A stretch of DNA of 64,000 bases from a cyanobacterium endosymbiont of Rhopalodia gibberula. GTDB lineage: Bacteria > Cyanobacteriota > Cyanobacteriia > Cyanobacteriales > Microcystaceae. The DNA is taken from positions 682,001 to 746,000 of the forward strand of contig NZ_AP018341.1 in NCBI RefSeq assembly GCF_003574135.1, given 5' to 3'. Below are positions 1 through 64,000 of this stretch, one piece after another. The position numbers and the translations under genes are program-made. Under the pieces are notes generated by a model. The model was not told where the DNA came from, ran no database searches, and saw only the letters and a program-made list of their open reading frames with translations. Position 1 is the first letter of the stretch; the number at the start of each line of letters is the position of its first letter.

Positions 1-86
1 AAGTCAGTGGTTAGTCATTTCCTAACGAACGAGAAGGGAGGCTAACCACCCACGATTCCTTATGAATAATTAATCCAAAAAAAAAT

Positions 87-1031
87 ATGCCTAACCTCAA
101 AGCTATCCGTGATCGGATTGAATCCGTCAAAAATACAAAAAAAATTACCGAGGCTATGCGTCTGGTAGCCGCCGCTAAGGTTCGCCGGGCTCAAGAACAG
201 GTAATGTCTACTCGTCCTTTTGCTGATAATTTAGCCAATGTTCTTTATAATTTGCTCAACCGTCTCAAGTATGGGGATGTAAATCTCCCCCTATTGCAAC
301 AAAGACAGGTCAAAACTGTAGCTATAGTTGTTGTCTCAGGTGATCGGGGGTTATGTGGTGGATATAACTCTTATGTGATTCGTCGTGCAGAACAACGCAA
401 AAAAGAATTAGAAGCTCAAGGACTTGATTATTGTTTCATCACCATTGGACGTAAATCAACTCAATATTTTTCTCGTCGCGAAGTTCCCATTGCAACTAAG
501 TATATAGGACTAAATCAAATCCCTACAGCCGATGAAGCTGGATCTATTGCTGACGAGTTATTATCTCTGTTTTTGTCGGAAACAGTTGACCGAGTGGAGT
601 TAATTTATACTCGTTTTGTTTCCTTGATCAGTTCTCGTCCTGTGATTCAAACTCTGTTACCTTTGACTCTTCAGGGGTTGGAAGTTGAAGACGATGAAAT
701 ATTCCGCTTAATTACCCGTGAAGGGAGATTGCAGATAGAAAGAGAAACGATTACTCAAGAGCTCGAGAGTTTTCCCCAAGACATGATCTTCGAACAAGAT
801 CCCTTGCAAATTCTCGATTCCCTGTTACCTCTATATATCAACAACCAATTACTTAGGGGATTGGAAGAAGCATCGGCGAGCGAATTAGCAGCTCGAATGA
901 CGGCGATGAGTAACGCGAGTGATAATGCTGGACAGTTAATTAACAGTCTTACTCTATCCTACAACAAAGCGCGTCAAGCAGCAATTACTCAACAGTTAAT
1001 GGAAGTGGTTGCTGGTGCTAATGCTTTGTAG
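87..1031 (+). CDS. atpG: ATP synthase F1 gamma subunit
   Basis: Central rotor shaft of F1, coupling proton flow through Fo to ATP synthesis on the thylakoid or plasma membrane. At 314 residues it has normal cyanobacterial length. The N-terminus ([22 protein letters not shown]) and the C-terminal helix ([21 protein letters not shown]) are the diagnostic paired coiled coil. The phototroph-specific insertion around residues 195-240 is present but has no cysteine pair, as in cyanobacteria and unlike the thiol-regulated chloroplast form. The ATG follows an A-rich stretch with no clear Shine-Dalgarno. The 86 bases before it are non-coding and probably separate it from atpA outside the window. A hairpin terminator follows directly, so this looks like the last gene of its atp operon. 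Identification is certain. Confidence 0.98.
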
Positions 1032-1063
1032 GAGTTAACTATTAGAACAATTTAATAATCTTT

Positions 1064-1098
1064 CGAGCGTTTAGAAATTTTTCTAAACGCTTGTTCTT
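1064..1098 (+). terminator. Rho-independent terminator after atpG
   Basis: A 12-bp perfect stem (AGCGTTTAGAAA at 1066-1077, complement at 1080-1091) with a 2-base loop is extended by two more pairs and followed by a T-rich tail. It begins 33 bases past the atpG stop codon. Confidence 0.8.
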
Positions 1099-1159
1099 TA
1101 ACAAATAGCAAACACCTTTGATGTCCTATCTATCTTAGTGTTAGAATATCGTCAGTTGT

Positions 1160-2065
1160 CTAAGTTGACGATAGTATACGAGGCATCTCGCCAGAGAATA
1201 TATCCCGATACTAAACAAAAGCAAGTATTAGTTAAAACCTTTAGGTGATGTCGGTAATGTTGGGAATGTTTATTTTTCAGACTGACTCATGCAAGAAAAA
1301 TTATTAAAAGACAAGTAGAAATTTATCGAGGAAGTTGTTCAAAGTCTTTTGTCAGGACTTAAAAAAGAAATTCTTAGCTGAGTGATACTTTTTTTCAGTG
1401 CTTATAAGCATTTACAAGTTGTGGCTTTAAGTCTATTGTGGTCTGTCTAATATATCTTCGACAAAATAAAAAAATCAATAAAACAAAACAAGCTATTTTA
1501 CAAGCACAAAAAGAGTACACTCGTCAAAGGAAAGTTAGTTGCCAAGATCCCTCCCACGAGCTCTAGATGTGAAGTGGATTTCTGCAAAAACTATCACATT
1601 GTTTAATCAATAAAAACCAAGTAATTGCTGTGAAAAACGACTAAAAGGCATAAGAAAAAACCAAAACTATCTATACGCTATTCGTGATTCTAGTTAAGTA
1701 ATGTTCTGTGCAATACTTAAGTGTAAGGTAGAAAACAAAGGAAAGACTTACATTAGAATTGACAGATTCTTCTCTAGTTATAAGATATATAACAGTTGTA
1801 TAGATCAAGCAAGCAGATTGCCTCTTAATTTTGAGAATTAGACTTACGAATGTTACAAAACTCACTATAATTGAGACATAAACACATCAATAAACGCTAC
1901 AAATCAAGTCTTACGTACACTGTCGCCATGGAATGGTGACACTTAGTCGAGGAAGTATAATATGGCTAGGAATAAAATCTATTATTTCTTGGAAGCAACT
2001 CCCAATGAAGTTAGAAGCCTCAAATATAATCTTTGATTTGGGTGGGGTAATTCACGTCACAATAT
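1160..2065 (+). pseudogene. tnpB: Degraded IS200/IS605-family tnpB with right-end remnant
   Basis: No open frame survives, but three pieces appear in the right order for a TnpB/OrfB protein. Near 1190-1290 the text reads RIYPDTKQKQVLVKTFR followed by broken CR-CW, matching the family start (YPT-EQ--LL-KTFG-CRYVWN). Near 1583-1640 it reads KLSHCLINKNQVIAV, matching the family KLS-RLI-ENQVIAVEDL block before the RuvC core. Near 2000-2030 it reads WKQLPMKLEAS, the usual cyanobacterial TnpB C-terminus. The sequence then gives a short hairpin-like GGGTGGGGTAATTCAC end resembling the IS605-type right end, where the omega RNA scaffold would finish. Stops and frame changes lie throughout. Family features are recalled from memory, not searched. 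The element is dead and shows past transposon activity. Confidence 0.75.
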
Positions 2066-2101
2066 ACAATATAAAGGGATAGTTCTAAGAGAAAAACAAT
2101 T

Positions 2102-2782
2102 ATGACTGTAGTAAATTCAGAAATTGACATTGCCAGTTATATTGATCATAGCTTACTCAGTCCTACAGGGATTGTCCAAGAGGTAGAACAGTATTGTCAA
2201 CAGGCTGATCAGTTTGGCTTTCCCACTGTCTGCGTATATCCCTCGATGGTACGTAAAGCAACCGAATTACTTAAAGGGAAGCAAACCCAAGTTTGTACAG
2301 TTATTGGCTTCCCTACAGGGGCAACCACCTCAGCTGTTAAACTTTATGAAGCCAAAGAGGCAGTAGAAAATGGGGCAACGGAACTCGATGTAGTAATCAA
2401 CCTGGGATGGTTAAAAACTGGACTTTCTGATAGAATTTATCAAGAGATTGCTGAAATTTGTGCAGAAACGAAACAAACGGTTAAAGTTATTCTCGAAACT
2501 AATTTGTTGACAGATACAGAGAAACGACTCGCTGCCGAAATTTGTATGGATGGAGGGGCGACTTATTTAAAGACTAGTACTGGATGGTTTGGAGGGGCAA
2601 CAGTCGCTGATGTAAGTTATCTCAACCAACTGGCTAAAGGACGAGTAGGTATTAAAGCTTCTGGGGGTATTCGGACTCTGGAACAAGCTTTAGCCCTAAT
2701 CGAAGCAGGGGCAACTCGTTTGGGGACTTCCCATGGGGTAGACTTAGTAAGACAACAACGTGAGCCAGTCCGGGATATTTAG
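2102..2782 (+). CDS. deoC: Deoxyribose-phosphate aldolase
   Basis: Class I aldolase that splits 2-deoxyribose 5-phosphate to glyceraldehyde 3-phosphate and acetaldehyde during deoxynucleoside salvage in the cytoplasm. It is 226 residues with a TIM-barrel pattern. The Schiff-base lysine sits in [11 protein letters not shown] near residue 156 and the second lysine in [11 protein letters not shown] near residue 180. The N-terminal [10 protein letters not shown] motif and [12 protein letters not shown] are family hallmarks. The ATG follows a purine-rich AAGAGAAAAAC stretch. recO starts only 19 bases downstream, so the two probably share a transcript. The gene lies just beyond a dead tnpB element. 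Confidence 0.96.
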
Positions 2783-2801
2783 GGGATTTTAACAAAATCT
2801 A

Positions 2802-3647
2802 ATGAGTCGAATTTATAAAACCACAGGGATTGTCTTAACAAGAACACCTTTTGGGGAGGCTGATCGTTTAGTAAAAATTCTTTCACCAGAATTCGGTTTA
2901 ATTCGGGCAGTGGTTCCAGGGGCAAGAAAATATACATCAAAACTAAGCGGACGTAGTGAGTTATTTGTAGTTAATGATTTATTAATAGTTAAAGGGCGAT
3001 CACTTGATCGAATCATTCAAGCCGACACCTTAAAATTTTATCCCAGATTAAGTGGAAATTTAGGTAAATTGGCTGCTAGTCAGTATTTAGCTGAATTAGT
3101 TTTGTCTATAGCCTTAGATGAACAACCTCAACGAGAACTTTACGAACTCCTCAACGAACATTTACATCGCCTCGAAGAAATCTCATCTGGTCAAAGTTTA
3201 CATAGTTATTTAGCCCAAGGGGTGTTTCATATATTGGTAATCGCGGGAATTAGTCCTCAAGTTCACACTTGTTGTTTAACTAATGAAACGTTATCAGCCG
3301 ACTTTAACAATCCTCATTGGCGAGTGGGGTTTAGTTTTAAAGAAGGAGGTTTGATCAAATTAACAATTCCCGAATCTTTCTTATCAACTCAACAAGAATC
3401 CTCTAAAATTACCCGGACTTTAATTAATCAACAACTAAATGCTTTAGAACTAAGTCTTTTACAACAATTAGGACATCCTTATCTCCCACAACCACGAAAA
3501 ATCTTACCTCCAGAGTATCTCAATAATTTTCTATCTCTAGCTTGGGTTCACATTGAATATCTGTTACGTAATTATGCCCAATATCATTTAGGTAAATCTT
3601 TTCGATCAGCCGATCTCATCGATACTTTATCTCCATTGGAGTTTTAA
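2802..3647 (+). CDS. recO: DNA repair protein RecO
   Basis: RecO works with RecR (and RecF) to load RecA onto SSB-coated single-stranded DNA at gaps. The 281-residue protein has the N-terminal OB-fold signature ([24 protein letters not shown] then [12 protein letters not shown]) and the helical C-terminal domain. The zinc-binding cysteine cluster of many RecO proteins is reduced here to HTCCLTNE near residue 155, which also occurs in other cyanobacteria as far as I recall. It follows deoC by 19 bases and is probably co-transcribed. An intact recombination mediator is notable in a genome losing so much else. Confidence 0.94.
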
Positions 3648-3774
3648 GGTTTAATAGGATTGTGTGATTAACTACAAAATTAATTGTTATCCTCGCAATT
3701 GAGTCAAGTAAAATCCCTATTTATGAACCTTAAACTAAGCTATTTCCTCCCCCCAAGATTCTTCACCTAACTCT

Positions 3775-5172
3775 ATGGATCGCCAATCTACCTCTTCTAA
3801 GCCACCAATGAGTCAGGGTTTTCTCCCTATTCTGCAGAACCCGCGTTTTTTAACGCTTTGGGTTGGACAAATTTTCTCTCAATTGGCTGATAAAGTTTAT
3901 CTGGTCTTGATGATTGCCTTAATTGCCGGTCACTTTCAAGGAGAGAATCAACCTATTAGTGGTTGGGTATCAGCGATTATGATTGCTTTTACTATTCCGG
4001 CGGTTTTGTTTGGTTCGTTTGCTGGGGTTTACATAGATAGGTGGTCAAAAAAAGGGGTATTAGTTATCTCTAATTTTGTACGAGGGGCATTAGTTTTCGT
4101 CATTCCTCCCCTAATCTGGTTATCCCAAGATCAAACCTTGGCGTTACCTGTCTCTTGGCTTCCTGTCTGGTTAAGACAGTGGCAATTCCAAGTTCAAGAC
4201 AACTTTTTTGTTCCTTTGGGATTTTTATTCATATTAACGTTAACTTTTGTAGATTCAACTATTACCCAGTTTTTTGCCCCAGCAGAACAAGTTACTATTC
4301 CTTTGATTGTTGAACGCCGTCATCTACTTTCTGCTAATTCTCTCTTCACTACTACCATGATGGCTATGACTATTATCGGTTTTGCTATTGGAGATCCTCT
4401 ATTAGAATTGGCTGCAACATTAGCTAAGTTCGTGGGATTGTCTTGGGAATTCGGTAAATCTTTAGTTGTTGCCTTATCTTATCTGTTAGCGGGTTTTATT
4501 TTAATTTTTTTAAGGACAGGAGAAAAACGAGAACACTACGAAAAAGAACGCTCCCATATATTGAAAGATATTCGCGACGGTCTTCATTATCTCAATAATA
4601 ATCATCGAGTTCGTAATGCTTTAATTCAACTGGTAATTCTCTTTTGTATTTTTGCCGCTTTGTCAGTATTAGCTGTCAGGATGGCTGAAACGATTCCCGG
4701 GCTAAAAGCTGAACAATTCGGATTTTTATTGGCTTTTGGAGGCTTAGGAATGGCTTTTGGGGCAGGTATTTTGGGAAACTGGGGTCAACAGTTTAGTAAA
4801 AATCAATTAGGATTGTGGGGATCGTTGGGAATGACAGTTTCCTTGGTAGGGTTATCCTTGTCTATAGATAATCTATGGTTAACTCTGTTGATGACCACAT
4901 TTTTAGGATTATTTGCAGCTTTTGTCGGAGTTCCGATGCAAACGGTGATTCAGTCAGAAACTCCTGTTGACATGAGGGGTAAAGTGTTTGGTTTACAAAA
5001 TAATGCGGTCAATATTGCTTTGTCTTTACCTTTAGCTTTAGCCGGTATTGCAGAAACTTTAGTAGGTTTGAAACCTGTCTTACTTGCTTTAGCTGGATTA
5101 GCAGTTGCAGGGGGAATTCTCACAAGAAATATAGGGAAAAATGAATCTGGTAATAAAAAATCAGAGTTGTAA
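3775..5172 (+). CDS. Major facilitator superfamily permease
   Basis: Integral membrane protein of 465 residues with about 10-12 hydrophobic segments. It begins with a cytoplasmic tail and the first helix near LTLWVGQIFSQLADKVYLVLMIALI, and has the MFS loop motif YIDRWSKKGVL between helices 2 and 3. The overall pattern resembles the MFS_3/enterobactin-exporter-like permeases common in cyanobacteria. The substrate cannot be told from the sequence; efflux of a small molecule is the family's usual role. The gene stands 127 bases after recO, and the frame is intact. After it comes nearly 700 bases without a gene. Confidence 0.85.
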   Translation: MDRQSTSSKPPMSQGFLPILQNPRFLTLWVGQIFSQLADKVYLVLMIALIAGHFQGENQPISGWVSAIMIAFTIPAVLFGSFAGVYIDRWSKKGVLVISNFVRGALVFVIPPLIWLSQDQTLALPVSWLPVWLRQWQFQVQDNFFVPLGFLFILTLTFVDSTITQFFAPAEQVTIPLIVERRHLLSANSLFTTTMMAMTIIGFAIGDPLLELAATLAKFVGLSWEFGKSLVVALSYLLAGFILIFLRTGEKREHYEKERSHILKDIRDGLHYLNNNHRVRNALIQLVILFCIFAALSVLAVRMAETIPGLKAEQFGFLLAFGGLGMAFGAGILGNWGQQFSKNQLGLWGSLGMTVSLVGLSLSIDNLWLTLLMTTFLGLFAAFVGVPMQTVIQSETPVDMRGKVFGLQNNAVNIALSLPLALAGIAETLVGLKPVLLALAGLAVAGGILTRNIGKNESGNKKSEL

Positions 5173-5189
5173 TTGATTTTTTTCTTCAA

Positions 5190-5863
5190 TGATATTTTAT
5201 AAGGCTTCTATAAATTTAGATTGCTGCACTAGCCTATCTATTATAAAATCACTATTAAATAAGATTTAAAAGACCTATTTTGTAAGTTTTGGAGAATACG
5301 CTCATAATAATGATTTCTAAATTAGAAAGAATGTTGAAAGTAACATATTATATTAAAGTAATCTAATATGGTAGATTCTGCCGTAAAAAGAAGACTAAGT
5401 TTATTTCTTATGCAAAGAAAACCATAAAAAATTAATCAGATAAAATTTCGGTAAACACGAAGTTTACACCATTAGGGCAGAGATCATTAATCTAAATAAC
5501 AAATATTCTTGATTTAAATTTATTCTTGATTTAAATTTTAAATCAGATAATTTATATTTGAAAAGTGTCGATAATAAAACAATTAAAAAAACTGTAAAAA
5601 ACATAGAAATGGAATGAATTTATGATCCATAAAAAACATAAATGACTTAGTATGTAGTTCTGTCCTATTTAGTAAAGGTTTGAAAAGTTTAATGATTAAC
5701 AATCTTTCTAAAGAAAGGAAAAAAATTATCTAATATTTGAAACAAGCTTTAGATAATTTTAAAAAATCTTGAAATAATTAAGAATATCTAAACTATTTAA
5801 AATAAACATGAGAAAGAATACTTCTCTGATTAAACATTCCCTCATGAATTAAGTTATTAAAAT
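5190..5863. other. AT-rich gap without recognisable gene
   Basis: This is the intergenic space between the convergent MFS permease and chlH. It is strongly AT-rich with many stops in all frames, and I could read no protein remnant in it. A short CATGAG/CTCATG inverted pair at about 5808-5846 is too loose to call a terminator for chlH. Confidence 0.6.
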
Positions 5864-8800
5864 CTAACCTACTCCTTCAATCTTATTTTCAACCTCTTGA
5901 TATAAATTTTGTAACCTTTCCAAGTTTTCTGCTGAAGTTTCCCAATAACCTCGTCCATGCACTTCTAGCAAAGTAGATACTATTTTTCGGAAAGAATTAG
6001 GGTTTAAATTTATTAGACGTTTACACATTTTCTCGTCTTCAATAAAAATTGAATTCACATTTTCATAAACCCAATTATCTACTGCATCAGCAGTTGCAGA
6101 CCATCCCATTGTATTAACTAAACGCTTAGAAAGTTCTCTTACTCCTTCATAACCATGAGATAACATACCTTCGTACCATTTAGGGTTTAATAACTTAGTA
6201 CGTGTGTCTAAACGAACAGTTTCAGGGAGAGTACGAACTTGTGCATTAGCAGTGGTTGTATCCGCAATATATGAAGCAGGTTTTTTGCCATCTTCCCGTA
6301 AACTAGAGACAACTTTTGTGGGATCAGAATCAAAATAATGTGAGACATCCGTTAAACTTATTTCTGATGAATCTAAGTTTTGGAAAGTAACATCAGCAGT
6401 TTTTAAAGCACATTCAAATATCTTGCGGTTATTTTTCATTACTCCTGGATTATCAGAGTCAAACGCAAAACCTTTACGATTTAGGTACATATTTTGCAAT
6501 TCTTTTTCTTCTTCCCAACTGCTATTTTCTACCGCCAAATTTATATTAGAAGAATAGGAACCAGAAGCATTAGAAAATACACGGGTTGCTGCTTCACGAA
6601 GATTGATTCCCAATTTATCTGCTTGTTCTAAAGCGTGTTTACGAACGTAGTTTATCTCGATAGGTTCGTTCGCTTCTGCTGCCATTTTAACCGCTTGATC
6701 TAATAAATTCATTTGGTTAATAAATAAGTCACGAAAAACACCAGAACAACTAACCACCACGTCAATACGCGGTCGTCCTAATTCTTTGAGAGGAATTAAT
6801 TCCAATTTATTGACTCTTCCTAACGCATCTGGAACAGGCTTAACTCCTACCATCCACATGACTTGTGCCAGGGATTCACCGTAAGTTTTAATATTGTCAG
6901 TTCCCCATAACATACAGGCGATAGTTTCGGGATAATTTCCTCCGGTTTCATTCTTTTGACGTGCTAATAACTTATCTACAACTATTCTAGCGGATCTAAC
7001 TGCTTCTAAGGTAGGAATAGATTGAGGATCCAATGCATGGATGTTTTTACCTGTTGGCAAAACGTTTGGGTTACGAATAGGATCTCCCCCAGGTCCAGGT
7101 AAGACATATTCCCCTTCTAATGCTTTAAGCAATCCTTCTAATTCATTATTAGCACAAAGCTTTTCTAAACAAAATTCTAGATATTCAAATAAAGATCTTA
7201 ACGCTTCTTGATCGATATTTTTATATCCTAATTGATGTAAAGTTTCTACCCAAGGAACTTTTCTACTTATTTTAAGAAAACTCAGTTTAGAGACAAAAGA
7301 AACTCGTCCATCCGCATTTACTTGTGCTTGAATTAAAGAAGTAACTGTTTCACGGGTAGCGAGGGTAATTTGTTGTAACAATTCAACATCCTCTAAGATA
7401 CCGCGGTCACTATTTTGATAAATTTCCTCAATATCTCGTCCTAAAGTGTTAGCAATAATGCGAGGTAAAGAGATAATTTCTTCTTCTTTACGATCCAAAG
7501 AAGCAATATTGACTAAAGTTGCAATCGCTTCTTCTGCGGTGGGAGGTTTGCCAATGATATGCAGTCCACATGGTAATAAACGGGACTCAATTTCTATCAA
7601 TTTTCGATAGGTAAAACCGACAATATTATCGCGTTGTTCTGATGTCATGTCTTTAGCATCGGTATCAGGTAATTCAACATCCTGATCCAAATTAACTAAT
7701 CGACATTTATCCATAATTGTGTTAACAATGGCAATTCCTCGACCATTATCTTTGAGAGTTTGATAAGAACCAATTAACTCACTTAATTCCTTTAACCCTC
7801 TGTATAACCCCGCATTCTCAGCAGGAGGAGTTAAATAAGATATGATTTCTGCATAACTACGACGTTTAGCAATAGTTGCCTCACTAGGATTATTCGCCGC
7901 ATAATAATACAAATTAGGAATCATGCCAATGAGAGTATCAGGATAACATTCTCCTGACATTCCTATCTGTTTTCCTGGCATAAATTCCAACGATCCATGG
8001 GTTCCGAAATGTAATACTGCATCCGCTTTCCAAACTTGGTTTAAATAAGTGTAATAAGCTGCAAATCCATGATGAGGACTAGCAGATTTTGAAAAGAGTA
8101 ACCGCATAGGATCTCCTTCATAACCGAAAGTTGGTTGAACTCCAATAAAAACGTTACCAAACTGTTTTCCGTAGATTAATAAATTCTGTCCATCACTGTT
8201 TAAATTTCCAGGAGGAAGACCCCAGTTTTCCTCTAATCTAACTGAATAGGGAGTTAACTGTTCGTATTGTTCAACGGACATTCGATAGGCTATGTTTAAC
8301 TCTGGGGAAGCATATTCTGCTTGTGCATCGTGGAGCACTGCTTCCATCAATGCTTTGGGAGAGTTAGGTAAGTCTTCTACCCTGTAACCATTGCTTTTCA
8401 ATGCAGTCATTACTTCATAAATAGACCCGAAGACATTCAAATATGCGGCGGTCCCTACGTTTCCTTTATCAGGTGGAAAACTAAACACAGTAATAGCCAC
8501 CTTTTTCTCTAGTTTAGGTTTTTTCCGTAGATTAGCCCATTTTATCGCTCGTTGGGCGACTGCTTCGATGCGATCCTGTAGTGCAATCGCTCTTCCCGTA
8601 TTTCCGTCCCGTCCTGAGAGAATAATAGGTTCGATCGCCCCATCTAATTCAGGAATAGCTATTTGTAACGCTACTTGGACAGGATGTAATCCCAAATCAC
8701 TTTCTTCCCATTCTTGGGTGGTTTGAAACACAAGAGGCAATGCACACATATAAGGACGGTTAATGCGTTTTAATGATTCGATTGCTTTTGGATGGTCTTG

Positions 8801-9853
8801 ACGAGCTGGACCTCCAACTAAAGCAAAACCTGTCAAAGAAACCACTGCATCGACAATAGGAATTGTTTTTCCCTCTTTACTGTAATCTAAGAAATAAGCA
8901 TCCACCGGTTTAGAAAAGTCTAATCCTCCTGCAAACACAGGAAGCACTCGTGCTCCCATAGCTTCTAATTCCTGCACTGTAGCTACATAGTGAGCATCGT
9001 CCCCAGTTACCAGATGAGTTCGTTGCAAAATTAATCCAATACAGGGGGCTAAAGAGTCTTTTAAACTATTGGAAATATCGATACGACTATTGAACCATCT
9101 TAAATAAGAAGGGACATCCTTAAACATTTCCATCGATAAAGGATGCCAAATTCCCATGTCAGGATAGACTACCGGATCCTGATAGTTAACGGTTTTATCT
9201 TCAAGAAGACCTGGATAGGAATATTTATGAGCCAACATCACCAGAAAATTCTCTAAATTTTCTGAAGATCCTCCCAACCAATATTGGAAACTCAACATAA
9301 AATTACGAGCATCTTGAGCTTTTTCAACTGGAAGATACTTCAAAATTTGAGGCAAAGTCCGCAACAGTTTCAACATAGCATCTTGGAACCCTGCACCAGA
9401 ATTTTCCTTCCGCTTCCGCATAAATTGGGAAATTGCATTCTTAGACTGTCCCAACTGAGCCATAGAAAAACTGCCTAATTTGTTTAAGCGCATTACTTGG
9501 GGCATTGAGGGGAAAACCACCACAGCATCTAAATTATCCCGATGAGGTTCCACCGCATTTACAACTTTATCCGCTAAATCTTCAATAAAAATTAAAGAAG
9601 CAATAAATAAGTTAGTATCTGCCACTTCACGCTTAAATTCTTCATAGTTCTCAGGATTTCTCAGTTCTTCAATTAAATAACCACTAATTTCTATAGCTAA
9701 TTTAGGGTTATTTCTATTGATTGCTTCAACGGCTGCCGAAAGGGAACTTTGATACTGTGGTTCTAAAACGACATAGACCACCTTCAACAAAGAACGACCA
9801 TTAATTGCCTCCGGAACGATATGGCGAATGGTGGACTTCACATGAGTAAACAT
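5864..9853 (-). CDS. chlH: Magnesium chelatase subunit H
   Basis: Large porphyrin-binding subunit of Mg-chelatase. With ChlI and ChlD it inserts Mg2+ into protoporphyrin IX, the first committed step of chlorophyll synthesis. The protein is 1329 residues, full family length, with no internal lesion. Diagnostic conserved segments include [18 protein letters not shown] near residue 614 and IIGKPP..A near residue 765. Translation starts at an ATG with AAGGAG 11 bases upstream. No chlI, chlD or other pigment gene is nearby. An intact 4-kb pigment gene in a genome carrying a dead psbA suggests that chlorophyll or another tetrapyrrole role is still under selection, for example for photosystem I, or that decay has not yet reached it. 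Confidence 0.98.
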
Positions 9854-10733
9854 CTATTACAGTACTCCTTAATTTTATGATGGTCTAAACGCTGTAAACC
9901 CTTAATCAGAGTCAGCAAAAAATTTGACAGGACCCTATATGTGTTTCTACCAAAAATAGTTATCAAATGAGCAGTATCTCGAGTATTTGACATAATTTGT
10001 AAAGAATTATAGAATACTTCTTTACAAAAATTTATATACTGACGATAGTAGTTTCTCTTTTTCTTGTTTATAACAGTTAATTTCATATTTATCGAAGCAT
10101 TTATTAAATAAATCTATATTAGATGCCATCATTGCTATGATGATTATCAAGAAATGAATTCAGTGAAATTAAAGACTAATTATTAAAATTAACAAGGTTA
10201 AAATTCTATTATTTAAATAATCTAAATATTAGAATTTTAATCGTAAAATTATGTTTACTCATTTAAATAATAAGATTCAAAAATTATGAGATCTAATAAT
10301 TAAGAAGAAATAGCACCTTAATTTAAGAAGACATTTAAAATTTATTTATTAATCTTTTTAAGAAAAAAATATAATTTCTTAACTTTAGTTAATTGTGCTT
10401 AAACTTATAGTTAGTTATTATATCGCGTAAAAGATTTCATTGAAATACAAAAATTGTTAAATATCTTTCATAAAGTTAATTTAGCCGGTAAAAGAGTTAA
10501 AAGTCCAGCAAATACCACACAGTATTTTTGATATTCATATTTATAAGTCTGCGATGTACCTAGTCTAAACTTAAAAATTGTAATTTTTCTTTATTGGATT
10601 CGAGATGATTTTGACTTACAGGTGATCACTAATAGCTATGGCATTAAGGTTAAGACGATTCACAAAAAATGATAAGATCTAATCTGGTATAAACTTCAGT
10701 GCCTATTTACATACTTAAAGGGAAAGCCACTTC
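9854..10733. other. AT-rich upstream region between chlH and PDH E2
   Basis: Divergent intergenic region of 880 bases that must hold both promoters. An open stretch on the minus strand (9838-10086) overlaps chlH out of frame, resembles no family and looks fortuitous. The remainder is AT-rich with frequent stops, and no remnant was recognised. Confidence 0.55.
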
Positions 10734-12038
10734 ATGATTCACGATATCTTCATGCCTGCACTCAGTTCCACCATGACAGAGGGAAAAATCATCTCTTGGG
10801 CGAAGTCTCCGGGGGATAAAGTGGAAAAAGGAGAAACTGTTGTTGTAGTTGAATCAGATAAAGCAGATATGGACGTGGAATCTTTCTATGAGGGTTATCT
10901 AGCCACCATTTTGGTAAAAGCTGGACAAGAAGCCCCTGTAGGAGAAGCGATTGCCCTCTTGGCAGATACCAAAGCAGAAATTGCTCAAGCGCAGCAAAAA
11001 GCTTCCTCAAGCTCAGTGCAAACTCTTCAAGAAACTCCCCAAACTGTAGTCTCAATCTCCACCCCTGAAGCAACTAAGACACCAACAACAGCTTTTTCTA
11101 CTTCGACAGATACTTCTAAAACCAATGGAAATCGTGGCACTAATGACCGCATCATTGCTTCACCACGGGCGAAGAAACTAGCTAAACAATTAGGCATTGA
11201 GCTCAAAACCCTTCAGGGCAGTGGACCTTATGGACGCATTGTTGCTGAAGATGTAGAACGCACTACAAGAAGAACTCCAACTGCAACTATTACCCAGACT
11301 TTATTTTCTGCATCTCAACCGACTCCAACTCCAAGTACGTCGCCAACTCCTGTACCTATTATCTCAGGAGAAGCCGTTCCCCTTACCGTCCTGCAAAAAG
11401 CAGTAGTACAAAATATGATGGCGACGGTGCAAGTTCCTACCTATCATGTGGGTTATACGATAACTACCGACAATTTAGATAAACTCTATAAGACAATTAA
11501 ATCTAAAGGGGTAACTATGACGGCTTTATTAGCAAAAGCAGTGGCTGTTACCCTTCAAAAACATCCTTTAGTTAACGCTAGTTACAGTGACCAAGGAATT
11601 CACTATAATAGCTCAGTTAACGTTGCTTTAGCAGTAGCAATGCCTGATGGGGGACTTATTACTCCTGTTCTACAGAATGCAGATCAAATCGATATTTATT
11701 CTCTGTCTCGTACGTGGAAAGACTTAGTAGAACGCGCTAGGAAGAAACAATTGCAACCACAAGAATATAAAAACGGAACTATTACCATATCAAATTTAGG
11801 AATGTTTGGGGTAGACTGTTTCGATGCAATTTTACCTCCAGGACAGGGAGCAATTTTAGCTATTGGTAAATCTCGTCCCCAAGTAGTAGCAACCTCAGAA
11901 GGATTGACTGGAGTAAAATGTCAGATGACAGTAAATATCACTTGCGATCATCGGGTAATTTATGGGGCTCATGCAGCTGCATTTTTGCAAGATTTAGCTC
12001 AGTTAATCGAAACCGATGTTCAATTCTTAACAATGTGA
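10734..12038 (+). CDS. pdhC: Pyruvate dehydrogenase E2 (dihydrolipoamide acetyltransferase)
   Basis: E2 core of the pyruvate dehydrogenase complex, moving the acetyl group from E1 to CoA. Domains in order: one lipoyl domain (residues 1-75, lipoyl lysine K43 in VVESDKADMDVES), an Ala/Pro/Thr-rich linker, the peripheral subunit-binding domain (about 140-180, ASPRAKKLAKQLGIEL then GSGPYGRIVAEDVE), a second Pro/Thr linker, and the catalytic CAT domain (about 215-434) ending with the active-site histidine in CDHRVIYGAHAAAF. Length is typical for cyanobacteria. The ATG has AAAGGGAAAG about 10 bases upstream. The E1 alpha gene lies 30 kb away, so the complex is encoded at dispersed loci. Confidence 0.96.
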   Translation: MIHDIFMPALSSTMTEGKIISWAKSPGDKVEKGETVVVVESDKADMDVESFYEGYLATILVKAGQEAPVGEAIALLADTKAEIAQAQQKASSSSVQTLQETPQTVVSISTPEATKTPTTAFSTSTDTSKTNGNRGTNDRIIASPRAKKLAKQLGIELKTLQGSGPYGRIVAEDVERTTRRTPTATITQTLFSASQPTPTPSTSPTPVPIISGEAVPLTVLQKAVVQNMMATVQVPTYHVGYTITTDNLDKLYKTIKSKGVTMTALLAKAVAVTLQKHPLVNASYSDQGIHYNSSVNVALAVAMPDGGLITPVLQNADQIDIYSLSRTWKDLVERARKKQLQPQEYKNGTITISNLGMFGVDCFDAILPPGQGAILAIGKSRPQVVATSEGLTGVKCQMTVNITCDHRVIYGAHAAAFLQDLAQLIETDVQFLTM

Positions 12039-12546
12039 TCGGCAATCAACTAAGAAAAATTACACTCCCCGATTTCAGTCTCTCCACAAACCTGCCAAGC
12101 TAAATCTATCAAAGTCTTAAGTAAGAGCTATGGCTACCACCGCACTTCTCAGGATATTGTTTAGCGGGAGTTAAAATTACTTATGTTTGTTGTTTGTGTT
12201 TTATTTTTTTAGGAACGGGTAATGGTTAGAGTGTTGCCATAAACTGAGTTGACAAACGTTGATTATAGATCAGGTACAACGTCCACTTATACAGTGGGTA
12301 CATTTGGAATAGCACTGCCCCAGCCATTTCCAATAATATGCCTTTTTATAAGAAAAAATTAACGGAAAGTAATCACACACAATTAGCAGTTTTATGGATC
12401 ACTCGACGAATAATTTTATATTTAGCTTAAGACAACTGACAGTTTTTGAACAAGGAATTTTACAATATAGAGCTAAGAGATTAAAATTTTAGTATTAAAA
12501 AAAATTTAAGTTTACTCAGTACTAAAAACAGATAAATCTCTGATAT
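12039..12546. other. Eroded DNA after PDH E2
   Basis: No intact gene. Short open pieces exist on both strands, such as plus-strand SNNMPFYKKKLTESNH near 12310-12400, but nothing I can assign. Probably older decay than the segment that follows. Confidence 0.45.
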
Positions 12547-13280
12547 TTATAGGACAAATATCGTCGTATTACGAAATAAAAATAATAAATTAAAAGTACG
12601 GGGAATCAGTGGGCTAAAAGTAAGGAACAGAATATCCCACAAAGGAGAAATAACCAAATCCCATTGCCAAGCAAAAGCTTTACCTTTCTTATGTGATATT
12701 CTAGCAAATACGCAAAGAAACACTAAAGATAAAAGTTCTTATTGTTAAAATCCACTATTCCAGTAGTTCTTTCAAGACAACTGCACACGTTTTTTCGATC
12801 AAGATGACCTTATCTAAGATATCAACAACAACTATGTTTTTTACATCATCTTGAATATGATAAAGTTTTCTAAAGCGTGCGTTTAGCTCTTTCCGAAAAG
12901 TTCGGAATAACAGATTATAAATAGTATAGTTAATACTAAATATTAAAAGTTGCCGTCACTGGAGTCTTCTACTAAATAAAATACTCCAATTATCAAATTC
13001 CTATAAATTGATGAAAGCCCGGTCAGAAGAGAGAGTATGTTTGATTAAAGTTCTATTTACAGCCAATATTTTGTTCTAAATTGGCGATTTATTCAATTAA
13101 ATATAATTCTTAAGACCAAGGGAGAAAATATACTAAGTTCCCTACGGGGATAATAACATCGAGGAGAAGTTCTAAGTGATTAACTGCCCAAGCTGGATAA
13201 GGAAAAACGCAGCTTTCTACACTTAGAATACAAGTTATTAGACCCACCAGAAAAGACTTGAGATAGTGTTGTTCCATCAT
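12547..13280 (-). pseudogene. Eroded minus-strand gene, family not recognised
   Basis: Reading the minus strand gives three long open pieces in a natural order. A double ATG at 13280 opens MMEQHYLKSFLVGLITCILS and runs through a signal- or membrane-like segment and PYPAWAVNHLELLLDVI to a stop at 13110. A middle piece (about 12913 to 12755) reads RFRKLYHIQDDVKNIVVVDI then LDKVILIEKTCAVVLKELLE. A last piece (about 12745 to 12547) reads SHKKGKAFAWQWDLVISPLW. These are amphipathic, protein-like strings separated by stops and frame changes, so I infer a decayed gene of about 240 codons. I do not recognise the family. A membrane or exported protein is likely from the hydrophobic start. Confidence 0.6.
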
Positions 13281-13477
13281 AATTTTCTAAAAAATTATGA
13301 TACGTGTTAATAATTTTACTTTTAGTATTTAAACAAAAATTTACTCCCCTTATTTCTTAAAATATTTGATTATTATTGAGTAATTTTGAGTTAGTAAAAC
13401 ACATATGTGAGTGATTTATCTGCAATATTTGACATAACCTGCCAATATGTAATTCCTACATTTTGAGTCCTTATCTC

Positions 13478-13873
13478 TTATGCTTTAGGTGACCAATCCT
13501 TTTGTGTTGGATAACTTTGCCACTTCTGCCAAGCCGCTTTAAAGCCGATCGCAACTCGACGGGTTCCTTGTTGAACAAGACTGACTTGCCTTTGGGTCTT
13601 ACTTAGAGTGAGCTCGAGTCTTTTGACCACATCTGAAGCACTTTTAACTCCATTATTGAGCTCATCTGTTAATTCAGTAATTTCTAATCCTGTCCGACGA
13701 ATAGATTCCAGGGTGGGGGGAAGTTCTCGATTGAGAGTATCACAAAGCTTTTCAACACTACGAGCCGCTCTTACTAACTCTGTACAAGTAGGTATAGCCA
13801 CAATTAAGACTGCTGTCAAACTTACAGTCACTAAAAGCAAAGAAAGTCCAAGCCATAAAAGAGGATAACTCAC
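13478..13873 (-). CDS. DUF948-type membrane-anchored protein
   Basis: Protein of 131 residues with one N-terminal membrane helix (residues 5-27, LLWLGLSLLLVTVSLTAVLI) followed by a long helical, coiled-coil-like region (about 30-110) rich in Leu, Glu and Arg, as in the DUF948 family. Function is unknown; members are often paired with YtxH-domain proteins and linked to envelope stress. It starts with GTG, and this GTG overlaps the TGA stop of the upstream ytxH-like gene by 4 bases, so the two are translationally coupled. The pairing itself is good support that both are real. Confidence 0.8.
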   Translation of the reverse strand: MSYPLLWLGLSLLLVTVSLTAVLIVAIPTCTELVRAARSVEKLCDTLNRELPPTLESIRRTGLEITELTDELNNGVKSASDVVKRLELTLSKTQRQVSLVQQGTRRVAIGFKAAWQKWQSYPTQKDWSPKA

Positions 13874-14238
13874 GCTTGTTTACCTGAAGAGGGTTTAGCA
13901 GAGGAAGATGCAGAATCCATAGTTATCTGTGACGAAGAGGTTTGAGAGTTTTCAAAATTCCCTTGACTGGCTTCGAGTCCAGCCGCTATTGTGTCTTTGA
14001 GTCGTGTAAGAGTGTCATTCCAGTTCTGAAGTGCTGATTCTGATAGACGATCAGCTTGTAACTGCACTGTAGTCGATAGATCTTCAGCCATCTCTGGCAA
14101 AGCATCTGCTGATTTCTTGAGAATACGTCTTGTTTCTTTTCCCGAACGTGGAGCTATCAAAATGCCGGTTACTGTCCCCAGCACTCCACCGATGACCATT
14201 CCAGCAGCTAAAATACTACTCTTGTTATTGTTAGACAT
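13870..14238 (-). CDS. YtxH-domain protein
   Basis: Small protein of about 122 residues with the YtxH/gas-vesicle-like signature: an N-terminal hydrophobic Gly-rich helix (LAAGMVIGGVLGTVTGILIAP) followed by RSGKETRRILKKSADALPEM and a helical tail. An upstream in-frame TTG at 14250 exists, but the ATG at 14238 (MSNNNKSS) is the better start because known members begin this way. Ser-rich, low-complexity C-terminus (about residues 95-122). First gene of a two-gene unit with the DUF948 gene and divergent from purH, with about 115 bases between them for both promoters. Role unknown; an envelope or stress function is inference from the family. Confidence 0.82.
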   Translation of the reverse strand: MSNNNKSSILAAGMVIGGVLGTVTGILIAPRSGKETRRILKKSADALPEMAEDLSTTVQLQADRLSESALQNWNDTLTRLKDTIAAGLEASQGNFENSQTSSSQITMDSASSSAKPSSGKQA

Positions 14239-14353
14239 TACTATCTGCAAAATCTTAGTAATTGTAATTTTATTCTAAAATCAAACCTTAGGCTTTGATG
14301 AGCAATGTCATAATACTCCTAAGTAATGGTTAACATCAGGAGATTAGATCTGA

Positions 14354-15904
14354 ATGGCGCGTTTAGCACTACTGAGCGTATCGGACAAAACCGGAATTAT
14401 CGATTTGGCTCAACAATTGGTTAATAAATTTGACTTTGAGTTAATCAGTAGTGGAGGAACAGCAGATGTCCTACAAGAGGCTCGACTTCCGGTCACTAAA
14501 GTGAGTGACTATACCGGATCACCAGAAATTTTAGGAGGACGAGTGAAAACCTTACATCCTCGCATTCATGGGGGCATTTTGGGACGACGGGAGTTGTCAG
14601 AAGATAACCAAGACATGGAGGATAATCAAATTCGTCCGATTGATTTAGTGGTAGTCAATCTCTATCCTTTTGAAAAAACCATTGTTCAGCCTCATTTTAC
14701 AATGGCTGAAGCAATTGAGAAAATCGATATTGGTGGGCCGACCTTGTTGAGAGCAGCATCCAAGAATTTTGCTCATGTCACGGTCTTATCTAATCCTCAA
14801 TATTATGATAGTTATCTACAGGAATTAGATAGAAACAACGGGGAAGTTTCCCTAGCGTTTCGTCAAAAAATGGCGAAGGAAACCTTTGCTTTGACTCATA
14901 GTTATGATGGAGCGATCATTAATTATTTCATGACCCTTGCTTCAGAAACAGAGTCTTCTTTACCAAGTCGTTTTACTCTCTCAGGTACTCAATTTCAATC
15001 TCTCCGTTATGGAGAAAATCCTCATCAAAATGCGGTTTGGTATCAAACTGGAACTCAACCAACAGGGTGGGCTGCAGCGACTAAATTACAGGGGAAAGAA
15101 CTCAGTTATAATAACTTAGTGGATTTAGAAGCGGCACGGCGTATTATTGCTGAATTTGACTCGAAAGAACCAGCTGTTGCTATTCTTAAACATACCAATC
15201 CCTGTGGTATAGCGATAGGAAAGACGTTGGCTGACGCTTATGAGAATGCATTTAATGCGGATTCAATTTCAGCTTTCGGGGGCATTGTGGCTGTTAATCA
15301 ACCCTTAGATAAGAAGACAGCAAGCCAATTAACGAAAACCTTTTTAGAATGTGTAGTTGCCCCGGGATACGATGAGGAAGCTAAAGCGATTTTAGTTGCT
15401 AAATCCAAGATTCGTGTCTTATTATTACCCGACTTAATGAATGGTCCGAAACAGACAGTTAAAATGATCGCTGGGGGATTGTTAGTGCAAACATCTGACG
15501 ATCAGATAGATACTCCTGAGGGTTGGAAGATTGTTACAGAAAAGCAACCAACTCCCGAACAGTTAGCGGAATTATTATTTGCTTGGAAGGTAACAAAACA
15601 CGTTAAATCAAATGCTATTGTTGTGACGAAAAATCGTACAACTTTGGGGATTGGTGCTGGACAAATGAATCGGGTTGGTGCCGTCAGAATTGCTTTGGAA
15701 GAAGCTGGAAATGAAGCTAAAGGGGGATTCCTTGCTAGTGATGGGTTCTTTCCATTTGATGACTCAGTGCGCACAGCAGCAGCAGCGAAAATTGCTGCTA
15801 TCATACAACCTGGTGGATCAGTACGGGATAAAGATTCTATCGCGGCGGCTAATGAATTAGGGTTGGTGATGGTTTTAAGCGGAATACGACATTTTCTACA
15901 TTAA
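14354..15904 (+). CDS. purH: Bifunctional AICAR transformylase / IMP cyclohydrolase
   Basis: Catalyses the last two steps of purine synthesis: formylation of AICAR with 10-formyl-tetrahydrofolate, then ring closure to IMP. It is 516 residues, full length. The N-terminal IMP cyclohydrolase/MGS-like domain (1-about 200) carries ALLSVSDKTGI and GGRVKTLHPRIHGGIL. The C-terminal AICARFT domain has the catalytic AILKHTNPCGIAIG with the Lys-His pair, and ends near AAKIAAIIQPGGS. The ATG has CAGGAG 12 bases upstream. With purS and purQ at 26-27 kb, it shows that de novo purine synthesis is retained. Confidence 0.98.
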   Translation: MARLALLSVSDKTGIIDLAQQLVNKFDFELISSGGTADVLQEARLPVTKVSDYTGSPEILGGRVKTLHPRIHGGILGRRELSEDNQDMEDNQIRPIDLVVVNLYPFEKTIVQPHFTMAEAIEKIDIGGPTLLRAASKNFAHVTVLSNPQYYDSYLQELDRNNGEVSLAFRQKMAKETFALTHSYDGAIINYFMTLASETESSLPSRFTLSGTQFQSLRYGENPHQNAVWYQTGTQPTGWAAATKLQGKELSYNNLVDLEAARRIIAEFDSKEPAVAILKHTNPCGIAIGKTLADAYENAFNADSISAFGGIVAVNQPLDKKTASQLTKTFLECVVAPGYDEEAKAILVAKSKIRVLLLPDLMNGPKQTVKMIAGGLLVQTSDDQIDTPEGWKIVTEKQPTPEQLAELLFAWKVTKHVKSNAIVVTKNRTTLGIGAGQMNRVGAVRIALEEAGNEAKGGFLASDGFFPFDDSVRTAAAAKIAAIIQPGGSVRDKDSIAAANELGLVMVLSGIRHFLH

Positions 15905-16040
15905 TTCTTGCAAAAAATCTTCTAGATTGATAAATAATGAAGGATAGATCTTTTCTGGAAGATGTCGATGGAGGGACAAAAAAAGGTTGAGCTGTTAGTT
16001 GCTGAGTGATTCCGTCCGATTAGAGAAAAATAGAATGGGA

Positions 16041-18296
16041 CTACCGAGAAACTAACCCTTTCTTCATATAATCTCTCCACAAGGCCGCTGCTTGACTACT
16101 GCTGCCTCTGGTTGGGGAGCTATCGTCATTACCTAACCATACCCCTGTTACCAAATTCTGACTAGGAACATAGCCCACAAACCAAAGATCCACAGCTTTA
16201 TTGGTAGTTCCTGTTTTCCCTACTTCTCCCAGTCCGATACTCGCTGATCCTCCAGTTCCCCGTTGTATGACCCCCCGTAATAAATCAGTCATGGTCTGGG
16301 CTAATTGGTAAGAGATCACCCTTCTTCTATTAGTTTGATCCTGATTGAGATTGTAAATGACTCGACACGTCTGCCAATTATTGACATCTAAACAGTCTCC
16401 CCCGTCAAGGATGCGCTGAATTGCATGAGGACGGTTCCAAACTCCTTTATTAGCAAAGGTAGCATATGCTCCAGCCATTTCCAAAACAGTGACTTCACTT
16501 TGTCCTAAAATTAGTCCTGGTGATCGTGTTAATGTTGATCCTATTCCTAACCGTTGCGCCATTTCAATCACTCGATTTAACCCTACATCTTGGGCAACTC
16601 TGAGGGCTATTGCATTTTCTGACTGTGCCATCCCTCGATACATGTCTACATTCCCACCACTGCGTTCACAAGGTTTGTATCGTTGTCCCATCCAGTTTAG
16701 TCCACCACAGGAATAAACTTTTCTGGGAGAAATTCCTTGTTCAATAGCCGCCGCATAACCGAACACCTTAAAAATTGATCCAGGTTGACGTTTAGCTTGA
16801 GTAACGCGGTTAAATTGACTTTGTCTATAGTCTACCCCTCCCACTAAAGCTAAAATTTCTCCAGTACGGGTATCTAAGGTGACAATTGCCCCTTGGGAGA
16901 ACTTGTATGCTGAACCGGCAATTTTAACGTGATTTCGTAGCTCTTTTTCAGCTTTAGACTGTAAGTGAAGATCTAATCCTGTTTCTACAATAAAATTGCC
17001 TTCCTTCGCTAATTCATTCCCTAAAAGAGTTCTTAATTCTTTGAAAACGTGACTATAAAGGTATGGAGCAATCAAATTTGACAAAGTTTTTCTAGCTTTA
17101 GGACTAATTTCTATGCGTGATCTTCGCTCACGAGCGGCCCGTTCTGGTTCAATCATCCCTAAATCTGCCATACGAGTGATGACACGGTTTCGGAGTTGAA
17201 CAGAAGCATCATAGTCCTGAACAGGATTATAGAGATTTGGGGCGGGTAACATTGCCACTAGAGTGGCCGCTTCGGAGATTGTTAAATATCTAGCTGATTT
17301 GTCAAAATAGAATTGGGCTGCATCTTCAAACCCGTAAAGGCTGCCCCCCAGATATACTTGATTTAGATAAGTTTTTAAGATTTTATTTTTGCTATAAACA
17401 GCTTCTAATTTTAGGGCAACAATTATTTCTCGTAATTTACGACCGGCTGTATCTTCCCATCCCACTTCACTAAAAAGACTGCGGGCTAATTGTTGGGTTA
17501 AGGTACTCGCTCCTTGACGAACGCCTTGATCTTTTGAATTGATGACTAACGCCCTAACAATTCCGTATGGATCGACGCCAAAATGCCAATAGAAACGAGT
17601 ATCTTCCGATGCAATGAGAGCTTTAGATAAATAGGGAGAAAAGTCTTGTAAACGGTTAATTTCTTGATGCGTACTTTGGGTAATGGGGTTTAGGGGGATT
17701 TTATCATCCCTTGCATAGACAACTACTGGACCACTAACTCCTGATGGGAGAGGAGTTACGTCATATTTACGACTTTCCCAGATGATAACAACACTGACAA
17801 GGGCAAATAGTCCAACGGTTCCGTAAAGGGTATAGGAAATCAGTCTACGCCAAACAGGAGGAGGATTATGATAAGTCAGTTTAGCAGTTTTAGCTAATTC
17901 CGGGGGGCCAAGAATAATGACATCTCCATGACGTAAGGAAAGATTTTTAATGCGTTGTCTGTTGTGATAAATACCGTTGGTAGAGTGTTCGTCTTCGAGG
18001 ACGAAATATTGGGAATTATTTTTGTCACGGCGTAGAGAACAGTGAACTTGACTAACAAAATTATTAGCAATGAGAATGTCACAGAATCTCGAACTTCGCC
18101 CCAAAATATAGCGATCACCAATTAATGAGTAGACTTGAGGTTTATCTCCTTCTTTATCTTGTATGTGTAATTCAGGAACTTTTTCCCCTTTTTTGAGAGT
18201 TTCAGGACTTAGCTTTCCTTTCCCAAGTTTTTGTACTACTTGGGTAACCAGTTGACTCAAGGGATGTTTGGGAAGAGATGGAGGTTTTGAGAACAT
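16041..18296 (-). CDS. FHA-domain class A penicillin-binding protein (PBP1A-like)
   Basis: Bifunctional peptidoglycan synthase anchored in the plasma membrane. Domains in order: an FHA domain (about 55-125; LGRSSRFCDILI, SQVHCSLRRD, STNGIYHN), one membrane helix (about 150-173), a family 51 transglycosylase domain (about 200-380, catalytic Glu in ASEDTRFYWHFG, then ASTLTQQLARSL), and a transpeptidase domain (about 450-740) with SIFK near 505, SEN in AQSENAIALR and KTGTTN near 695. All catalytic motifs are intact. An FHA domain at the cytoplasmic N-terminus implies binding to a phosphothreonine partner, so Ser/Thr-kinase control of wall synthesis is likely; this is known for FHA folds but inferred here. 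Length 751. It converges with purH. Confidence 0.95.
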   Translation of the reverse strand: MFSKPPSLPKHPLSQLVTQVVQKLGKGKLSPETLKKGEKVPELHIQDKEGDKPQVYSLIGDRYILGRSSRFCDILIANNFVSQVHCSLRRDKNNSQYFVLEDEHSTNGIYHNRQRIKNLSLRHGDVIILGPPELAKTAKLTYHNPPPVWRRLISYTLYGTVGLFALVSVVIIWESRKYDVTPLPSGVSGPVVVYARDDKIPLNPITQSTHQEINRLQDFSPYLSKALIASEDTRFYWHFGVDPYGIVRALVINSKDQGVRQGASTLTQQLARSLFSEVGWEDTAGRKLREIIVALKLEAVYSKNKILKTYLNQVYLGGSLYGFEDAAQFYFDKSARYLTISEAATLVAMLPAPNLYNPVQDYDASVQLRNRVITRMADLGMIEPERAARERRSRIEISPKARKTLSNLIAPYLYSHVFKELRTLLGNELAKEGNFIVETGLDLHLQSKAEKELRNHVKIAGSAYKFSQGAIVTLDTRTGEILALVGGVDYRQSQFNRVTQAKRQPGSIFKVFGYAAAIEQGISPRKVYSCGGLNWMGQRYKPCERSGGNVDMYRGMAQSENAIALRVAQDVGLNRVIEMAQRLGIGSTLTRSPGLILGQSEVTVLEMAGAYATFANKGVWNRPHAIQRILDGGDCLDVNNWQTCRVIYNLNQDQTNRRRVISYQLAQTMTDLLRGVIQRGTGGSASIGLGEVGKTGTTNKAVDLWFVGYVPSQNLVTGVWLGNDDSSPTRGSSSQAAALWRDYMKKGLVSR

Positions 18297-20994
18297 AGCT
18301 TACTATGTTTAGGAATCGGTTAGCTAAATTTCTTAAAATTTTCTGTAATCTCGTTAATAATGTGTTACTAATTTCTTTAACACCACGACCTATTATTGTA
18401 ACCGTTAAGTGGATAGATATCACTAAAGTAAAATCTGTTTCACTGAGTACTTCATAATTTTGCATTTTCTAAATCTTCTCTCATAACAGAGAGACTTTTC
18501 TTATATTCTCTTTCTTAAAAAGAGAAAGTTGTCCACTTTCTTTGTTTCACATTATTAAACGTGAGATTAAAAAGCAAGTTAGATATAACTCTAACTACCT
18601 AAATGAAGAGATACAAAATGTCTTAAGTTTTTGATGTTTATTTAGAGCTGCTTGCTTAGTGGTGTTAGTTTGACTATTATCATCTTTAATAAAGCTGCGA
18701 GTCTGTATCATCAGACGGTTAATTAACTGTTGCCACAGAATATTTGCTTTTTCCAAAGCCTAATAGAGGTTCTGCAGTAGTTTGGAAATAATTTCAGTTA
18801 AATTCTATTTCTCCCCTTTAATTATCAGATTCTAGTTTTGAGTTTAATATCAATATCTTTATGTTCGGGGACAAATAGATATAATTGCACGTAATAAATC
18901 TAAATAACTCCTATCATAGAACTTTGTCGTTAATTAAGATGTATTTACTGTCACTTTGCTCAATATAATTCTTAATCGATACATAAAGTTTATCTTCACA
19001 ATTACCAAAATTATGATTTTTATCAATCAAAATAACAAGAAAATTGGGTAAGTCTCTAAAGACACCACTATATAGATAGTAGTTTTTCTCTTAGTTCATA
19101 AGCCTCCCGATAATCTTCCCATATAGGTATCGAAAAACTTTGTACTCATGTGGGAAGATTTCTCCCTACCCAGCTATGTTGTTCACCATCACTCCATTGC
19201 GAAAGTTAACATCATTCACCGCAGTTATAACAGTCACTTTTTGAGACTAAAATCAGTTAAACTCTAGGACAACTTAACACTGAATTAGTCTATTTCTGGT
19301 TTATTGTAAGAAAAATAACATTTTTTAAGTAAAATACAATAAAGACAATAGTAATTTTCTTATGACGAAAACTAATAGTTAAAGCTAATTTTTCTCTTAT
19401 TCATACATAAAATCAGTTATTTTATCTATTATCGAACCCGGTTTACAATTTTTTTGATAGTGTCATGGTTAAGAATATTTGTCTTAAGTTTATCTTGTCC
19501 TGAAAGTCTAGAGAAAGTTAAATGACTACTACCAAGGAAGAGGAGTGTGGTTGAGTTAGAATGGTTTTGAGAAACTCAATAGAGTTTAACGATTAGTTTT
19601 GTAGATAGAATTTGTTTGTTAAGTTTTTTCAGTAATCTTTAATATTTATTAATGAATATTTATAATAATTTTTAATAAAAATCTTGGAAAACTCATTTTT
19701 AAAGTGAGTAGCTTTGTCCGCATCGATTCGATTCTTTTTACTACCTAATCCTAAAATATAATAAAATTTATCTTTTAGGTAATTATTGTTTTTTCATCAA
19801 CAGACTACAACAGAAGCTTTAATTTTTTGACAATTGTTTAATCCTATCATAGATGAAGTTTCTATCGTTTTAAATTGAAATACTAAACACAAAGATCAGA
19901 TCTTTTTGTATGATTTAGACTATTTACGAGATAATCTAAATTTTTACCATCGATCTTGTCAAAAATATTGGATATACAGTTTTCCTATTTTGTTATCAAT
20001 CGTTATTGAGTAGATGTTATATATATGTTTTCATGATTCACCTATTTTTTAATTTATAAGACTAGAGATTTGTTTCCTTTTTATTTATGAAACCATAAAT
20101 AAAAAATTATTAATTAAAGTTGTTAGAACCAAATAAATATATTTTATACTTATAAAAAGTTTTATTATTCTAAATACAAATAAGTATAATGAGTTATTTA
20201 TTTGATTTTTTACCTTAGGTGATTGATCGATCCAATTTAAATAATGGAGGCTCGATAAGTATCATCTTACATCTAATATCCTGAGAATACTATTGCTAGG
20301 TAAGATTTTTATTTATGATTTGTAATTTTTTTAAAAAATTTACCCAATTTATATTAATTTTAGATTAAGTAAAAATTTTCTTAAAAAGATTAATATCTAT
20401 TAATTTCTTTAAGAAGATAGGAACAGTTATATAATTACAATTCTTGTATGAATCAAGTTTATTTAAGGTATTTTACCTTTCAACTATTTATTAATAAATG
20501 CTTCTTGACGTAATAATAATTAACTAAAAAATCTTATTTATTTCAGATGTTTATTGAAAGCTAATAACTATTTTTATTTATATAGTTATCAGCTAACGAA
20601 TGAAACTGTCTCTCTAAAATTATGTTTGATAGAATCACTTAATCTACAGTATAAAGTATCGTCAGATTCATATCTTTTATCTTATCTTGGGATTACATTT
20701 TTTGGTACCAATAAGCGACTACTATAAATTTTTTATCAGTTTATTTATTTAGAGATATAATGTGAATATCATTAATTATTTTTACAATGTATTTTTCTTG
20801 ATATTCAATACTTATAATTGTTTTTATAAACATAGATCTATAATAAACAGAATGGTAACAAAAGTAGTCCATTTTTTTAAAATTTAGTCTCAGTCTAATT
20901 AAGATTAGGACGTATTTATTTGCTATTTTATAATTAATCAAAAATTAACGCAGTTGACTAAAGCTAAATTATAACTTTTCTGATCGATATAAAC
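18297..20994. other. Eroded gap with minus-strand coding traces
   Basis: No intact gene in 2.7 kb. On the minus strand, protein-like text survives between about 19240 and 18600: DYREAYELREKLLS near 19130-19090, then an open piece about 19090-18914 with LYSGVFRDLPNFLVILI and FGNCEDKLYVSIKNYIEQSD, and near 18800-18620 a helical piece with ANILWQQLINRLMIQTRS. Stops and frameshifts separate them. I infer a decayed minus-strand gene but do not recognise it. From about 19400 on the text is very AT-rich and I see nothing. Confidence 0.45.
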
Positions 20995-21306
20995 TCATTC
21001 AACACGTTCAAGAACTTTAACATTATCAAAAATGTAAACAGGGGAAGTATGTTCAACCTAAACTACTTGATTAGGTTTTTCTTTTCCACAGAAGGAAATT
21101 ATATATATATCTACTGTTGACCCATTTTCTACTTGAGATAGTTTTCCTAAAAACTGATTAGTAGTATTTAAAAATTTAGGATTATTTAATATTTTAATTA
21201 GTTGACTATTGTCGGTTAGTTTTACATACTTAAAGTAAAACTGAAATTTATTTCGATAATTATCAATATTAATATTGGCTATGTGGTCAATAGGCGTATA
21301 GTTTTA
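20995..21306 (-). pseudogene. C-terminal remnant of an unrecognised protein
   Basis: The minus strand is open for about 100 codons except for one TAG at 21058-21060. It reads NYTPIDHIANINIDNYRNKF near its start, NTTNQFLGKLSQVENGSTVD in the middle, and VYIFDNVKVLERVE before a final TGA at 20995-20997. A stop precedes the piece and no start codon is present, so it is the tail of a longer gene whose 5' part is lost. The single nonsense codon suggests fairly recent decay compared with its surroundings. Composition (alternating beta-like strings) suggests a soluble or exported domain. I do not recognise the family. Confidence 0.5.
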
Positions 21307-21333
21307 AGAGAAAGCGTGAAGGTTAGTCATCTA

Positions 21334-21405
21334 AATAATATTAGTCAACTAAGAAATTTTTGCTCTTACTTCACTTTCTAAATTTCTTAGTTGGCTAATA
21401 TTATT
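21334..21405. repeat. 26-bp near-perfect inverted repeat (hairpin)
   Basis: Arms at 21334-21359 and 21380-21405 are complementary over 26 bases with a single mismatch that would be a G-U pair in one RNA strand. The loop is 20 bases. One arm reads AATAATATTAGTCAACTAAG. It could be a relic terminator or a small palindromic repeat; no gene flanks it directly. Confidence 0.85.
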
Positions 21406-21409
21406 CCCT

Positions 21410-22019
21410 CCTTAACTAAAAATTAACGAGTAGCTGCTAGACTTTTATTGTCAAAAGTATAACTGGTAAACTATCTCAGTACTGATGGGAAAAAATCACA
21501 TTCATCAATGGGGAGCCATACAACAAATTTCTGAGTTCAGAAAGTTTAATAAAACTTGAACCTGGATAATTACATTTACACATTTAAATAGTATTAATTA
21601 CTAACGGATATCCAATATTTTAATGAATTTTTAATATTATTTAATTTTAAGCTAAAACTGGTTGTATTGTATGTAGATATTAGACAATTAGGAACAGAAA
21701 ATAACCCAAACGCTGCTTATTATGCAGTATTTTTAGCTCAGTTTCAAATAGTGTCTAAGTTGAACAATTCTGTTTTTCCCTGATAACACTGTACCATTAT
21801 TTTGTTAATAGTTCTGGGTTAAATAATATCCCCTTCTTAAGTAAATACTGTATAGTTACTCATTATCTAAAAAATTTTTGATAAATGTTAGAGCCATTCC
21901 TACTAACAAATTAAACTTCAGCGTCAGTAATTTATTCTGAGATACTAGCCTCGATGAGATTATCAAAAAATTTTAGAGTCATATAAATCCTAAATAAAAG
22001 ATTATCAATATCTTTAAAA
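21410..22019. other. AT-rich gap
   Basis: No gene. A short minus-strand piece near 21500-21420 (DECDFFPSVL, then SYTFDNKSLAAT) may belong to the same lost gene as the remnant at 20995-21306, but the link is weak. Confidence 0.35.
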
Positions 22020-22400
22020 TTTAATATATTTAGCGGTTTAAGATAAAAAGAATGATAATAAGCAACTGCCCTTATCCTTTGGTTAAAAGTAAAGAGATAA
22101 ATTCATTAAGAAGACGCGATAATCGCTTATTGATAAGCGGTTTAGGCAGGTTTTGAATATTTTATGGAGTGAGATAACCGATAACACCATAGCTAAATAG
22201 TCCGTTAACCAGGACTTCTATCATGATTTTCTGTATAGAACTGTGTCCATTGTTTTGAGGTTTATCATCTTTTATTGAAGGGAGTTGGTAGTTTCTGTGA
22301 TGTAATGCAATCCAATCCAATCTATATTTAAATTGATGGTACTGAGAAAATTTTTGGGCTTTACGATATCTACTTGCATTTGTTATCTTACTGCGATGAT
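22020..22400 (-). pseudogene. Remnant of an unrecognised minus-strand gene
   Basis: On the minus strand an open piece without a start codon reads RKAQKFSQYHQFKYRLDWIA, then SIQKIMIEVLVNGLFSYGVI and GYLTP before a TAA. After that stop the same frame continues with NLPKPLINKRLSRLLNEFIS and a further hydrophobic tail with more stops. About 110 codons of continuous protein-like text with a few nonsense codons points to a decayed gene. The hydrophobic segment suggests a membrane protein. Family not recognised. Confidence 0.45.
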
Positions 22401-22669
22401 TCCATGGGATTTAGGTACTTGAATAATTCAAGATTACAATGTTATTGACTTTAATTGTTTTTAACAATTTAACAATCAAAAAATATATAGACTTTCTTAA
22501 ACGAATACTATCTTTACAAAATTAATCCTGATTTACATAGCTATGAAGAAGGTAAATCATGCAAATGGATGAAGAAGCGATAATAGTAGTAGAGATAAAA
22601 TCTATGTCAATATCTGGTATTTTTTAGTCGCTCGAATAATTCTATCTGCTCCTTTCGGAGAAACTCCCC

Positions 22670-22990
22670 ATGAAAAGAATTTTTGTTTTAAAATTACTGG
22701 TAACTAGCTTGTTTATTGGTTCAATATCATTATTTTCTTCTCCAGTTAGGGCTCAGATTATACAATTGGGGAATGATGTTCGTATAGATTTTTCTAATGA
22801 ACGCCGTCGCCGTCGCGGAACTAACATAAGAATGCATACCGAAGATAGTCGCCTCGATGTAGGCTTAGAAGAAGAAAGAAGACCTCAAACGAGAATCAGG
22901 ATATTTGACAGAAATAGTTCTTTTTCTAGTGAAGTTCGTGAGGATATTCCTGCTTCTGAGCGAAGAGTTAGGTTTTCTATTCCTTTCTAA
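22670..22990 (+). CDS. Small exported protein of unknown function
   Basis: Protein of 106 residues starting with a clear Sec signal peptide: KR at positions 2-3, a hydrophobic core (residues 4-24) and a likely cleavage site after PVRA near residue 29. The mature part of about 77 residues is highly charged, with an RRRRR run (NERRRRRGT) and repeated Arg/Asp/Glu alternation, and no cysteine. I do not recognise a family. The ATG is preceded by CTCCTTTCGGAG, which contains a GGAG-like ribosome site 12 bases upstream. It stands alone between two eroded regions, so an intact signal peptide and frame suggest that it is still under selection. Confidence 0.7.
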   Translation: MKRIFVLKLLVTSLFIGSISLFSSPVRAQIIQLGNDVRIDFSNERRRRRGTNIRMHTEDSRLDVGLEEERRPQTRIRIFDRNSSFSSEVREDIPASERRVRFSIPF

Positions 22991-25110
22991 CAGATTCAGT
23001 ATGGGAAATCTCCGATTTTAGTGGCAAAATATGCGTTTAGGGTTTTTCTGTATTTGTCGTTAACCAACCTAATTCACTTAAGAGTCCACGCAAGTTGCAT
23101 AAAGTACACATTTAGTAAGCTCAGAAAAGCTGCAGACTTTTCGTTTTGAACTAAGGAAATATTATGAGAGAGATACAAACTAATTAAATTTATTGGAACA
23201 CAAAGCAAGTTTTGTTTTGTAGAAAGTTTAGTCATTATAAAGATGAAGCTTAACATGTGAATGTTTAAATGTGTGGACATGTAGGTGAATAGTTGCTTGA
23301 TTAACAGTAAACTCAGTTAATAATTCTCTGAACTTTGTCTGACTGAATCACTATTTACTGAGTTTAATTACATTTCTTCAATAATTTTGGGAGGGGACGA
23401 TAACCTTCTGTCTCTATAATTGAGATGAAAAGTTTCTTTAAAAGAGTTTCTTTAAAAAGAGGGATTATTTTCATCTAAATAGATGAAAATAATCCCTCAT
23501 AGCAAAAGCTCGTAACGTTTTTTAAAAAAAGCTTCTTTGCAATTGCTTTTTACTTCCGTTAAACTATTAATATAATTGACTCCAAACTACAACAAAAACA
23601 GAAAAAATTCGTCAAAAATTTCCTGTCATATTGAGAATCATAGAGTTATTGATAAAACTACTTTATTAGTTTTTTTTGTAAAAATTAAAATAAAGTTATT
23701 AACTCAGTCTAAGTTCTCAACTCTATTTAATAAGCTACTTCAGCTAGTTTCGTGATTGATACCTGCTTAATTTAAAGTTTAAAATAATTGTTTAGGTAAG
23801 GGACTAGCAATCTTTTTCACTTACCAACTCTAAAGAGAATTTTTTCTACCCTAAATCTTAAAAAATTTTAATTTTGTTCATAAATACAGCTAATTAAATC
23901 TAGTTATAACGTAGGAAATGGATTCAATTCATTAAGAGCAATTTATTTTTTTTAAAAAATTAAACTAATTTTGACGATTATTTTTTGGCCAGTTCTTAAG
24001 GATTATTTAACTCAATGAGTTTAACAAACATTAGTAAATAATTATTAAAACCTGTCTGAGAAATTTGCTAAACAACTATAGTAATCCCCTGAGCGACTTG
24101 ATTTTATCTATGTCATCTTTTTCATTATCCTTTAATAGTCTATTAAAGACTAAAAACTCTGATTGCTTCAACTTTAGTTTTCAATTAATATTGGGCAGTT
24201 TTTAAGTATTAAGAAAGGGCACCTTCAAAGATTTTTCTTGTTCCTTATATAATACATCGAACTAGCATTTTAAACTTGTTCTTTAGACCATATTTACTAT
24301 TTCAAAGAAAGTATCTATAACATAATTAGCTAGGTTAAAATCTTACTCAGATATTTAAATTATGTCTAAACAAATCGTAGTTGAATTTAAAATAAATAGA
24401 TAACGTGTGTCGTTGGGAGTTCTGATATAATTAGCTTAGGAGAAGTACAGCTTACAATTAAAGGGAAATGACAGAAAAAAAAGTCCGTATTGAGAATAGT
24501 TGATTTTCTAGTATTGTTTTGATAAAGTCTAGAATTTTCTGAAACAATATTCTTTAGCCCCTTATGTATTGTATCTTTCTGCTTCATAACAAAGACGTTG
24601 GGAGTAGAATGATTCTGTTTTTGTATATAAATCATTATTATGACAACTTAGAACAAACCTATCTAACTTATCAATTTTACTACCTACTTAACTGAGGAAA
24701 AAACATAGATAAGCTGCCGCATTAGCCACTGGAATCAGCTGTTAAATCATTAATTTGCTCTTCTAAGAAATGAATAATGAAATTTACCAGCCGAGCTTAT
24801 AAATTAGAATATAGATTTCTTGCAACCGATAATCTGAATTAATTGGTGTGGCTTGTTGAGTTTATCGGTGATATTGATGCGTAGGATTGAATATCAGCCT
24901 AGTTATAGGTGGCAAATTACTTGATTTAAGACAAGAAGTTTAACTCATTAGATATGATTAAATCTGTATCTTCTTCAAGATCAAAAGCAAAGGCTTCAGA
25001 TTTATTAGACAAGCTCTCAATAAACCTGCTACGAACTTGCCTTTTTATTGGCGGACTTATCCTAGAATAAGCAACGGTCAGTATTCATCATTGTTCAGTT
25101 GAAGTGTTTC
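22991..25110. other. Eroded gap with faint minus-strand traces
   Basis: 2.1 kb without an intact gene. Protein-like minus-strand pieces occur near 24880-24690 (ARLVNFIIHFLEEQINDLTA then GSLSMFFPQLS) and near 25060-24930 (ISPPIKRQVRSRFIESLSNK, SEAFAFDLEEDTDLIISNEL, then a stop). They probably mark one or two decayed genes downstream of cysK. I do not recognise either. Between 23000 and 24650 I see only AT-rich sequence and the hairpin at 23459. Confidence 0.4.
23459..23498. repeat. 19-bp perfect hairpin
   Basis: Arms at 23459-23477 (GAGGGATTATTTTCATCTA) and 23480-23498 are perfectly complementary with a 2-base loop. It lies 470 bases past the small exported protein gene in empty DNA. It could be a terminator of a lost gene; there is no T-run directly after it on the plus strand. 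Confidence 0.88.
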
Positions 25111-26043
25111 TCAACTCTCGAAGAGGGGAGTACTTAAGTAACGTTCTCCAAAACTCGGTTGAATCATGACAAGTAGTTTGCCTGTATTTTCGGGACGTTG
25201 AGCAACTCTAATAGCAGCAGCTAAAGCTGCCCCTGTAGAAATCCCTGACAATAGCCCTTCTTCTCTAGCTAAACGACGACTATAAATAATAGCTTCATCA
25301 TCAGTCACCGTTACTACCTCGTTAATTAGCTCCACTTTGAGAACTTTAGGAATAAAACCTGCCCCTATCCCTTGAATTTTGTGACCGCCAGGGCTTCCTC
25401 CTGATAAGACAGGACTATTAGCTGGTTCAACGGCAATAGCTTGAAAAGTTGGCTTACGTTGTTTAAGTACTTCAGCTACCCCAGTGATAGTTCCTCCAGT
25501 ACCTACTCCTGCAACGAGAATATCTACCCGGCCATTTGTATCTTCCCAAATTTCTTGAGCAGTGGTTTGGCGATGAATTTCAGGATTAGCAGGGTTGTTG
25601 AATTGTTGTAGCATGTAAGCATTCGGCAAAGTCTTCACTAGTTCATCAGCACGTCGAATACAGCCACTCATACCTTCAATTCCGGGGGTTAACTCTAATT
25701 GCGCACCATAAGCTTTTAACATCGCCCGTCGCTCTTGACTCATGGTTTCTGGCATTGTCAAAATTAGTTTATATCCTTTGGCAGCCGCGGCCATAGCTAG
25801 TGCAATTCCCGTATTACCGGAAGTAGGTTCAACTAAAAGAGTTTTACCAGCAATAATTAGTCCTTCACGTTCTGCAGCATTAATCATATTTACCCCAATG
25901 CGGTCTTTTACTGAGGCCGATGGGTTCATTCCCTCTAATTTCACAACAATCTGAGCCATACATTCCTCTGCTTGAGGAATATGGTTTAATTGTACTAGTG
26001 GAGTCCGACCAATTAACTCTGTAATGTTATGCGCAATTCTCAT
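25111..26043 (-). CDS. cysK: Cysteine synthase (O-acetylserine sulfhydrylase)
   Basis: PLP enzyme that makes cysteine from O-acetylserine and sulfide. It is 310 residues with the CysK/CysM fold. The PLP lysine is K46 in [11 protein letters not shown], the substrate loop is [11 protein letters not shown], and the phosphate-binding loop is [10 protein letters not shown] near residue 180. The C-terminus ends [15 protein letters not shown], normal for the family. It begins 98 bases after purQ on the same strand and could be read from the same promoter or its own. Assignment to CysK rather than CysM is by overall similarity only. Confidence 0.94.
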
Positions 26044-26141
26044 CTTTTTTAAATTAATGTTTACTTACTTTATAATCCTTTCGTTGTAATATTTCTATTG
26101 TTTGTTTGATGGCATTCTTTAGAATTTCTTTGCACTAAAGC

Positions 26142-26855
26142 TTACTCCTCTATATGAGGTTGTGGCAATTTTTCTTCAATTAATCCTTCAAACAACCCTC
26201 GCCCGTCTGTGGATCCCAAAATTGGGTCTGAAGCACGTTCCGGATGGGGCATCATGCCCAAAATGTTTCCTTTTCGATTGCCAATTCCGGCAATATTATT
26301 AAGAGAGCCATTAGGGTTTTGGTCCTCATGAATTTCTCCCTTAGCTGTGCAATAACGAAACAAAATTTGTCCGTTGTCTTCTAAACTTTTAAGGGTATCT
26401 TGCCCTGCATAATAACGGCCTTCTCCATGAGCAATAGGTAGAGTAATAATCTGTTTTGATGCATATACTTGTGTCCAGGGTAGACGGTTATTTTCAACTC
26501 TCACAGGGACTTGGTCACAGATAAAATATAAGTCTCGATTACGAATTAATATTCCGGGTAATAACCCAATCTCCGTTAAGATCTGGAATCCATTACAGAT
26601 TCCTAACACCCATTTTCCTTGGTTAGCGTGAATTATGATTTGTTGCATCACCGACGAAAAACGAGCTATCGCCCCACAGCGTAGATAGTCTCCATAACTA
26701 AATCCTCCTGGTATCACTACCACATCCAAATCAGAAATATCTGTTTCTTGATGCCATACCATACGGGTTGGTTGGTTTAACAATCCTTGAGTAACCGTTG
26801 CTACATCACGATCACAATTAGATCCTGGAAAAACTACAATACCAAATTTCATCAA
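26142..26855 (-). CDS. purQ: Phosphoribosylformylglycinamidine synthase, glutaminase subunit
   Basis: Class I glutamine amidotransferase subunit that supplies ammonia to PurL for FGAR to FGAM conversion. It is 237 residues. The nucleophile cysteine lies in [11 protein letters not shown] near residue 90, and the catalytic His-Glu pair is in [11 protein letters not shown]. The start [18 protein letters not shown] matches the family. It follows purS by 3 bases on the same strand, the usual cyanobacterial purS-purQ pair; purL is not in the window. Retained purine synthesis fits purH at 14.4 kb. Confidence 0.97.
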
Positions 26856-26858
26856 TAC

Positions 26859-27140
26859 TTACCTCGTTGAGGATTGAATCACGTTAACAGCTGTTACTTC
26901 AAAACAATAATTTTCGATGACTGGGTTAGCCAATAATTGATCACACATTTGCTCAAGTTGTTCTTTTGCATAGATTTCACTATTGGCTGTTAAAGTAAGT
27001 TCAATGTATTTGCCAATTCTTACTTTTTCAACCCCTTGGTAGCCTAACTGCTTTAATCCCGATTCAACTGCGGTCCCAGCGGGATCTAATACTGATGGTC
27101 TAAGGGTAACGTAAATACGACACTGGTATTGTTGAGACAT
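26859..27140 (-). CDS. purS: Phosphoribosylformylglycinamidine synthase, PurS subunit
   Basis: Small structural subunit (93 residues) that bridges PurQ and PurL in the three-part FGAM synthase. The sequence YVTLRPSVLDPAGTAVESGL, then LGYQGVEKVRIGKYIEL, is diagnostic. First gene of the purS-purQ unit, with the purQ start 3 bases beyond its stop. Full length, no lesion. The promoter should lie in the 450-base gap upstream. Confidence 0.95.
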   Translation of the reverse strand: MSQQYQCRIYVTLRPSVLDPAGTAVESGLKQLGYQGVEKVRIGKYIELTLTANSEIYAKEQLEQMCDQLLANPVIENYCFEVTAVNVIQSSTR

Positions 27141-27594
27141 AGGATGTTAATTATTGCTAGGATAATCACGAAATTTCAATACATTTGTTTTTGAGTGCGA
27201 ATCCTCCGCTTACTCAAGTCTTCAAAATTGTGCTATTTTGACTCCAGCCTAGGATTCATATTTAGAACCCAACAGTCAAGATCAACCCTCGGGACCAGCC
27301 ACTTTACAATCTAAAGAAACGATGTAAGCGCCAACCTGAGTCGGTAGATAGTCCATTTATAGTTTAATCCCCCATGGTCAATACTGTCTTACCTGTATCA
27401 AGTACAATAAGTTTCTATTGATAAATGTCCTGTACATGACTAAAATGAACTTTTTAAGCATTTCTATCGTTTTTAAGCCCACTATCATACCTTAAAATTT
27501 TTGGACAATTTTCCAAATATCAATCAATTGAGCCAAGACACTATTGGTTTTTACAGACTTAGTTTTTAGTCAATCAATTTAGCTTTTGACTAGT
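27141..27594. other. Intergenic region between purS and site-2 protease
   Basis: 454 bases carrying the purS promoter and, presumably, the 3' end of the upstream minus-strand protease transcript. A 24-codon minus-strand ORF at 27282-27356 (MDYLPTQVGAYIVSLDCKVA...) reads like protein but is too short and unrecognised to call; it may be a gene fragment. Confidence 0.4.
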
Positions 27595-29079
27595 TTAAAG
27601 ATTTAACCATTGAGCTACTGTCCCAGGTAAAGGAAGTAAAATCATTATCAGCAATGCTAATGAAAACAATCCTAAGACATCTCGTCTGCCATCTAATTCT
27701 GTTACATCATTCAGGGCAGTTTGCTCAGAAGTCGGCATAAAAAAGAGTAGAATTGCCCATAGTAAAAACTCCTGTCTAATAATTCCTAAAGCTAAGACAA
27801 ACATTCTAGTAAATTGACCAATAATAATTGCTGTTCGTTGGCCAAACATCCCATGAACAATATGTCCCCCATCGAGTTGTCCCACAGGCATTAAATTTAG
27901 AGCCGTAATAATTAATCCTACATAACCCGCAATGGCTAACGGATGAAGATAAATTGCTTTTTCAGCAATAAAGCTACTCCCAAAAACCAATTTAGCCAAA
28001 ATAGCAAATAGAAAAGAAATTCGAGGATCGAATGCTTGTAGACTTAATAGGTTAGATTCCTCAACCTGAGGCACAACTTCTGATAAAGATAGTCCCCATA
28101 GTAGAATGGGAACAGTTACAATAAATCCGCCCAAAGGTCCTGCTATACCTACGTCAAATAAGGCTTTACGATGGGGGATAGGAGATTTTATCTGTATGAA
28201 TGCTCCGAAGGTTCCTAAGAAAAAAGGGATAGGAATAAAATAAGGTAAGGTCGTAACAACTTTATAGCGAATAGCAGTTAGATAATGACTTAGTTCATGA
28301 ATCCCTAAAATGATAATTACACCTAGACTATAGGGTAATCCTTTTAATAGTAATCTTAGATTTTCTTGCCATTGTTCTACTGAAATGCCAGCTATTTCAG
28401 TCCCAACAATTGTTGTAGTCAACAACGTCAGTAATAGTAACCCTAAAGCAAATAAAGGACGGGTGGTAGGTTGTTCTGGTTCTTTATGTTGGGATTTAGC
28501 CCAAGGATTAGCTACTAAGGCAAAAAAGGGTTGTCCCTGTAAGCTTTCCTGAAAAAGAATTAAAAATCGATCACCAAACACCCGCTCAATATTAGTTTTA
28601 ATTGACTGATAAGCTTTTTCTGGAGCTGTCCTTAACTTTCCCCGACAAAGAATGGCTTGGGGACGATAATCTAAATTCTGCAAGTAATACACTCCCCAAG
28701 GGAAACAATCTCTCAATGACTGTTCCTCAGTGGCGGTAATCGGACGGATGAAAACGGGATTTTCTAGAGTCTTTATCTTTTTTTCAAGGTTAGAGGATAA
28801 AGAAGAATTACGACTATCTTGGTTCTCTGTGAGAATACGTCCAATGGAAATCAACCACCCATAAGTAATAAAACAAATAAATAGGGGCAAGATAATCCAC
28901 ACAAAGGGAATAGGTTCTTCTTCTCCCATTACCATATACCATACTGTCCAAGCTATGGGAGGAGTCATAACAACTAACCACAATAGCCAAGCAGGGGTAC
29001 GAGTGACTGACGTTACCGTGCGCCCAATGAGGATATAAGTAATAATGCTTAAAGTAAGTAACAGTAAAAGTAACCACAT
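27595..29079 (-). CDS. Site-2 protease family (M50) membrane metalloprotease
   Basis: Intramembrane zinc metalloprotease of 494 residues. The zinc-binding HExxH appears as GIHELSHYLTAIRY near residue 261, followed by PYFIPIPFFLGTFGAFI. The third ligand motif is PVGQLDGGHIVHG near residue 401. About eight membrane segments flank these, with a soluble region at about 90-205. The arrangement matches the EGY1-type S2P proteins of cyanobacteria and chloroplasts. Likely substrates are membrane-anchored regulators or membrane proteins, which is family knowledge only. Start at ATG 29079; the MBL-fold gene is divergent, with 150 bases between the two. Confidence 0.92.
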   Translation of the reverse strand: MWLLLLLLTLSIITYILIGRTVTSVTRTPAWLLWLVVMTPPIAWTVWYMVMGEEEPIPFVWIILPLFICFITYGWLISIGRILTENQDSRNSSLSSNLEKKIKTLENPVFIRPITATEEQSLRDCFPWGVYYLQNLDYRPQAILCRGKLRTAPEKAYQSIKTNIERVFGDRFLILFQESLQGQPFFALVANPWAKSQHKEPEQPTTRPLFALGLLLLTLLTTTIVGTEIAGISVEQWQENLRLLLKGLPYSLGVIIILGIHELSHYLTAIRYKVVTTLPYFIPIPFFLGTFGAFIQIKSPIPHRKALFDVGIAGPLGGFIVTVPILLWGLSLSEVVPQVEESNLLSLQAFDPRISFLFAILAKLVFGSSFIAEKAIYLHPLAIAGYVGLIITALNLMPVGQLDGGHIVHGMFGQRTAIIIGQFTRMFVLALGIIRQEFLLWAILLFFMPTSEQTALNDVTELDGRRDVLGLFSLALLIMILLPLPGTVAQWLNL

Positions 29080-29229
29080 AATTATCTATTGAAGAATGTG
29101 TTAAGAAATCGTCTCCACCGTTCATGATTAAGACGATTCACTAAATTAAGGAATAATAGAGTCATAAGGCCACACTCAATTTTGAGATTCCCTGTAATAA
29201 AGTAACAAGGATTCTGCTTTTCACCTATC

Positions 29230-29910
29230 ATGTTTCAAAAGACAGCTAGGCTCTCTAAACTCCCTCGTCAACTATTAGAGGGGTTGTTCGCTTTCCCCTC
29301 CAATAAAGATACTTTAGGCGGGGCAGCTTACTTTATTCTAGAAAAAACTGGCAATATCTTGGTAGATTGTCCCGAGTGGAATAAACAAGTTGAAGACTTT
29401 CTTCAACAACACGGAGGGGTGCGTTATTTATTTATCACTCATCGTGGTGCTATAAGTAAATCGGTAAAATCTCTACAAAAAACTCTAAAGTGCTCAGTTG
29501 TGATCCAAGAACAGGAAGCCTATCTGCTCCCAGAGGCAGCCGTAACTTCTTTCGAAAAAGAAACCTTTCTGAGTCCAGATATTAAAGGAGTTTGGACTCC
29601 TGGACATTCTCCAGGTTCTTCTTGTCTTTATTGGAGCTTCCATGGAGGAATTCTTTTCACTGGACGGCATCTTTTGTGTGATCTCTCAGGGACTCTAAAA
29701 CCTTTACGGTTAGCCAAAACGTTCCATTGGTTACGTCAGCTAAAGAGTGTTCAGATGTTACTCGATTACTTCAACTCTGGCTCCCTCACTTATATTTGCC
29801 CAGGAGCCAATATAGGATTTCTGCTGGAAAAAAGATTGATTGACAAGGCTTATGAACAATTATCTACTTTAAATCTGGATAATCTTCGCAACACTCCCAT
29901 CAGACGATGA
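29230..29910 (+). CDS. MBL-fold protein with degenerate metal site
   Basis: Protein of 226 residues with the metallo-beta-lactamase fold pattern: an early LVDCPEW strand, FITHRG near residue 78 where HxHxDH is expected, TPGHSPGSSCLYW near 130, FTGRHLL near 148 and YICPGAN near 198. The usual ligands are largely missing: the HxHxDH motif is reduced to one His (THRGAIS), the FTGD aspartate is replaced by Arg, and the final PGH histidine is replaced in PGAN. Only the GHSPG histidine is clearly kept. It is therefore unlikely to be a normal binuclear metallohydrolase. As I recall, cyanobacteria carry a conserved subfamily of this kind, so this need not be recent decay. Divergent from the site-2 protease gene. 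Confidence 0.8.
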   Translation: MFQKTARLSKLPRQLLEGLFAFPSNKDTLGGAAYFILEKTGNILVDCPEWNKQVEDFLQQHGGVRYLFITHRGAISKSVKSLQKTLKCSVVIQEQEAYLLPEAAVTSFEKETFLSPDIKGVWTPGHSPGSSCLYWSFHGGILFTGRHLLCDLSGTLKPLRLAKTFHWLRQLKSVQMLLDYFNSGSLTYICPGANIGFLLEKRLIDKAYEQLSTLNLDNLRNTPIRR

Positions 29911-30027
29911 TTTTGTTCATTTTTTACTAGTTCTTTCATTCTGATAACTCTGTTCTTTTTTTTAAGAGAAAATTGATAAACTTTAACATAATACAATGAT
30001 TTACTCATAAATTTAGGAGAATATCAT

Positions 30028-30192
30028 CTGATAGCAGGATTATTTGGATTGTTCGGTAACAAAACCAAGTATGTTGATGAATTTAGTGTATAAGCCTTTC
30101 AACGGAAAAAAAGAAGTACTTCATTTTTGTTTGAATCTGATGACGCAAAAAGCTTAGAAAATGCGGAGTTTGTAAAAAAATATCTTCGATAA
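30028..30192 (+). pseudogene. Remnant of a small cyanobacterial protein
   Basis: The plus strand reads IAGLFGLFGNKTKYVDEFSV, then TAA, then in the same frame an open piece with SFLFESDDAKSLENAEFVKK and a final stop. The start codon is absent (CTG/ATA context) and there is one internal nonsense codon. The pattern of FGNKTKYVDE followed by acidic SDDAK recalls small uncharacterised cyanobacterial proteins of about 100 residues, from memory and without a search. About 55 codons remain. Function unknown. It follows the MBL-fold gene by about 120 bases on the same strand. Confidence 0.55.
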
Positions 30193-30206
30193 AAAAAATC
30201 TTACTG

Positions 30207-30291
30207 ACAACGTTAGGTGTTCGATCCTAACAATCTACTTCACCTTAAACCTCAATCTAGTTCCGCAATAAAAGCAAACACCTAACGTTGT
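30207..30291. repeat. 15-bp perfect inverted repeat with 55-base spacer
   Basis: ACAACGTTAGGTGTT at 30207-30221 is exactly complementary to 30277-30291. It lies just after the small pseudogene ending at 30192. A GTTCGATCC string inside looks tRNA-like at first sight, but no cloverleaf can be built. It could be an old terminator or the end of a lost element. Confidence 0.75.
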
Positions 30292-30554
30292 TGTAGCGAT
30301 AGCAGCATAGATATATTTTATCAACTAGACCTTAAGCTTAACAAGTAAGTTAATCTAGTTTTCTAAAAATTCTTTATAAGACGCTAAATAACTAGGTTAG
30401 GCAGAGACAATCTATTAATTATCTCTGTTTTTAAGTTTAAGCTTTTTTATTTAGATAGTGTGACAATTTTAATCACTTTTAATCGAATTAAAAAAACTCT
30501 ATCAGATTGATTAATGATCAAAAAATTTGATATCAGACCTTAACGTGTTAAGGC

Positions 30555-30784
30555 ATGTAGTCTCCTTGTTTTAAGAATTTTAGATATTTTAGCAACTGTA
30601 GGAGCCGGTACTTATTATTTTAACTAGAAGTCTTATGCCAGAAGTCTCCCCTTCTGAGACAGCTTAAGTTATCTCAAAATTAGCTATTACCAGTGGTTTT
30701 ATAATCACTAACTCTCAATACTGGAATCAATTGATTCAATACGGAACTCCCGAAGGACGACAGGCAATCAAAGATTATTTTTGA
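30555..30784 (+). pseudogene. Remnant of an unrecognised plus-strand gene
   Basis: Starting near an ATG at 30555 that is immediately followed by a stop, the plus strand reads LVLRILDILATVGAGTYYFN, a membrane-like segment, then a TAG. In a following piece (about 30652-30784) it reads PSETA, TAA, then VISKLAITSGFIITNSQYWN and QLIQYGTPEGRQAIKDYF before TGA. Protein-like composition across about 75 codons with several nonsense codons supports a decayed gene of a small membrane-anchored protein. Family not recognised. Confidence 0.5.
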
Positions 30785-32537
30785 TAATAGTAAAAAAACT
30801 CTCTCTAATAATTAGATTACCTTTAAGCAAAGTATTTGACATTGGGTTAAGAACATAACATTAGTTTTTCTTTCTCCTTAACCTGGAAATACACAAACAT
30901 ATTTTAGAACTACACAAAATAATTAATTATGAAAGCAATTATTTTTTTTAACGTTATCTGCAGATACTATCCTAATTGAAGTTGATCTCATTCTTAATCC
31001 TGTCCAATATAACTTAATCAATAATAAATTTAATTTGTATTTTCTTATTTTAATAAAATAAGAAAATACAAAATCTTTCTACTTGCTCTGATTATGGAGA
31101 GTAATTTATTGAAGAATTTATTTTTTTTTGCTAAAATCAGATATATAATTATCTTCCTAATAGAATACTTTTTTTATAAATTCTATCTTTTAAAAAAGAG
31201 CCTATGAACTAAAAAATCTTAACCTAAATTAAGTTATTTTGTATTTGATTTTAGAATATAATCCTATAAGGTTTCTTCCGTTTTAATTCTTCCAAATTTG
31301 TAGATATACGATTACTAATTATCTATGTTTACCATAGCAGGGTTTTTTTAAAAATTTTTTCTATTTTAGATTAAATATTTTTAGTTTTGTAGTTAATAAG
31401 CTACTCTTAAAACTGTCTATTTTTGCTTTTATAAGCTTAACTTAAATCAACTGGCTAATTTATTAATTATTTTATAAATAAACAAAATTTAATATATTTT
31501 TCACTTTAATTATTTTTTTTAAATTTTCTAACCTATAAGATATTTTCAGAAGTAGCTACTATTATTTATACAGATTTTTACTTTTTATATACTCACTTTT
31601 TGGTTTACGTTAACTAAGATATAGGAGTAATAAAAGTTTTGTTATTTTTTTTAGAATTTCAATTACTTCTCTCTTATTAGAGATAGCTTTTTACGATCTT
31701 ATTTAAGCTAGAATAATGTAAACTATGAGTACATAATATAGTTATAATATTTGTCTAATTTACGGTTTAGAGATTATTAAATTTAATCTAACAATTATTA
31801 TTGTAGTTAATAAATATTTGTAAAATTTATCCTATTCTTTAGGCTAAATTGTTAAAATTTTAAAAATCAGTTCTATGGTTAGAGACTTTATTGAAAATAA
31901 AAAACAAACTATTTTTTATAAAAAAATAGTTTGTTCAAAGATTAATAATCTAATTAAGCTAGAGATTAATTAGTAATTTTTTTTCTGGAGATAATTATTA
32001 CTTCTTCTTTGGAGTTAGCTTTTAGTTAATTTTTAATAAACTAACAATTTCTATGAGCATTGATAGTCTTTTAGTTAAGCAATAGCTAGTAAATAATTAA
32101 CTTTTAAAAAATAAACTCTGTCCCAATCATAGCCTTAAGACATCCAGTCTTTGCTGTTAAATAGAAGTTAACCATAATTTAGAGGATAAGAAACCGGCCT
32201 CATAAATAGCCCATACAAGAGGGCTATATACATACAATAAATAAGCACTAATCGAAAAATCAATAATATTTTTTTGTTTTGCTATTTAAGAAATAAATTT
32301 GGTTTATTACAAGACTAAAAAATAAAAATTAGAAATAATAAATTTAAGAGTAAGTTAGATGTAAATTAATGAGCTATTATTGTTTAGGTTTAATGATTGG
32401 AAGCATTACATCAAAAGATAATGTCAATTATAAAAAAATCAAAGAATCAGGAATAATATCTTTTATATATTAAAATAATCTACATATGAAGATCCAATGC
32501 CATCGACAGTCACACAAACTCTGCTGATTTATATATT
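30785..32537. other. Very AT-rich gap
   Basis: 1.75 kb with runs of A and T and no readable protein text. It contains a perfect hairpin at 31903-31935 and a weaker ATAGCCC/GGGCTAT hairpin at about 32205-32226. The promoter of the NHL-repeat gene must lie in its last part. Confidence 0.5.
31903..31935. repeat. 15-bp perfect hairpin
   Basis: AACAAACTATTTTTT (31903-31917) pairs exactly with 31921-31935 across a 3-base loop. The T-run inside the stem gives it terminator character in either direction, but no intact gene ends nearby. Confidence 0.75.
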
Positions 32538-33731
32538 GTGAAAAACTTCTTCCAAATTAACCGAAACTTTCCCCTTATAGCTGACACAGATGAACCATTC
32601 TGTCAATTTCTTGTTTCCGAAGGCGCAGCTGTCATTTTAGGTGAACAGTCCTCTAATAATTTGGCTATGCCCCTAAAACCTGATGCCACTACTATGTTTG
32701 GTCCAAGAGGTGTTTGTTTAGTTTCCAAAACTGGTCCGTTATGGGTAGCAGACACAGGGCACCATCGACTGTTGGGATGGAAAAATCGTCCTGAAACTGA
32801 TGCCCAACCCGCAGACTTGGTAATTGGACAACCAGACTTTCATCAGGAAGGACAAAATGCCAATGGAACTCCTCAAAGCAATACCTTCAGTGTTCCTACA
32901 GGAATTTGCACTTGTGGAGAAGGATTAGCGGTAGCTGATGCTTGGAACCATAGAGTCTTAATCTGGAAAGAACTACCTCAAGATCATAATGTTCCTGCAG
33001 ATATTGTATTAGGACAAACAGACTTTCACCAAAATCAAGTTAACCGAGGAGAAATTAATACAGCTGCAGATAGGATGCACTGGCCCTATGGCGTTTTTTA
33101 TCATCGAGGCTATTTTTTTGTCGCAGATACTGGAAATAGACGGGTGTTAGGGTGGAATCGACTCCCGGAAGTTAATGGACAACCGGCAGATTTTGTTTTA
33201 GGACAGTCCCAGATGAATCTGCGAGACGAAAATGGAGGAGGAACCCCAACCGCTTCAAGTATGCGTTGGCCTCATACGTTAGCAATTTGGCAAAATAACC
33301 TAGTTGTGACTGATGCGGGAAATAATCGTGTAATGATTTGGGATGGGATACCAACTGAAAATAATGTTCCCTGTAAACTAGTTTTAGGTCAATCAAATTT
33401 TCAAGATGTAGAACTTAATCAAGGGGTTTATTGGCCATGTTCTAGTAGTTTAAGTATGCCGTATGGCGTAGCTGTTCATAAGCAATGGCTGATGGTGGCA
33501 GACACGTCTAATTCTCGTTTATTAGGGTGGACAGAGTCCCTAGAGATGGGTATCTCTTCCCAAGGATTAATAGGTCAACTTAATTTTCGTAGTAAGGGAG
33601 AAAATCGTTCCTACGGGAGGACTTATCGTAATAGTTTAAGTTGGCCCTATGGTATCTCGGTTTGTGGTGATACGGCTATTGTTGCTGATTCTGGAAATAA
33701 TCGGGTTTTATTATGGTCTATTCAAAGTTGA
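32538..33731 (+). CDS. NHL-repeat beta-propeller protein
   Basis: Protein of 397 residues built from six repeats of about 58 residues. Each has a variant of (D/N)xxNxR(V/L)L(G/I)W and most continue with PADxVLGQxxF: HHRLLGW near 76, NHRVLIW near 139, NRRVLGW near 206, NNRVMIW near 267, NSRLLGW near 325 and NNRVLLW near 390. Six repeats make a closed propeller, a platform for protein or ligand binding; no catalytic motif is visible. No signal peptide is evident, so it is probably cytoplasmic. The start is GTG, with no strong Shine-Dalgarno. It stands alone in eroded DNA, which suggests active retention. The partner cannot be told from context. Confidence 0.85.
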   Translation: MKNFFQINRNFPLIADTDEPFCQFLVSEGAAVILGEQSSNNLAMPLKPDATTMFGPRGVCLVSKTGPLWVADTGHHRLLGWKNRPETDAQPADLVIGQPDFHQEGQNANGTPQSNTFSVPTGICTCGEGLAVADAWNHRVLIWKELPQDHNVPADIVLGQTDFHQNQVNRGEINTAADRMHWPYGVFYHRGYFFVADTGNRRVLGWNRLPEVNGQPADFVLGQSQMNLRDENGGGTPTASSMRWPHTLAIWQNNLVVTDAGNNRVMIWDGIPTENNVPCKLVLGQSNFQDVELNQGVYWPCSSSLSMPYGVAVHKQWLMVADTSNSRLLGWTESLEMGISSQGLIGQLNFRSKGENRSYGRTYRNSLSWPYGISVCGDTAIVADSGNNRVLLWSIQS

Positions 33732-35033
33732 AACCAGTAAGTAATCAACTCTAATTAGCACTTTTTATGGTAACTCTTTTCGATAACTACTTTTATAAAA
33801 TTTTTTTAGCTAAATCATATTCATTACAAAATATCTTTCCGATAATTTTATGAGCTTTTACTGATGCCATTTTCCTTCTATAAAAAGATATTAATTATTT
33901 TTTTTACTCTGTAAAATTACTTTGTATTTTCCAACCTTTTCTATATAAGAAAAACCTATTAAGGTCTATAGACTACAATTGAATAGCTTTTTAAGAGGTT
34001 TTATCTATTCTTTATTACAAGTTATTTTTTTCTATTTTTTGGATAATTCTACAATTTTTTCCCTTGAATAGTCTATCCATAAATTGCTTTTCTAATTATA
34101 TATACTAATAATTTCATAGAATCTACAATTTATTTAACCTTCCATTGTCTTGGATTTAAACATGATATTTCTATTTTTATTTACATTCAAGAAATAATTT
34201 TAAGATCGCGAGTTAACATTGATAATGTTTGTTCTTTTAATTGAATCAGCTAAGTTTTTAGGCTGACTTATATTCAGCGATTGCTAGATAAGTGATAAAT
34301 TTTTTATTTTTACCTAGACAACAAACTATCCCTAAATTAGGTATCATTGACCTTAAACTTATTAATATAATTCAAAAAAAGAAACTATAACTATTCTTAA
34401 TCTTAATTAAGTTTCTATCTTAGAAGTAATTCATTTTTTTTTATTTAAAAAATAATCGAGCAATTTAGTTAGGCTATCATGAAGTACGTAATGCTATTTT
34501 TTTATTATTTTACAATGTTCAATTTCTGTCACTAGCTTTTCAGTTAGTTGTTTCCCGTTCTAAAGTACGGTTTTGAATGATAACTTCTAAAGTTTAAGTT
34601 TTGTTGATTAATTGTAGATTAACTTTTTTATAAACCTTTTATATTTTTATTGGTTTTCTGAAGGAACTTACTAATAAGGCTAAATAATTCAGTTACAATA
34701 AAGCTCAATCCCAATAAACTTATAAATTAACTTGTATTGAGATGAAGAGTCGTCATTGCTTTCATTGCTTTTTAATATGAAGTAAATCAAGACATAACAT
34801 AAATAAAAATCAGTTCTTATGTTCGACATGACGTATAAAACTAATGTTTGTAATCTAAGTTTTTTAGGCAGGTTTTAATTTTTTGTAAATGAACAAAAAG
34901 AAGATTACACTGAACTAACGATATAAAATAAACTAGTAAAATGTCAAATAGAAGAACTTCAGATTTATTTATATAAGACAAAAAGTTTAAATCTAGTAAT
35001 ATCTCCCAAAATGAGAGTAGCATTTCGCGTATT
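33732..35033. other. AT-rich gap
   Basis: 1.3 kb without a gene. All frames are broken every few codons, and I could not read a convincing remnant. The minus-strand open stretch at 34841-35023 has random-looking composition. Confidence 0.5.
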
Positions 35034-35171
35034 TTATTTTTGTTGGTTTTGTTGTTGATATTGACTAATTATATGAACAATCATGCCAGAGGGGAAATTA
35101 GGAAACGGAATTAAATCAGCAACGCAAAAAACAACAGTACTAGCTAGGAAGAATTTTAAAAAACAACTCAT
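35034..35171 (-). CDS. Possible small secreted or membrane peptide (45 aa)
   Basis: A complete minus-strand ORF of 45 residues, MSCFLKFFLASTVVFCVADL followed by a Pro/Phe-rich stretch and a Gln-rich tail ending QQQNQQK. The first 20 residues are hydrophobic after one Lys, like a signal or membrane anchor. AGGT lies about 11 bases before the ATG, a weak ribosome site. It is unusually clean for this eroded neighbourhood. It may be a real small protein, or the N-terminal part of a decayed gene. Family not recognised. Confidence 0.4.
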   Translation of the reverse strand: MSCFLKFFLASTVVFCVADLIPFPNFPSGMIVHIISQYQQQNQQK

Positions 35172-35408
35172 GATGATAGACCTGTGTGCAATCTCCTCTT
35201 CACTATCTTAGAATTAACTTGCTTAAATCTTCCTCTAATTGGATGAACTACTTAAACTCTCATTTTTACGAAAATTTAATCGATTAACCACGAACCTATC
35301 AATGGAACTGATATAGTAATGACTACTGTAGTAATTTACGAAGTGATCAACCAATATATTTTAGAATAGCCAGAAATTGATAATGATATGGAAATCCTAG
35401 AACATGTT

Positions 35409-35765
35409 TCAAGGAAATTTACTAGTAACTTTACCGATAATATGATGAAGGGTTATAAAACCAAAATACCGACTATCATTACTTTCTGCTTTATTTTCCC
35501 CCAACAAAAAACAGTTACCATTTTTATCAACTAAAACAACTCGTTTGATAATCTTTAAATTATGACGGTAAGGATGCTTAGCTACGACTAAGTCCCCTAT
35601 TTCGGGCAAACGGCGACGGTAGGCTCTTGTGTCTACAAGGACCTCCTCTCCTGCCTTAAGCAGGGGAAACATAGAAGCCCCTGTAACACAAAACCGTTGA
35701 CGCAATCTTAACAACCAGAAAAGTAATTCTTGATTCTTACTAGTAATGATCAACTGTATGTACAC
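35409..35765 (-). CDS. sodX: Nickel-type superoxide dismutase maturation peptidase
   Basis: S26 signal-peptidase-like protein of 118 residues that removes the leader of Ni-SOD so that the new N-terminal His can bind nickel. The catalytic Ser is in GASMFPLLKAGEEVLVD (S31), and the general-base Lys is in LKIIKRVV (about K74). Ends with a conserved GxNxxxSxDSRxxG-like box (LLGENKAESNDSRYFG). It lacks the membrane anchor of housekeeping signal peptidase, as in the SodX family. It starts 18 bases after sodN on the same strand, and this sodN-sodX order is the known arrangement in marine cyanobacteria. Both genes are intact. Confidence 0.93.
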   Translation of the reverse strand: MYIQLIITSKNQELLFWLLRLRQRFCVTGASMFPLLKAGEEVLVDTRAYRRRLPEIGDLVVAKHPYRHNLKIIKRVVLVDKNGNCFLLGENKAESNDSRYFGFITLHHIIGKVTSKFP

Positions 35766-35783
35766 TACCTAAAATAAACAAAT

Positions 35784-36242
35784 TTAGCTAGCTCTTACCC
35801 AGACTACATCCCGATTCTTGCTGGACCAGAACATAGTATGAATTTTCTCAACAGTAGCAAGTAATTCGGTGGCTTGGTCCAAGCTAACTCCTACCTTACA
35901 CGCAGAGCAAAGTTTAGCTGCTTTCCAAAAAGTGTCGTGAAGATCAGGATATTTTTCTAAATGTACAGGTTTAAAGTAGTCAGTCCAAAGAATAAGTAAT
36001 TCTTCTTTAGTTTTTTGTGCTTGCTCTTCCTTAATTGCGATATAGCGAGAAAGAGTATTAGCAGTGCCATGATCTCCGACAGAAGGATTAAGGTCTAAGA
36101 TTTTCTTCGTCATAGACAATACCGCTTCAGCGTAGATACGAGCAGAGGCGGTATCATAAACACCACAAGGTCCATCGCAGTGAGCACTAACCTCTGGCGC
36201 ACGGAAGTGCTTTTTAATTTGAGTAGCAATTCTGTTGAGCAT
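35784..36242 (-). CDS. sodN: Nickel superoxide dismutase
   Basis: Converts superoxide to oxygen and hydrogen peroxide with a Ni centre. The precursor is 152 residues: a 20-residue leader (MLNRIATQIKKHFRAPEVSA), then the mature N-terminus HCDGPCGVYD. Within it His1, Cys2 and Cys6 are the nickel ligands (the nickel hook) and Tyr9 is the gating tyrosine; all are present. The rest is the four-helix bundle of the hexamer subunit. sodX follows 18 bases downstream. A Ni enzyme avoids iron and may suit a nitrogen-fixing or iron-limited cell; this last point is inference. The frame is intact, in contrast to the sdhB pseudogene next to it. Confidence 0.97.
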   Translation of the reverse strand: MLNRIATQIKKHFRAPEVSAHCDGPCGVYDTASARIYAEAVLSMTKKILDLNPSVGDHGTANTLSRYIAIKEEQAQKTKEELLILWTDYFKPVHLEKYPDLHDTFWKAAKLCSACKVGVSLDQATELLATVEKIHTMFWSSKNRDVVWVRAS

Positions 36243-36642
36243 AGTTTTCTGAGATATATCTAATCTTTCAATAAAACGTTCGTAAACGTCATTATAAGGA
36301 GCTGTTGTTAGGGAAAACTTTTCCTGTAACTCCCCTACTCCTAATTTTAATTGAAAAGTGTAGGCATTTCAGATCTTAAAATTCTAGATTCTTGCCTTTA
36401 CCCTTATGGTTTCCCAATAGTTACACTATATTGATTATTTAAATACTGTCCAAACCTTTGAATACAAAGGTTTAGAATGTTAAAACTGACCGAGGAAAAT
36501 GAACTGTTTTGCGGCTTATACAGCTTGGGTAAATCATCCTTCAGCTTACGTTGTGGACATTTTTGATGCTTCCTTTCGGTAAGATAGTAATTAAACCTAC
36601 CAATATCATGGAATTGATAAGCAGACTCAAAATGACTGCCTC
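36243..36642. other. Intergenic region upstream of sodN
   Basis: 400 bases that should contain the sodN promoter and the 3' end of the sdhB pseudogene transcript. A plus-strand 27-codon ORF beginning near 36498 (MNCFAAYTAWVNHPSAYVVD...) is too short and unmatched to call. An AAACCTTTG/CAAAGGTTT pair near 36453-36476 forms a small hairpin. Confidence 0.4.
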
Positions 36643-37625
36643 TTAGCAGCTTTTTGCTTGTACCCGTTCGATTAGTAATCGAACCTCATCGGTTCCTTTT
36701 GATGGTTTAAAAGTGAGGGAAAACTTACCACTCGCTACCATTCGTACCCCCAAAGGAACAAGACTAAACAATCCTTTTAAATCTCTCAAATAATTCCCTA
36801 CTACAAATAGTCCAAACTTACGTTCATCAATCCATCCCCCTTGTTTGACTAAGTCTACCAAAACTTTACGATGCCGAATTGCACGACTGTATTGAGAATC
36901 TTTTGTGGCTAAAATTTTTTGTTTAATGTAACCAATTTGGTTCATGGGGAAAACGCCCATGGGACACACGGCATTACAAAAATAGCAACGAGTACACCCC
37001 CAAACTCCTTAGGTTACATCATTATGAGTTTCTATGCGAGTTTCAGTTTCTGTATCCCGTGAATCAACTATCATACGTTGTGTTTTGGCGAGAGAGTGAG
37101 GACCAACAAAATCGGGGTTAACCTTAAGAGCGTTACATTCGGAATAACAGGCTCCACACATGATGCAGCTGCTGGTCTGATTGAGACGTGATCGCTCTTC
37201 GGGGGTTTGCAGGAATTCATGTTCAGAAATAGAATGTGCCTTTATACTGACGTAGGGTTCTATGGCTTCTAATTTTTTCCAAAAAAGGGACATGTCCACT
37301 ACTAAATCCTTAACTACTGGGAGGTTTTCTAGGGGGCAATGGTTATGGTTGGCGTTTTTTCTTTCTCAGAGTGTCTAAATTTTTCAAGTTAACTGCCCAC
37401 ATTTTCTTTGCAAGCAAGGGCAGAACGACCATTAATTTTCATGTTACAACTACCACAGATCGTATTACGACAATTTTTACGAAAAGCAAGAGTTCCATCT
37501 TTTTCCCATTTAATACGATTGAGACAATCCAAAATAGTTGCGTTCAACTTCACGTCCAAGCTATAAGTCTGTGAATGAGGTGTTTTATTAAACTTTTGTC
37601 GCAGAATTTTAAATTGAACTTTCAT
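36643..37625 (-). pseudogene. sdhB: Succinate dehydrogenase iron-sulfur subunit, inactivated
   Basis: Whole-length sdhB can still be read on the minus strand. The N-terminal 2Fe-2S ferredoxin domain is intact (CRNTICGSCNMKINGRSALAC). A TAA at 37389-37391, where the family has Glu or Gln, ends it after ACKENVGS. The same frame then continues (LEKFRHSEKEKTPTITIAP) to a five-base G run at 37332-37336, where a missing base shifts the frame. It resumes as ENLPVVKDLVVDMSLFWKKL with the second cluster CIMCGACYSEC. A second TAA at 37009-37011 interrupts NDVT-stop-GVWGCTRC, then CYFCNAVCPMGVFP gives the last cluster and the frame runs to its natural end. Three independent lesions make it non-functional. 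Loss of SDH removes a TCA and respiratory entry step. Confidence 0.93.
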
Positions 37626-38195
37626 AGGAAAGACATAGGAGAATTTATTAGAAGAGGAGTAAGGATAACCATATCTATTAGTTTAGTATGCCAACACATT
37701 CACTAAAATATCTTAATCATTATTCCATCACAGCCACAATAGAGATTGTCGAAAGTTGACAATCTCTATTGTGTATCTTCTTGCTTAGCCTTCTTTTAAG
37801 ACTGCAATTAAACGGCGAGGTTTTTTCAACTTCTGGGGCAATTCCATAGATTGAAATCCTAGCAAATGGCTCCGCGACTTTCAGAGTTAATCCTTTCGTC
37901 GACCCATAAGTATATTCCCCCAAACTCAGTATTACAAAGGTTATCCAGATTGTAGAGTCCAACTTTAAAAAACTTATTTTTAGACTGAGTAACTCAAATT
38001 TATCACGATCTTAGGGGTAAATTTTCTGAAGGGGAGGCACTTCTCATTGCATTTTGTCTTCTTGAACTGTCTGCTTCTCCCGTTCATAATTGTTGAAAAT
38101 TTTCTTGATTTTATTAGGAAGATAACGCTATATTTTTGATATGGTCAATAAAAGCAACGATCATTAAACTTCAATCAAGGAACATCGATAACATC
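37626..38195. other. Intergenic region between sdhB remnant and cyAbrB
   Basis: Contains the hairpin at 37735-37773 and the cyAbrB promoter. Just upstream of that hairpin, the minus strand at 37907-37785 reads MGRRKD, two stops, then FQSMELPQKLKKPRRLIAVL before TAA. This may be the remnant of a small basic protein whose terminator is the hairpin. It is not recognised and could be chance. Confidence 0.35.
37735..37773 (-). repeat. 16-bp perfect hairpin, possible relic terminator
   Basis: CACAATAGAGATTGTC (37735-37750) pairs exactly with 37758-37773 across a 7-base loop. It lies 12 bases past the stop of the possible small minus-strand remnant ending at 37785, which would make it that gene's terminator, although no T-run follows. 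Confidence 0.85.
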
Positions 38196-38591
38196 ATGAC
38201 CGACAAACCAATCCCTTTAACGGGAAAAGCCCTACTTCAAAAAGTCAAAGAGCTATCCCACAAACCACGGAGAGAAACAGCCAAAGATTGTGGCTATTAC
38301 TCGGTTACAAAAGACGGGCAAGTCCGCGTCAATTTGACGGAGTTCTATGACGCGGTGTTGGGAGCAAAAGGAGTTCCTCTTGAGCCAGGAACTGCTAAGG
38401 ATGGTCGAGGACGTGAACCCACTTACCGTGTAAGTGTCCACAAAAATGGTCAAATTGTCATCGGATCAACATACACCCAAGAGATGGGATTGAAACCTGG
38501 AGATGAGTTTGAAATTAAATTGGGATATAAACACATTCACCTCAAACAAATTGGAGATGATGGAGAGGTCGTTGAGGAAGAAGCGGCTTAG
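38196..38591 (+). CDS. cyAbrB-family transcriptional regulator
   Basis: Cyanobacterial AbrB-like DNA-binding protein of 131 residues. It has the conserved N-terminal block (PLTGKALLQKVKELSHKPRR, then KDCGYYSV) and the C-terminal AbrB swapped-hairpin DNA-binding domain (YRVSVHKNGQIVIGSTYTQE, then GLKPGDEFEIKLGYKHIHLK). An in-frame start at 38136 would add 20 unrelated residues; the ATG at 38196 (MTDKPIPLTGKA) matches the family start. cyAbrB proteins control carbon, nitrogen and, in some species, hydrogenase genes as global regulators. I cannot tell cyAbrB1 from cyAbrB2 with certainty. Retention in a shrinking genome suggests that carbon/nitrogen balance is still regulated. Confidence 0.93.
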   Translation: MTDKPIPLTGKALLQKVKELSHKPRRETAKDCGYYSVTKDGQVRVNLTEFYDAVLGAKGVPLEPGTAKDGRGREPTYRVSVHKNGQIVIGSTYTQEMGLKPGDEFEIKLGYKHIHLKQIGDDGEVVEEEAA

Positions 38592-38855
38592 GAATTATTT
38601 GATCTAGACAAAGATTATAGAATCTCTTGAGCCTAAAAAACTCCATTGGATGGGTTCACCTTTACCTGTTCTTATTAGAGTCTAATGGATAAAATTAGTC
38701 CTAAAGGCCATCGTCTTACCCGGGGCGGCGTAATATAAGAAACAGACGTTAGCCCCCATAGATTTCTCTGGGAAACCTGTCCGAATTCAAATATTTTTCT
38801 AGGGTAGTAACGATAGATTCTTCATTAGGAGATATAGACAGTATAAGGAATAATT

Positions 38856-39692
38856 TTGTTATCCCAATTGTATTCTTGGATAATTTTGCTCCCGACTCTT
38901 TCTGGGACAGTCAAAGTGTGCCTCTTTCTAATCACTTGGTTTATACTCTGGCTACCTTTGGCTTGGTATATAGCCAGGAAAGTTGGCTGGCAACCCTTTA
39001 GTCCTTTAGTGGGTTCGGAAAAACTCTCTCTTGTTATGTCCCTTTATTTAACTGTTCCTCTTCTAGTATGGCTAACTATTTCAGTAGAAGGAACATTAAT
39101 ATCAGACTATGGACTAGAGTTGCAACTAACTTTTTTAATTTCTTTACTTTTGGGAATAGGATTAGGAATTGCTGGTTTAGGAATTTCTTTTGGACTCGAA
39201 GGATGGTTTGGTTGGTTAATTTGGCAAAAAAATAATTTATATCGTCTGAGTAAACTGGGAATACCTTTGTTAGGGTTAGGACTTTGGGTAGGAATTACTG
39301 AAGAATTAATCTTTCGGGGAATTTTACTCAATTTACTACAACAAGACTATTCCCTAGGAATAGCTGCTATTATCTCCAGTGGTATTTTTGCCTTCTTACA
39401 CTTACTTTGGGAAAGACAAGAAACAATTCCTCAACTCCCTGGATTATGGATAATGGGTATGATTTTGGTGTGGGCTAGAATAATGGGCGAAGGAAGTTTA
39501 GCTTTAGCATCAGGACTCCATGCGGGGTGGATTTGGGGGTTATCGTGCATAGATGCGGCTGAATTGATTTCTTACACTGATAAGGAAGCTACTGGGGGAG
39601 TTGGTTGGAAAAGACAACCTTTAGCTAGGATATCCGGGATTTTTTGTCTGTTGGGAACAGGTTTAGTTTTATGGCAATTATCTTTATTTTAA
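38856..39692 (+). CDS. CPBP family intramembrane metalloprotease
   Basis: Membrane protein of 278 residues with about seven hydrophobic segments. It carries the CPBP (Rce1/Abi) motifs: EELIFRGILLNLL near residue 150 (EExxxR) and FAFLHLLWERQ near 178 (FxxxH), with the third conserved His in SGLHAGWIWG near 222. Family members are glutamic intramembrane endopeptidases of mostly unknown substrate; in bacteria some are linked to bacteriocin self-immunity. It starts with TTG, supported by ATAAGGAA about 7 bases upstream. The frame is intact. A 264-base gap with no recognised feature separates it from cyAbrB. Confidence 0.85.
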   Translation: MLSQLYSWIILLPTLSGTVKVCLFLITWFILWLPLAWYIARKVGWQPFSPLVGSEKLSLVMSLYLTVPLLVWLTISVEGTLISDYGLELQLTFLISLLLGIGLGIAGLGISFGLEGWFGWLIWQKNNLYRLSKLGIPLLGLGLWVGITEELIFRGILLNLLQQDYSLGIAAIISSGIFAFLHLLWERQETIPQLPGLWIMGMILVWARIMGEGSLALASGLHAGWIWGLSCIDAAELISYTDKEATGGVGWKRQPLARISGIFCLLGTGLVLWQLSLF

Positions 39693-39738
39693 TCTAGGAA
39701 GTTTATTCAACTAGACTGAGCAATCATTTGACTGTCGA

Positions 39739-41090
39739 CTAAAATTTTTCTGGTTCATAAATATCCGACTGTAATTTGTGAAAATTACTATCCATCCACC
39801 AAAAAATATAGTTTAATGCAATCACTTCTTGTAATTTCCACCGGACTAATTTAGTAATTGTTCTTCCCGTATCTTTATCATTAAAGAGTTGTATCTAAGT
39901 CTTTTAACTTTATGACCGGAGAGTTACTGAGCGATCACCATAAAAATAGACTACCATTCCTCCTTTTTCAGAACCTAATTCTCTGATAATTAATTTCATT
40001 CTTGGTTAATTATCGATAGAAGCTTGCAATGTTTGTTCAAGGATATCTTTCATGGAATAAGATTTGCCAAATCTAATAATAGAATGCCAGCTATAACAAT
40101 TCTTCTGATAGTTCTAATGTGGAGAAAGTCAGTTAATTGAAATTCTTGAGCTAATTATAAAGCTATCGAGACAATTGGTTTAATAATTCGTCAACCTTTG
40201 ATTTTAGCTTTATTAAAGTACTGTTTTACCCAAGTCTTTACTAGAATGATTGAGAGATTAACCCAACTAATAACATCTCATCAATACTTAATATTTAAAT
40301 GTGTTTCCTTTTTATAAAAGTTAATTTATTGAGTTATTTAACTGCTTTTAAAATTGATGTGGTTGGAAAAATTATTCCAATCTATCTCGATAAAGATTTA
40401 ACTCATAAACATTTAATAGTTTATCATTGAAATACACTTCTGTTATTTCCATTGAGGGTAACAGTTTAGTTTTTAATAGTTCTACTAAACGTAAAAAAAG
40501 AGAGTACTGTAGTAAACTTCAGATGACAGAAAAATATTATATCAAGTAATTATCAATATCAGAATCGTTCAAATTCAAACCAACATTCATTAAATACCCA
40601 TGACATTATCATGACATTATACTGAGCCTGAGCTGAATAATTTATCTTTTATTCTAAAACAAATTCTTGACTTTTCTGTCTGGTTCCGAGGTTTAGTCAG
40701 ATTAGGGATAAGTCTATAATTTCTACCCAAAAATCTATTACTAATAATAAACTTTTTTGATTACTCTACATTCTAACGCTGCTACAGTATGTTTATCAAC
40801 ATAGTCTCACTTGCTCAATAGACCAACACTAACATAACTAGCCTAACCAACAATGGTAACTTTTAGAAAGTCTACTGGAACGGTTATAATTACCGAGTCA
40901 AGGCTAAGAATTTCTTCTGCTTTAAGTTGTTTTACTAATTTAAGTTAAAGATCGTTTTCTAATCTATTCAAAGAATATAATTTTTTCATCCAAATTTTGC
41001 GGTAAATCTTAGACTTATAAGCTAATCCCTCGCTTAAATCTTTGAAACAATCTAAAATCTAGCCCGCGACCGGGTATGGATTGTCTTTCG
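39739..41090 (-). pseudogene. Long eroded minus-strand gene, family not recognised
   Basis: Protein text can be followed on the minus strand for 1.3 kb with many stops and a few frame changes. In order: LDCFKDLSEGLAYKSKIYRK near 41070-41000, LVKQLKAEEILSLDSVIITV with PVDFLKVTIVG near 40930-40850, NLGTRQKSQEFVLE near 40690, LLPSMEITEVYFNDKLLNVY near 40470-40400, SMKDILEQTLQASID then MKLIIRELGSEKGGMVVYFY near 40060-39960, and a long open end with DKDTGRTITKLVRWKLQEVI and NFHKLQSDIYEPEKF before a TAG at 39739-39741. The C-terminal piece is the best preserved. It may be one gene of about 430 codons or two. No family recognised. Confidence 0.6.
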
Positions 41091-41126
41091 ATCACTTAAA
41101 ACTCAGTAGTATTTTCTAAATAGAGT

Positions 41127-41375
41127 AAATTGAGGATTGATAAAGATTTACTGCTTATATTGACATTGACAAGATAGTTTCGACAACTTTACACTTTCAG
41201 CCTATTCTGTGATTGGATTCCAATAGATGGTAACGATGTTAATTGTCCTGAAGTCGATAACATAAGACATGTTAGGTCGAAAGAAAATCAGCCAGATCAA
41301 ATATTAACAAATTAGGAACAAGAACAATTTATTAAAGTTAAAAATTCTAATAATCAAGTCAAAAAGTTGAGTTAA
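41127..41375 (+). pseudogene. Short plus-strand coding remnant
   Basis: The plus strand reads KLRIDKDLLLILTLT, TAG or similar stop, then CDWIPIDGNDVNCPEVDNIR and HVRSKENQPDQILTN, a TAG, and EQEQFIKVKNSNNQVKKLS before TAA at 41373-41375. The charged C-terminal tail and long readable middle support a decayed gene end. No start codon and no family recognised. It lies upstream of the DUF1815 gene on the same strand. Confidence 0.4.
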
Positions 41376-41646
41376 CATACTCTTTTCAAGATAAATCTTA
41401 AATTTTTCTTGAAACTTTTATACATGGCGCAAAACTTCAAGAGAGTAAGGACAGCATAATCGGGTGCAATAGCACACACTAAAAATCTGTGTGAAACCAG
41501 ACTAGACTAACACGAAGTCACTAGTATACTGAGTTGAGTTTTGTGCTTACCTAGATTGTTAAGTGAATATATCTTGAATACCTTAAATAAAATTTAAAAA
41601 GAGTGTTAGGGTTTTACAATGGGTAGTGTTACTCGGAGGAAGAAAA

Positions 41647-42030
41647 GTGTTTACCCGACTAGCTCAACAACACCACAACTTTGTGAGAGATTTAGTGATC
41701 AATCTCCAAGCACTGGCGATTGTCCTTGAAAAACAAGGTTATTTAGCTTCTTGCTACACTTGTGGTGGGCAGATGAACAGTGGTTCATTTATGGTTAGCC
41801 TAGGAGAAAACCATCTGATTCGCTTTCTGGTATCTGACTACGGAATTACCTGGACAGAGATGCGAGATGATCTTGAGCTAATGAAACTTGAAGGGGCTGA
41901 GGCTATCAGTCAATTACAGGAATTAGCTGATTTAGTTAAGTATAAAATCGAACCATCCAAGTCCAACACGCCAGATAGTTTCACTTCTGAAAACAATTCG
42001 GCTACTGAACCTCAGATCCAATCAATTTAG
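41647..42030 (+). CDS. DUF1815 family protein
   Basis: Cyanobacteria-specific protein of 127 residues. The sequence from FTRLAQQHHNFVRDLVINLQ through YLASCYTCGGQMNSGSFMVS to FLVSDYGITWTEMRDDLELM is strongly conserved in the family as I recall. Its function is unknown. The start is taken as the GTG at 41647, because GGAGGA stands 7-12 bases before it and the family begins MFTRLAQQ; an in-frame start at 41626 would add seven unrelated residues and place the ribosome site inside the gene. The C-terminal Ser/Asn-rich tail from about residue 105 is variable. It converges with pdhA, 83 bases apart. Confidence 0.88.
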   Translation: MFTRLAQQHHNFVRDLVINLQALAIVLEKQGYLASCYTCGGQMNSGSFMVSLGENHLIRFLVSDYGITWTEMRDDLELMKLEGAEAISQLQELADLVKYKIEPSKSNTPDSFTSENNSATEPQIQSI

Positions 42031-42040
42031 ACATTAGGAG

Positions 42041-42111
42041 ATTCAGGGGAAACATAAACAAGAAAATCTCCTTAATCTTCCCCTTGAATTGTTCTCTCTT
42101 TGAGGAGAGAA
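42041..42111. terminator. Possible bidirectional terminator region
   Basis: Between convergent DUF1815 and pdhA genes lie two stem-loops: ATTCAGGGGAA (42041-42051) with TTCCCCTTGAAT (42078-42089, one bulge), and TTCTCTC (42092-42098) with GAGAGAA (42105-42111). No strong T-run follows, so efficiency is uncertain. Confidence 0.4.
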
Positions 42112-42113
42112 AC

Positions 42114-43148
42114 TTATTTGTCTTCAGCAAAAATATAGCGATAGAGCTCATTAGCATTAGGTTCTGGACTATCTTGAGCAAATTGGACAGCTTTATCAAT
42201 TTTCTCTTGGATCTTATTTTTAATGTTCTCGAGTTCTTGATTGTCGGCCAAATTTTGCTCTACTAAGTAAGTAGCAAGTTGTCTGATGGGATCTCGTCCT
42301 CCCCAAAATTCTTTTTCATCGGAAGATCTGAGTTCATCAGGATCAGCCAAAGAATGTCCTCGAAAGCGATAAGTTAGGGCTTCAATTAGGGTTGGTCCTT
42401 CTCCGCTACGGGCACGGGCGATGGCTTTTTGGGCAACACTACGAACAGCTAGTACATTCATCCCATCAACTTCCACACCAGCCATATCAAAAACAGTGGC
42501 TTTTTGATAGATTTTCGGTTGAGAGGTGGCCCGCTCATGAGCCATGCCAATCGCCCATTTGTTATTTTCAACGACATAAATAATTGGTAATTTCCACAAT
42601 GAGGCCATATTTAGACACTCAAAGAATTGACCATTATTGCTAGCTCCATCCCCGAAAAAGCACACAGTAACTTGATCTGATTTCTCATCTCCCATCATTT
42701 CCCGTCGATATTTACTCTGGAAGGCTGCCCCCGTAGCTACAGGAATCCCTTCAGCGACAAAGGCATAACCTCCTAGCAGTCGATGTTTTGCAGAAAATAA
42801 GTGCATTGAACCCCCTCGTCCTTTGCTACATCCAGTCTCCTTTCCAAATAATTCTGCCATCACTTCGTGAGGAGGAACCCCGCAACTGAGAGCATGAACG
42901 TGATCACGATATGTGCTAGATACATAGTCTTCATCAGGACGCAAAGCTTTGATTATTCCAGTAGAAACTGCCTCTTGTCCATTGTACAGATGAACAAAAC
43001 CGAACATTTTACCCCGGTAATACATTTCAGCACACTTGTCTTCAAATAAGCGCCCCAGCATCATGTCTTCATAGAGAATTAAACCTTCTTTTTTGGTAAT
43101 TTTGATGGAAGTTTGGTCAAATTCTGGTAATTGTCGTTGGGAAACCAT
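42114..43148 (-). CDS. pdhA: Pyruvate dehydrogenase E1 component, alpha subunit
   Basis: Thiamine-diphosphate-dependent subunit that decarboxylates pyruvate and, with E1 beta, acetylates the lipoyl group of E2. It is 344 residues. The TPP motif [20 protein letters not shown] lies near residues 163-182, with ENNKWAIG following. [15 protein letters not shown] near residue 50 and [17 protein letters not shown] near 270 are further hallmarks, the latter holding the loop that is phosphorylated in eukaryotic enzymes. Intact and full length. E2 (pdhC) is at 10.7 kb; E1 beta and E3 are not in the window. With SDH broken, acetyl-CoA here would serve mainly biosynthesis. Confidence 0.97.
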
Positions 43149-43362
43149 AGATTTTGTAATATTATGATGATTAATGAAGACTATTGAGTGATTAAGGTTG
43201 ACTTAGCTCAACCGCCTACTTCAAATGAGGGCAAAAAATACTGACTTAAGAATTATAGAAGGAGATGAGATTTTTATGTTAAAAGACTTATACGATTTGC
43301 CATAACTCCAAGTTTTTACTAAAACAAACTCTAATAAACCCAATAGAGTCAACGTGGTTAGG
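43149..43362. promoter_or_regulatory. Divergent promoter region between pdhA and ftn2
   Basis: The 468 bases between the pdhA and ftn2 start codons must carry both promoters. I cannot place the -10 or -35 boxes with confidence. The second half holds the small ORF at 43363. Confidence 0.3.
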
Positions 43363-43521
43363 ATGGAGCGGATCTCTATGAAGGCTAAGATTGAGAGAGG
43401 TAGTAACTATTTTACTAATTGGAATATTTTAGTTATAATCTTTCTCAGCTTTGTCTATGGTTACCAGTTACTGAATCTTTTCTGGAGCTTAAGTGTTATT
43501 AGCTTACTATGTTGTCCTTGA
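43363..43521 (+). CDS. Possible small membrane protein (52 aa)
   Basis: A complete plus-strand ORF of 52 residues starting at ATG (MERISMKAKIERGSNYFTNW) with a hydrophobic segment at about residues 21-48 (NILVIIFLSFVYGYQLLNLF...) and a CC pair near the end. TTAGGA lies just before the start. It is 95 bases upstream of ftn2 on the same strand. It could be a single-span membrane peptide, or a chance frame in the promoter region. Family not recognised. Confidence 0.35.
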   Translation: MERISMKAKIERGSNYFTNWNILVIIFLSFVYGYQLLNLFWSLSVISLLCCP

Positions 43522-43616
43522 TCTGTTTCCTAAGTATCTTAAACTGGACGTGTATCCTACTATAGGCAGAATAAGGACAAGCTTATTGTCTTGACCCGGC
43601 TCTGAGGAAATCAACC

Positions 43617-45893
43617 GTGCGCATCCCCCTCGACTACTACAGAATTTTGGGAGTTCTTCCCCAAGTAACAGATAAGCAGCTTAGTCAGGCTTATCATGAT
43701 CGCTGCTTGCAATCACCCCGCCGGGAATATAGCAAGATGGCGATTTTATCGAGGAAGCAACTGCTTACTCAAGCTTATGAAATATTATCGGACTCAGAAC
43801 AAAGGGCTGCTTACGAGGCCTTGTGTTTAGAAAGCACTCTTTCCGACCAATTAAAGTCTAATCCAGAAATTCCTTTAACTGGCCCAGGGGAAGAAATCCT
43901 TCCTGATTCATCGCCGTTAGATTCTAAAACATTAAAAATTGCCCCTAAGCATTGGATAGGGGCTTTAATGATTCTCCAAGAGTTGGGAGAATATGAACTA
44001 GTAATTAAGTTTGGTGAAATTTCTCTTGACACCTTGTCAAGTCCTCGATCAGAGCTGTATTCCTCCATCTGCGAGATTCAAACTGATGTTATTCTTACTA
44101 TTGCTCTAGCTGCTTTAGAATTAAGCAGGGAACAATGGCAACAAGAAGAATATGAACAAGCTGGGATTTCAGGAGGAAAAGGACTCAGTATACTCCAAGA
44201 AAATTGTTTATTTCCCTCATTACAACTCGAAATTACCAAAGAACTTTATAAGTTACGTCCCTACAGAATTCTGGAGTTGTTGGCTCAACCTGAAAAAAAT
44301 CGAGCTGATCGAGATCGAGGTAAAACCTTACTTCAAGAAATGTTAAAGGAAAGACAGGGGATTGATGGTCAAGGTGATGATCACTCTGGGCTTGGTATTG
44401 ATGATTTTTTACGGTTTATTCAACAACTAAGGACTTATCTGACAGCCTCTGAACAAGAAGATATTTTTTTTCGTGAAACCAATTACCGGTCAGCTGTAGC
44501 TGCTTATTTAAGAGTATATTCTTTAATTGCCAGTGGTTTTGCCAGAAAACAACCGGCTTTCGTTGTTGAAGCAAAAGATATTCTTGACGGTTTAGAGAAA
44601 CTTCAAGACGTCTCTTTAGAAAAAGGAATTTGTGCATTGCTTTTAGGAGAAACCCAAGAGGCTATCCTAGCATTAGAACAGTGTGAGGATGAAGAAGTCT
44701 TAACTTTTGTTCGACAACAATCCCAAGGTGCGCCAGATCTTTTACCTGGATTGTGTTTATATGGACAACATTGGTTACACACAGAAGTATTTTCTCATTT
44801 TCGTGATTTAAAAAAACGGACGGACTCTTTAGAAGATTATTTCGCTGATCAAGCAGTTCAGACTTACTTAGAACAATTATCCTTTGATTCTCAAAAGAAT
44901 TCTCTTAAAGAAAAACAAGAAAATGAAGTAATGTTTAGCAGAACAATCTCTCGAAATGATCATGTCGTTCAAGAAAGAAGATCTTTCACCAAGGGACGAT
45001 ACGTAAGAAAAACTCGCTTTCAACATCAAGAACCTCAGTTACTCGTCAGTGGAGGTGGGGGCATTCCCACCCTGGCCACAGCAGCTACCGTTCCTACGAC
45101 TCCATATCGTCGTAGTTTTAGGGAAAATTATTCGAGAGGAACTAGAGACAGGTCAGTTGTTACGACCTCTCACCAAGATTCCCTCCGGAGGTCACAGACT
45201 GACCAATCCCTTAGTTTACCGACAACAGCTGACGAACCAGAACAAGGATCTCAGCGTGGGTCATATAAGCAGACCAATCCCTACAGGCCCAGCAAAACAA
45301 TTTTTAAATTCCGGCCTTGGTTTGTACTAGTTGCGTCATTGACCGTTTTAGGAGCAGTGGGATCATCGGTTAAATGGATTCAATATATTGTGTCTCCCTT
45401 GGTTGCTTTAGAAGAAGAACAACTAGTTTTAGAACTACGTCAACCCCCAATTACCATTCCAGTGCCAGAGACTAGAATAAAAAATCAGATAAAAAATCAG
45501 ACAGAGAAACTGACCATAGAAGACGCTAAACAAGTTATTGAGATGTGGTTATTGGGTAAAGCTGATGCTTTTGGAGTTGACCATAAGATTGAGTCATTAA
45601 ACAGCATTTTAGCAACTCCTCTTCTCAGTTCCTGGAAAAATAGAGCGCAGAGTCTTAAAAAATCCCAAAACTATTGGCAATATAAGCATAATGTTACTAT
45701 AAAGTCCTTGAAGATTACTGATAATAACCCAGATAAAGCAGTCGTTGAAGCTGACGTTAGAGAAATTGCTGATTTTTACCAAAATGGTCAACGAAATGCG
45801 AATATGTCCTATGATGATCGACTGAAAGTTCGTTATGAGTTACTCCGCGAGCAAGATCGTTGGCTAATTCACTCCCTTGAACTTATTAATTAA
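43617..45893 (+). CDS. ftn2: ARC6-like cell division protein Ftn2/ZipN
   Basis: Membrane-anchored organiser of the cyanobacterial Z-ring and ancestor of plastid ARC6. It is 758 residues. Domains in order: an N-terminal DnaJ-like domain (about 1-70, DYYRILGVLPQVTDKQLSQA, without the HPD motif), a long helical repeat region (about 100-420), a Ser/Arg-rich linker (about 430-560), one membrane helix near 570-585 (WFVLVASLTVLGAVGS), and a C-terminal periplasmic IMS/DUF4101 domain (about 640-758) ending DRWLIHSLELIN. The start is GTG (MRIPLDYYRILG), matching the family. An intact division gene implies that the cell still divides with its own FtsZ machinery. Confidence 0.95.
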   Translation: MRIPLDYYRILGVLPQVTDKQLSQAYHDRCLQSPRREYSKMAILSRKQLLTQAYEILSDSEQRAAYEALCLESTLSDQLKSNPEIPLTGPGEEILPDSSPLDSKTLKIAPKHWIGALMILQELGEYELVIKFGEISLDTLSSPRSELYSSICEIQTDVILTIALAALELSREQWQQEEYEQAGISGGKGLSILQENCLFPSLQLEITKELYKLRPYRILELLAQPEKNRADRDRGKTLLQEMLKERQGIDGQGDDHSGLGIDDFLRFIQQLRTYLTASEQEDIFFRETNYRSAVAAYLRVYSLIASGFARKQPAFVVEAKDILDGLEKLQDVSLEKGICALLLGETQEAILALEQCEDEEVLTFVRQQSQGAPDLLPGLCLYGQHWLHTEVFSHFRDLKKRTDSLEDYFADQAVQTYLEQLSFDSQKNSLKEKQENEVMFSRTISRNDHVVQERRSFTKGRYVRKTRFQHQEPQLLVSGGGGIPTLATAATVPTTPYRRSFRENYSRGTRDRSVVTTSHQDSLRRSQTDQSLSLPTTADEPEQGSQRGSYKQTNPYRPSKTIFKFRPWFVLVASLTVLGAVGSSVKWIQYIVSPLVALEEEQLVLELRQPPITIPVPETRIKNQIKNQTEKLTIEDAKQVIEMWLLGKADAFGVDHKIESLNSILATPLLSSWKNRAQSLKKSQNYWQYKHNVTIKSLKITDNNPDKAVVEADVREIADFYQNGQRNANMSYDDRLKVRYELLREQDRWLIHSLELIN

Positions 45894-46082
45894 AGAAAAA
45901 TGGGAATAAAAAACAATGAAAAGCAAACTTTTTAAGTCATTAGAGCAATTTGTTTGACAAAAAATAATGTAGCTGATATGCTAGAGAACTGTAACTAAAC
46001 GGATCCTTGTCAGGAAAGCCAATAGTCAGATTGTTGGCCCATTTCTTGCTGTAAAAAAAATAGGAGGTATAAGAGTTAATCA

Positions 46083-46265
46083 ATGACCCAAGTTGTCGTC
46101 GGTCAAAATGAGCCCATCGAATCTGCTTTGCGTCGGTTTAAGCGACAGGTTGCTAAAGCCGGAATCTACACAGATTATAAAAAGCATCAATTCTTTGAAA
46201 CGCCGCAAGAGAAACGGAAGCGCAAAGAAGCGACTCGTAGAAGGCAGCGATCGCGCCGTCGTTAG
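46083..46265 (+). CDS. rpsU: 30S ribosomal protein S21
   Basis: Small basic protein (60 residues) of the 30S platform, involved in initiation. The sequence [20 protein letters not shown] and the Arg/Lys-rich tail RRRQRSRRR are typical. AGGAGG stands about 10 bases before the ATG, an unusually strong ribosome site for this window. The 189 bases after ftn2 hold its leader and promoter. A terminator hairpin follows at 46356. Confidence 0.97.
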
Positions 46266-46355
46266 AAGTTGGACTTGCAATGCAGGCTATACCCTAGTTG
46301 GTTAATTTTTCTTAAAGTTGTTGATATATTCTGAAAAGCTTTATAGTATCCATAG

Positions 46356-46390
46356 CCTCTCCTGAATTGGAGAGGATTGATTTTTTGTGG
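46356..46390. terminator. Rho-independent terminator between rpsU and SUI1 gene
   Basis: CCTCTCC (46356-46362) pairs with GGAGAGG (46369-46375) across a 6-base loop, followed by ATTGATTTTTT on the plus strand. It sits between convergent genes and should terminate rpsU. Confidence 0.8.
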
Positions 46391-46392
46391 AA

Positions 46393-46740
46393 TTAACCGC
46401 CACTAATTTTTACTTTATAGCCTAATTGAGAGAGAACAGTTACTAGTTTTTGGCAATGATCTCCTTGAATTTCAAGAGTATTGTCTTTAATGGTTCCGCC
46501 ACTACCGCATTGATTTTTTAATTGTTTGAGTAATTGAACTAACTTTTCAGCAGAGTGTTGAAAACCAGTCATAACAGTCACGGTTTTGCCCTTTCGTCCT
46601 GATCGGGTAGACTTTACCCAAATCTTTTGTTGTTGGGGAAGTAGATCTTGCACCTCGCTTTTTAATATCTCTGGGTTGGAAAATAAACCAAACTCCTGAT
46701 AGGCGATGTGTTTAGAAGAATACTGACGTTTGGAAGACAT
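46393..46740 (-). CDS. yciH: SUI1/eIF1-like translation factor
   Basis: Protein of 115 residues with the SUI1 fold: WVKSTRSGRKGKTVTVMTGF then QCGSGGTIKDNTLEIQGDHC and a C-terminal VTVLSQLGYKVKISGG. In bacteria, YciH-type proteins influence the fidelity of start-site selection; the in vivo role is not settled. The N-terminal 45 residues are variable in the family. It is convergent with rpsU. Full length and intact. Confidence 0.93.
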   Translation of the reverse strand: MSSKRQYSSKHIAYQEFGLFSNPEILKSEVQDLLPQQQKIWVKSTRSGRKGKTVTVMTGFQHSAEKLVQLLKQLKNQCGSGGTIKDNTLEIQGDHCQKLVTVLSQLGYKVKISGG

Positions 46741-47223
46741 AAAAAACCACAGGAAGATAACCTGATTTAACTTTATCTTAAACTGTGAGCAAAACTCACT
46801 TAGTTGCTTCTTCTAGCCAAACCACAAAAAGTTAGCTAGAACGATCAGATGAAGTTATTAATCCCATTCGTGCCAAATGAACTACATTAGATAAAAAGTT
46901 CAGTAAAGCGGGTCTCTATATAGTTTTAGTACTTTTCTAAAGCTTCTCCTAAATCCAGGGTAAGATAATAGCCCCGCAGTTGAGTATTTTTTTAAAAAAA
47001 AGCTAATAAACCTATAACTAGCAGTTTAAGAACAATTGATTTACCTTTTCACTCGTCAGGTTTACCGTTACCATTCTAATTCTAATGTTCTAATTGATGA
47101 GAGATAATCTATTTATTGTCTCTAATTCAGGCATAGTTTTGAGGAAGATTCCTCCCATAGAATAGCGATCAAGCTAAAATCCTAAACTCCTAAAATTAAT
47201 TAAAATAAATTTTGGTTGCTCTT
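46741..47223. other. Gap with a short minus-strand coding trace
   Basis: Upstream of the amidohydrolase gene. Minus-strand text at about 47060-46870 reads KSIVLKLLVIGLLAFF, stop, KNTQLRGYYLTLDLGEALEKY, stop, NYIETRFTELFI, stop. This looks like the start of a decayed membrane-anchored protein; family not recognised. The rest is AT-rich. Confidence 0.4.
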
Positions 47224-48540
47224 ATGTCTATTATTTCTGAGATATCTTTGAGTGAGCGCTACTGGCTCAAAAATGCTCATATTCCCTTGTGTTTGTTAGA
47301 TGATAGCCATTTTAGTCCTGATACTAGAGAAGGTTTATGTCGAGTTGATTTAGAAATTGCTCAAGGAAAAATTTCCTCAATTGTTCTTTCTGGTTCTAAT
47401 GTGATAGAAAATCCTTTTATAGATTTAAAAGGAGGTATTATTTTTCCGGGGTTTGTCGATATTCACACCCATTTAGATAAGAGTCATATTTGGGAACGAT
47501 CACCAAATTTAGACGGGACATTTGATACGGCGATAACAGCCCTTAAAAGAGATACTCAAGTATTCTGGCGACCAGAAGATGTTTATGCTCGCATGGAGTT
47601 TAGTCTGAAGTGTAGTTATGCTCATGGAACAACAGCTATTAGAACTCATTTAGATTCATGTGGAAGAAAGGCTGACTTAGTTTTTGAAGTTTTTAAAAGA
47701 TTACAAACTCAATGGCAAGGTAAAATCATTCTTCAAGCTGTTTGTTTAGTTTCTCTAGATTATTTCTTGACGGATAAAGGTGTAATTCTAGCGGATAAAG
47801 TAGCTGAATATGGAGGAATTTTAGGTGGGGTTGCTTATATGAATCCCTATCTAGACAAACAACTTAATCAAGTTTTTACTTTGGCAAAAGAACGTGACTT
47901 AAGTTTGGATTTTCATGTAGATGAAAATAATGATCCTAATTCGGTTTGTTTATATAAAGTTGCTGAAGTTGCCCTCAAACATGAATTTCCAAATCAAATT
48001 ATTTGCGGTCATTGTTGCAGTTTAGCAGTTCAACCGCAAGAAATTGTAAATCAAACAATGAAATTAGTTAAACAAGCAAACATTGGAGTTGTTAGTTTAC
48101 CAATGTGTAATTTATATCTTCAGGATCGAGCTTCGGATAGGACTCCTTATTGGCGAGGTATAACAAAAGTTCATGAATTTAAAAACCAAGGAATTCCTGT
48201 TACATTTGCTAGTGATAATTGTCGAGATCCTTTTTTTGGATTTGGGGATCATGATGGGTTAGAAGTCTTCAAAGAATCCGTAAGAATTGCTCATTTAGAT
48301 ACTCCTTATAGTGATTGGTGTAGTGGGGTAACGAAAATCCCTGGAATCTTAATGGGACTCTCTAGTATTGGTCGAATTTCAGTCGGTTTAAATGCAGATT
48401 TAATTTTGTTTAAAGCTCGTTATTTCAGTGAATTATTGTCGCGTTCTCAAAGTAATCGCATTGTTTTGCGTCGAGGAAAGCCAATCAATACTAACTTACC
48501 TGATTATGCAGAGTTAGATAATTTAGTATTAGTCAATTAA
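47224..48540 (+). CDS. codA: Cytosine deaminase-like amidohydrolase
   Basis: Metal-dependent hydrolase of the CodA-like amidohydrolase group, about 438 residues. Metal and catalytic motifs are intact: FVDIHTHLDKSHIW near residue 80 (HxH), FHVDENND near 235, CGHCCSLA near 263, and FASDNCRDPFFGFGDHDG near 333 (catalytic Asp). A beta-sandwich at both ends is typical. Family substrates are cytosine, isoguanine or related ring amides, so pyrimidine salvage is likely but not proven. The ATG at 47224 (MSIISEIS) is preferred over an in-frame TTG at 47212; neither has a clear ribosome site. It is flanked by eroded DNA on both sides. Its codons appear AT-rich, like its neighbours, with no sign of recent transfer. 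Confidence 0.85.
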   Translation: MSIISEISLSERYWLKNAHIPLCLLDDSHFSPDTREGLCRVDLEIAQGKISSIVLSGSNVIENPFIDLKGGIIFPGFVDIHTHLDKSHIWERSPNLDGTFDTAITALKRDTQVFWRPEDVYARMEFSLKCSYAHGTTAIRTHLDSCGRKADLVFEVFKRLQTQWQGKIILQAVCLVSLDYFLTDKGVILADKVAEYGGILGGVAYMNPYLDKQLNQVFTLAKERDLSLDFHVDENNDPNSVCLYKVAEVALKHEFPNQIICGHCCSLAVQPQEIVNQTMKLVKQANIGVVSLPMCNLYLQDRASDRTPYWRGITKVHEFKNQGIPVTFASDNCRDPFFGFGDHDGLEVFKESVRIAHLDTPYSDWCSGVTKIPGILMGLSSIGRISVGLNADLILFKARYFSELLSRSQSNRIVLRRGKPINTNLPDYAELDNLVLVN

Positions 48541-50386
48541 AAATTTTGGAATAAAAATTATTAAATAATGAGTAGTATATATAGAAAAAAATTGCTGAGT
48601 TGAGCATTTAACACCATAGATGTAAATCTAGTTAAAATTTTGGATCCAGCACAATTCAGTTTAAATAAAAAATATAGTATAGTACTGTCTATTTAATAGA
48701 TATCATTTTTGATAAGCCTATTTATTGATCATCATCTATATAATCGATTGTTTGGTCTACCAAACCTCTCGTAAATAAATCTGCGCGCTAATAATTAAAC
48801 TAATTACCATCATAAAAAAATAATATCTATAGAGAAATTAATAGATTTAATCCTATTCAATAGTCAATGACTGGCTAACTATAGTTTGTCACTAATTTAA
48901 TTAAATTCAGTTCATCCCCACCACGAGAACTGTGTTCCTTGGCTACATCTGACCTGTTACTTTGTAAACCGTTAACCCACAAATATTACAGTGTTTATAA
49001 GTCAGGATAGCATTGTCAGTGTTCTTAAACTATATATTCCTTCTAAAAAAAGAGAAAAAAGTAAAGTAAACTCCCGGAAGAATCCGTAAGATTTTTAGAA
49101 AAAGATCTGAAAATGGAAATAAATAAAATTGAGAACGAGGATTGATCTATTTCCTGAAGAAAAAGAGTTTAAGATAATGTAAATAAAGTTACCTAAGGAC
49201 TAATAATTATCTAAAAGTTAGTTATACAATAATTATGATTTAGTGTAAAGAAAACAATGTTATCAATATTTTATTAAAGATGATGAATAGTAATCAATAC
49301 AGGATTGGTAACCATTTAAGATAGCATCATTATGCTGCACAAGAGTAATTTAACTATTAATAATTAATTCTGTTATCCAACTTAATACATTAACTTAATT
49401 GGTTGTCTAAAACCTTATTGTTGGTCTGCAGATTAATAACTTTATTTATAGTAAGAATTATCCTAAACAGAGAAAAGTAGAATAATAAAAATGACGACCG
49501 TGATCCAAAGAATAGTCTTCCCAAAAATGGTAATGTTTTGAGAAACCCATTACTTAATTGTAATAAACTGACTATTGACTAGCACAACTTAGTATGAGTG
49601 TAAATTATAGAAAATATAACAGAATATACAGAAATTATTCAATTAAAACAGTTGTTTTATTATTGTAGCTTTACAATTAATCTATCATATAGTTAATGAA
49701 ACAAAAAATCGTATTAAAGAGCCATCACAGATAAGAAAACCCATTAAGCAAATCTGGTAAAAACTATAGCAACTAACTTACTTATTGGAAGCAATTGCTG
49801 TTCAGCAAGCAGGTGGGTTTAAATAAACATAAAATAAGAAGGTAGTTAGAATAGACTGATAGCCAAATGCCACCGTATCTGAAAACTTAGCTCACACAAT
49901 TACAAGAATAGACACTATCAAAGTTGAATTGCACCAAAAAGGATGATATCGTCCGTAACGAGGATAAGACTAAAAATAGTAATAGTACTTATCTTTATCA
50001 ATTAACTATAACTAACAATCACAATAGAAACCGATTTCATCTCACTAATCTTATCAGTTAGATTTTGTAATCTAGGGCAACAATGTTCTCCACCGGATGA
50101 GGAATTAATTCATTTTATCGACTACCTCTAGATATTAAGAATAGTAGGTATAGGTTTCTAAAGCGGTGCGGCCACTAAATTTCACAACAAACGAGTCCAT
50201 TATAAAATCATCTAGCATGTTCGGTAAAATTTTGACCATAGAAAAATTCTATAAACTGAGCTATCTTATTTATCCGATGTTTGTAAATATGTTACAGTCA
50301 AGTTCATATCTTCTAACAATATTTCTTTTTTATTTTTAAATAAATACAGTCTGTACAATCGTCGAATTAGTTTTTTCCTGTAAAAA
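48541..50386. other. Eroded gap between amidohydrolase and hisC
   Basis: 1.85 kb without a gene. Faint minus-strand text occurs near 50230-50120 (MVKILPNMLDDFIMDSFVVK then FSGRTALETYTYYS and a stop) and near 49970-49900 (YPRYGRYHPFWCNST). These are too short to assign. The remainder is AT-rich with no readable remnant. Confidence 0.45.
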
Positions 50387-51442
50387 CTAACTAAATCTTA
50401 AACTAGATTTGATTTCGTTAATCGCCTCTAATAGCTGGGCAATTTCCTGATCGGTACCAACAGAAATTCTAACATAATCTTTAACACGAGGATTTTCAAA
50501 GTATCTTACTAAAATCTTTCTTTCTTTTAATTTTTTGTAAAGCTCTGATGCAGGTATCCATTGAGAAGATGCGAAAACAAAATTTGAGTCAGAATCAAAG
50601 ACTAAGAAATCTAAAGCTTTTAGGGATTCAATGAGATGACTGCGGGTTTGACGAACTTTTTGCCAAATTCCCTTAAAATATTCTTGAAAACTAAAAGCAT
50701 TTGTTCCTAACAATTGTGCTACTCTATCTAAATTATAGGAGTCTTTGACTTTATTCATTTGTTCAATTACGGGAGTTGAAGCAATTCCAAAACCCACTCT
50801 CATTCCTGCTATACTATAACTCTTGGACATGGTACGAGAAATGATAACGTTGTCATATTTGTTCAAAAAGTCAAGATGATTGTCATCGCTAAAATCTGCA
50901 TAAGCTTCATCAATTAAAACGATTCCAGTAGCTCTTTTACAAGTTTCTTCTAAGTAATCACGGTTCAAATGTTGCCCCACGGGAGGGTTAGGAGAAGCAA
51001 TAAATATTAATTTAGCTTCAGGACAAATAATCGGTTGATCAATGACAAACCGATTATTTGTAGGAATTTTAATAATAGATGCACCATGGACTCGCGCGAT
51101 TGTCTCGTATAGAGAGTAAGTTAAATCGAGAAAAGTAACAGTTTCTCCTGGATTTACAAATGTCCTTACTGCAATATTTAAGATATCATCGGAACCATTG
51201 CCTGCTAGGATATTCGCGGGAGAAACTCCAAATACTTTTGCCGCAGCTTTTCGTAATTGAGTAGAAACTGGATCAGGATACAATCTAACTTTTGTTAATT
51301 CTTGTTGAAGCCCTTCAAAAATCTCAAGAGGAGGTGGATAGGGATTTTCATTAGTATTCAATTTAATAAAATCATTGGTTTGAGGCTGTTCTCCTGGAAT
51401 ATAACCTGATGTTTTTTCAACGCATTTCCGAATAGGTGACAT
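50387..51442 (-). CDS. hisC: Histidinol-phosphate aminotransferase
   Basis: PLP enzyme converting imidazole acetol phosphate to histidinol phosphate in histidine synthesis. It is 351 residues, fold type I. The start FIKLNTNENPYPPP near residue 26, AGNGSDDILNIAVRTF near 80, DEAYADF near 175 and the PLP lysine in SRTMSKSYSIAGMRVGF near 207 are all present. C-terminal RISVGTDQEIAQLLEAI is normal. Assignment to HisC over a related aminotransferase rests on overall similarity. It stands as a single gene with eroded DNA upstream of the amidohydrolase side and htpG behind it. Histidine synthesis appears to be kept. Confidence 0.92.
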   Translation of the reverse strand: MSPIRKCVEKTSGYIPGEQPQTNDFIKLNTNENPYPPPLEIFEGLQQELTKVRLYPDPVSTQLRKAAAKVFGVSPANILAGNGSDDILNIAVRTFVNPGETVTFLDLTYSLYETIARVHGASIIKIPTNNRFVIDQPIICPEAKLIFIASPNPPVGQHLNRDYLEETCKRATGIVLIDEAYADFSDDNHLDFLNKYDNVIISRTMSKSYSIAGMRVGFGIASTPVIEQMNKVKDSYNLDRVAQLLGTNAFSFQEYFKGIWQKVRQTRSHLIESLKALDFLVFDSDSNFVFASSQWIPASELYKKLKERKILVRYFENPRVKDYVRISVGTDQEIAQLLEAINEIKSSLRFS

Positions 51443-51598
51443 AGAGACAAAGTTTATTGCTAGACCAAGAAAGTCTAGCGTGAAGTTATTATAGAATATA
51501 AACTTCTTAACGATACTTTAACGAGAATATCTAGTTAATAACAACCTAAAGTTTTCTACTCATATGCTACTCTAAACAAAATATAATCAACTTTTTTT

Positions 51599-51635
51599 AA
51601 AAAAAAGTGGGGATGCTATTTACCCATAACATCCC
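51599..51635 (-). terminator. Rho-independent terminator of htpG
   Basis: On the minus strand a 10-bp stem (GGGATGTTAT with ATAGCATCCC, one G-U pair, loop GGGTAA) is followed by CAC and eight T. It lies 33 bases past the htpG stop, a textbook arrangement. Confidence 0.88.
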
Positions 51636-51667
51636 GAGAAAAGTAATGTATCTAGTAAATAATTCTA

Positions 51668-53662
51668 TTATTTTGTTAAGCGAGTTAATATCTGGTTAGA
51701 ACGTTCTACAAAGGATTTCATTCCCTGCGAACCTAATCCTTGTTGTGCTATCACAGCTAAGTCGTAAACGTGTTGGCAAAGCATTTTAGCAATTTCTCCA
51801 GAGGGAGATTCACCTGTCCCTTGGATGATACTAGATTGACTTAATTGATAAATATTTTCAATCAACGGATGGTTAGTATTGATCACTAAAACGTGCTCTT
51901 CTGGAAATTCCACAGCTTGTTTTTGCATCATGGCCGTCATTTCCTGTAAACGTCGCATTGCTTCAGGTAATAGAACCATCACAGGAGGAGTACTTTCAGG
52001 AGTATTCGATTTTAACGCCTCAGTGCGAATATTTACCTTAGGTTTATTGAGTGCTTTCTCGAAAATTTCTTTAATTTGTTCACTTCGAGTTTTATTTGTA
52101 TTCGGATCAACAATTTCTTTGTTTTCATCCTCCTGTAACAGGGTTTTATCTAACTCCGCATCCACACGGGAGAATTGAACATCAGAATATTCTCGTTCCA
52201 AGAAGGGGATAAAGTAGTTAGTATCAATGAAAGAGTCCATAAACAGGATTTCTATTCCCTGATTTTTATAGAGTTCAACATAGGTTGTTTGGGTAGTTTG
52301 ATCAGTACAATAAAATACCCTATTTTCGTGATTTTTCTTATTTCTTTCTAAATAAGCCTTCAAAGTAGTAAATCCTGATTTTTCATAAATTGATTGTGGA
52401 TCTTTGTTGTTTTTTTCTTCTATGTTTTGCCAAACATCTCCTTTTGCTTCTGCTTTAATTTTTTCCGTTTCATCCTCAGTTTTAGTTGGTGTATCGGGAG
52501 GCTGATAAGTGGTCCGATAAATAAGGATGTCTTCTACTTGTTTCTTGAATTTATCTTCTTTGATAGAACCATATTTAACAAATGCTCCTACATCTTCCCA
52601 ACAACGAATGTATTCTTCTGGGGTTTCCTCTGAAAGTGCTCTCAGGCGATCAGCAATTTTTTTAGAAATATGATTAGCGATGCCCCGAACAGTTCGATGA
52701 TTAGTTAATGCACTACGAGAAACATTTAAAGGAATATCAGGACTGTCAATCACTCCTCGTAATGGCATTAAAAATTCAGGGATAACCTCTTCACAATGGT
52801 CACTGACAAAAACTTGATTACAGAAGAGTTTAATAGAGCCTTTTGAGACATCTATATCGGGACGAAGTTTAGGAAAATAGAGAATTCCAGTCACCAAAAA
52901 AGGGTAGTCAGTATTCAGATGTATCCAAAGTAAGGGATCTTCTTGGAAAGGATAGAGATAACGATAAAATTCTAAGTAATCTTCTTTAGTTAAATTTTGA
53001 GCTGGTTCTTTCCACAAAGATCGTTGTTTATTAACAGTCTCTCCTTCAAATTTGATGGGAACTAATAAAAAGTCAGAATAAGTTTTAACTAACTGACGAA
53101 TACGAGAGGGTTCGAGGTATTCTTGCTCCTCATCCATTAAAGTTAGGATAATGGTTGTTCCAATTTCAGTTCGAGAAGAATCTGTCAATTCAAATTCAGG
53201 AGAACCATCACAAGACCAATGTATTGCCTGGGAGCCTTCTTTATAAGAAAGAGTATCAATTTCGACTTTTTTAGCCACCATGAAAGCAGAATAAAAACCC
53301 AAACCAAAATGACCGATTAAATCATTGGTATCTTTCTGGTACTTATGAATGAATTCTTCCGCACTAGAGAAAGCAACTTGATTGATATATTTCTTTATTT
53401 CATCAGCTGTCATGCCAATGCCATTATCAGAAATAGATAGAGTTTTGTTATTTTTATCGATCGAAAGTATAATTTCAGGATCAGGAATTTCTCCCTTCAT
53501 TTCTCCAGCAAATGCAGCCATTTTTAGTTTAGAAATGGCATCAACAGAGTTAGAAATTAACTCCCGTAAGAAGATTTCGTGATCAGTGTAGAGAGACTTC
53601 TTAATAATGGGAAAAATATTCTCAGTATGAATGGTAATATTGCCTTTTTCAAATACTGTCAT
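51668..53662 (-). CDS. htpG: Chaperone protein HtpG (Hsp90)
   Basis: ATP-dependent dimeric chaperone of 664 residues. The N-terminal GHKL ATPase domain (1-about 215) holds IFLRELISNSVDAISKL near 35, SISDNGIGMT near 80 and the DLIGHFGLGFYSAFM lid near 115. The middle domain (about 230-500) includes CNQVFVSDHCEEVIPEFLMP and RGVIDSPDIPLNVSRSAL. The C-terminal dimerisation domain follows. Cyanobacterial HtpG supports heat and oxidative stress tolerance and is reported to act on phycobilisome and tetrapyrrole proteins. The frame is intact, and a strong terminator follows. The promoter lies in the 430 bases shared with the divergent gene at 54095; I see no CIRCE element there. Confidence 0.97.
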   Translation of the reverse strand: MTVFEKGNITIHTENIFPIIKKSLYTDHEIFLRELISNSVDAISKLKMAAFAGEMKGEIPDPEIILSIDKNNKTLSISDNGIGMTADEIKKYINQVAFSSAEEFIHKYQKDTNDLIGHFGLGFYSAFMVAKKVEIDTLSYKEGSQAIHWSCDGSPEFELTDSSRTEIGTTIILTLMDEEQEYLEPSRIRQLVKTYSDFLLVPIKFEGETVNKQRSLWKEPAQNLTKEDYLEFYRYLYPFQEDPLLWIHLNTDYPFLVTGILYFPKLRPDIDVSKGSIKLFCNQVFVSDHCEEVIPEFLMPLRGVIDSPDIPLNVSRSALTNHRTVRGIANHISKKIADRLRALSEETPEEYIRCWEDVGAFVKYGSIKEDKFKKQVEDILIYRTTYQPPDTPTKTEDETEKIKAEAKGDVWQNIEEKNNKDPQSIYEKSGFTTLKAYLERNKKNHENRVFYCTDQTTQTTYVELYKNQGIEILFMDSFIDTNYFIPFLEREYSDVQFSRVDAELDKTLLQEDENKEIVDPNTNKTRSEQIKEIFEKALNKPKVNIRTEALKSNTPESTPPVMVLLPEAMRRLQEMTAMMQKQAVEFPEEHVLVINTNHPLIENIYQLSQSSIIQGTGESPSGEIAKMLCQHVYDLAVIAQQGLGSQGMKSFVERSNQILTRLTK

Positions 53663-54094
53663 AGCTTCTTAATCTGGAAATGGTTTACATATTCTAAATA
53701 ATAATTGTGCCTGATTGTAGGTCAATGTTCACTCAGGGATTGTCCCCCTAAACAGATGTGGATTTCCGTACACTTATGATTTACAATTAGACTTCCTCGA
53801 ATATAATTTCTCAAATTAGCTAGACTCCCGAGGAACAGATTTGACAGAAACGCGTCAGTCCCCAATAGTGGTTAGTAAAGGTTTAGCAGCAAATGCTTTA
53901 ATTTTACTCAATTTGGCAAAATAATGTTGCGATCTCAGAGAGGATGTTATCCCTCGCTTATAAAGATTATCTATAAATTCTACTTACTCTTCAATTATTC
54001 ACCTTTTAAGTTCCCTCCGAGTTTACCCCGAGCTCGCTTTTACTTAACCGGCAACTTTTTTATTTAATCTATTGGTCCTGCTACAATCCTTAGA
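53663..54094. promoter_or_regulatory. Divergent promoter region of htpG and the 54095 gene
   Basis: 432 bases between start codons. Somewhat less AT-rich than other gaps. I see no CIRCE inverted repeat and no readable protein remnant. Confidence 0.4.
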
Positions 54095-55129
54095 ATGCCT
54101 TCTAATGCCAATGACAAGGCAACTCCTATTCTACTTTTATCTGAAACTAACACCGAAATGGCATTCATGACCAGTCCCCACAAAACATCTGCCACTGGCT
54201 GTTTAAATAAACTTATTTTTCTTACAATCCTAATTCTTAGTTCAGGAATCCTCGGATGGTTTGCAGGGAAAGCTTGGATCTCTCTGGTTGTTGGAGTTAA
54301 TGAAGGGAAAAATGCTAAAGTCTTTTCAGAAACATCTAATGAGAGTAATGTTTCTAAAATTAATAATGAGGAGTTACAACGCAAAAATAAGTTACGTAGT
54401 CGTCGCCAGAGCTTAGGATTAAATCCTAACTTGTTTGTTACCTTAGTAGATGAGTATTTTAGTGAGCAATATCCTAGCCAAAAAGGTCGTCACTTGAGTA
54501 ATAATGATGAAGATTATTCTTGGCGAAAAAAGTGGGACCAAACGGCAGCTTATTTACTTGATATTTTGGCATCTTTGAGTCCTGAGGCAGTTCAGAGAAT
54601 GGGGACTTATACTCAAAGTGATCAACATCACTGGAAACAACAAGTTAATAATTTACATTTAAGTAGTCGTGCTCTTTATAATTTAGTTGATACTCGCTTT
54701 TTTCATGTATTTCCTGAACATAAAAATACATCTTTTCTTAATAAAGCTATCGGTCAAATTTGGAATAGCATGATGTTTGATACTTTACAAGCTTTGCAAT
54801 CTAGTTCAATTTATGAAAAACTTCCTTTGACGGCTGTAGAATCTAACTTCATTCGGCGAGAGGCAACCCTAAAACTAGGGGAAGGAAGAGCATACGTTCT
54901 TTTCTTAGAAGCTTCTGATCGGATGAGGTTTGACTTAAAAGCAAATCGAGATATTTCATTATCTATTTATTCTCCAACGGGTGATAATAACTTAATCGAA
55001 AATTCTCAACAACATCAATGGTCGGGGATACTTCCTGAAACAGGATATTATGAAATAATAATAGTCTCTCATTCTAAAAAAATAGTTAACTGTCAATTAG
55101 AAATATTAGTTAATAAGAGTAATTTATAA
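54095..55129 (+). CDS. Membrane-anchored protein of unknown function
   Basis: Protein of 344 residues with one membrane helix at about residues 36-60 (LNKLIFLTILILSSGILGWF) after a short cytoplasmic tail. A helical region follows (about 100-235) with FVTLVDEYFSEQYPSQKG and a WRKKWDQTAAYLLDILA helix. The C-terminal 95 residues (about 250-344) form a beta-rich segment, FLEASDRMRFDLKANRDISL then SIYSPTGDNNLI and GILPETGYYEIIIV, in the style of PPC-type bacterial prepeptidase C-terminal domains. A similar layout occurs in uncharacterised cyanobacterial proteins as I recall. Start chosen at the first ATG; in-frame ATGs at 54158 and 54167 are alternatives. No catalytic motif seen. Confidence 0.75.
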   Translation: MPSNANDKATPILLLSETNTEMAFMTSPHKTSATGCLNKLIFLTILILSSGILGWFAGKAWISLVVGVNEGKNAKVFSETSNESNVSKINNEELQRKNKLRSRRQSLGLNPNLFVTLVDEYFSEQYPSQKGRHLSNNDEDYSWRKKWDQTAAYLLDILASLSPEAVQRMGTYTQSDQHHWKQQVNNLHLSSRALYNLVDTRFFHVFPEHKNTSFLNKAIGQIWNSMMFDTLQALQSSSIYEKLPLTAVESNFIRREATLKLGEGRAYVLFLEASDRMRFDLKANRDISLSIYSPTGDNNLIENSQQHQWSGILPETGYYEIIIVSHSKKIVNCQLEILVNKSNL

Positions 55130-56596
55130 TTTTAAAATTATTTTTCTATATGTTAATAACATAGGTTCTATCAAAAACTATGTATAAACTATAGTTTCTT
55201 AACTATTTTTATGTAAAAGTTTTAGTATTAATTTTGTACTATTCACAATATATGTTCATTTCTTTTAGGAATAGACAACAAGGAACAGTCCATAAAACAC
55301 GACGATGAAAAAATAAGTTAAAATTCTAAGCTATTAGGACGATAAAATTTAGAAACACGATTGTTTTTATCAGAAAATAACTTAAAATATAACTATTGTA
55401 GTCTTGATTATCTGGAAGTTTATATTTCAGATAATCAAGACTACAATAGTTGCTGTAAAAGAGTAATAAATAAGACTAGTTTACCTTTTGCTCCTATACC
55501 TAAAGAAGGTTTTTTGGTTAAATAAGTATAGATAATCATTCTATATTTAAAATTGAACATTTGAGATATATCTTAAAATTGTTCGTCAATCGTTTCAATT
55601 TTAAACCGCTTACACAAAAAGTTTTCTTGATTAGATCCACTAAATTTTACATCATCTTCTGTTAATGATAAGTAATTTATTGAAATCCTTATTAATAGAA
55701 AATTTTAAAAATTTATTGAGTAATATATCCTCGGCATCCAAACTATTTACAAATTAAACTTTGCGTTAACTCACAAATAAGTTGATGGTCATCTGTATTA
55801 CCTTAAGTTAACTTGAAAAACAATCATTTATCATGGTCGTCTACAATTAAATTACTGATAAATTATCAGTTAAACTTTCTTTATACTTCTATACTTGTAT
55901 TTAATCGTTGAATATCAATGTTCAGGCTGTAATCATTTGTATAAAATATTTGATGATTTATCTAATGAGCAGAAGTTAGGTTCCATGATGGCAATAACTA
56001 AAAATAGACTATTTTCCTATTTTCAACCAAAAAGGAGCGTAACAGTCGGTCGAAACTCTATATTTTTATATATATAGGATAATGAGGCAATTGTTTATTT
56101 AAAATAATTCGGAAAAGTTAGAGTGTTGAGAAATAATTGTACAATGATGCTTCGCGGTTTCATGCTATCCAGACAATCAAGACATAAACGAAGTTAGTAA
56201 AAGCATATTTCTTCAATTTAAAACAACTCATTGAGTTATTAAATATCACTATTAAGTCCTTAAATAATTAAGTGAAGTTAGTCTATTTATAGACATAAAA
56301 TTATAAGTAATATTTACTCATTTTTTTAGTAGTTTATAATTTTTAATCTAGTTAAAATTAATAATGTTTAAAAAGTTAATTTATAGTCAGAATTAGACTC
56401 AAAGAAAATTATCTATCAAGGTTGAGCACAATTTTATTTTAGATAATTTTAACTAAACTTTAAACTAAAACTTAGTCCCTTTGTTTTTTAAAATATTTGA
56501 GCATTATTGAGAATTAATAAGTTATTTAAATATATAGTTACCGCTTTATTTATTTCAGGGAAACTATATTTTATATAATTTATCAATGTGTAATTT
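55130..56596. other. AT-rich gap with hairpin and short ORF
   Basis: 1.47 kb. It holds the perfect hairpin at 55391-55451. A plus-strand open stretch at 55895-56077 (60 codons, non-ATG start) reads EYQCSGCNHLYKIFDDLSNE and later FSYFQPKRSVTVGRNSIF. The CxxC and sensible composition make it a possible gene remnant, but no family is recognised. The rest is AT-rich. Confidence 0.4.
55391..55451. repeat. 24-bp perfect hairpin
   Basis: Arms at 55391-55414 and 55428-55451 match over 24 bases without mismatch, with a 13-base loop. The arm begins AACTATTGTAGTCTTGATTA. It lies 260 bases past the end of the gene at 54095-55129 and has no T-run directly after it. It is the longest perfect stem I found in the window. 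Confidence 0.92.
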
Positions 56597-57592
56597 CTAC
56601 TCTCTACTAATTTTAGTCAATGCTTTCTCAATAACCTTAACGTCTGCCCCTGGTAAGTGAGTATTCTCACTAATATATCGTTTCCAAGCTTTCGTTCCTG
56701 GAACACCTCCAAAAATAGTTAGTAAATGACGACTAATACTATGAAGTTTCAATCCATTGTTACTCCAATAATCAATATAAGGAAACATTCTTTCAATAAC
56801 TTCATGACGTGTTAATGGGGTAACTATTTTTCCATAAATATCCCGATCTACTGTAGCAAATAAATAAGGATTATCATATGCTGCTCTACCAATCATAACT
56901 CCATCTATAAATCGTAAATGTTGTTTTATTTTTTCTAGGGTAATAATCCCCCCATTAATCTCAATAAAAAGCTGGGGAAACTGTTTCTTCAGGCGATAAA
57001 CATCACCATATCTTAAGGGAGGAAGAGTTCGATTTTCCTTGGGATTTAATCCTTTTAACCAAGCTTTGCGAGCGTGCACTATAAACCGTTGACATCCTGC
57101 TTCTGAAACGATACGGACAAAGTTAGCGAGATCTTCATAGCTATCGCATTCATCAATTCCAATACGATGCTTCACCGTGACGGGAATATGAACTCGTTTT
57201 TGCATTGCTTCAACACAATCTGCTACTAATCCTGGTTGTGCCATCAAACAAACCCCAAAGTTGCCACTTTGGACACGATTGCTCGGACAACCTACATTCA
57301 AGTTAACCTCGTCATACCCTAAATCTTCAGCAATAATTGTACATTCTGCTAATTCTTGCGGACTGTCTCCCCCTAATTGCAAAGAGAGAGGTTTTTCTTC
57401 TAGTGAGAAGTCTAGTAACTTAGAGCGATCACCGTAGTGAATGGCTGTCGTTGTAATCATCTCCGTATAGAGTAGAGTATAACGAGTAATCTGACGCATA
57501 AAATAACGGAAGTGACGATCAGTACGATTCATCATCGGTGCTATACTGAGCGGGTATCCTGGAGGCTTCTGATTTATAGAATAAAAAGTCAT
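56597..57592 (-). CDS. dusA: tRNA-dihydrouridine(20/20a) synthase
   Basis: FMN enzyme that reduces uridine 20/20a in the tRNA D-loop. It is 331 residues with a TIM barrel (SIAPMMNRTDRHFRYFMRQI near residue 17; LYTEMITTTAIHYGD near 40). The catalytic cysteine is in NFGVCLMAQPGLV near residue 114. VKHRIGIDECDSYEDLANFV and FIVHARKAWLKGLNPKENR are DusA-type signatures, as is the C-terminal HLLTIFGGVPGTKAWKRYIS. Length and motifs are normal. It stands alone with large gaps on both sides, and its promoter must lie in the upstream gap. Confidence 0.96.
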   Translation of the reverse strand: MTFYSINQKPPGYPLSIAPMMNRTDRHFRYFMRQITRYTLLYTEMITTTAIHYGDRSKLLDFSLEEKPLSLQLGGDSPQELAECTIIAEDLGYDEVNLNVGCPSNRVQSGNFGVCLMAQPGLVADCVEAMQKRVHIPVTVKHRIGIDECDSYEDLANFVRIVSEAGCQRFIVHARKAWLKGLNPKENRTLPPLRYGDVYRLKKQFPQLFIEINGGIITLEKIKQHLRFIDGVMIGRAAYDNPYLFATVDRDIYGKIVTPLTRHEVIERMFPYIDYWSNNGLKLHSISRHLLTIFGGVPGTKAWKRYISENTHLPGADVKVIEKALTKISRE

Positions 57593-58736
57593 TTAATTAG
57601 TCGATTTTTTGTTCTTGGGTATCTACTGTTAAATTTTAAATTTATTGAGAAAACTAATTGGTAACTTTAGTATTGATTTCTTAACTTTAAACGTTCTACT
57701 GTTCGCTGTAATAAACTAACCAGTAGTTTACTTAAAACTAAAAAAACTTATTTTTTGATATTTTTGTTTAACTTGTAAAAACAATCTAATCTGTATTTGG
57801 TTTTTATTTTTCTGTCAACTAAATAAAACAAATAATATTTTATTTATCTTATCTTTATTTAACCCCCAAATAATTCCATCTTTGTATTTATTGTAAAAAA
57901 TTATTTTTAGCTATATTTTTAGAGTTTCATCATAGGTTATACTTTGATTTTAAGTAGAAGCTTTTCATTATAATGGAAAAGTAAAAGAATAGGATAATAT
58001 TTATTTCTTGGAAATGGAGGAAGTCATAATTGCGATTACAGGCTAGAAGCTTATTATTGCTTATGCATTTTATATTATACCTTAATTAGCTGTAAAGTTT
58101 ATTCTTTCAGCTACTTCAGCAATAAACTTAAACTGTTGATATAGAAAAATATTTTTAGCTTGATAGAATTAATATAAAAATAAGGTAAAATATTACGGTA
58201 TTTGTTATAAAAATTTATAAGAGAATTTCAATTTTCTCCAATAAAAACAATAACTAGTTTTCTGAAAAAATAAGATAATGAATGGTTTTGTTGGCATCAA
58301 AATATTTAATTTTATAAAATAAAAATATAAAAAGTTGATTTTTAAAAACTTACCAGCAATAGGAAGTATTGTTTGTGCTTTATTGGCGATAAAAAAGGTA
58401 ATTAAAATGGGAAATATTATATTCTCAACAAGATCTTACTATTGGTATAAATATGTAAATAGATTGTATTAAGCAGAATGGCAACTATTCATTAGGAGCA
58501 TATATTGCTGATTATAACTAGTAGGGACAAAAAACAGATAAAAATGTAAAAGAAGCAGTGGTTATATTAACTTAATAATAGTAAAATTTATATAAAGAAG
58601 TGATTATAAGAATTATGAAAACAAGAAACTTAGAGGAAGTAGTAAGATGGTAAATATATTAAAAATAAAGAGTTTTGGTCAGAAGTAAAGATACTAAACA
58701 TAAACGTGCAAAAGCTCTATGAAAATAGAGTAAACT
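57593..58736. other. AT-rich gap upstream of dusA
   Basis: 1.1 kb, AT-rich. On the plus strand near 58430-58560, fragments such as DLTIGIN, IKQNGNYSLGAYIADYN and KNVKEAVVILT hint at an old gene but are too broken to assign. I see nothing else. Confidence 0.35.
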
Positions 58737-58965
58737 AAGTCCGATGGCGTTAGAAAAAGGAATAACAGCACCAAAAACGACGTTGTTTCCGTAGAGAAGT
58801 GAACTAGCTACAGGTTTACAGATATCGTCAGTATCTACTGAAGGAGCCGCGACGGAATGGTAGCAGTTAAAAGAATAGAGGTTATTAAAATACCGAAATA
58901 ACCTAGGTAGAGGCGGTTATTGATGCCGTTGGTTCATTAGCAAAACTGTTTTGTCGTTTTAGTGG
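58737..58965 (-). pseudogene. psbA: psbA (photosystem II D1) remnant
   Basis: The minus strand preserves the D1 N-terminal region. It reads KQFC, two stops where D1 has Asn-Trp, then [20 protein letters not shown] (D1: [20 protein letters not shown]), LLTATI, a deletion of about seven codons with a frame change where D1 has CFIIAFI, and then [16 protein letters not shown] and [20 protein letters not shown] (D1: AAPPVDIDGIREPVAG, LLYGNNIISGAV, PSSNAIGL). After this the similarity stops, so more than two thirds of the gene is gone. The nucleotide match is close too, for example CTCTACGGAAACAAC and TCTAACGCCATCGGACTT. It is a dead, truncated gene. I cannot say whether it was a standard D1 or the divergent D1 that some diazotrophs carry. 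Confidence 0.9.
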
Positions 58966-59447
58966 GATTGATACTTGAGACTACGACCACCACATAAATA
59001 GGGATTGATAATTTGTAACAACACGACAACTATTGGATTTAGAACTCTCTAAAGTTAAATAAATTCTACTCAGCGCTTGATTTTTATAGGCACTTGCTTG
59101 TAAGATATACTGTGGTGGCTAAAAAGCATTAATGACTATTGCCATGGCTAATAGCCGTTGTCTTAAATGAAACTGATAAGGTATCGTAAAAGCAACCAGC
59201 AGCTTAGTGTTGTAAGTCCGCCTTGAAGATACTGAGGAATAAAAATTATCCTTAAGTCTTGAGGAGAAAACGGCATCTTAACCAGGTATGTTCAACTGGT
59301 TAAACGTATAATCAAGCATCTTCTTGATATACCGAATCTAAAATATCACCCAAGGATGGAGGAGCGTACAAATATTGTCTTGTACCTCTAGACTTGATTG
59401 ATTGCTGCTCACCTATTGTCTAAATAATAATGTAGAGGGAAAAATCC
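58966..59447 (+). promoter_or_regulatory. Leader and promoter region of the ribosomal protein cluster
   Basis: 480 bases upstream of rplC. A hairpin with an 8-bp perfect stem (TTAACCAG at 59278-59285, complement at 59296-59303) lies 145 bases before the start codon and could be part of an autoregulatory leader. GAGGGAAAAATCC precedes the rplC GTG start. The proximal part of the psbA remnant may extend into the first bases. Confidence 0.4.
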
Positions 59448-60086
59448 GTGGCTGTTGGTATCCTCGGAACTAAGCTCGGCATGACCCAAATCTTCGACCA
59501 GGAGACGGGACTCGCGATTCCCGTCACTGTCGTTCAAGCAGGTCCATGTACCGTTACGCAAATTAAAACATCTGAAACAGATGGGTATAGTGCCATCCAG
59601 GTTGGATATAACGAAGTTAAAGAAAAAGCTTTAACTAAAGCTGAATTAGGGCATTTGAAAAAAAATGACGTACCGCCCTTGCGTCATCTAAAAGAATATC
59701 AGCTAGATGATCCTAATCAATATCAGTTAGGGGATGCTATTAAAGCAGATATATTTAACACAGGTGATTTGGTTGATATCGCCGGTAAAAGTATCGGTCG
59801 TGGGTTTGCTGGATATCAAAAACGTCATAACTTTAAACGGGGGAATATGACTCACGGGTCTAAAAACCATCGTCTTCCAGGATCTACTGGAGCCGGAACT
59901 ACTCCAGGAAGAGTTTATCCAGGGAAACGTATGGCAGGTCAGTATGGTGCGACCCAAGTCACCATCCGCAGACTTCAAGTAGTGCAAGTCTATAGAGAAC
60001 GAAACCTAATACTTGTTAAAGGAGCAATTCCGGGTAAGTCTGGGGCTTTACTTAATATTACCCCCGCCCAAAAAGTCGGTAAATAA
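59448..60086 (+). CDS. rplC: 50S ribosomal protein L3
   Basis: Early-assembly 50S protein near the peptidyl transferase centre, 212 residues. [18 protein letters not shown] at the start and [20 protein letters not shown] then [15 protein letters not shown] are diagnostic. It begins with GTG, with GAGGG 8 bases upstream. First gene of the cluster: rpsJ, which opens the S10 operon in many bacteria, is absent, as in other cyanobacteria. rplD follows after 44 bases. Confidence 0.98.
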
Positions 60087-60130
60087 TCGTGTGTAATAAT
60101 GACGACCGATCACTTAACTGAGAGCTAAAA

Positions 60131-60763
60131 ATGGTTGATTGTATCATTAAAAACTGGCAAGGAGAAGAAGCAGGTCAAGCAACCTTGGAGTTAAAAGTGG
60201 CTAAAGAAGAAAACGCCACTCACATAGTCCATCGTGCCTTAGTACGGCAACGTACGAATGGACGTCAAGGGACTGCTTCAAGTAAAACTCGTGCCGAAGT
60301 TAGAGGGGGCGGACGTAAACCCTGGAGACAAAAAGGAACTGGACGAGCTAGGGCCGGATCTAATCGTTCTCCATTATGGCGAGGCGGAGGGGTTATTTTT
60401 GGACCTAAACCTAAGAACTTTAGCCTTAAGATGAACCGCAAAGAGCGCCGTTTAGCCTTGAGAACCGCCTTAAAAAGCCGTGCTGAAGACTTAGTGATTG
60501 TAGAAAACTTTGCCGCTCAATTTTCTCAGCCAAAAACTAAAGAATTAGTCTCGGCTTTGAGCCGTTGGGGAGTAGAACAGGGTAAACAAGTCATTTTGAT
60601 CTTGTCCGATATTTCCAATAACGTCTACTTATCAGCCCGTAACGTTCCCTATCTAAAGCTATTAAGAGCTGACGGTTTAAATGTTTATGATTTGTTAGTA
60701 GCCGAAAAAATTGTCGCTACCCCAGAGGCCTTAAGCAAAATACAGGAGGTTTACAGTGACTAA
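60131..60763 (+). CDS. rplD: 50S ribosomal protein L4
   Basis: 50S protein lining the exit tunnel, 210 residues, and in E. coli the autoregulator of the S10 operon. [39 protein letters not shown] and [17 protein letters not shown] mark the tunnel loop. The last 8 bases overlap the GTG start of rplW, so the two are translationally coupled. Intact. Confidence 0.98.
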
Positions 60764-61058
60764 CTATGACCCCCGCAACTTGGCTGATTTAATCCTCAAG
60801 CCGATTGTTACTGAAAAAGCAACCTTACTTTTAGAAGACAATAAATATGTCTTTGAAGTTGCTCCTAGATCAACTAAATCTCAAATTAAAGCCGCTATTG
60901 AGAGCTTATTTGAAGTTAGCGTCTTGAAGGTTAACACGTCCCGCCCCCCACGCAAAAAAAAGAGAGTGGGCAAGTTCGTTGGATATAAGCCTTTATATAA
61001 ACGGGCGATCGTAACCTTACAAGAAGGGGACTCCATTATCTTGTTCCCTGATGTTTAA
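60756..61058 (+). CDS. rplW: 50S ribosomal protein L23
   Basis: Exit-site 50S protein, docking point for trigger factor and SRP; 100 residues. [20 protein letters not shown] and [20 protein letters not shown] are typical. It starts with GTG inside the end of rplD (8-base overlap), with CAGGAGG about 8 bases before, so translation is coupled. A 103-base spacer with degenerate heptamer repeats separates it from rplB. Confidence 0.97.
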
Positions 61059-61132
61059 AGGATCAGTCAATAGTGATAGTCAATACAAGGTATGGAGAAA
61101 GGCATCTGACAAACCAAAATATTTACTATCAA

Positions 61133-61160
61133 CTGCTAACGATTAACTATTAACTATCAT
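61133..61160 (+). repeat. Degenerate heptamer repeat before rplB
   Basis: Four consecutive 7-base units (CTGCTAA, CGATTAA, CTATTAA, CTATCAT) end one base before the rplB ATG. They are variants of the perfect CTATTAA repeat upstream of rplV. Confidence 0.7.
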
Positions 61161-61161
61161 C

Positions 61162-61992
61162 ATGGGTATTCGTTCTTATCGGCCTTACACTCCAGGAACT
61201 AGACAAGCGTCTGTCTCAGATTTCTCAGAAATTACCAAAAGTAAGCCGGAAAAATCATTAACCACATCCAAGCACAATCCCAAGGGGCGCAATAACCGAG
61301 GGGTGATTACCTGTCGTCATCGTGGAGGTGGACACAAGCGTCGCTATCGATTAGTAGATTTTCGCCGCGATAAACACAATATACCGGCAAAAGTAGCCGC
61401 TATTGAGTACGACCCCAACCGTAATTCCCGTCTTGCTCTTTTATTCTACCAAGACGGAGAAAAGAGGTACATGTTAGCACCGGCCGGCATCGTTGTTGGA
61501 ACTATAGTAGTGTCTGGGGAAAATTCCCCCTTTGAAGTAGGTAACGCCCTACCTCTGATTAGAATCCCTCTAGGAACAGAAGTTCATAATATTGAACTAG
61601 TACCAGGGAAAGGAGGACAGATAGTACGTGCTGCTGGGGGAGCTGCTCAAGTGGTGGCTAAAGAAGGTGACTACGTTACCTTAAGATTGCCCTCAAAAGA
61701 GGTCCGCATGGTTCGTAAAGAATGTTACGCCACCATTGGTAAAGTGGGCAATATCGAAGCTAGAAACCTCAAACTTGGAAAAGCTGGACGGACCCGTCAT
61801 CTCGGACGACGCCCTCACGTTAGAGGAAGTGTCATGAACCCGGTGGATCATCCCCACGGTGGTGGAGAAGGACGCGCTCCCATTGGTCGTAGTGGACCGA
61901 TGACACCTTGGGGTAAGCCTGCATTAGGGGCCAAAACCCGCAATAAGAAAAAACAGAGTTCCAAACTAATTGTGCGTCGTCGTACGAAATAA
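61162..61992 (+). CDS. rplB: 50S ribosomal protein L2
   Basis: 50S protein needed for subunit joining and the peptidyl transferase centre, 276 residues. [20 protein letters not shown] at the start, [20 protein letters not shown], and [19 protein letters not shown] near residue 222 with the functional His in DHPHGGGEG are all present. A degenerate heptamer repeat occupies the spacer where a ribosome site would be expected. rpsS follows after 63 bases. Confidence 0.98.
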
Positions 61993-62055
61993 TCTTTCTG
62001 GAAAATGTAATTCCTTTAAGAAATTAATCACTGAATTTTTACCATTGAACCGCTT

Positions 62056-62337
62056 ATGGGTCGCTCTCTGAAAAAAGGTCCGTTTGTTGCTGATAGTCTT
62101 CTTTCAAAAATTGAAAAACTCAACGAGAAAGGAGAAAAGCAGGTTATTAGAACTTGGTCTAGGGCTTCAACTGTCGTTCCCCAAATGGTTGGTCATACCA
62201 TTGCCGTCCACAATGGAAAACAACATGTCCCAATCTTTGTATCAGAACAGATGGTGGGGCATAAACTGGGAGAATTTGCTCCCACCCGAACTTTTAGAGG
62301 ACACGCCAAAAGTGATAAAAAATCGGGTCGTCGATAA
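62056..62337 (+). CDS. rpsS: 30S ribosomal protein S19
   Basis: 30S head protein contacting 16S rRNA and the A-site tRNA region, 93 residues. [40 protein letters not shown] and [20 protein letters not shown] are diagnostic. Intact. A spacer with a perfect CTATTAA tandem repeat leads to rplV. Confidence 0.98.
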
Positions 62338-62363
62338 CCTAACTAATAGTCAATAGTCAAAAG

Positions 62364-62391
62364 CTATTAACTATTAACTATTAACTATTAA
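62364..62391 (+). repeat. Perfect CTATTAA x4 tandem repeat before rplV
   Basis: Four exact copies of the heptamer CTATTAA, then a partial CTA, ending about 6 bases before the AAAGAA that precedes the rplV start. Related degenerate copies lie before rplB and rplP. Such short tandem heptamers are known in cyanobacterial intergenic regions. Confidence 0.92.
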
Positions 62392-62399
62392 CTAAAGAA

Positions 62400-62762
62400 A
62401 TGACAGCTGATACGACAGTAGAAGTAAAAGCGCTCGCTCGTTACATTCGAATGTCACCCGCAAAAGTGCGGCGGGTGTTAGATCAGATTCGCGGGCGTTC
62501 CTACCGAGAAGCTCTAATTATTCTCGAATTCATGCCCTATAGGGCTTGTGAGCCTATTCTTAAGGTCCTGCGTTCAGCCGCAGCTAATGCAGAACATAAC
62601 CGAGGGTTAGATCGGGCAACTTTAGTAGTCAGTAAAGCCTATGCTGATGGCGGACCAAGCCTAAAACGCTTCCGACCTAGAGCTCAAGGGCGAGCTTATC
62701 AAATTCGCAAACCAACCTGTCACATTACGGTTGCCGTCGCACCCAATTTAGCAGAAGACTAG
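62400..62762 (+). CDS. rplV: 50S ribosomal protein L22
   Basis: 50S protein with a long beta-hairpin in the exit tunnel, 120 residues. [34 protein letters not shown] and [20 protein letters not shown] (tunnel hairpin) are conserved. Start at ATG 62400 with AAAGAA just before it, right after the heptamer repeat. rpsC follows after 36 bases. Confidence 0.98.
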
Positions 62763-62798
62763 CTAAAACCCTTAATACTTTCCTCCTTTTACTTTAAT

Positions 62799-63524
62799 AT
62801 GGGACAAAAGATACATCCAATTGGGTTTCGTCTCGGCGTTACCAAAGAACATAAATCCTGTTGGTACGCTGATGCCAAACACTATCCAGAACTGTTACAA
62901 GAAGATCGCCGAGTTCGCGATTATATCACTAAAAATCTTAGTAATGCTGGAATTTCTAGCATTCGTATCGAGCGCAAAGCCGATCAGATCGACCTCGTTA
63001 TTCATACGGCACGACCAGGAGTTGTCGTTGGGCGAGGAGGTAGTGGTATTGAGCAACTACGTGTTGGCTTACAACAGAAATTAGGCGGCAACCGTCAAAT
63101 CCGCATCAACGTGATAGAAGTATCGCGAGTCGATGCTGATGCAGCTTTGATTGCTGAATATATTACTCAACAGCTTGAGCGAAGAGTCTCCTTCCGTCGT
63201 GTTGTCCGTCAAGCTATTCAACGGGCGCAACGAGCGGAAGTAAAAGGCATCAAAATTCAAGTAGGAGGTCGCCTTAACGGAGCAGAAATTGCCCGGAGTG
63301 AATGGGTGAGGGAAGGAAGAGTTCCTTTGCATACTCTCCGAGCCGATATCGACTATTCCTACCGTACCGCCCAAACCATCTACGGCATATTAGGAGTTAA
63401 GGTTTGGATATTCAAAGGAGAAATCATTCCTGGTCAAGAAGAACAACCTATTCCCATGCCGACTCAGACGCCACGTCGTCAACGCCGCCGTCAGCAATTT
63501 GAAGATCGCTCGAATGAAGAGTAA
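62799..63524 (+). CDS. rpsC: 30S ribosomal protein S3
   Basis: 30S head protein at the mRNA entry channel with an N-terminal KH domain, 241 residues. [20 protein letters not shown], the KH GxxG loop in [13 protein letters not shown], and [20 protein letters not shown] are diagnostic. C-terminal Arg/Gln-rich tail (RRQRRRQQF) is typical of cyanobacteria. rplP follows after a 99-base spacer that again contains degenerate heptamers. Confidence 0.98.
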
Positions 63525-63554
63525 GTTAACAAGAGTTAAGTAAGTGTAGTCAAT

Positions 63555-63610
63555 AGTGGATTATTTAACGGTTATTAACTACTAACGACTAACTATGATA
63601 TGAACTGATA
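63555..63610 (+). repeat. Degenerate heptamer repeats before rplP
   Basis: The rpsC-rplP spacer holds variants of the CTATTAA heptamer (for example GTTATTAA, CTACTAA, CGACTAA, CTATGAT), more decayed than the copies before rplV and rplB. Confidence 0.5.
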
Positions 63611-63623
63611 ACGGATAACTACA

Positions 63624-64000
63624 ATGCTTAGTCCTAGAAGAACTAAATTTCGGAAACAGCAGCGAGGGCGAATGAGGGGGATGGCCTATCGAGGTAATAC
63701 CCTGAATTTTGGTGAATATGCACTACAAGCCACTGAACCCTGTTGGATTACCTCTCGTCAAATTGAAGCTGCTCGACGTGCCATGACCCGTTATATCAAA
63801 AGGGGTGGAAAAATCTGGATTAGGGTTTTTCCTGATAAACCTGTGACTATGCGTCCTGCAGAGACTCGAATGGGATCAGGTAAAGGTAATCCAGAATACT
63901 GGGTTGCAGTGGTTAAACCTGGTCGCATCATGTTCGAATTATCGGGAGTGACTGAAACCATTGCGCGGGAAGCAATGCGGTTAGCGGACCAAAAATTGCC
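63624..64000 (+). CDS. rplP: 50S ribosomal protein L16, cut by window edge
   Basis: 50S protein of the aminoacyl-tRNA corridor. The window holds 125 codons plus two bases, of the usual 138 or so. [20 protein letters not shown] at the start, [20 protein letters not shown] and [20 protein letters not shown] are diagnostic. The frame is open to the end of the window, so the 3' end is missing only because the sequence stops. The rest of the cluster (rpmC, rpsQ and so on in cyanobacteria) is expected beyond. Confidence 0.96.

Follow-up and report, generated by a model that had tools for sequence, protein, structure and literature searches.

A recent sdhB pseudogene in the cyanobacterial endosymbiont of Rhopalodia gibberula and the breakage of succinate dehydrogenase in four spheroid bodies

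Among the closest described systems to the R. gibberula symbiont (RgSB), a cyanobacterial endosymbiont that fixes nitrogen inside a diatom and does not photosynthesise, are the spheroid bodies, or diazoplasts, EtSB, EcSB and EpSB. That these symbionts have an incomplete, partial TCA cycle has been reported before (PMC12903740, PMC11070190); three symbionts lack many genes of the cycle, and the retained catabolism consists of the oxidative pentose phosphate (OPP) pathway and respiration (PMC11070190). One of these accounts (PMC12903740) is in accord with the gene content observed here and implies the loss of succinate dehydrogenase (SDH); it also reports that the TCA cycle is wholly absent from UCYN-A. 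For cyanobacteria at large, a review gives the soluble subunits as the only known parts of SDH and states that SucCD probably forms succinyl-CoA from succinate (PMC7133116).

The locus described here lies in a window of 64,000 nucleotides (contig NZ_AP018341.1, positions 682,001 to 746,000), and it is a recent sdhB pseudogene. Free-living Cyanothece PCC 8801, SU2 and UBA12306 carry the same full-length gene with the same cluster motifs, but their frames are intact (about 326-329 aa) whereas that of RgSB has three lesions. The gene is readable as a pseudogene in RgSB and absent from two UCYN-A-like genomes (1.4-1.5 Mb; G013 and G021, which we identify by size and family), in which neither an SdhB nor an SdhA C-domain match was found; one of the two has a lone weak match to the SdhA protein (E 4e-4, 27% identity, ~64 residues), which looks like a common flavin-binding stretch. 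We consider it very probable that both soluble SDH subunits were recently broken in RgSB, and separately in its three sisters after symbiosis began, leaving the TCA cycle in stubs.

Structure and lesions of the sdhB pseudogene

The gene runs from an ATG at 37625 to a TAA stop at 36645-36643, and its features in window coordinates are as follows.

36643-37625, minus strand: sdhB pseudogene (succinate dehydrogenase iron-sulfur subunit), full length, 983 bp
37410-37472, minus strand: cysteines of codons 52, 57, 60 and 72, presumably of the 2Fe-2S cluster, all kept (coordinates from codon numbers)
37389-37391, minus strand: nonsense codon TAA, codon 79; GAA in all six aligned relatives (nucleotide alignment)
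37332-37336, minus strand: C5 run at a one-base deletion, codon 97, frameshift (sequence and alignment)
37135-37167, minus strand: second cluster motif CIMCGACYSEC, codons 154-164, cysteines all kept (conserved-Cys comparison)
37009-37011, minus strand: nonsense codon TAA, codon 206; ancestor CAA or AAA (nucleotide alignment)
36964-36996, minus strand: third cluster motif CTRCYFCNAVC, codons 211-221, cysteines all kept (conserved-Cys comparison)

Three ordered segments of the locus match positions 1-77, 111-203 and 220-325 of the 330-position NCBIfam model NF009227 (E 1.6e-39 to 2.1e-47), an arrangement that is not due to chance, and tblastn with the 329-residue PCC 8801 SdhB covers its residues 1-324 in two frames, with amino-acid identities of 71% and 75% in the two segments. 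The preliminary description had read the gene as otherwise complete but broken by two nonsense codons and a frameshift, with three legible iron-sulfur motifs, and had proposed alignment to intact cyanobacterial SdhB as a check; alignment with six relatives confirms all three lesions, and all 13 conserved cysteines are present, 12 of them within the cluster motifs. Conserved here means shared by 95% or more of a set of 99 distinct SdhB proteins of cyanobacteria, from 109 loci picked by their SdhB match with a broken sister locus (G001) excluded, and the absence of internal stops from these 109 is no survey. We take the second motif to be that of the 4Fe-4S cluster and the third that of the 3Fe-4S cluster, as is usual.

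The origins of the three lesions differ in certainty. Both stops had been attributed to probable Glu or Gln codons; for the one at codon 79 the ancestor is Glu, given the GAA in every relative. At codon 97, where the C5 run on the minus strand appears as a G run on the plus strand, the deletion stands, but its assignment to the run is less secure: the site reads GCTCCCCTAG in the sister genome G004 and GCCCCCTAG in RgSB, and, because G004 has that sequence, the lost base may instead be the T of the GCT codon beside the run. The stop at codon 206 is likewise real, but its ancestor was Gln or Lys rather than with certainty Glu or Gln, and is less certain than the Glu of codon 79; the six relatives have CAA (2), AAA (2, both sister symbionts, G001 and EtSB), GAA (1) and AGA (1).

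Set against what defines SdhB (NF009227, TIGR00384), the RgSB gene matches along the whole profile and retains the cysteines of the three Fe-S clusters, and it lacks an uninterrupted frame and, within the genome, an intact SdhA partner. It has the marks of a pseudogene: several inactivating lesions of different kinds, selection relaxed in both sdhB and sdhA relative to a constrained background, and the chromosomal place seen in relatives, where frames for cyAbrB, NiSOD and a CAAX protease, identified by visual comparison with the proteins of the window, adjoin sdhB in G001, EtSB and G004 as they do in the window.

Elsewhere in the window, a nickel superoxide dismutase gene (sodN) and a signal-peptidase-like gene lie directly downstream of the broken sdhB (35409-36242, minus strand), and near it, at 42114-45893, are an ARC6-like division gene and an intact gene for a dehydrogenase E1 component of the pyruvate dehydrogenase type (PF00676). 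The segment 18466-22669, in which no open reading frame reaches 80 aa and where GC falls to 27% (at 20001-24000), probably consists of decayed genes. Scans of the window with Rfam (gathering scores) and for tRNAs gave no matches.

Both subunits in RgSB and its sisters

The window sdhB is the single match to PF13085 (Fer2_3) in the RgSB genome at E<=0.001, so that no second copy, which the preliminary description had suggested seeking, was detected. The sdhA gene, also to be sought, lies half a megabase away (G000:C1:208673-210394) and carries two TAA codons and an in-frame codon loss. The other SdhA-like gene of RgSB is intact, encodes 579 aa and is 39% identical to SdhA; from its length and family it is presumably nadB. 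With its sole SdhB gene and its sdhA both broken, the known soluble succinate dehydrogenase of RgSB is, as far as its genes tell, lost.

Four spheroid-body genomes were searched: RgSB, EtSB, G001 (probably the E. clementina symbiont) and G004 (presumed to be EpSB, the Epithemia pelagica symbiont), the last two named by us. Both sdhA and sdhB are broken in all four, the three sisters resembling RgSB in this and differing from it in lesions and age. EtSB is the oldest and most decayed, its sdhB carrying several indels and eight stops, all within codons 40-295, and most of its sdhA being deleted. G001 has one TAA in sdhB (codon 201) together with Cys154Tyr, which removes a cluster cysteine, and five stops and three deletions in sdhA. 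G004, the youngest, has a single TAG in sdhA and a single sdhB deletion after codon 263, past all cluster motifs and past the last residue that aligns with the solved subunit of E. coli (query residue 241).

RgSB has no inactivating lesion in common with any other spheroid body over the 904 codons of sdhA and sdhB. EtSB and G004 have one -1 deletion in common, in the CAAGGGGG run (G run) at sdhB codon 263 (loci L034 and L035). As these two are not sisters in the tree, this deletion must have recurred unless some losses are shared, and it is probably a recurrent homopolymer deletion.

Among the wider relatives, SdhB is matched in 56 of 59 genomes, the exceptions being two of 1.4-1.5 Mb and one that is 86% complete. 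Across the class, at least 278 of 289 genomes have a Fer2_3 match at E<=0.001 and at least 253 of 289 one over the curated cut-off; among the matches listed, many weak ones fall in small genomes of one family (f29), which are probably without a true SdhB.

Selection and the timing of loss

Codon models were fitted by branch with stop codons and gap-touched codons masked, and in the per-gene tests and the joined sdhA+sdhB model the internal spheroid-body branches were pooled with the free-living ones. The tree of intact genes, all positions, joins RgSB with EtSB, then G001, then G004 (nodes 74-88), an order that positions 1+2 alone do not recover. In the joined model omega is 0.073 on free-living branches, 0.097 on the stem, 0.298 in RgSB, 0.405 in G001, 0.583 in EtSB and 0.106 in G004, and omega=1 is rejected on every whole tip (RgSB p 2e-7, G001 2e-4, EtSB 8e-4, G004 2e-36). 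Under the one other order tested, with G001 joined to EtSB, the RgSB tip, the only tip retested, still rejects it (p 6e-9). Gene by gene, RgSB has an omega of 0.285 against 0.086 in free-living relatives for sdhB (p 0.001) and 0.291 against 0.057 for sdhA (p 3e-9).

If each tip is treated as a mixture of constrained and neutral evolution, the neutral share is about 24% of the branch for RgSB, 36% for G001, 55% for EtSB and 4% for G004, figures that serve as a rough clock and assume that the constrained rate of a symbiont equals that of the free-living branches. The loss of SDH in RgSB thus falls roughly within the last quarter of its branch, in keeping with the recent decay first proposed, and that in G004 is very young, which supports separate losses in the four lineages. 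Spheroid-body genes still in use may tolerate more amino-acid changes, and neutral time would then be overstated; fumC, taken as a control, has an omega of 0.14 on the G001 tip and 0.12 on that of EtSB, with 0.086 for symbionts overall and 0.068 for free-living relatives (difference not significant), and the nadB control has 0.126 in the symbiont crown and 0.123 in free-living relatives. In the 'tips' model of this comparison, the estimate for the very small internal class of sdhA reached the bound (10).

The main competing explanation is a single ancestral silencing, through regulation or an unknown membrane subunit, after which the reading frames decayed at different speeds. That all four spheroid bodies are broken would fit it, as would the codon 263 deletion that EtSB and G004 have in common. 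sdhB is slightly relaxed on the stem (0.176 vs 0.086, p 0.044), the G004 tip shows the same (0.147, p 0.039 against that free-living value), and three near-invariant SdhB sites (G100E/K, N153S and A182T) are altered in all four; because of these signs, constraint may have loosened before the lineages split. Against it, neutrality is rejected along each of the four whole tips, on which ground we favour parallel losses after symbiosis; sdhA on the stem (0.071, p 0.39) and in G004 (0.083, p 0.12) hardly exceeds the free-living value; and RgSB has no lesion in common with any sister. An ancestral silencing is therefore improbable, though it keeps more weight than the two explanations below. A change at E224 had been considered as a further stem lesion and was dropped, as this position is not constant in the relatives, 71 of 99 having E, 21 D and 7 G.

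It is scarcely credible that sdhB is intact in the cell and was broken by assembly or amplification, even though RgSB DNA was amplified, sequenced on a MiSeq and gap-filled by PCR (available parts of PMC5638926) and one lesion sits at a homopolymer run: two of the three sdhB lesions are substitutions and sdhA adds two stops, omega is raised over the whole of sdhB, and the three other spheroid-body genomes are broken too, mostly elsewhere in the gene. The two RgSB genes moreover hold five lesions in 904 codons against none in the 2,031 codons of fumC, nadB, ogdA and ssadh (Fisher p 0.003, a descriptive value only, the four control genes having been chosen after they were found intact).

Equally little speaks for three translated pieces that assemble into a working SdhB, an outcome that, by the preliminary description, would overturn the pseudogene reading. 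The 13 retained cysteines, the GTG codons that open pieces 2 and 3 and an AAGGA upstream of piece 2 would fit such a protein, but in each of the three aligned relatives with an intact gene the AAGGA is ordinary coding sequence, the partner SdhA is itself interrupted twice, and sdhB evolves at the raised omega given above. Changes unique to RgSB (4N/3S, 1N/4S and 4N/2S in the successive pieces, with EtSB and UBA12306 excluded from the comparison rows) are too few to show selection on each piece, and a split protein is extremely unlikely.

Metabolism around the missing enzyme

By the codon record, each sdhAB was under selection along part of its own branch, and on the preferred reading, that of parallel losses after symbiosis, it would then have decayed in parallel with the others. 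The gap at succinate oxidation noted in the preliminary description is borne out, with sdhA broken as well, and a second is added: PF02866, the malate dehydrogenase domain, has no match in RgSB (E<=0.001), G001 or G004, and in EtSB only a remnant fragment with three stops (G003:C1:273030-273344). With SDH and malate dehydrogenase both missing, the cycle is interrupted at no fewer than two steps.

Two stubs would remain. One is the branch to 2-oxoglutarate, known from print, which appears to extend to succinate in three of the four genomes; the other would run from fumarate to malate by fumarase, whose gene fumC is intact in all four, as is nadB. Fumarase is probably kept to recycle the fumarate released by arginine and purine synthesis. 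The extension to succinate rests on adjacent genes for an SSADH-like protein and a TPP enzyme (L174, G000:C1:336200-339800), intact in RgSB, G001 and G004; EtSB differs in having no comparable match to an intact pair. In the RgSB copies scanned, the best NCBIfam match of the SSADH-like gene is NF006915, below cut-off, and that of the TPP enzyme is NF006187, over cut-off and named acetolactate synthase. Given its pairing with the SSADH-like gene, we take the TPP enzyme to be the cyanobacterial 2-oxoglutarate decarboxylase OgdA (cf. Zhang and Bryant 2011), a name that NCBIfam does not give it.

In these three genomes ogdA is strongly constrained and the SSADH gene mildly relaxed. That the pair became neutral together with SDH (omega of about 0.25-0.37 in RgSB and G001) is rejected for ogdA (p 3e-14) and for ssadh (p 2e-5). 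The symbiont branches have an omega of 0.125 against 0.065 for ssadh (2dlnL 12.6; the 5' end of the UBA12306 gene is unalignable), and ogdA appears raised on the stem (point estimates 0.10 vs 0.035). The succinate branch might be kept for succinyl-CoA, for NADPH, for trimming 2-oxoglutarate or for export to the host, and we do not choose among these. A SucC-like gene is intact in all four genomes, its RgSB and EtSB copies scoring under the curated cut-off of the SucC models. A DASS transporter (PF00939) was considered as a succinate exporter and dropped, its specificity being unreadable and the family occurring also in free-living relatives and both UCYN-A-like genomes; RgSB and G004 have matches, as does G001, where one stretch contains two TAA, but EtSB has none.

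SDH may have been free to decay because respiration would be fed by NADPH from the OPP pathway, as proposed for the E. clementina symbiont (available parts of PMC11070190); this reason for its dispensability is one that we infer. The wider picture would then be that SDH was lost separately in four spheroid-body lineages after symbiosis, that selection kept the succinate-making enzymes in three, that succinate is an end product passed to succinyl-CoA, by way of the SucC-like gene found in all four, or to the diatom, and that respiration is fed without the enzyme linking the TCA cycle to plastoquinone. We put this forward tentatively, as nearly an even call that leans slightly against it.

A broken gene in a shrinking genome is familiar, and for general biology the sdhB pseudogene is itself ordinary. 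In the available parts of PMC12903740, PMC11070190, PMC5638926 and PMC11131595, we found no description of the sdhB lesions, of parallel loss or of selection on the succinate branch; what appears to be new concerns the parallel timing of the losses and the selection that still acts on succinate production though the oxidising enzyme is missing. It poses a puzzle, succinate synthesis being kept though no enzyme was found in the cell that oxidises succinate. Spheroid bodies serve as models for the birth of organelles, and this gene, broken in four lineages at four apparent ages, marks an unusually datable step and allows a rough dating of how respiration is dismantled once photosynthesis has been lost.
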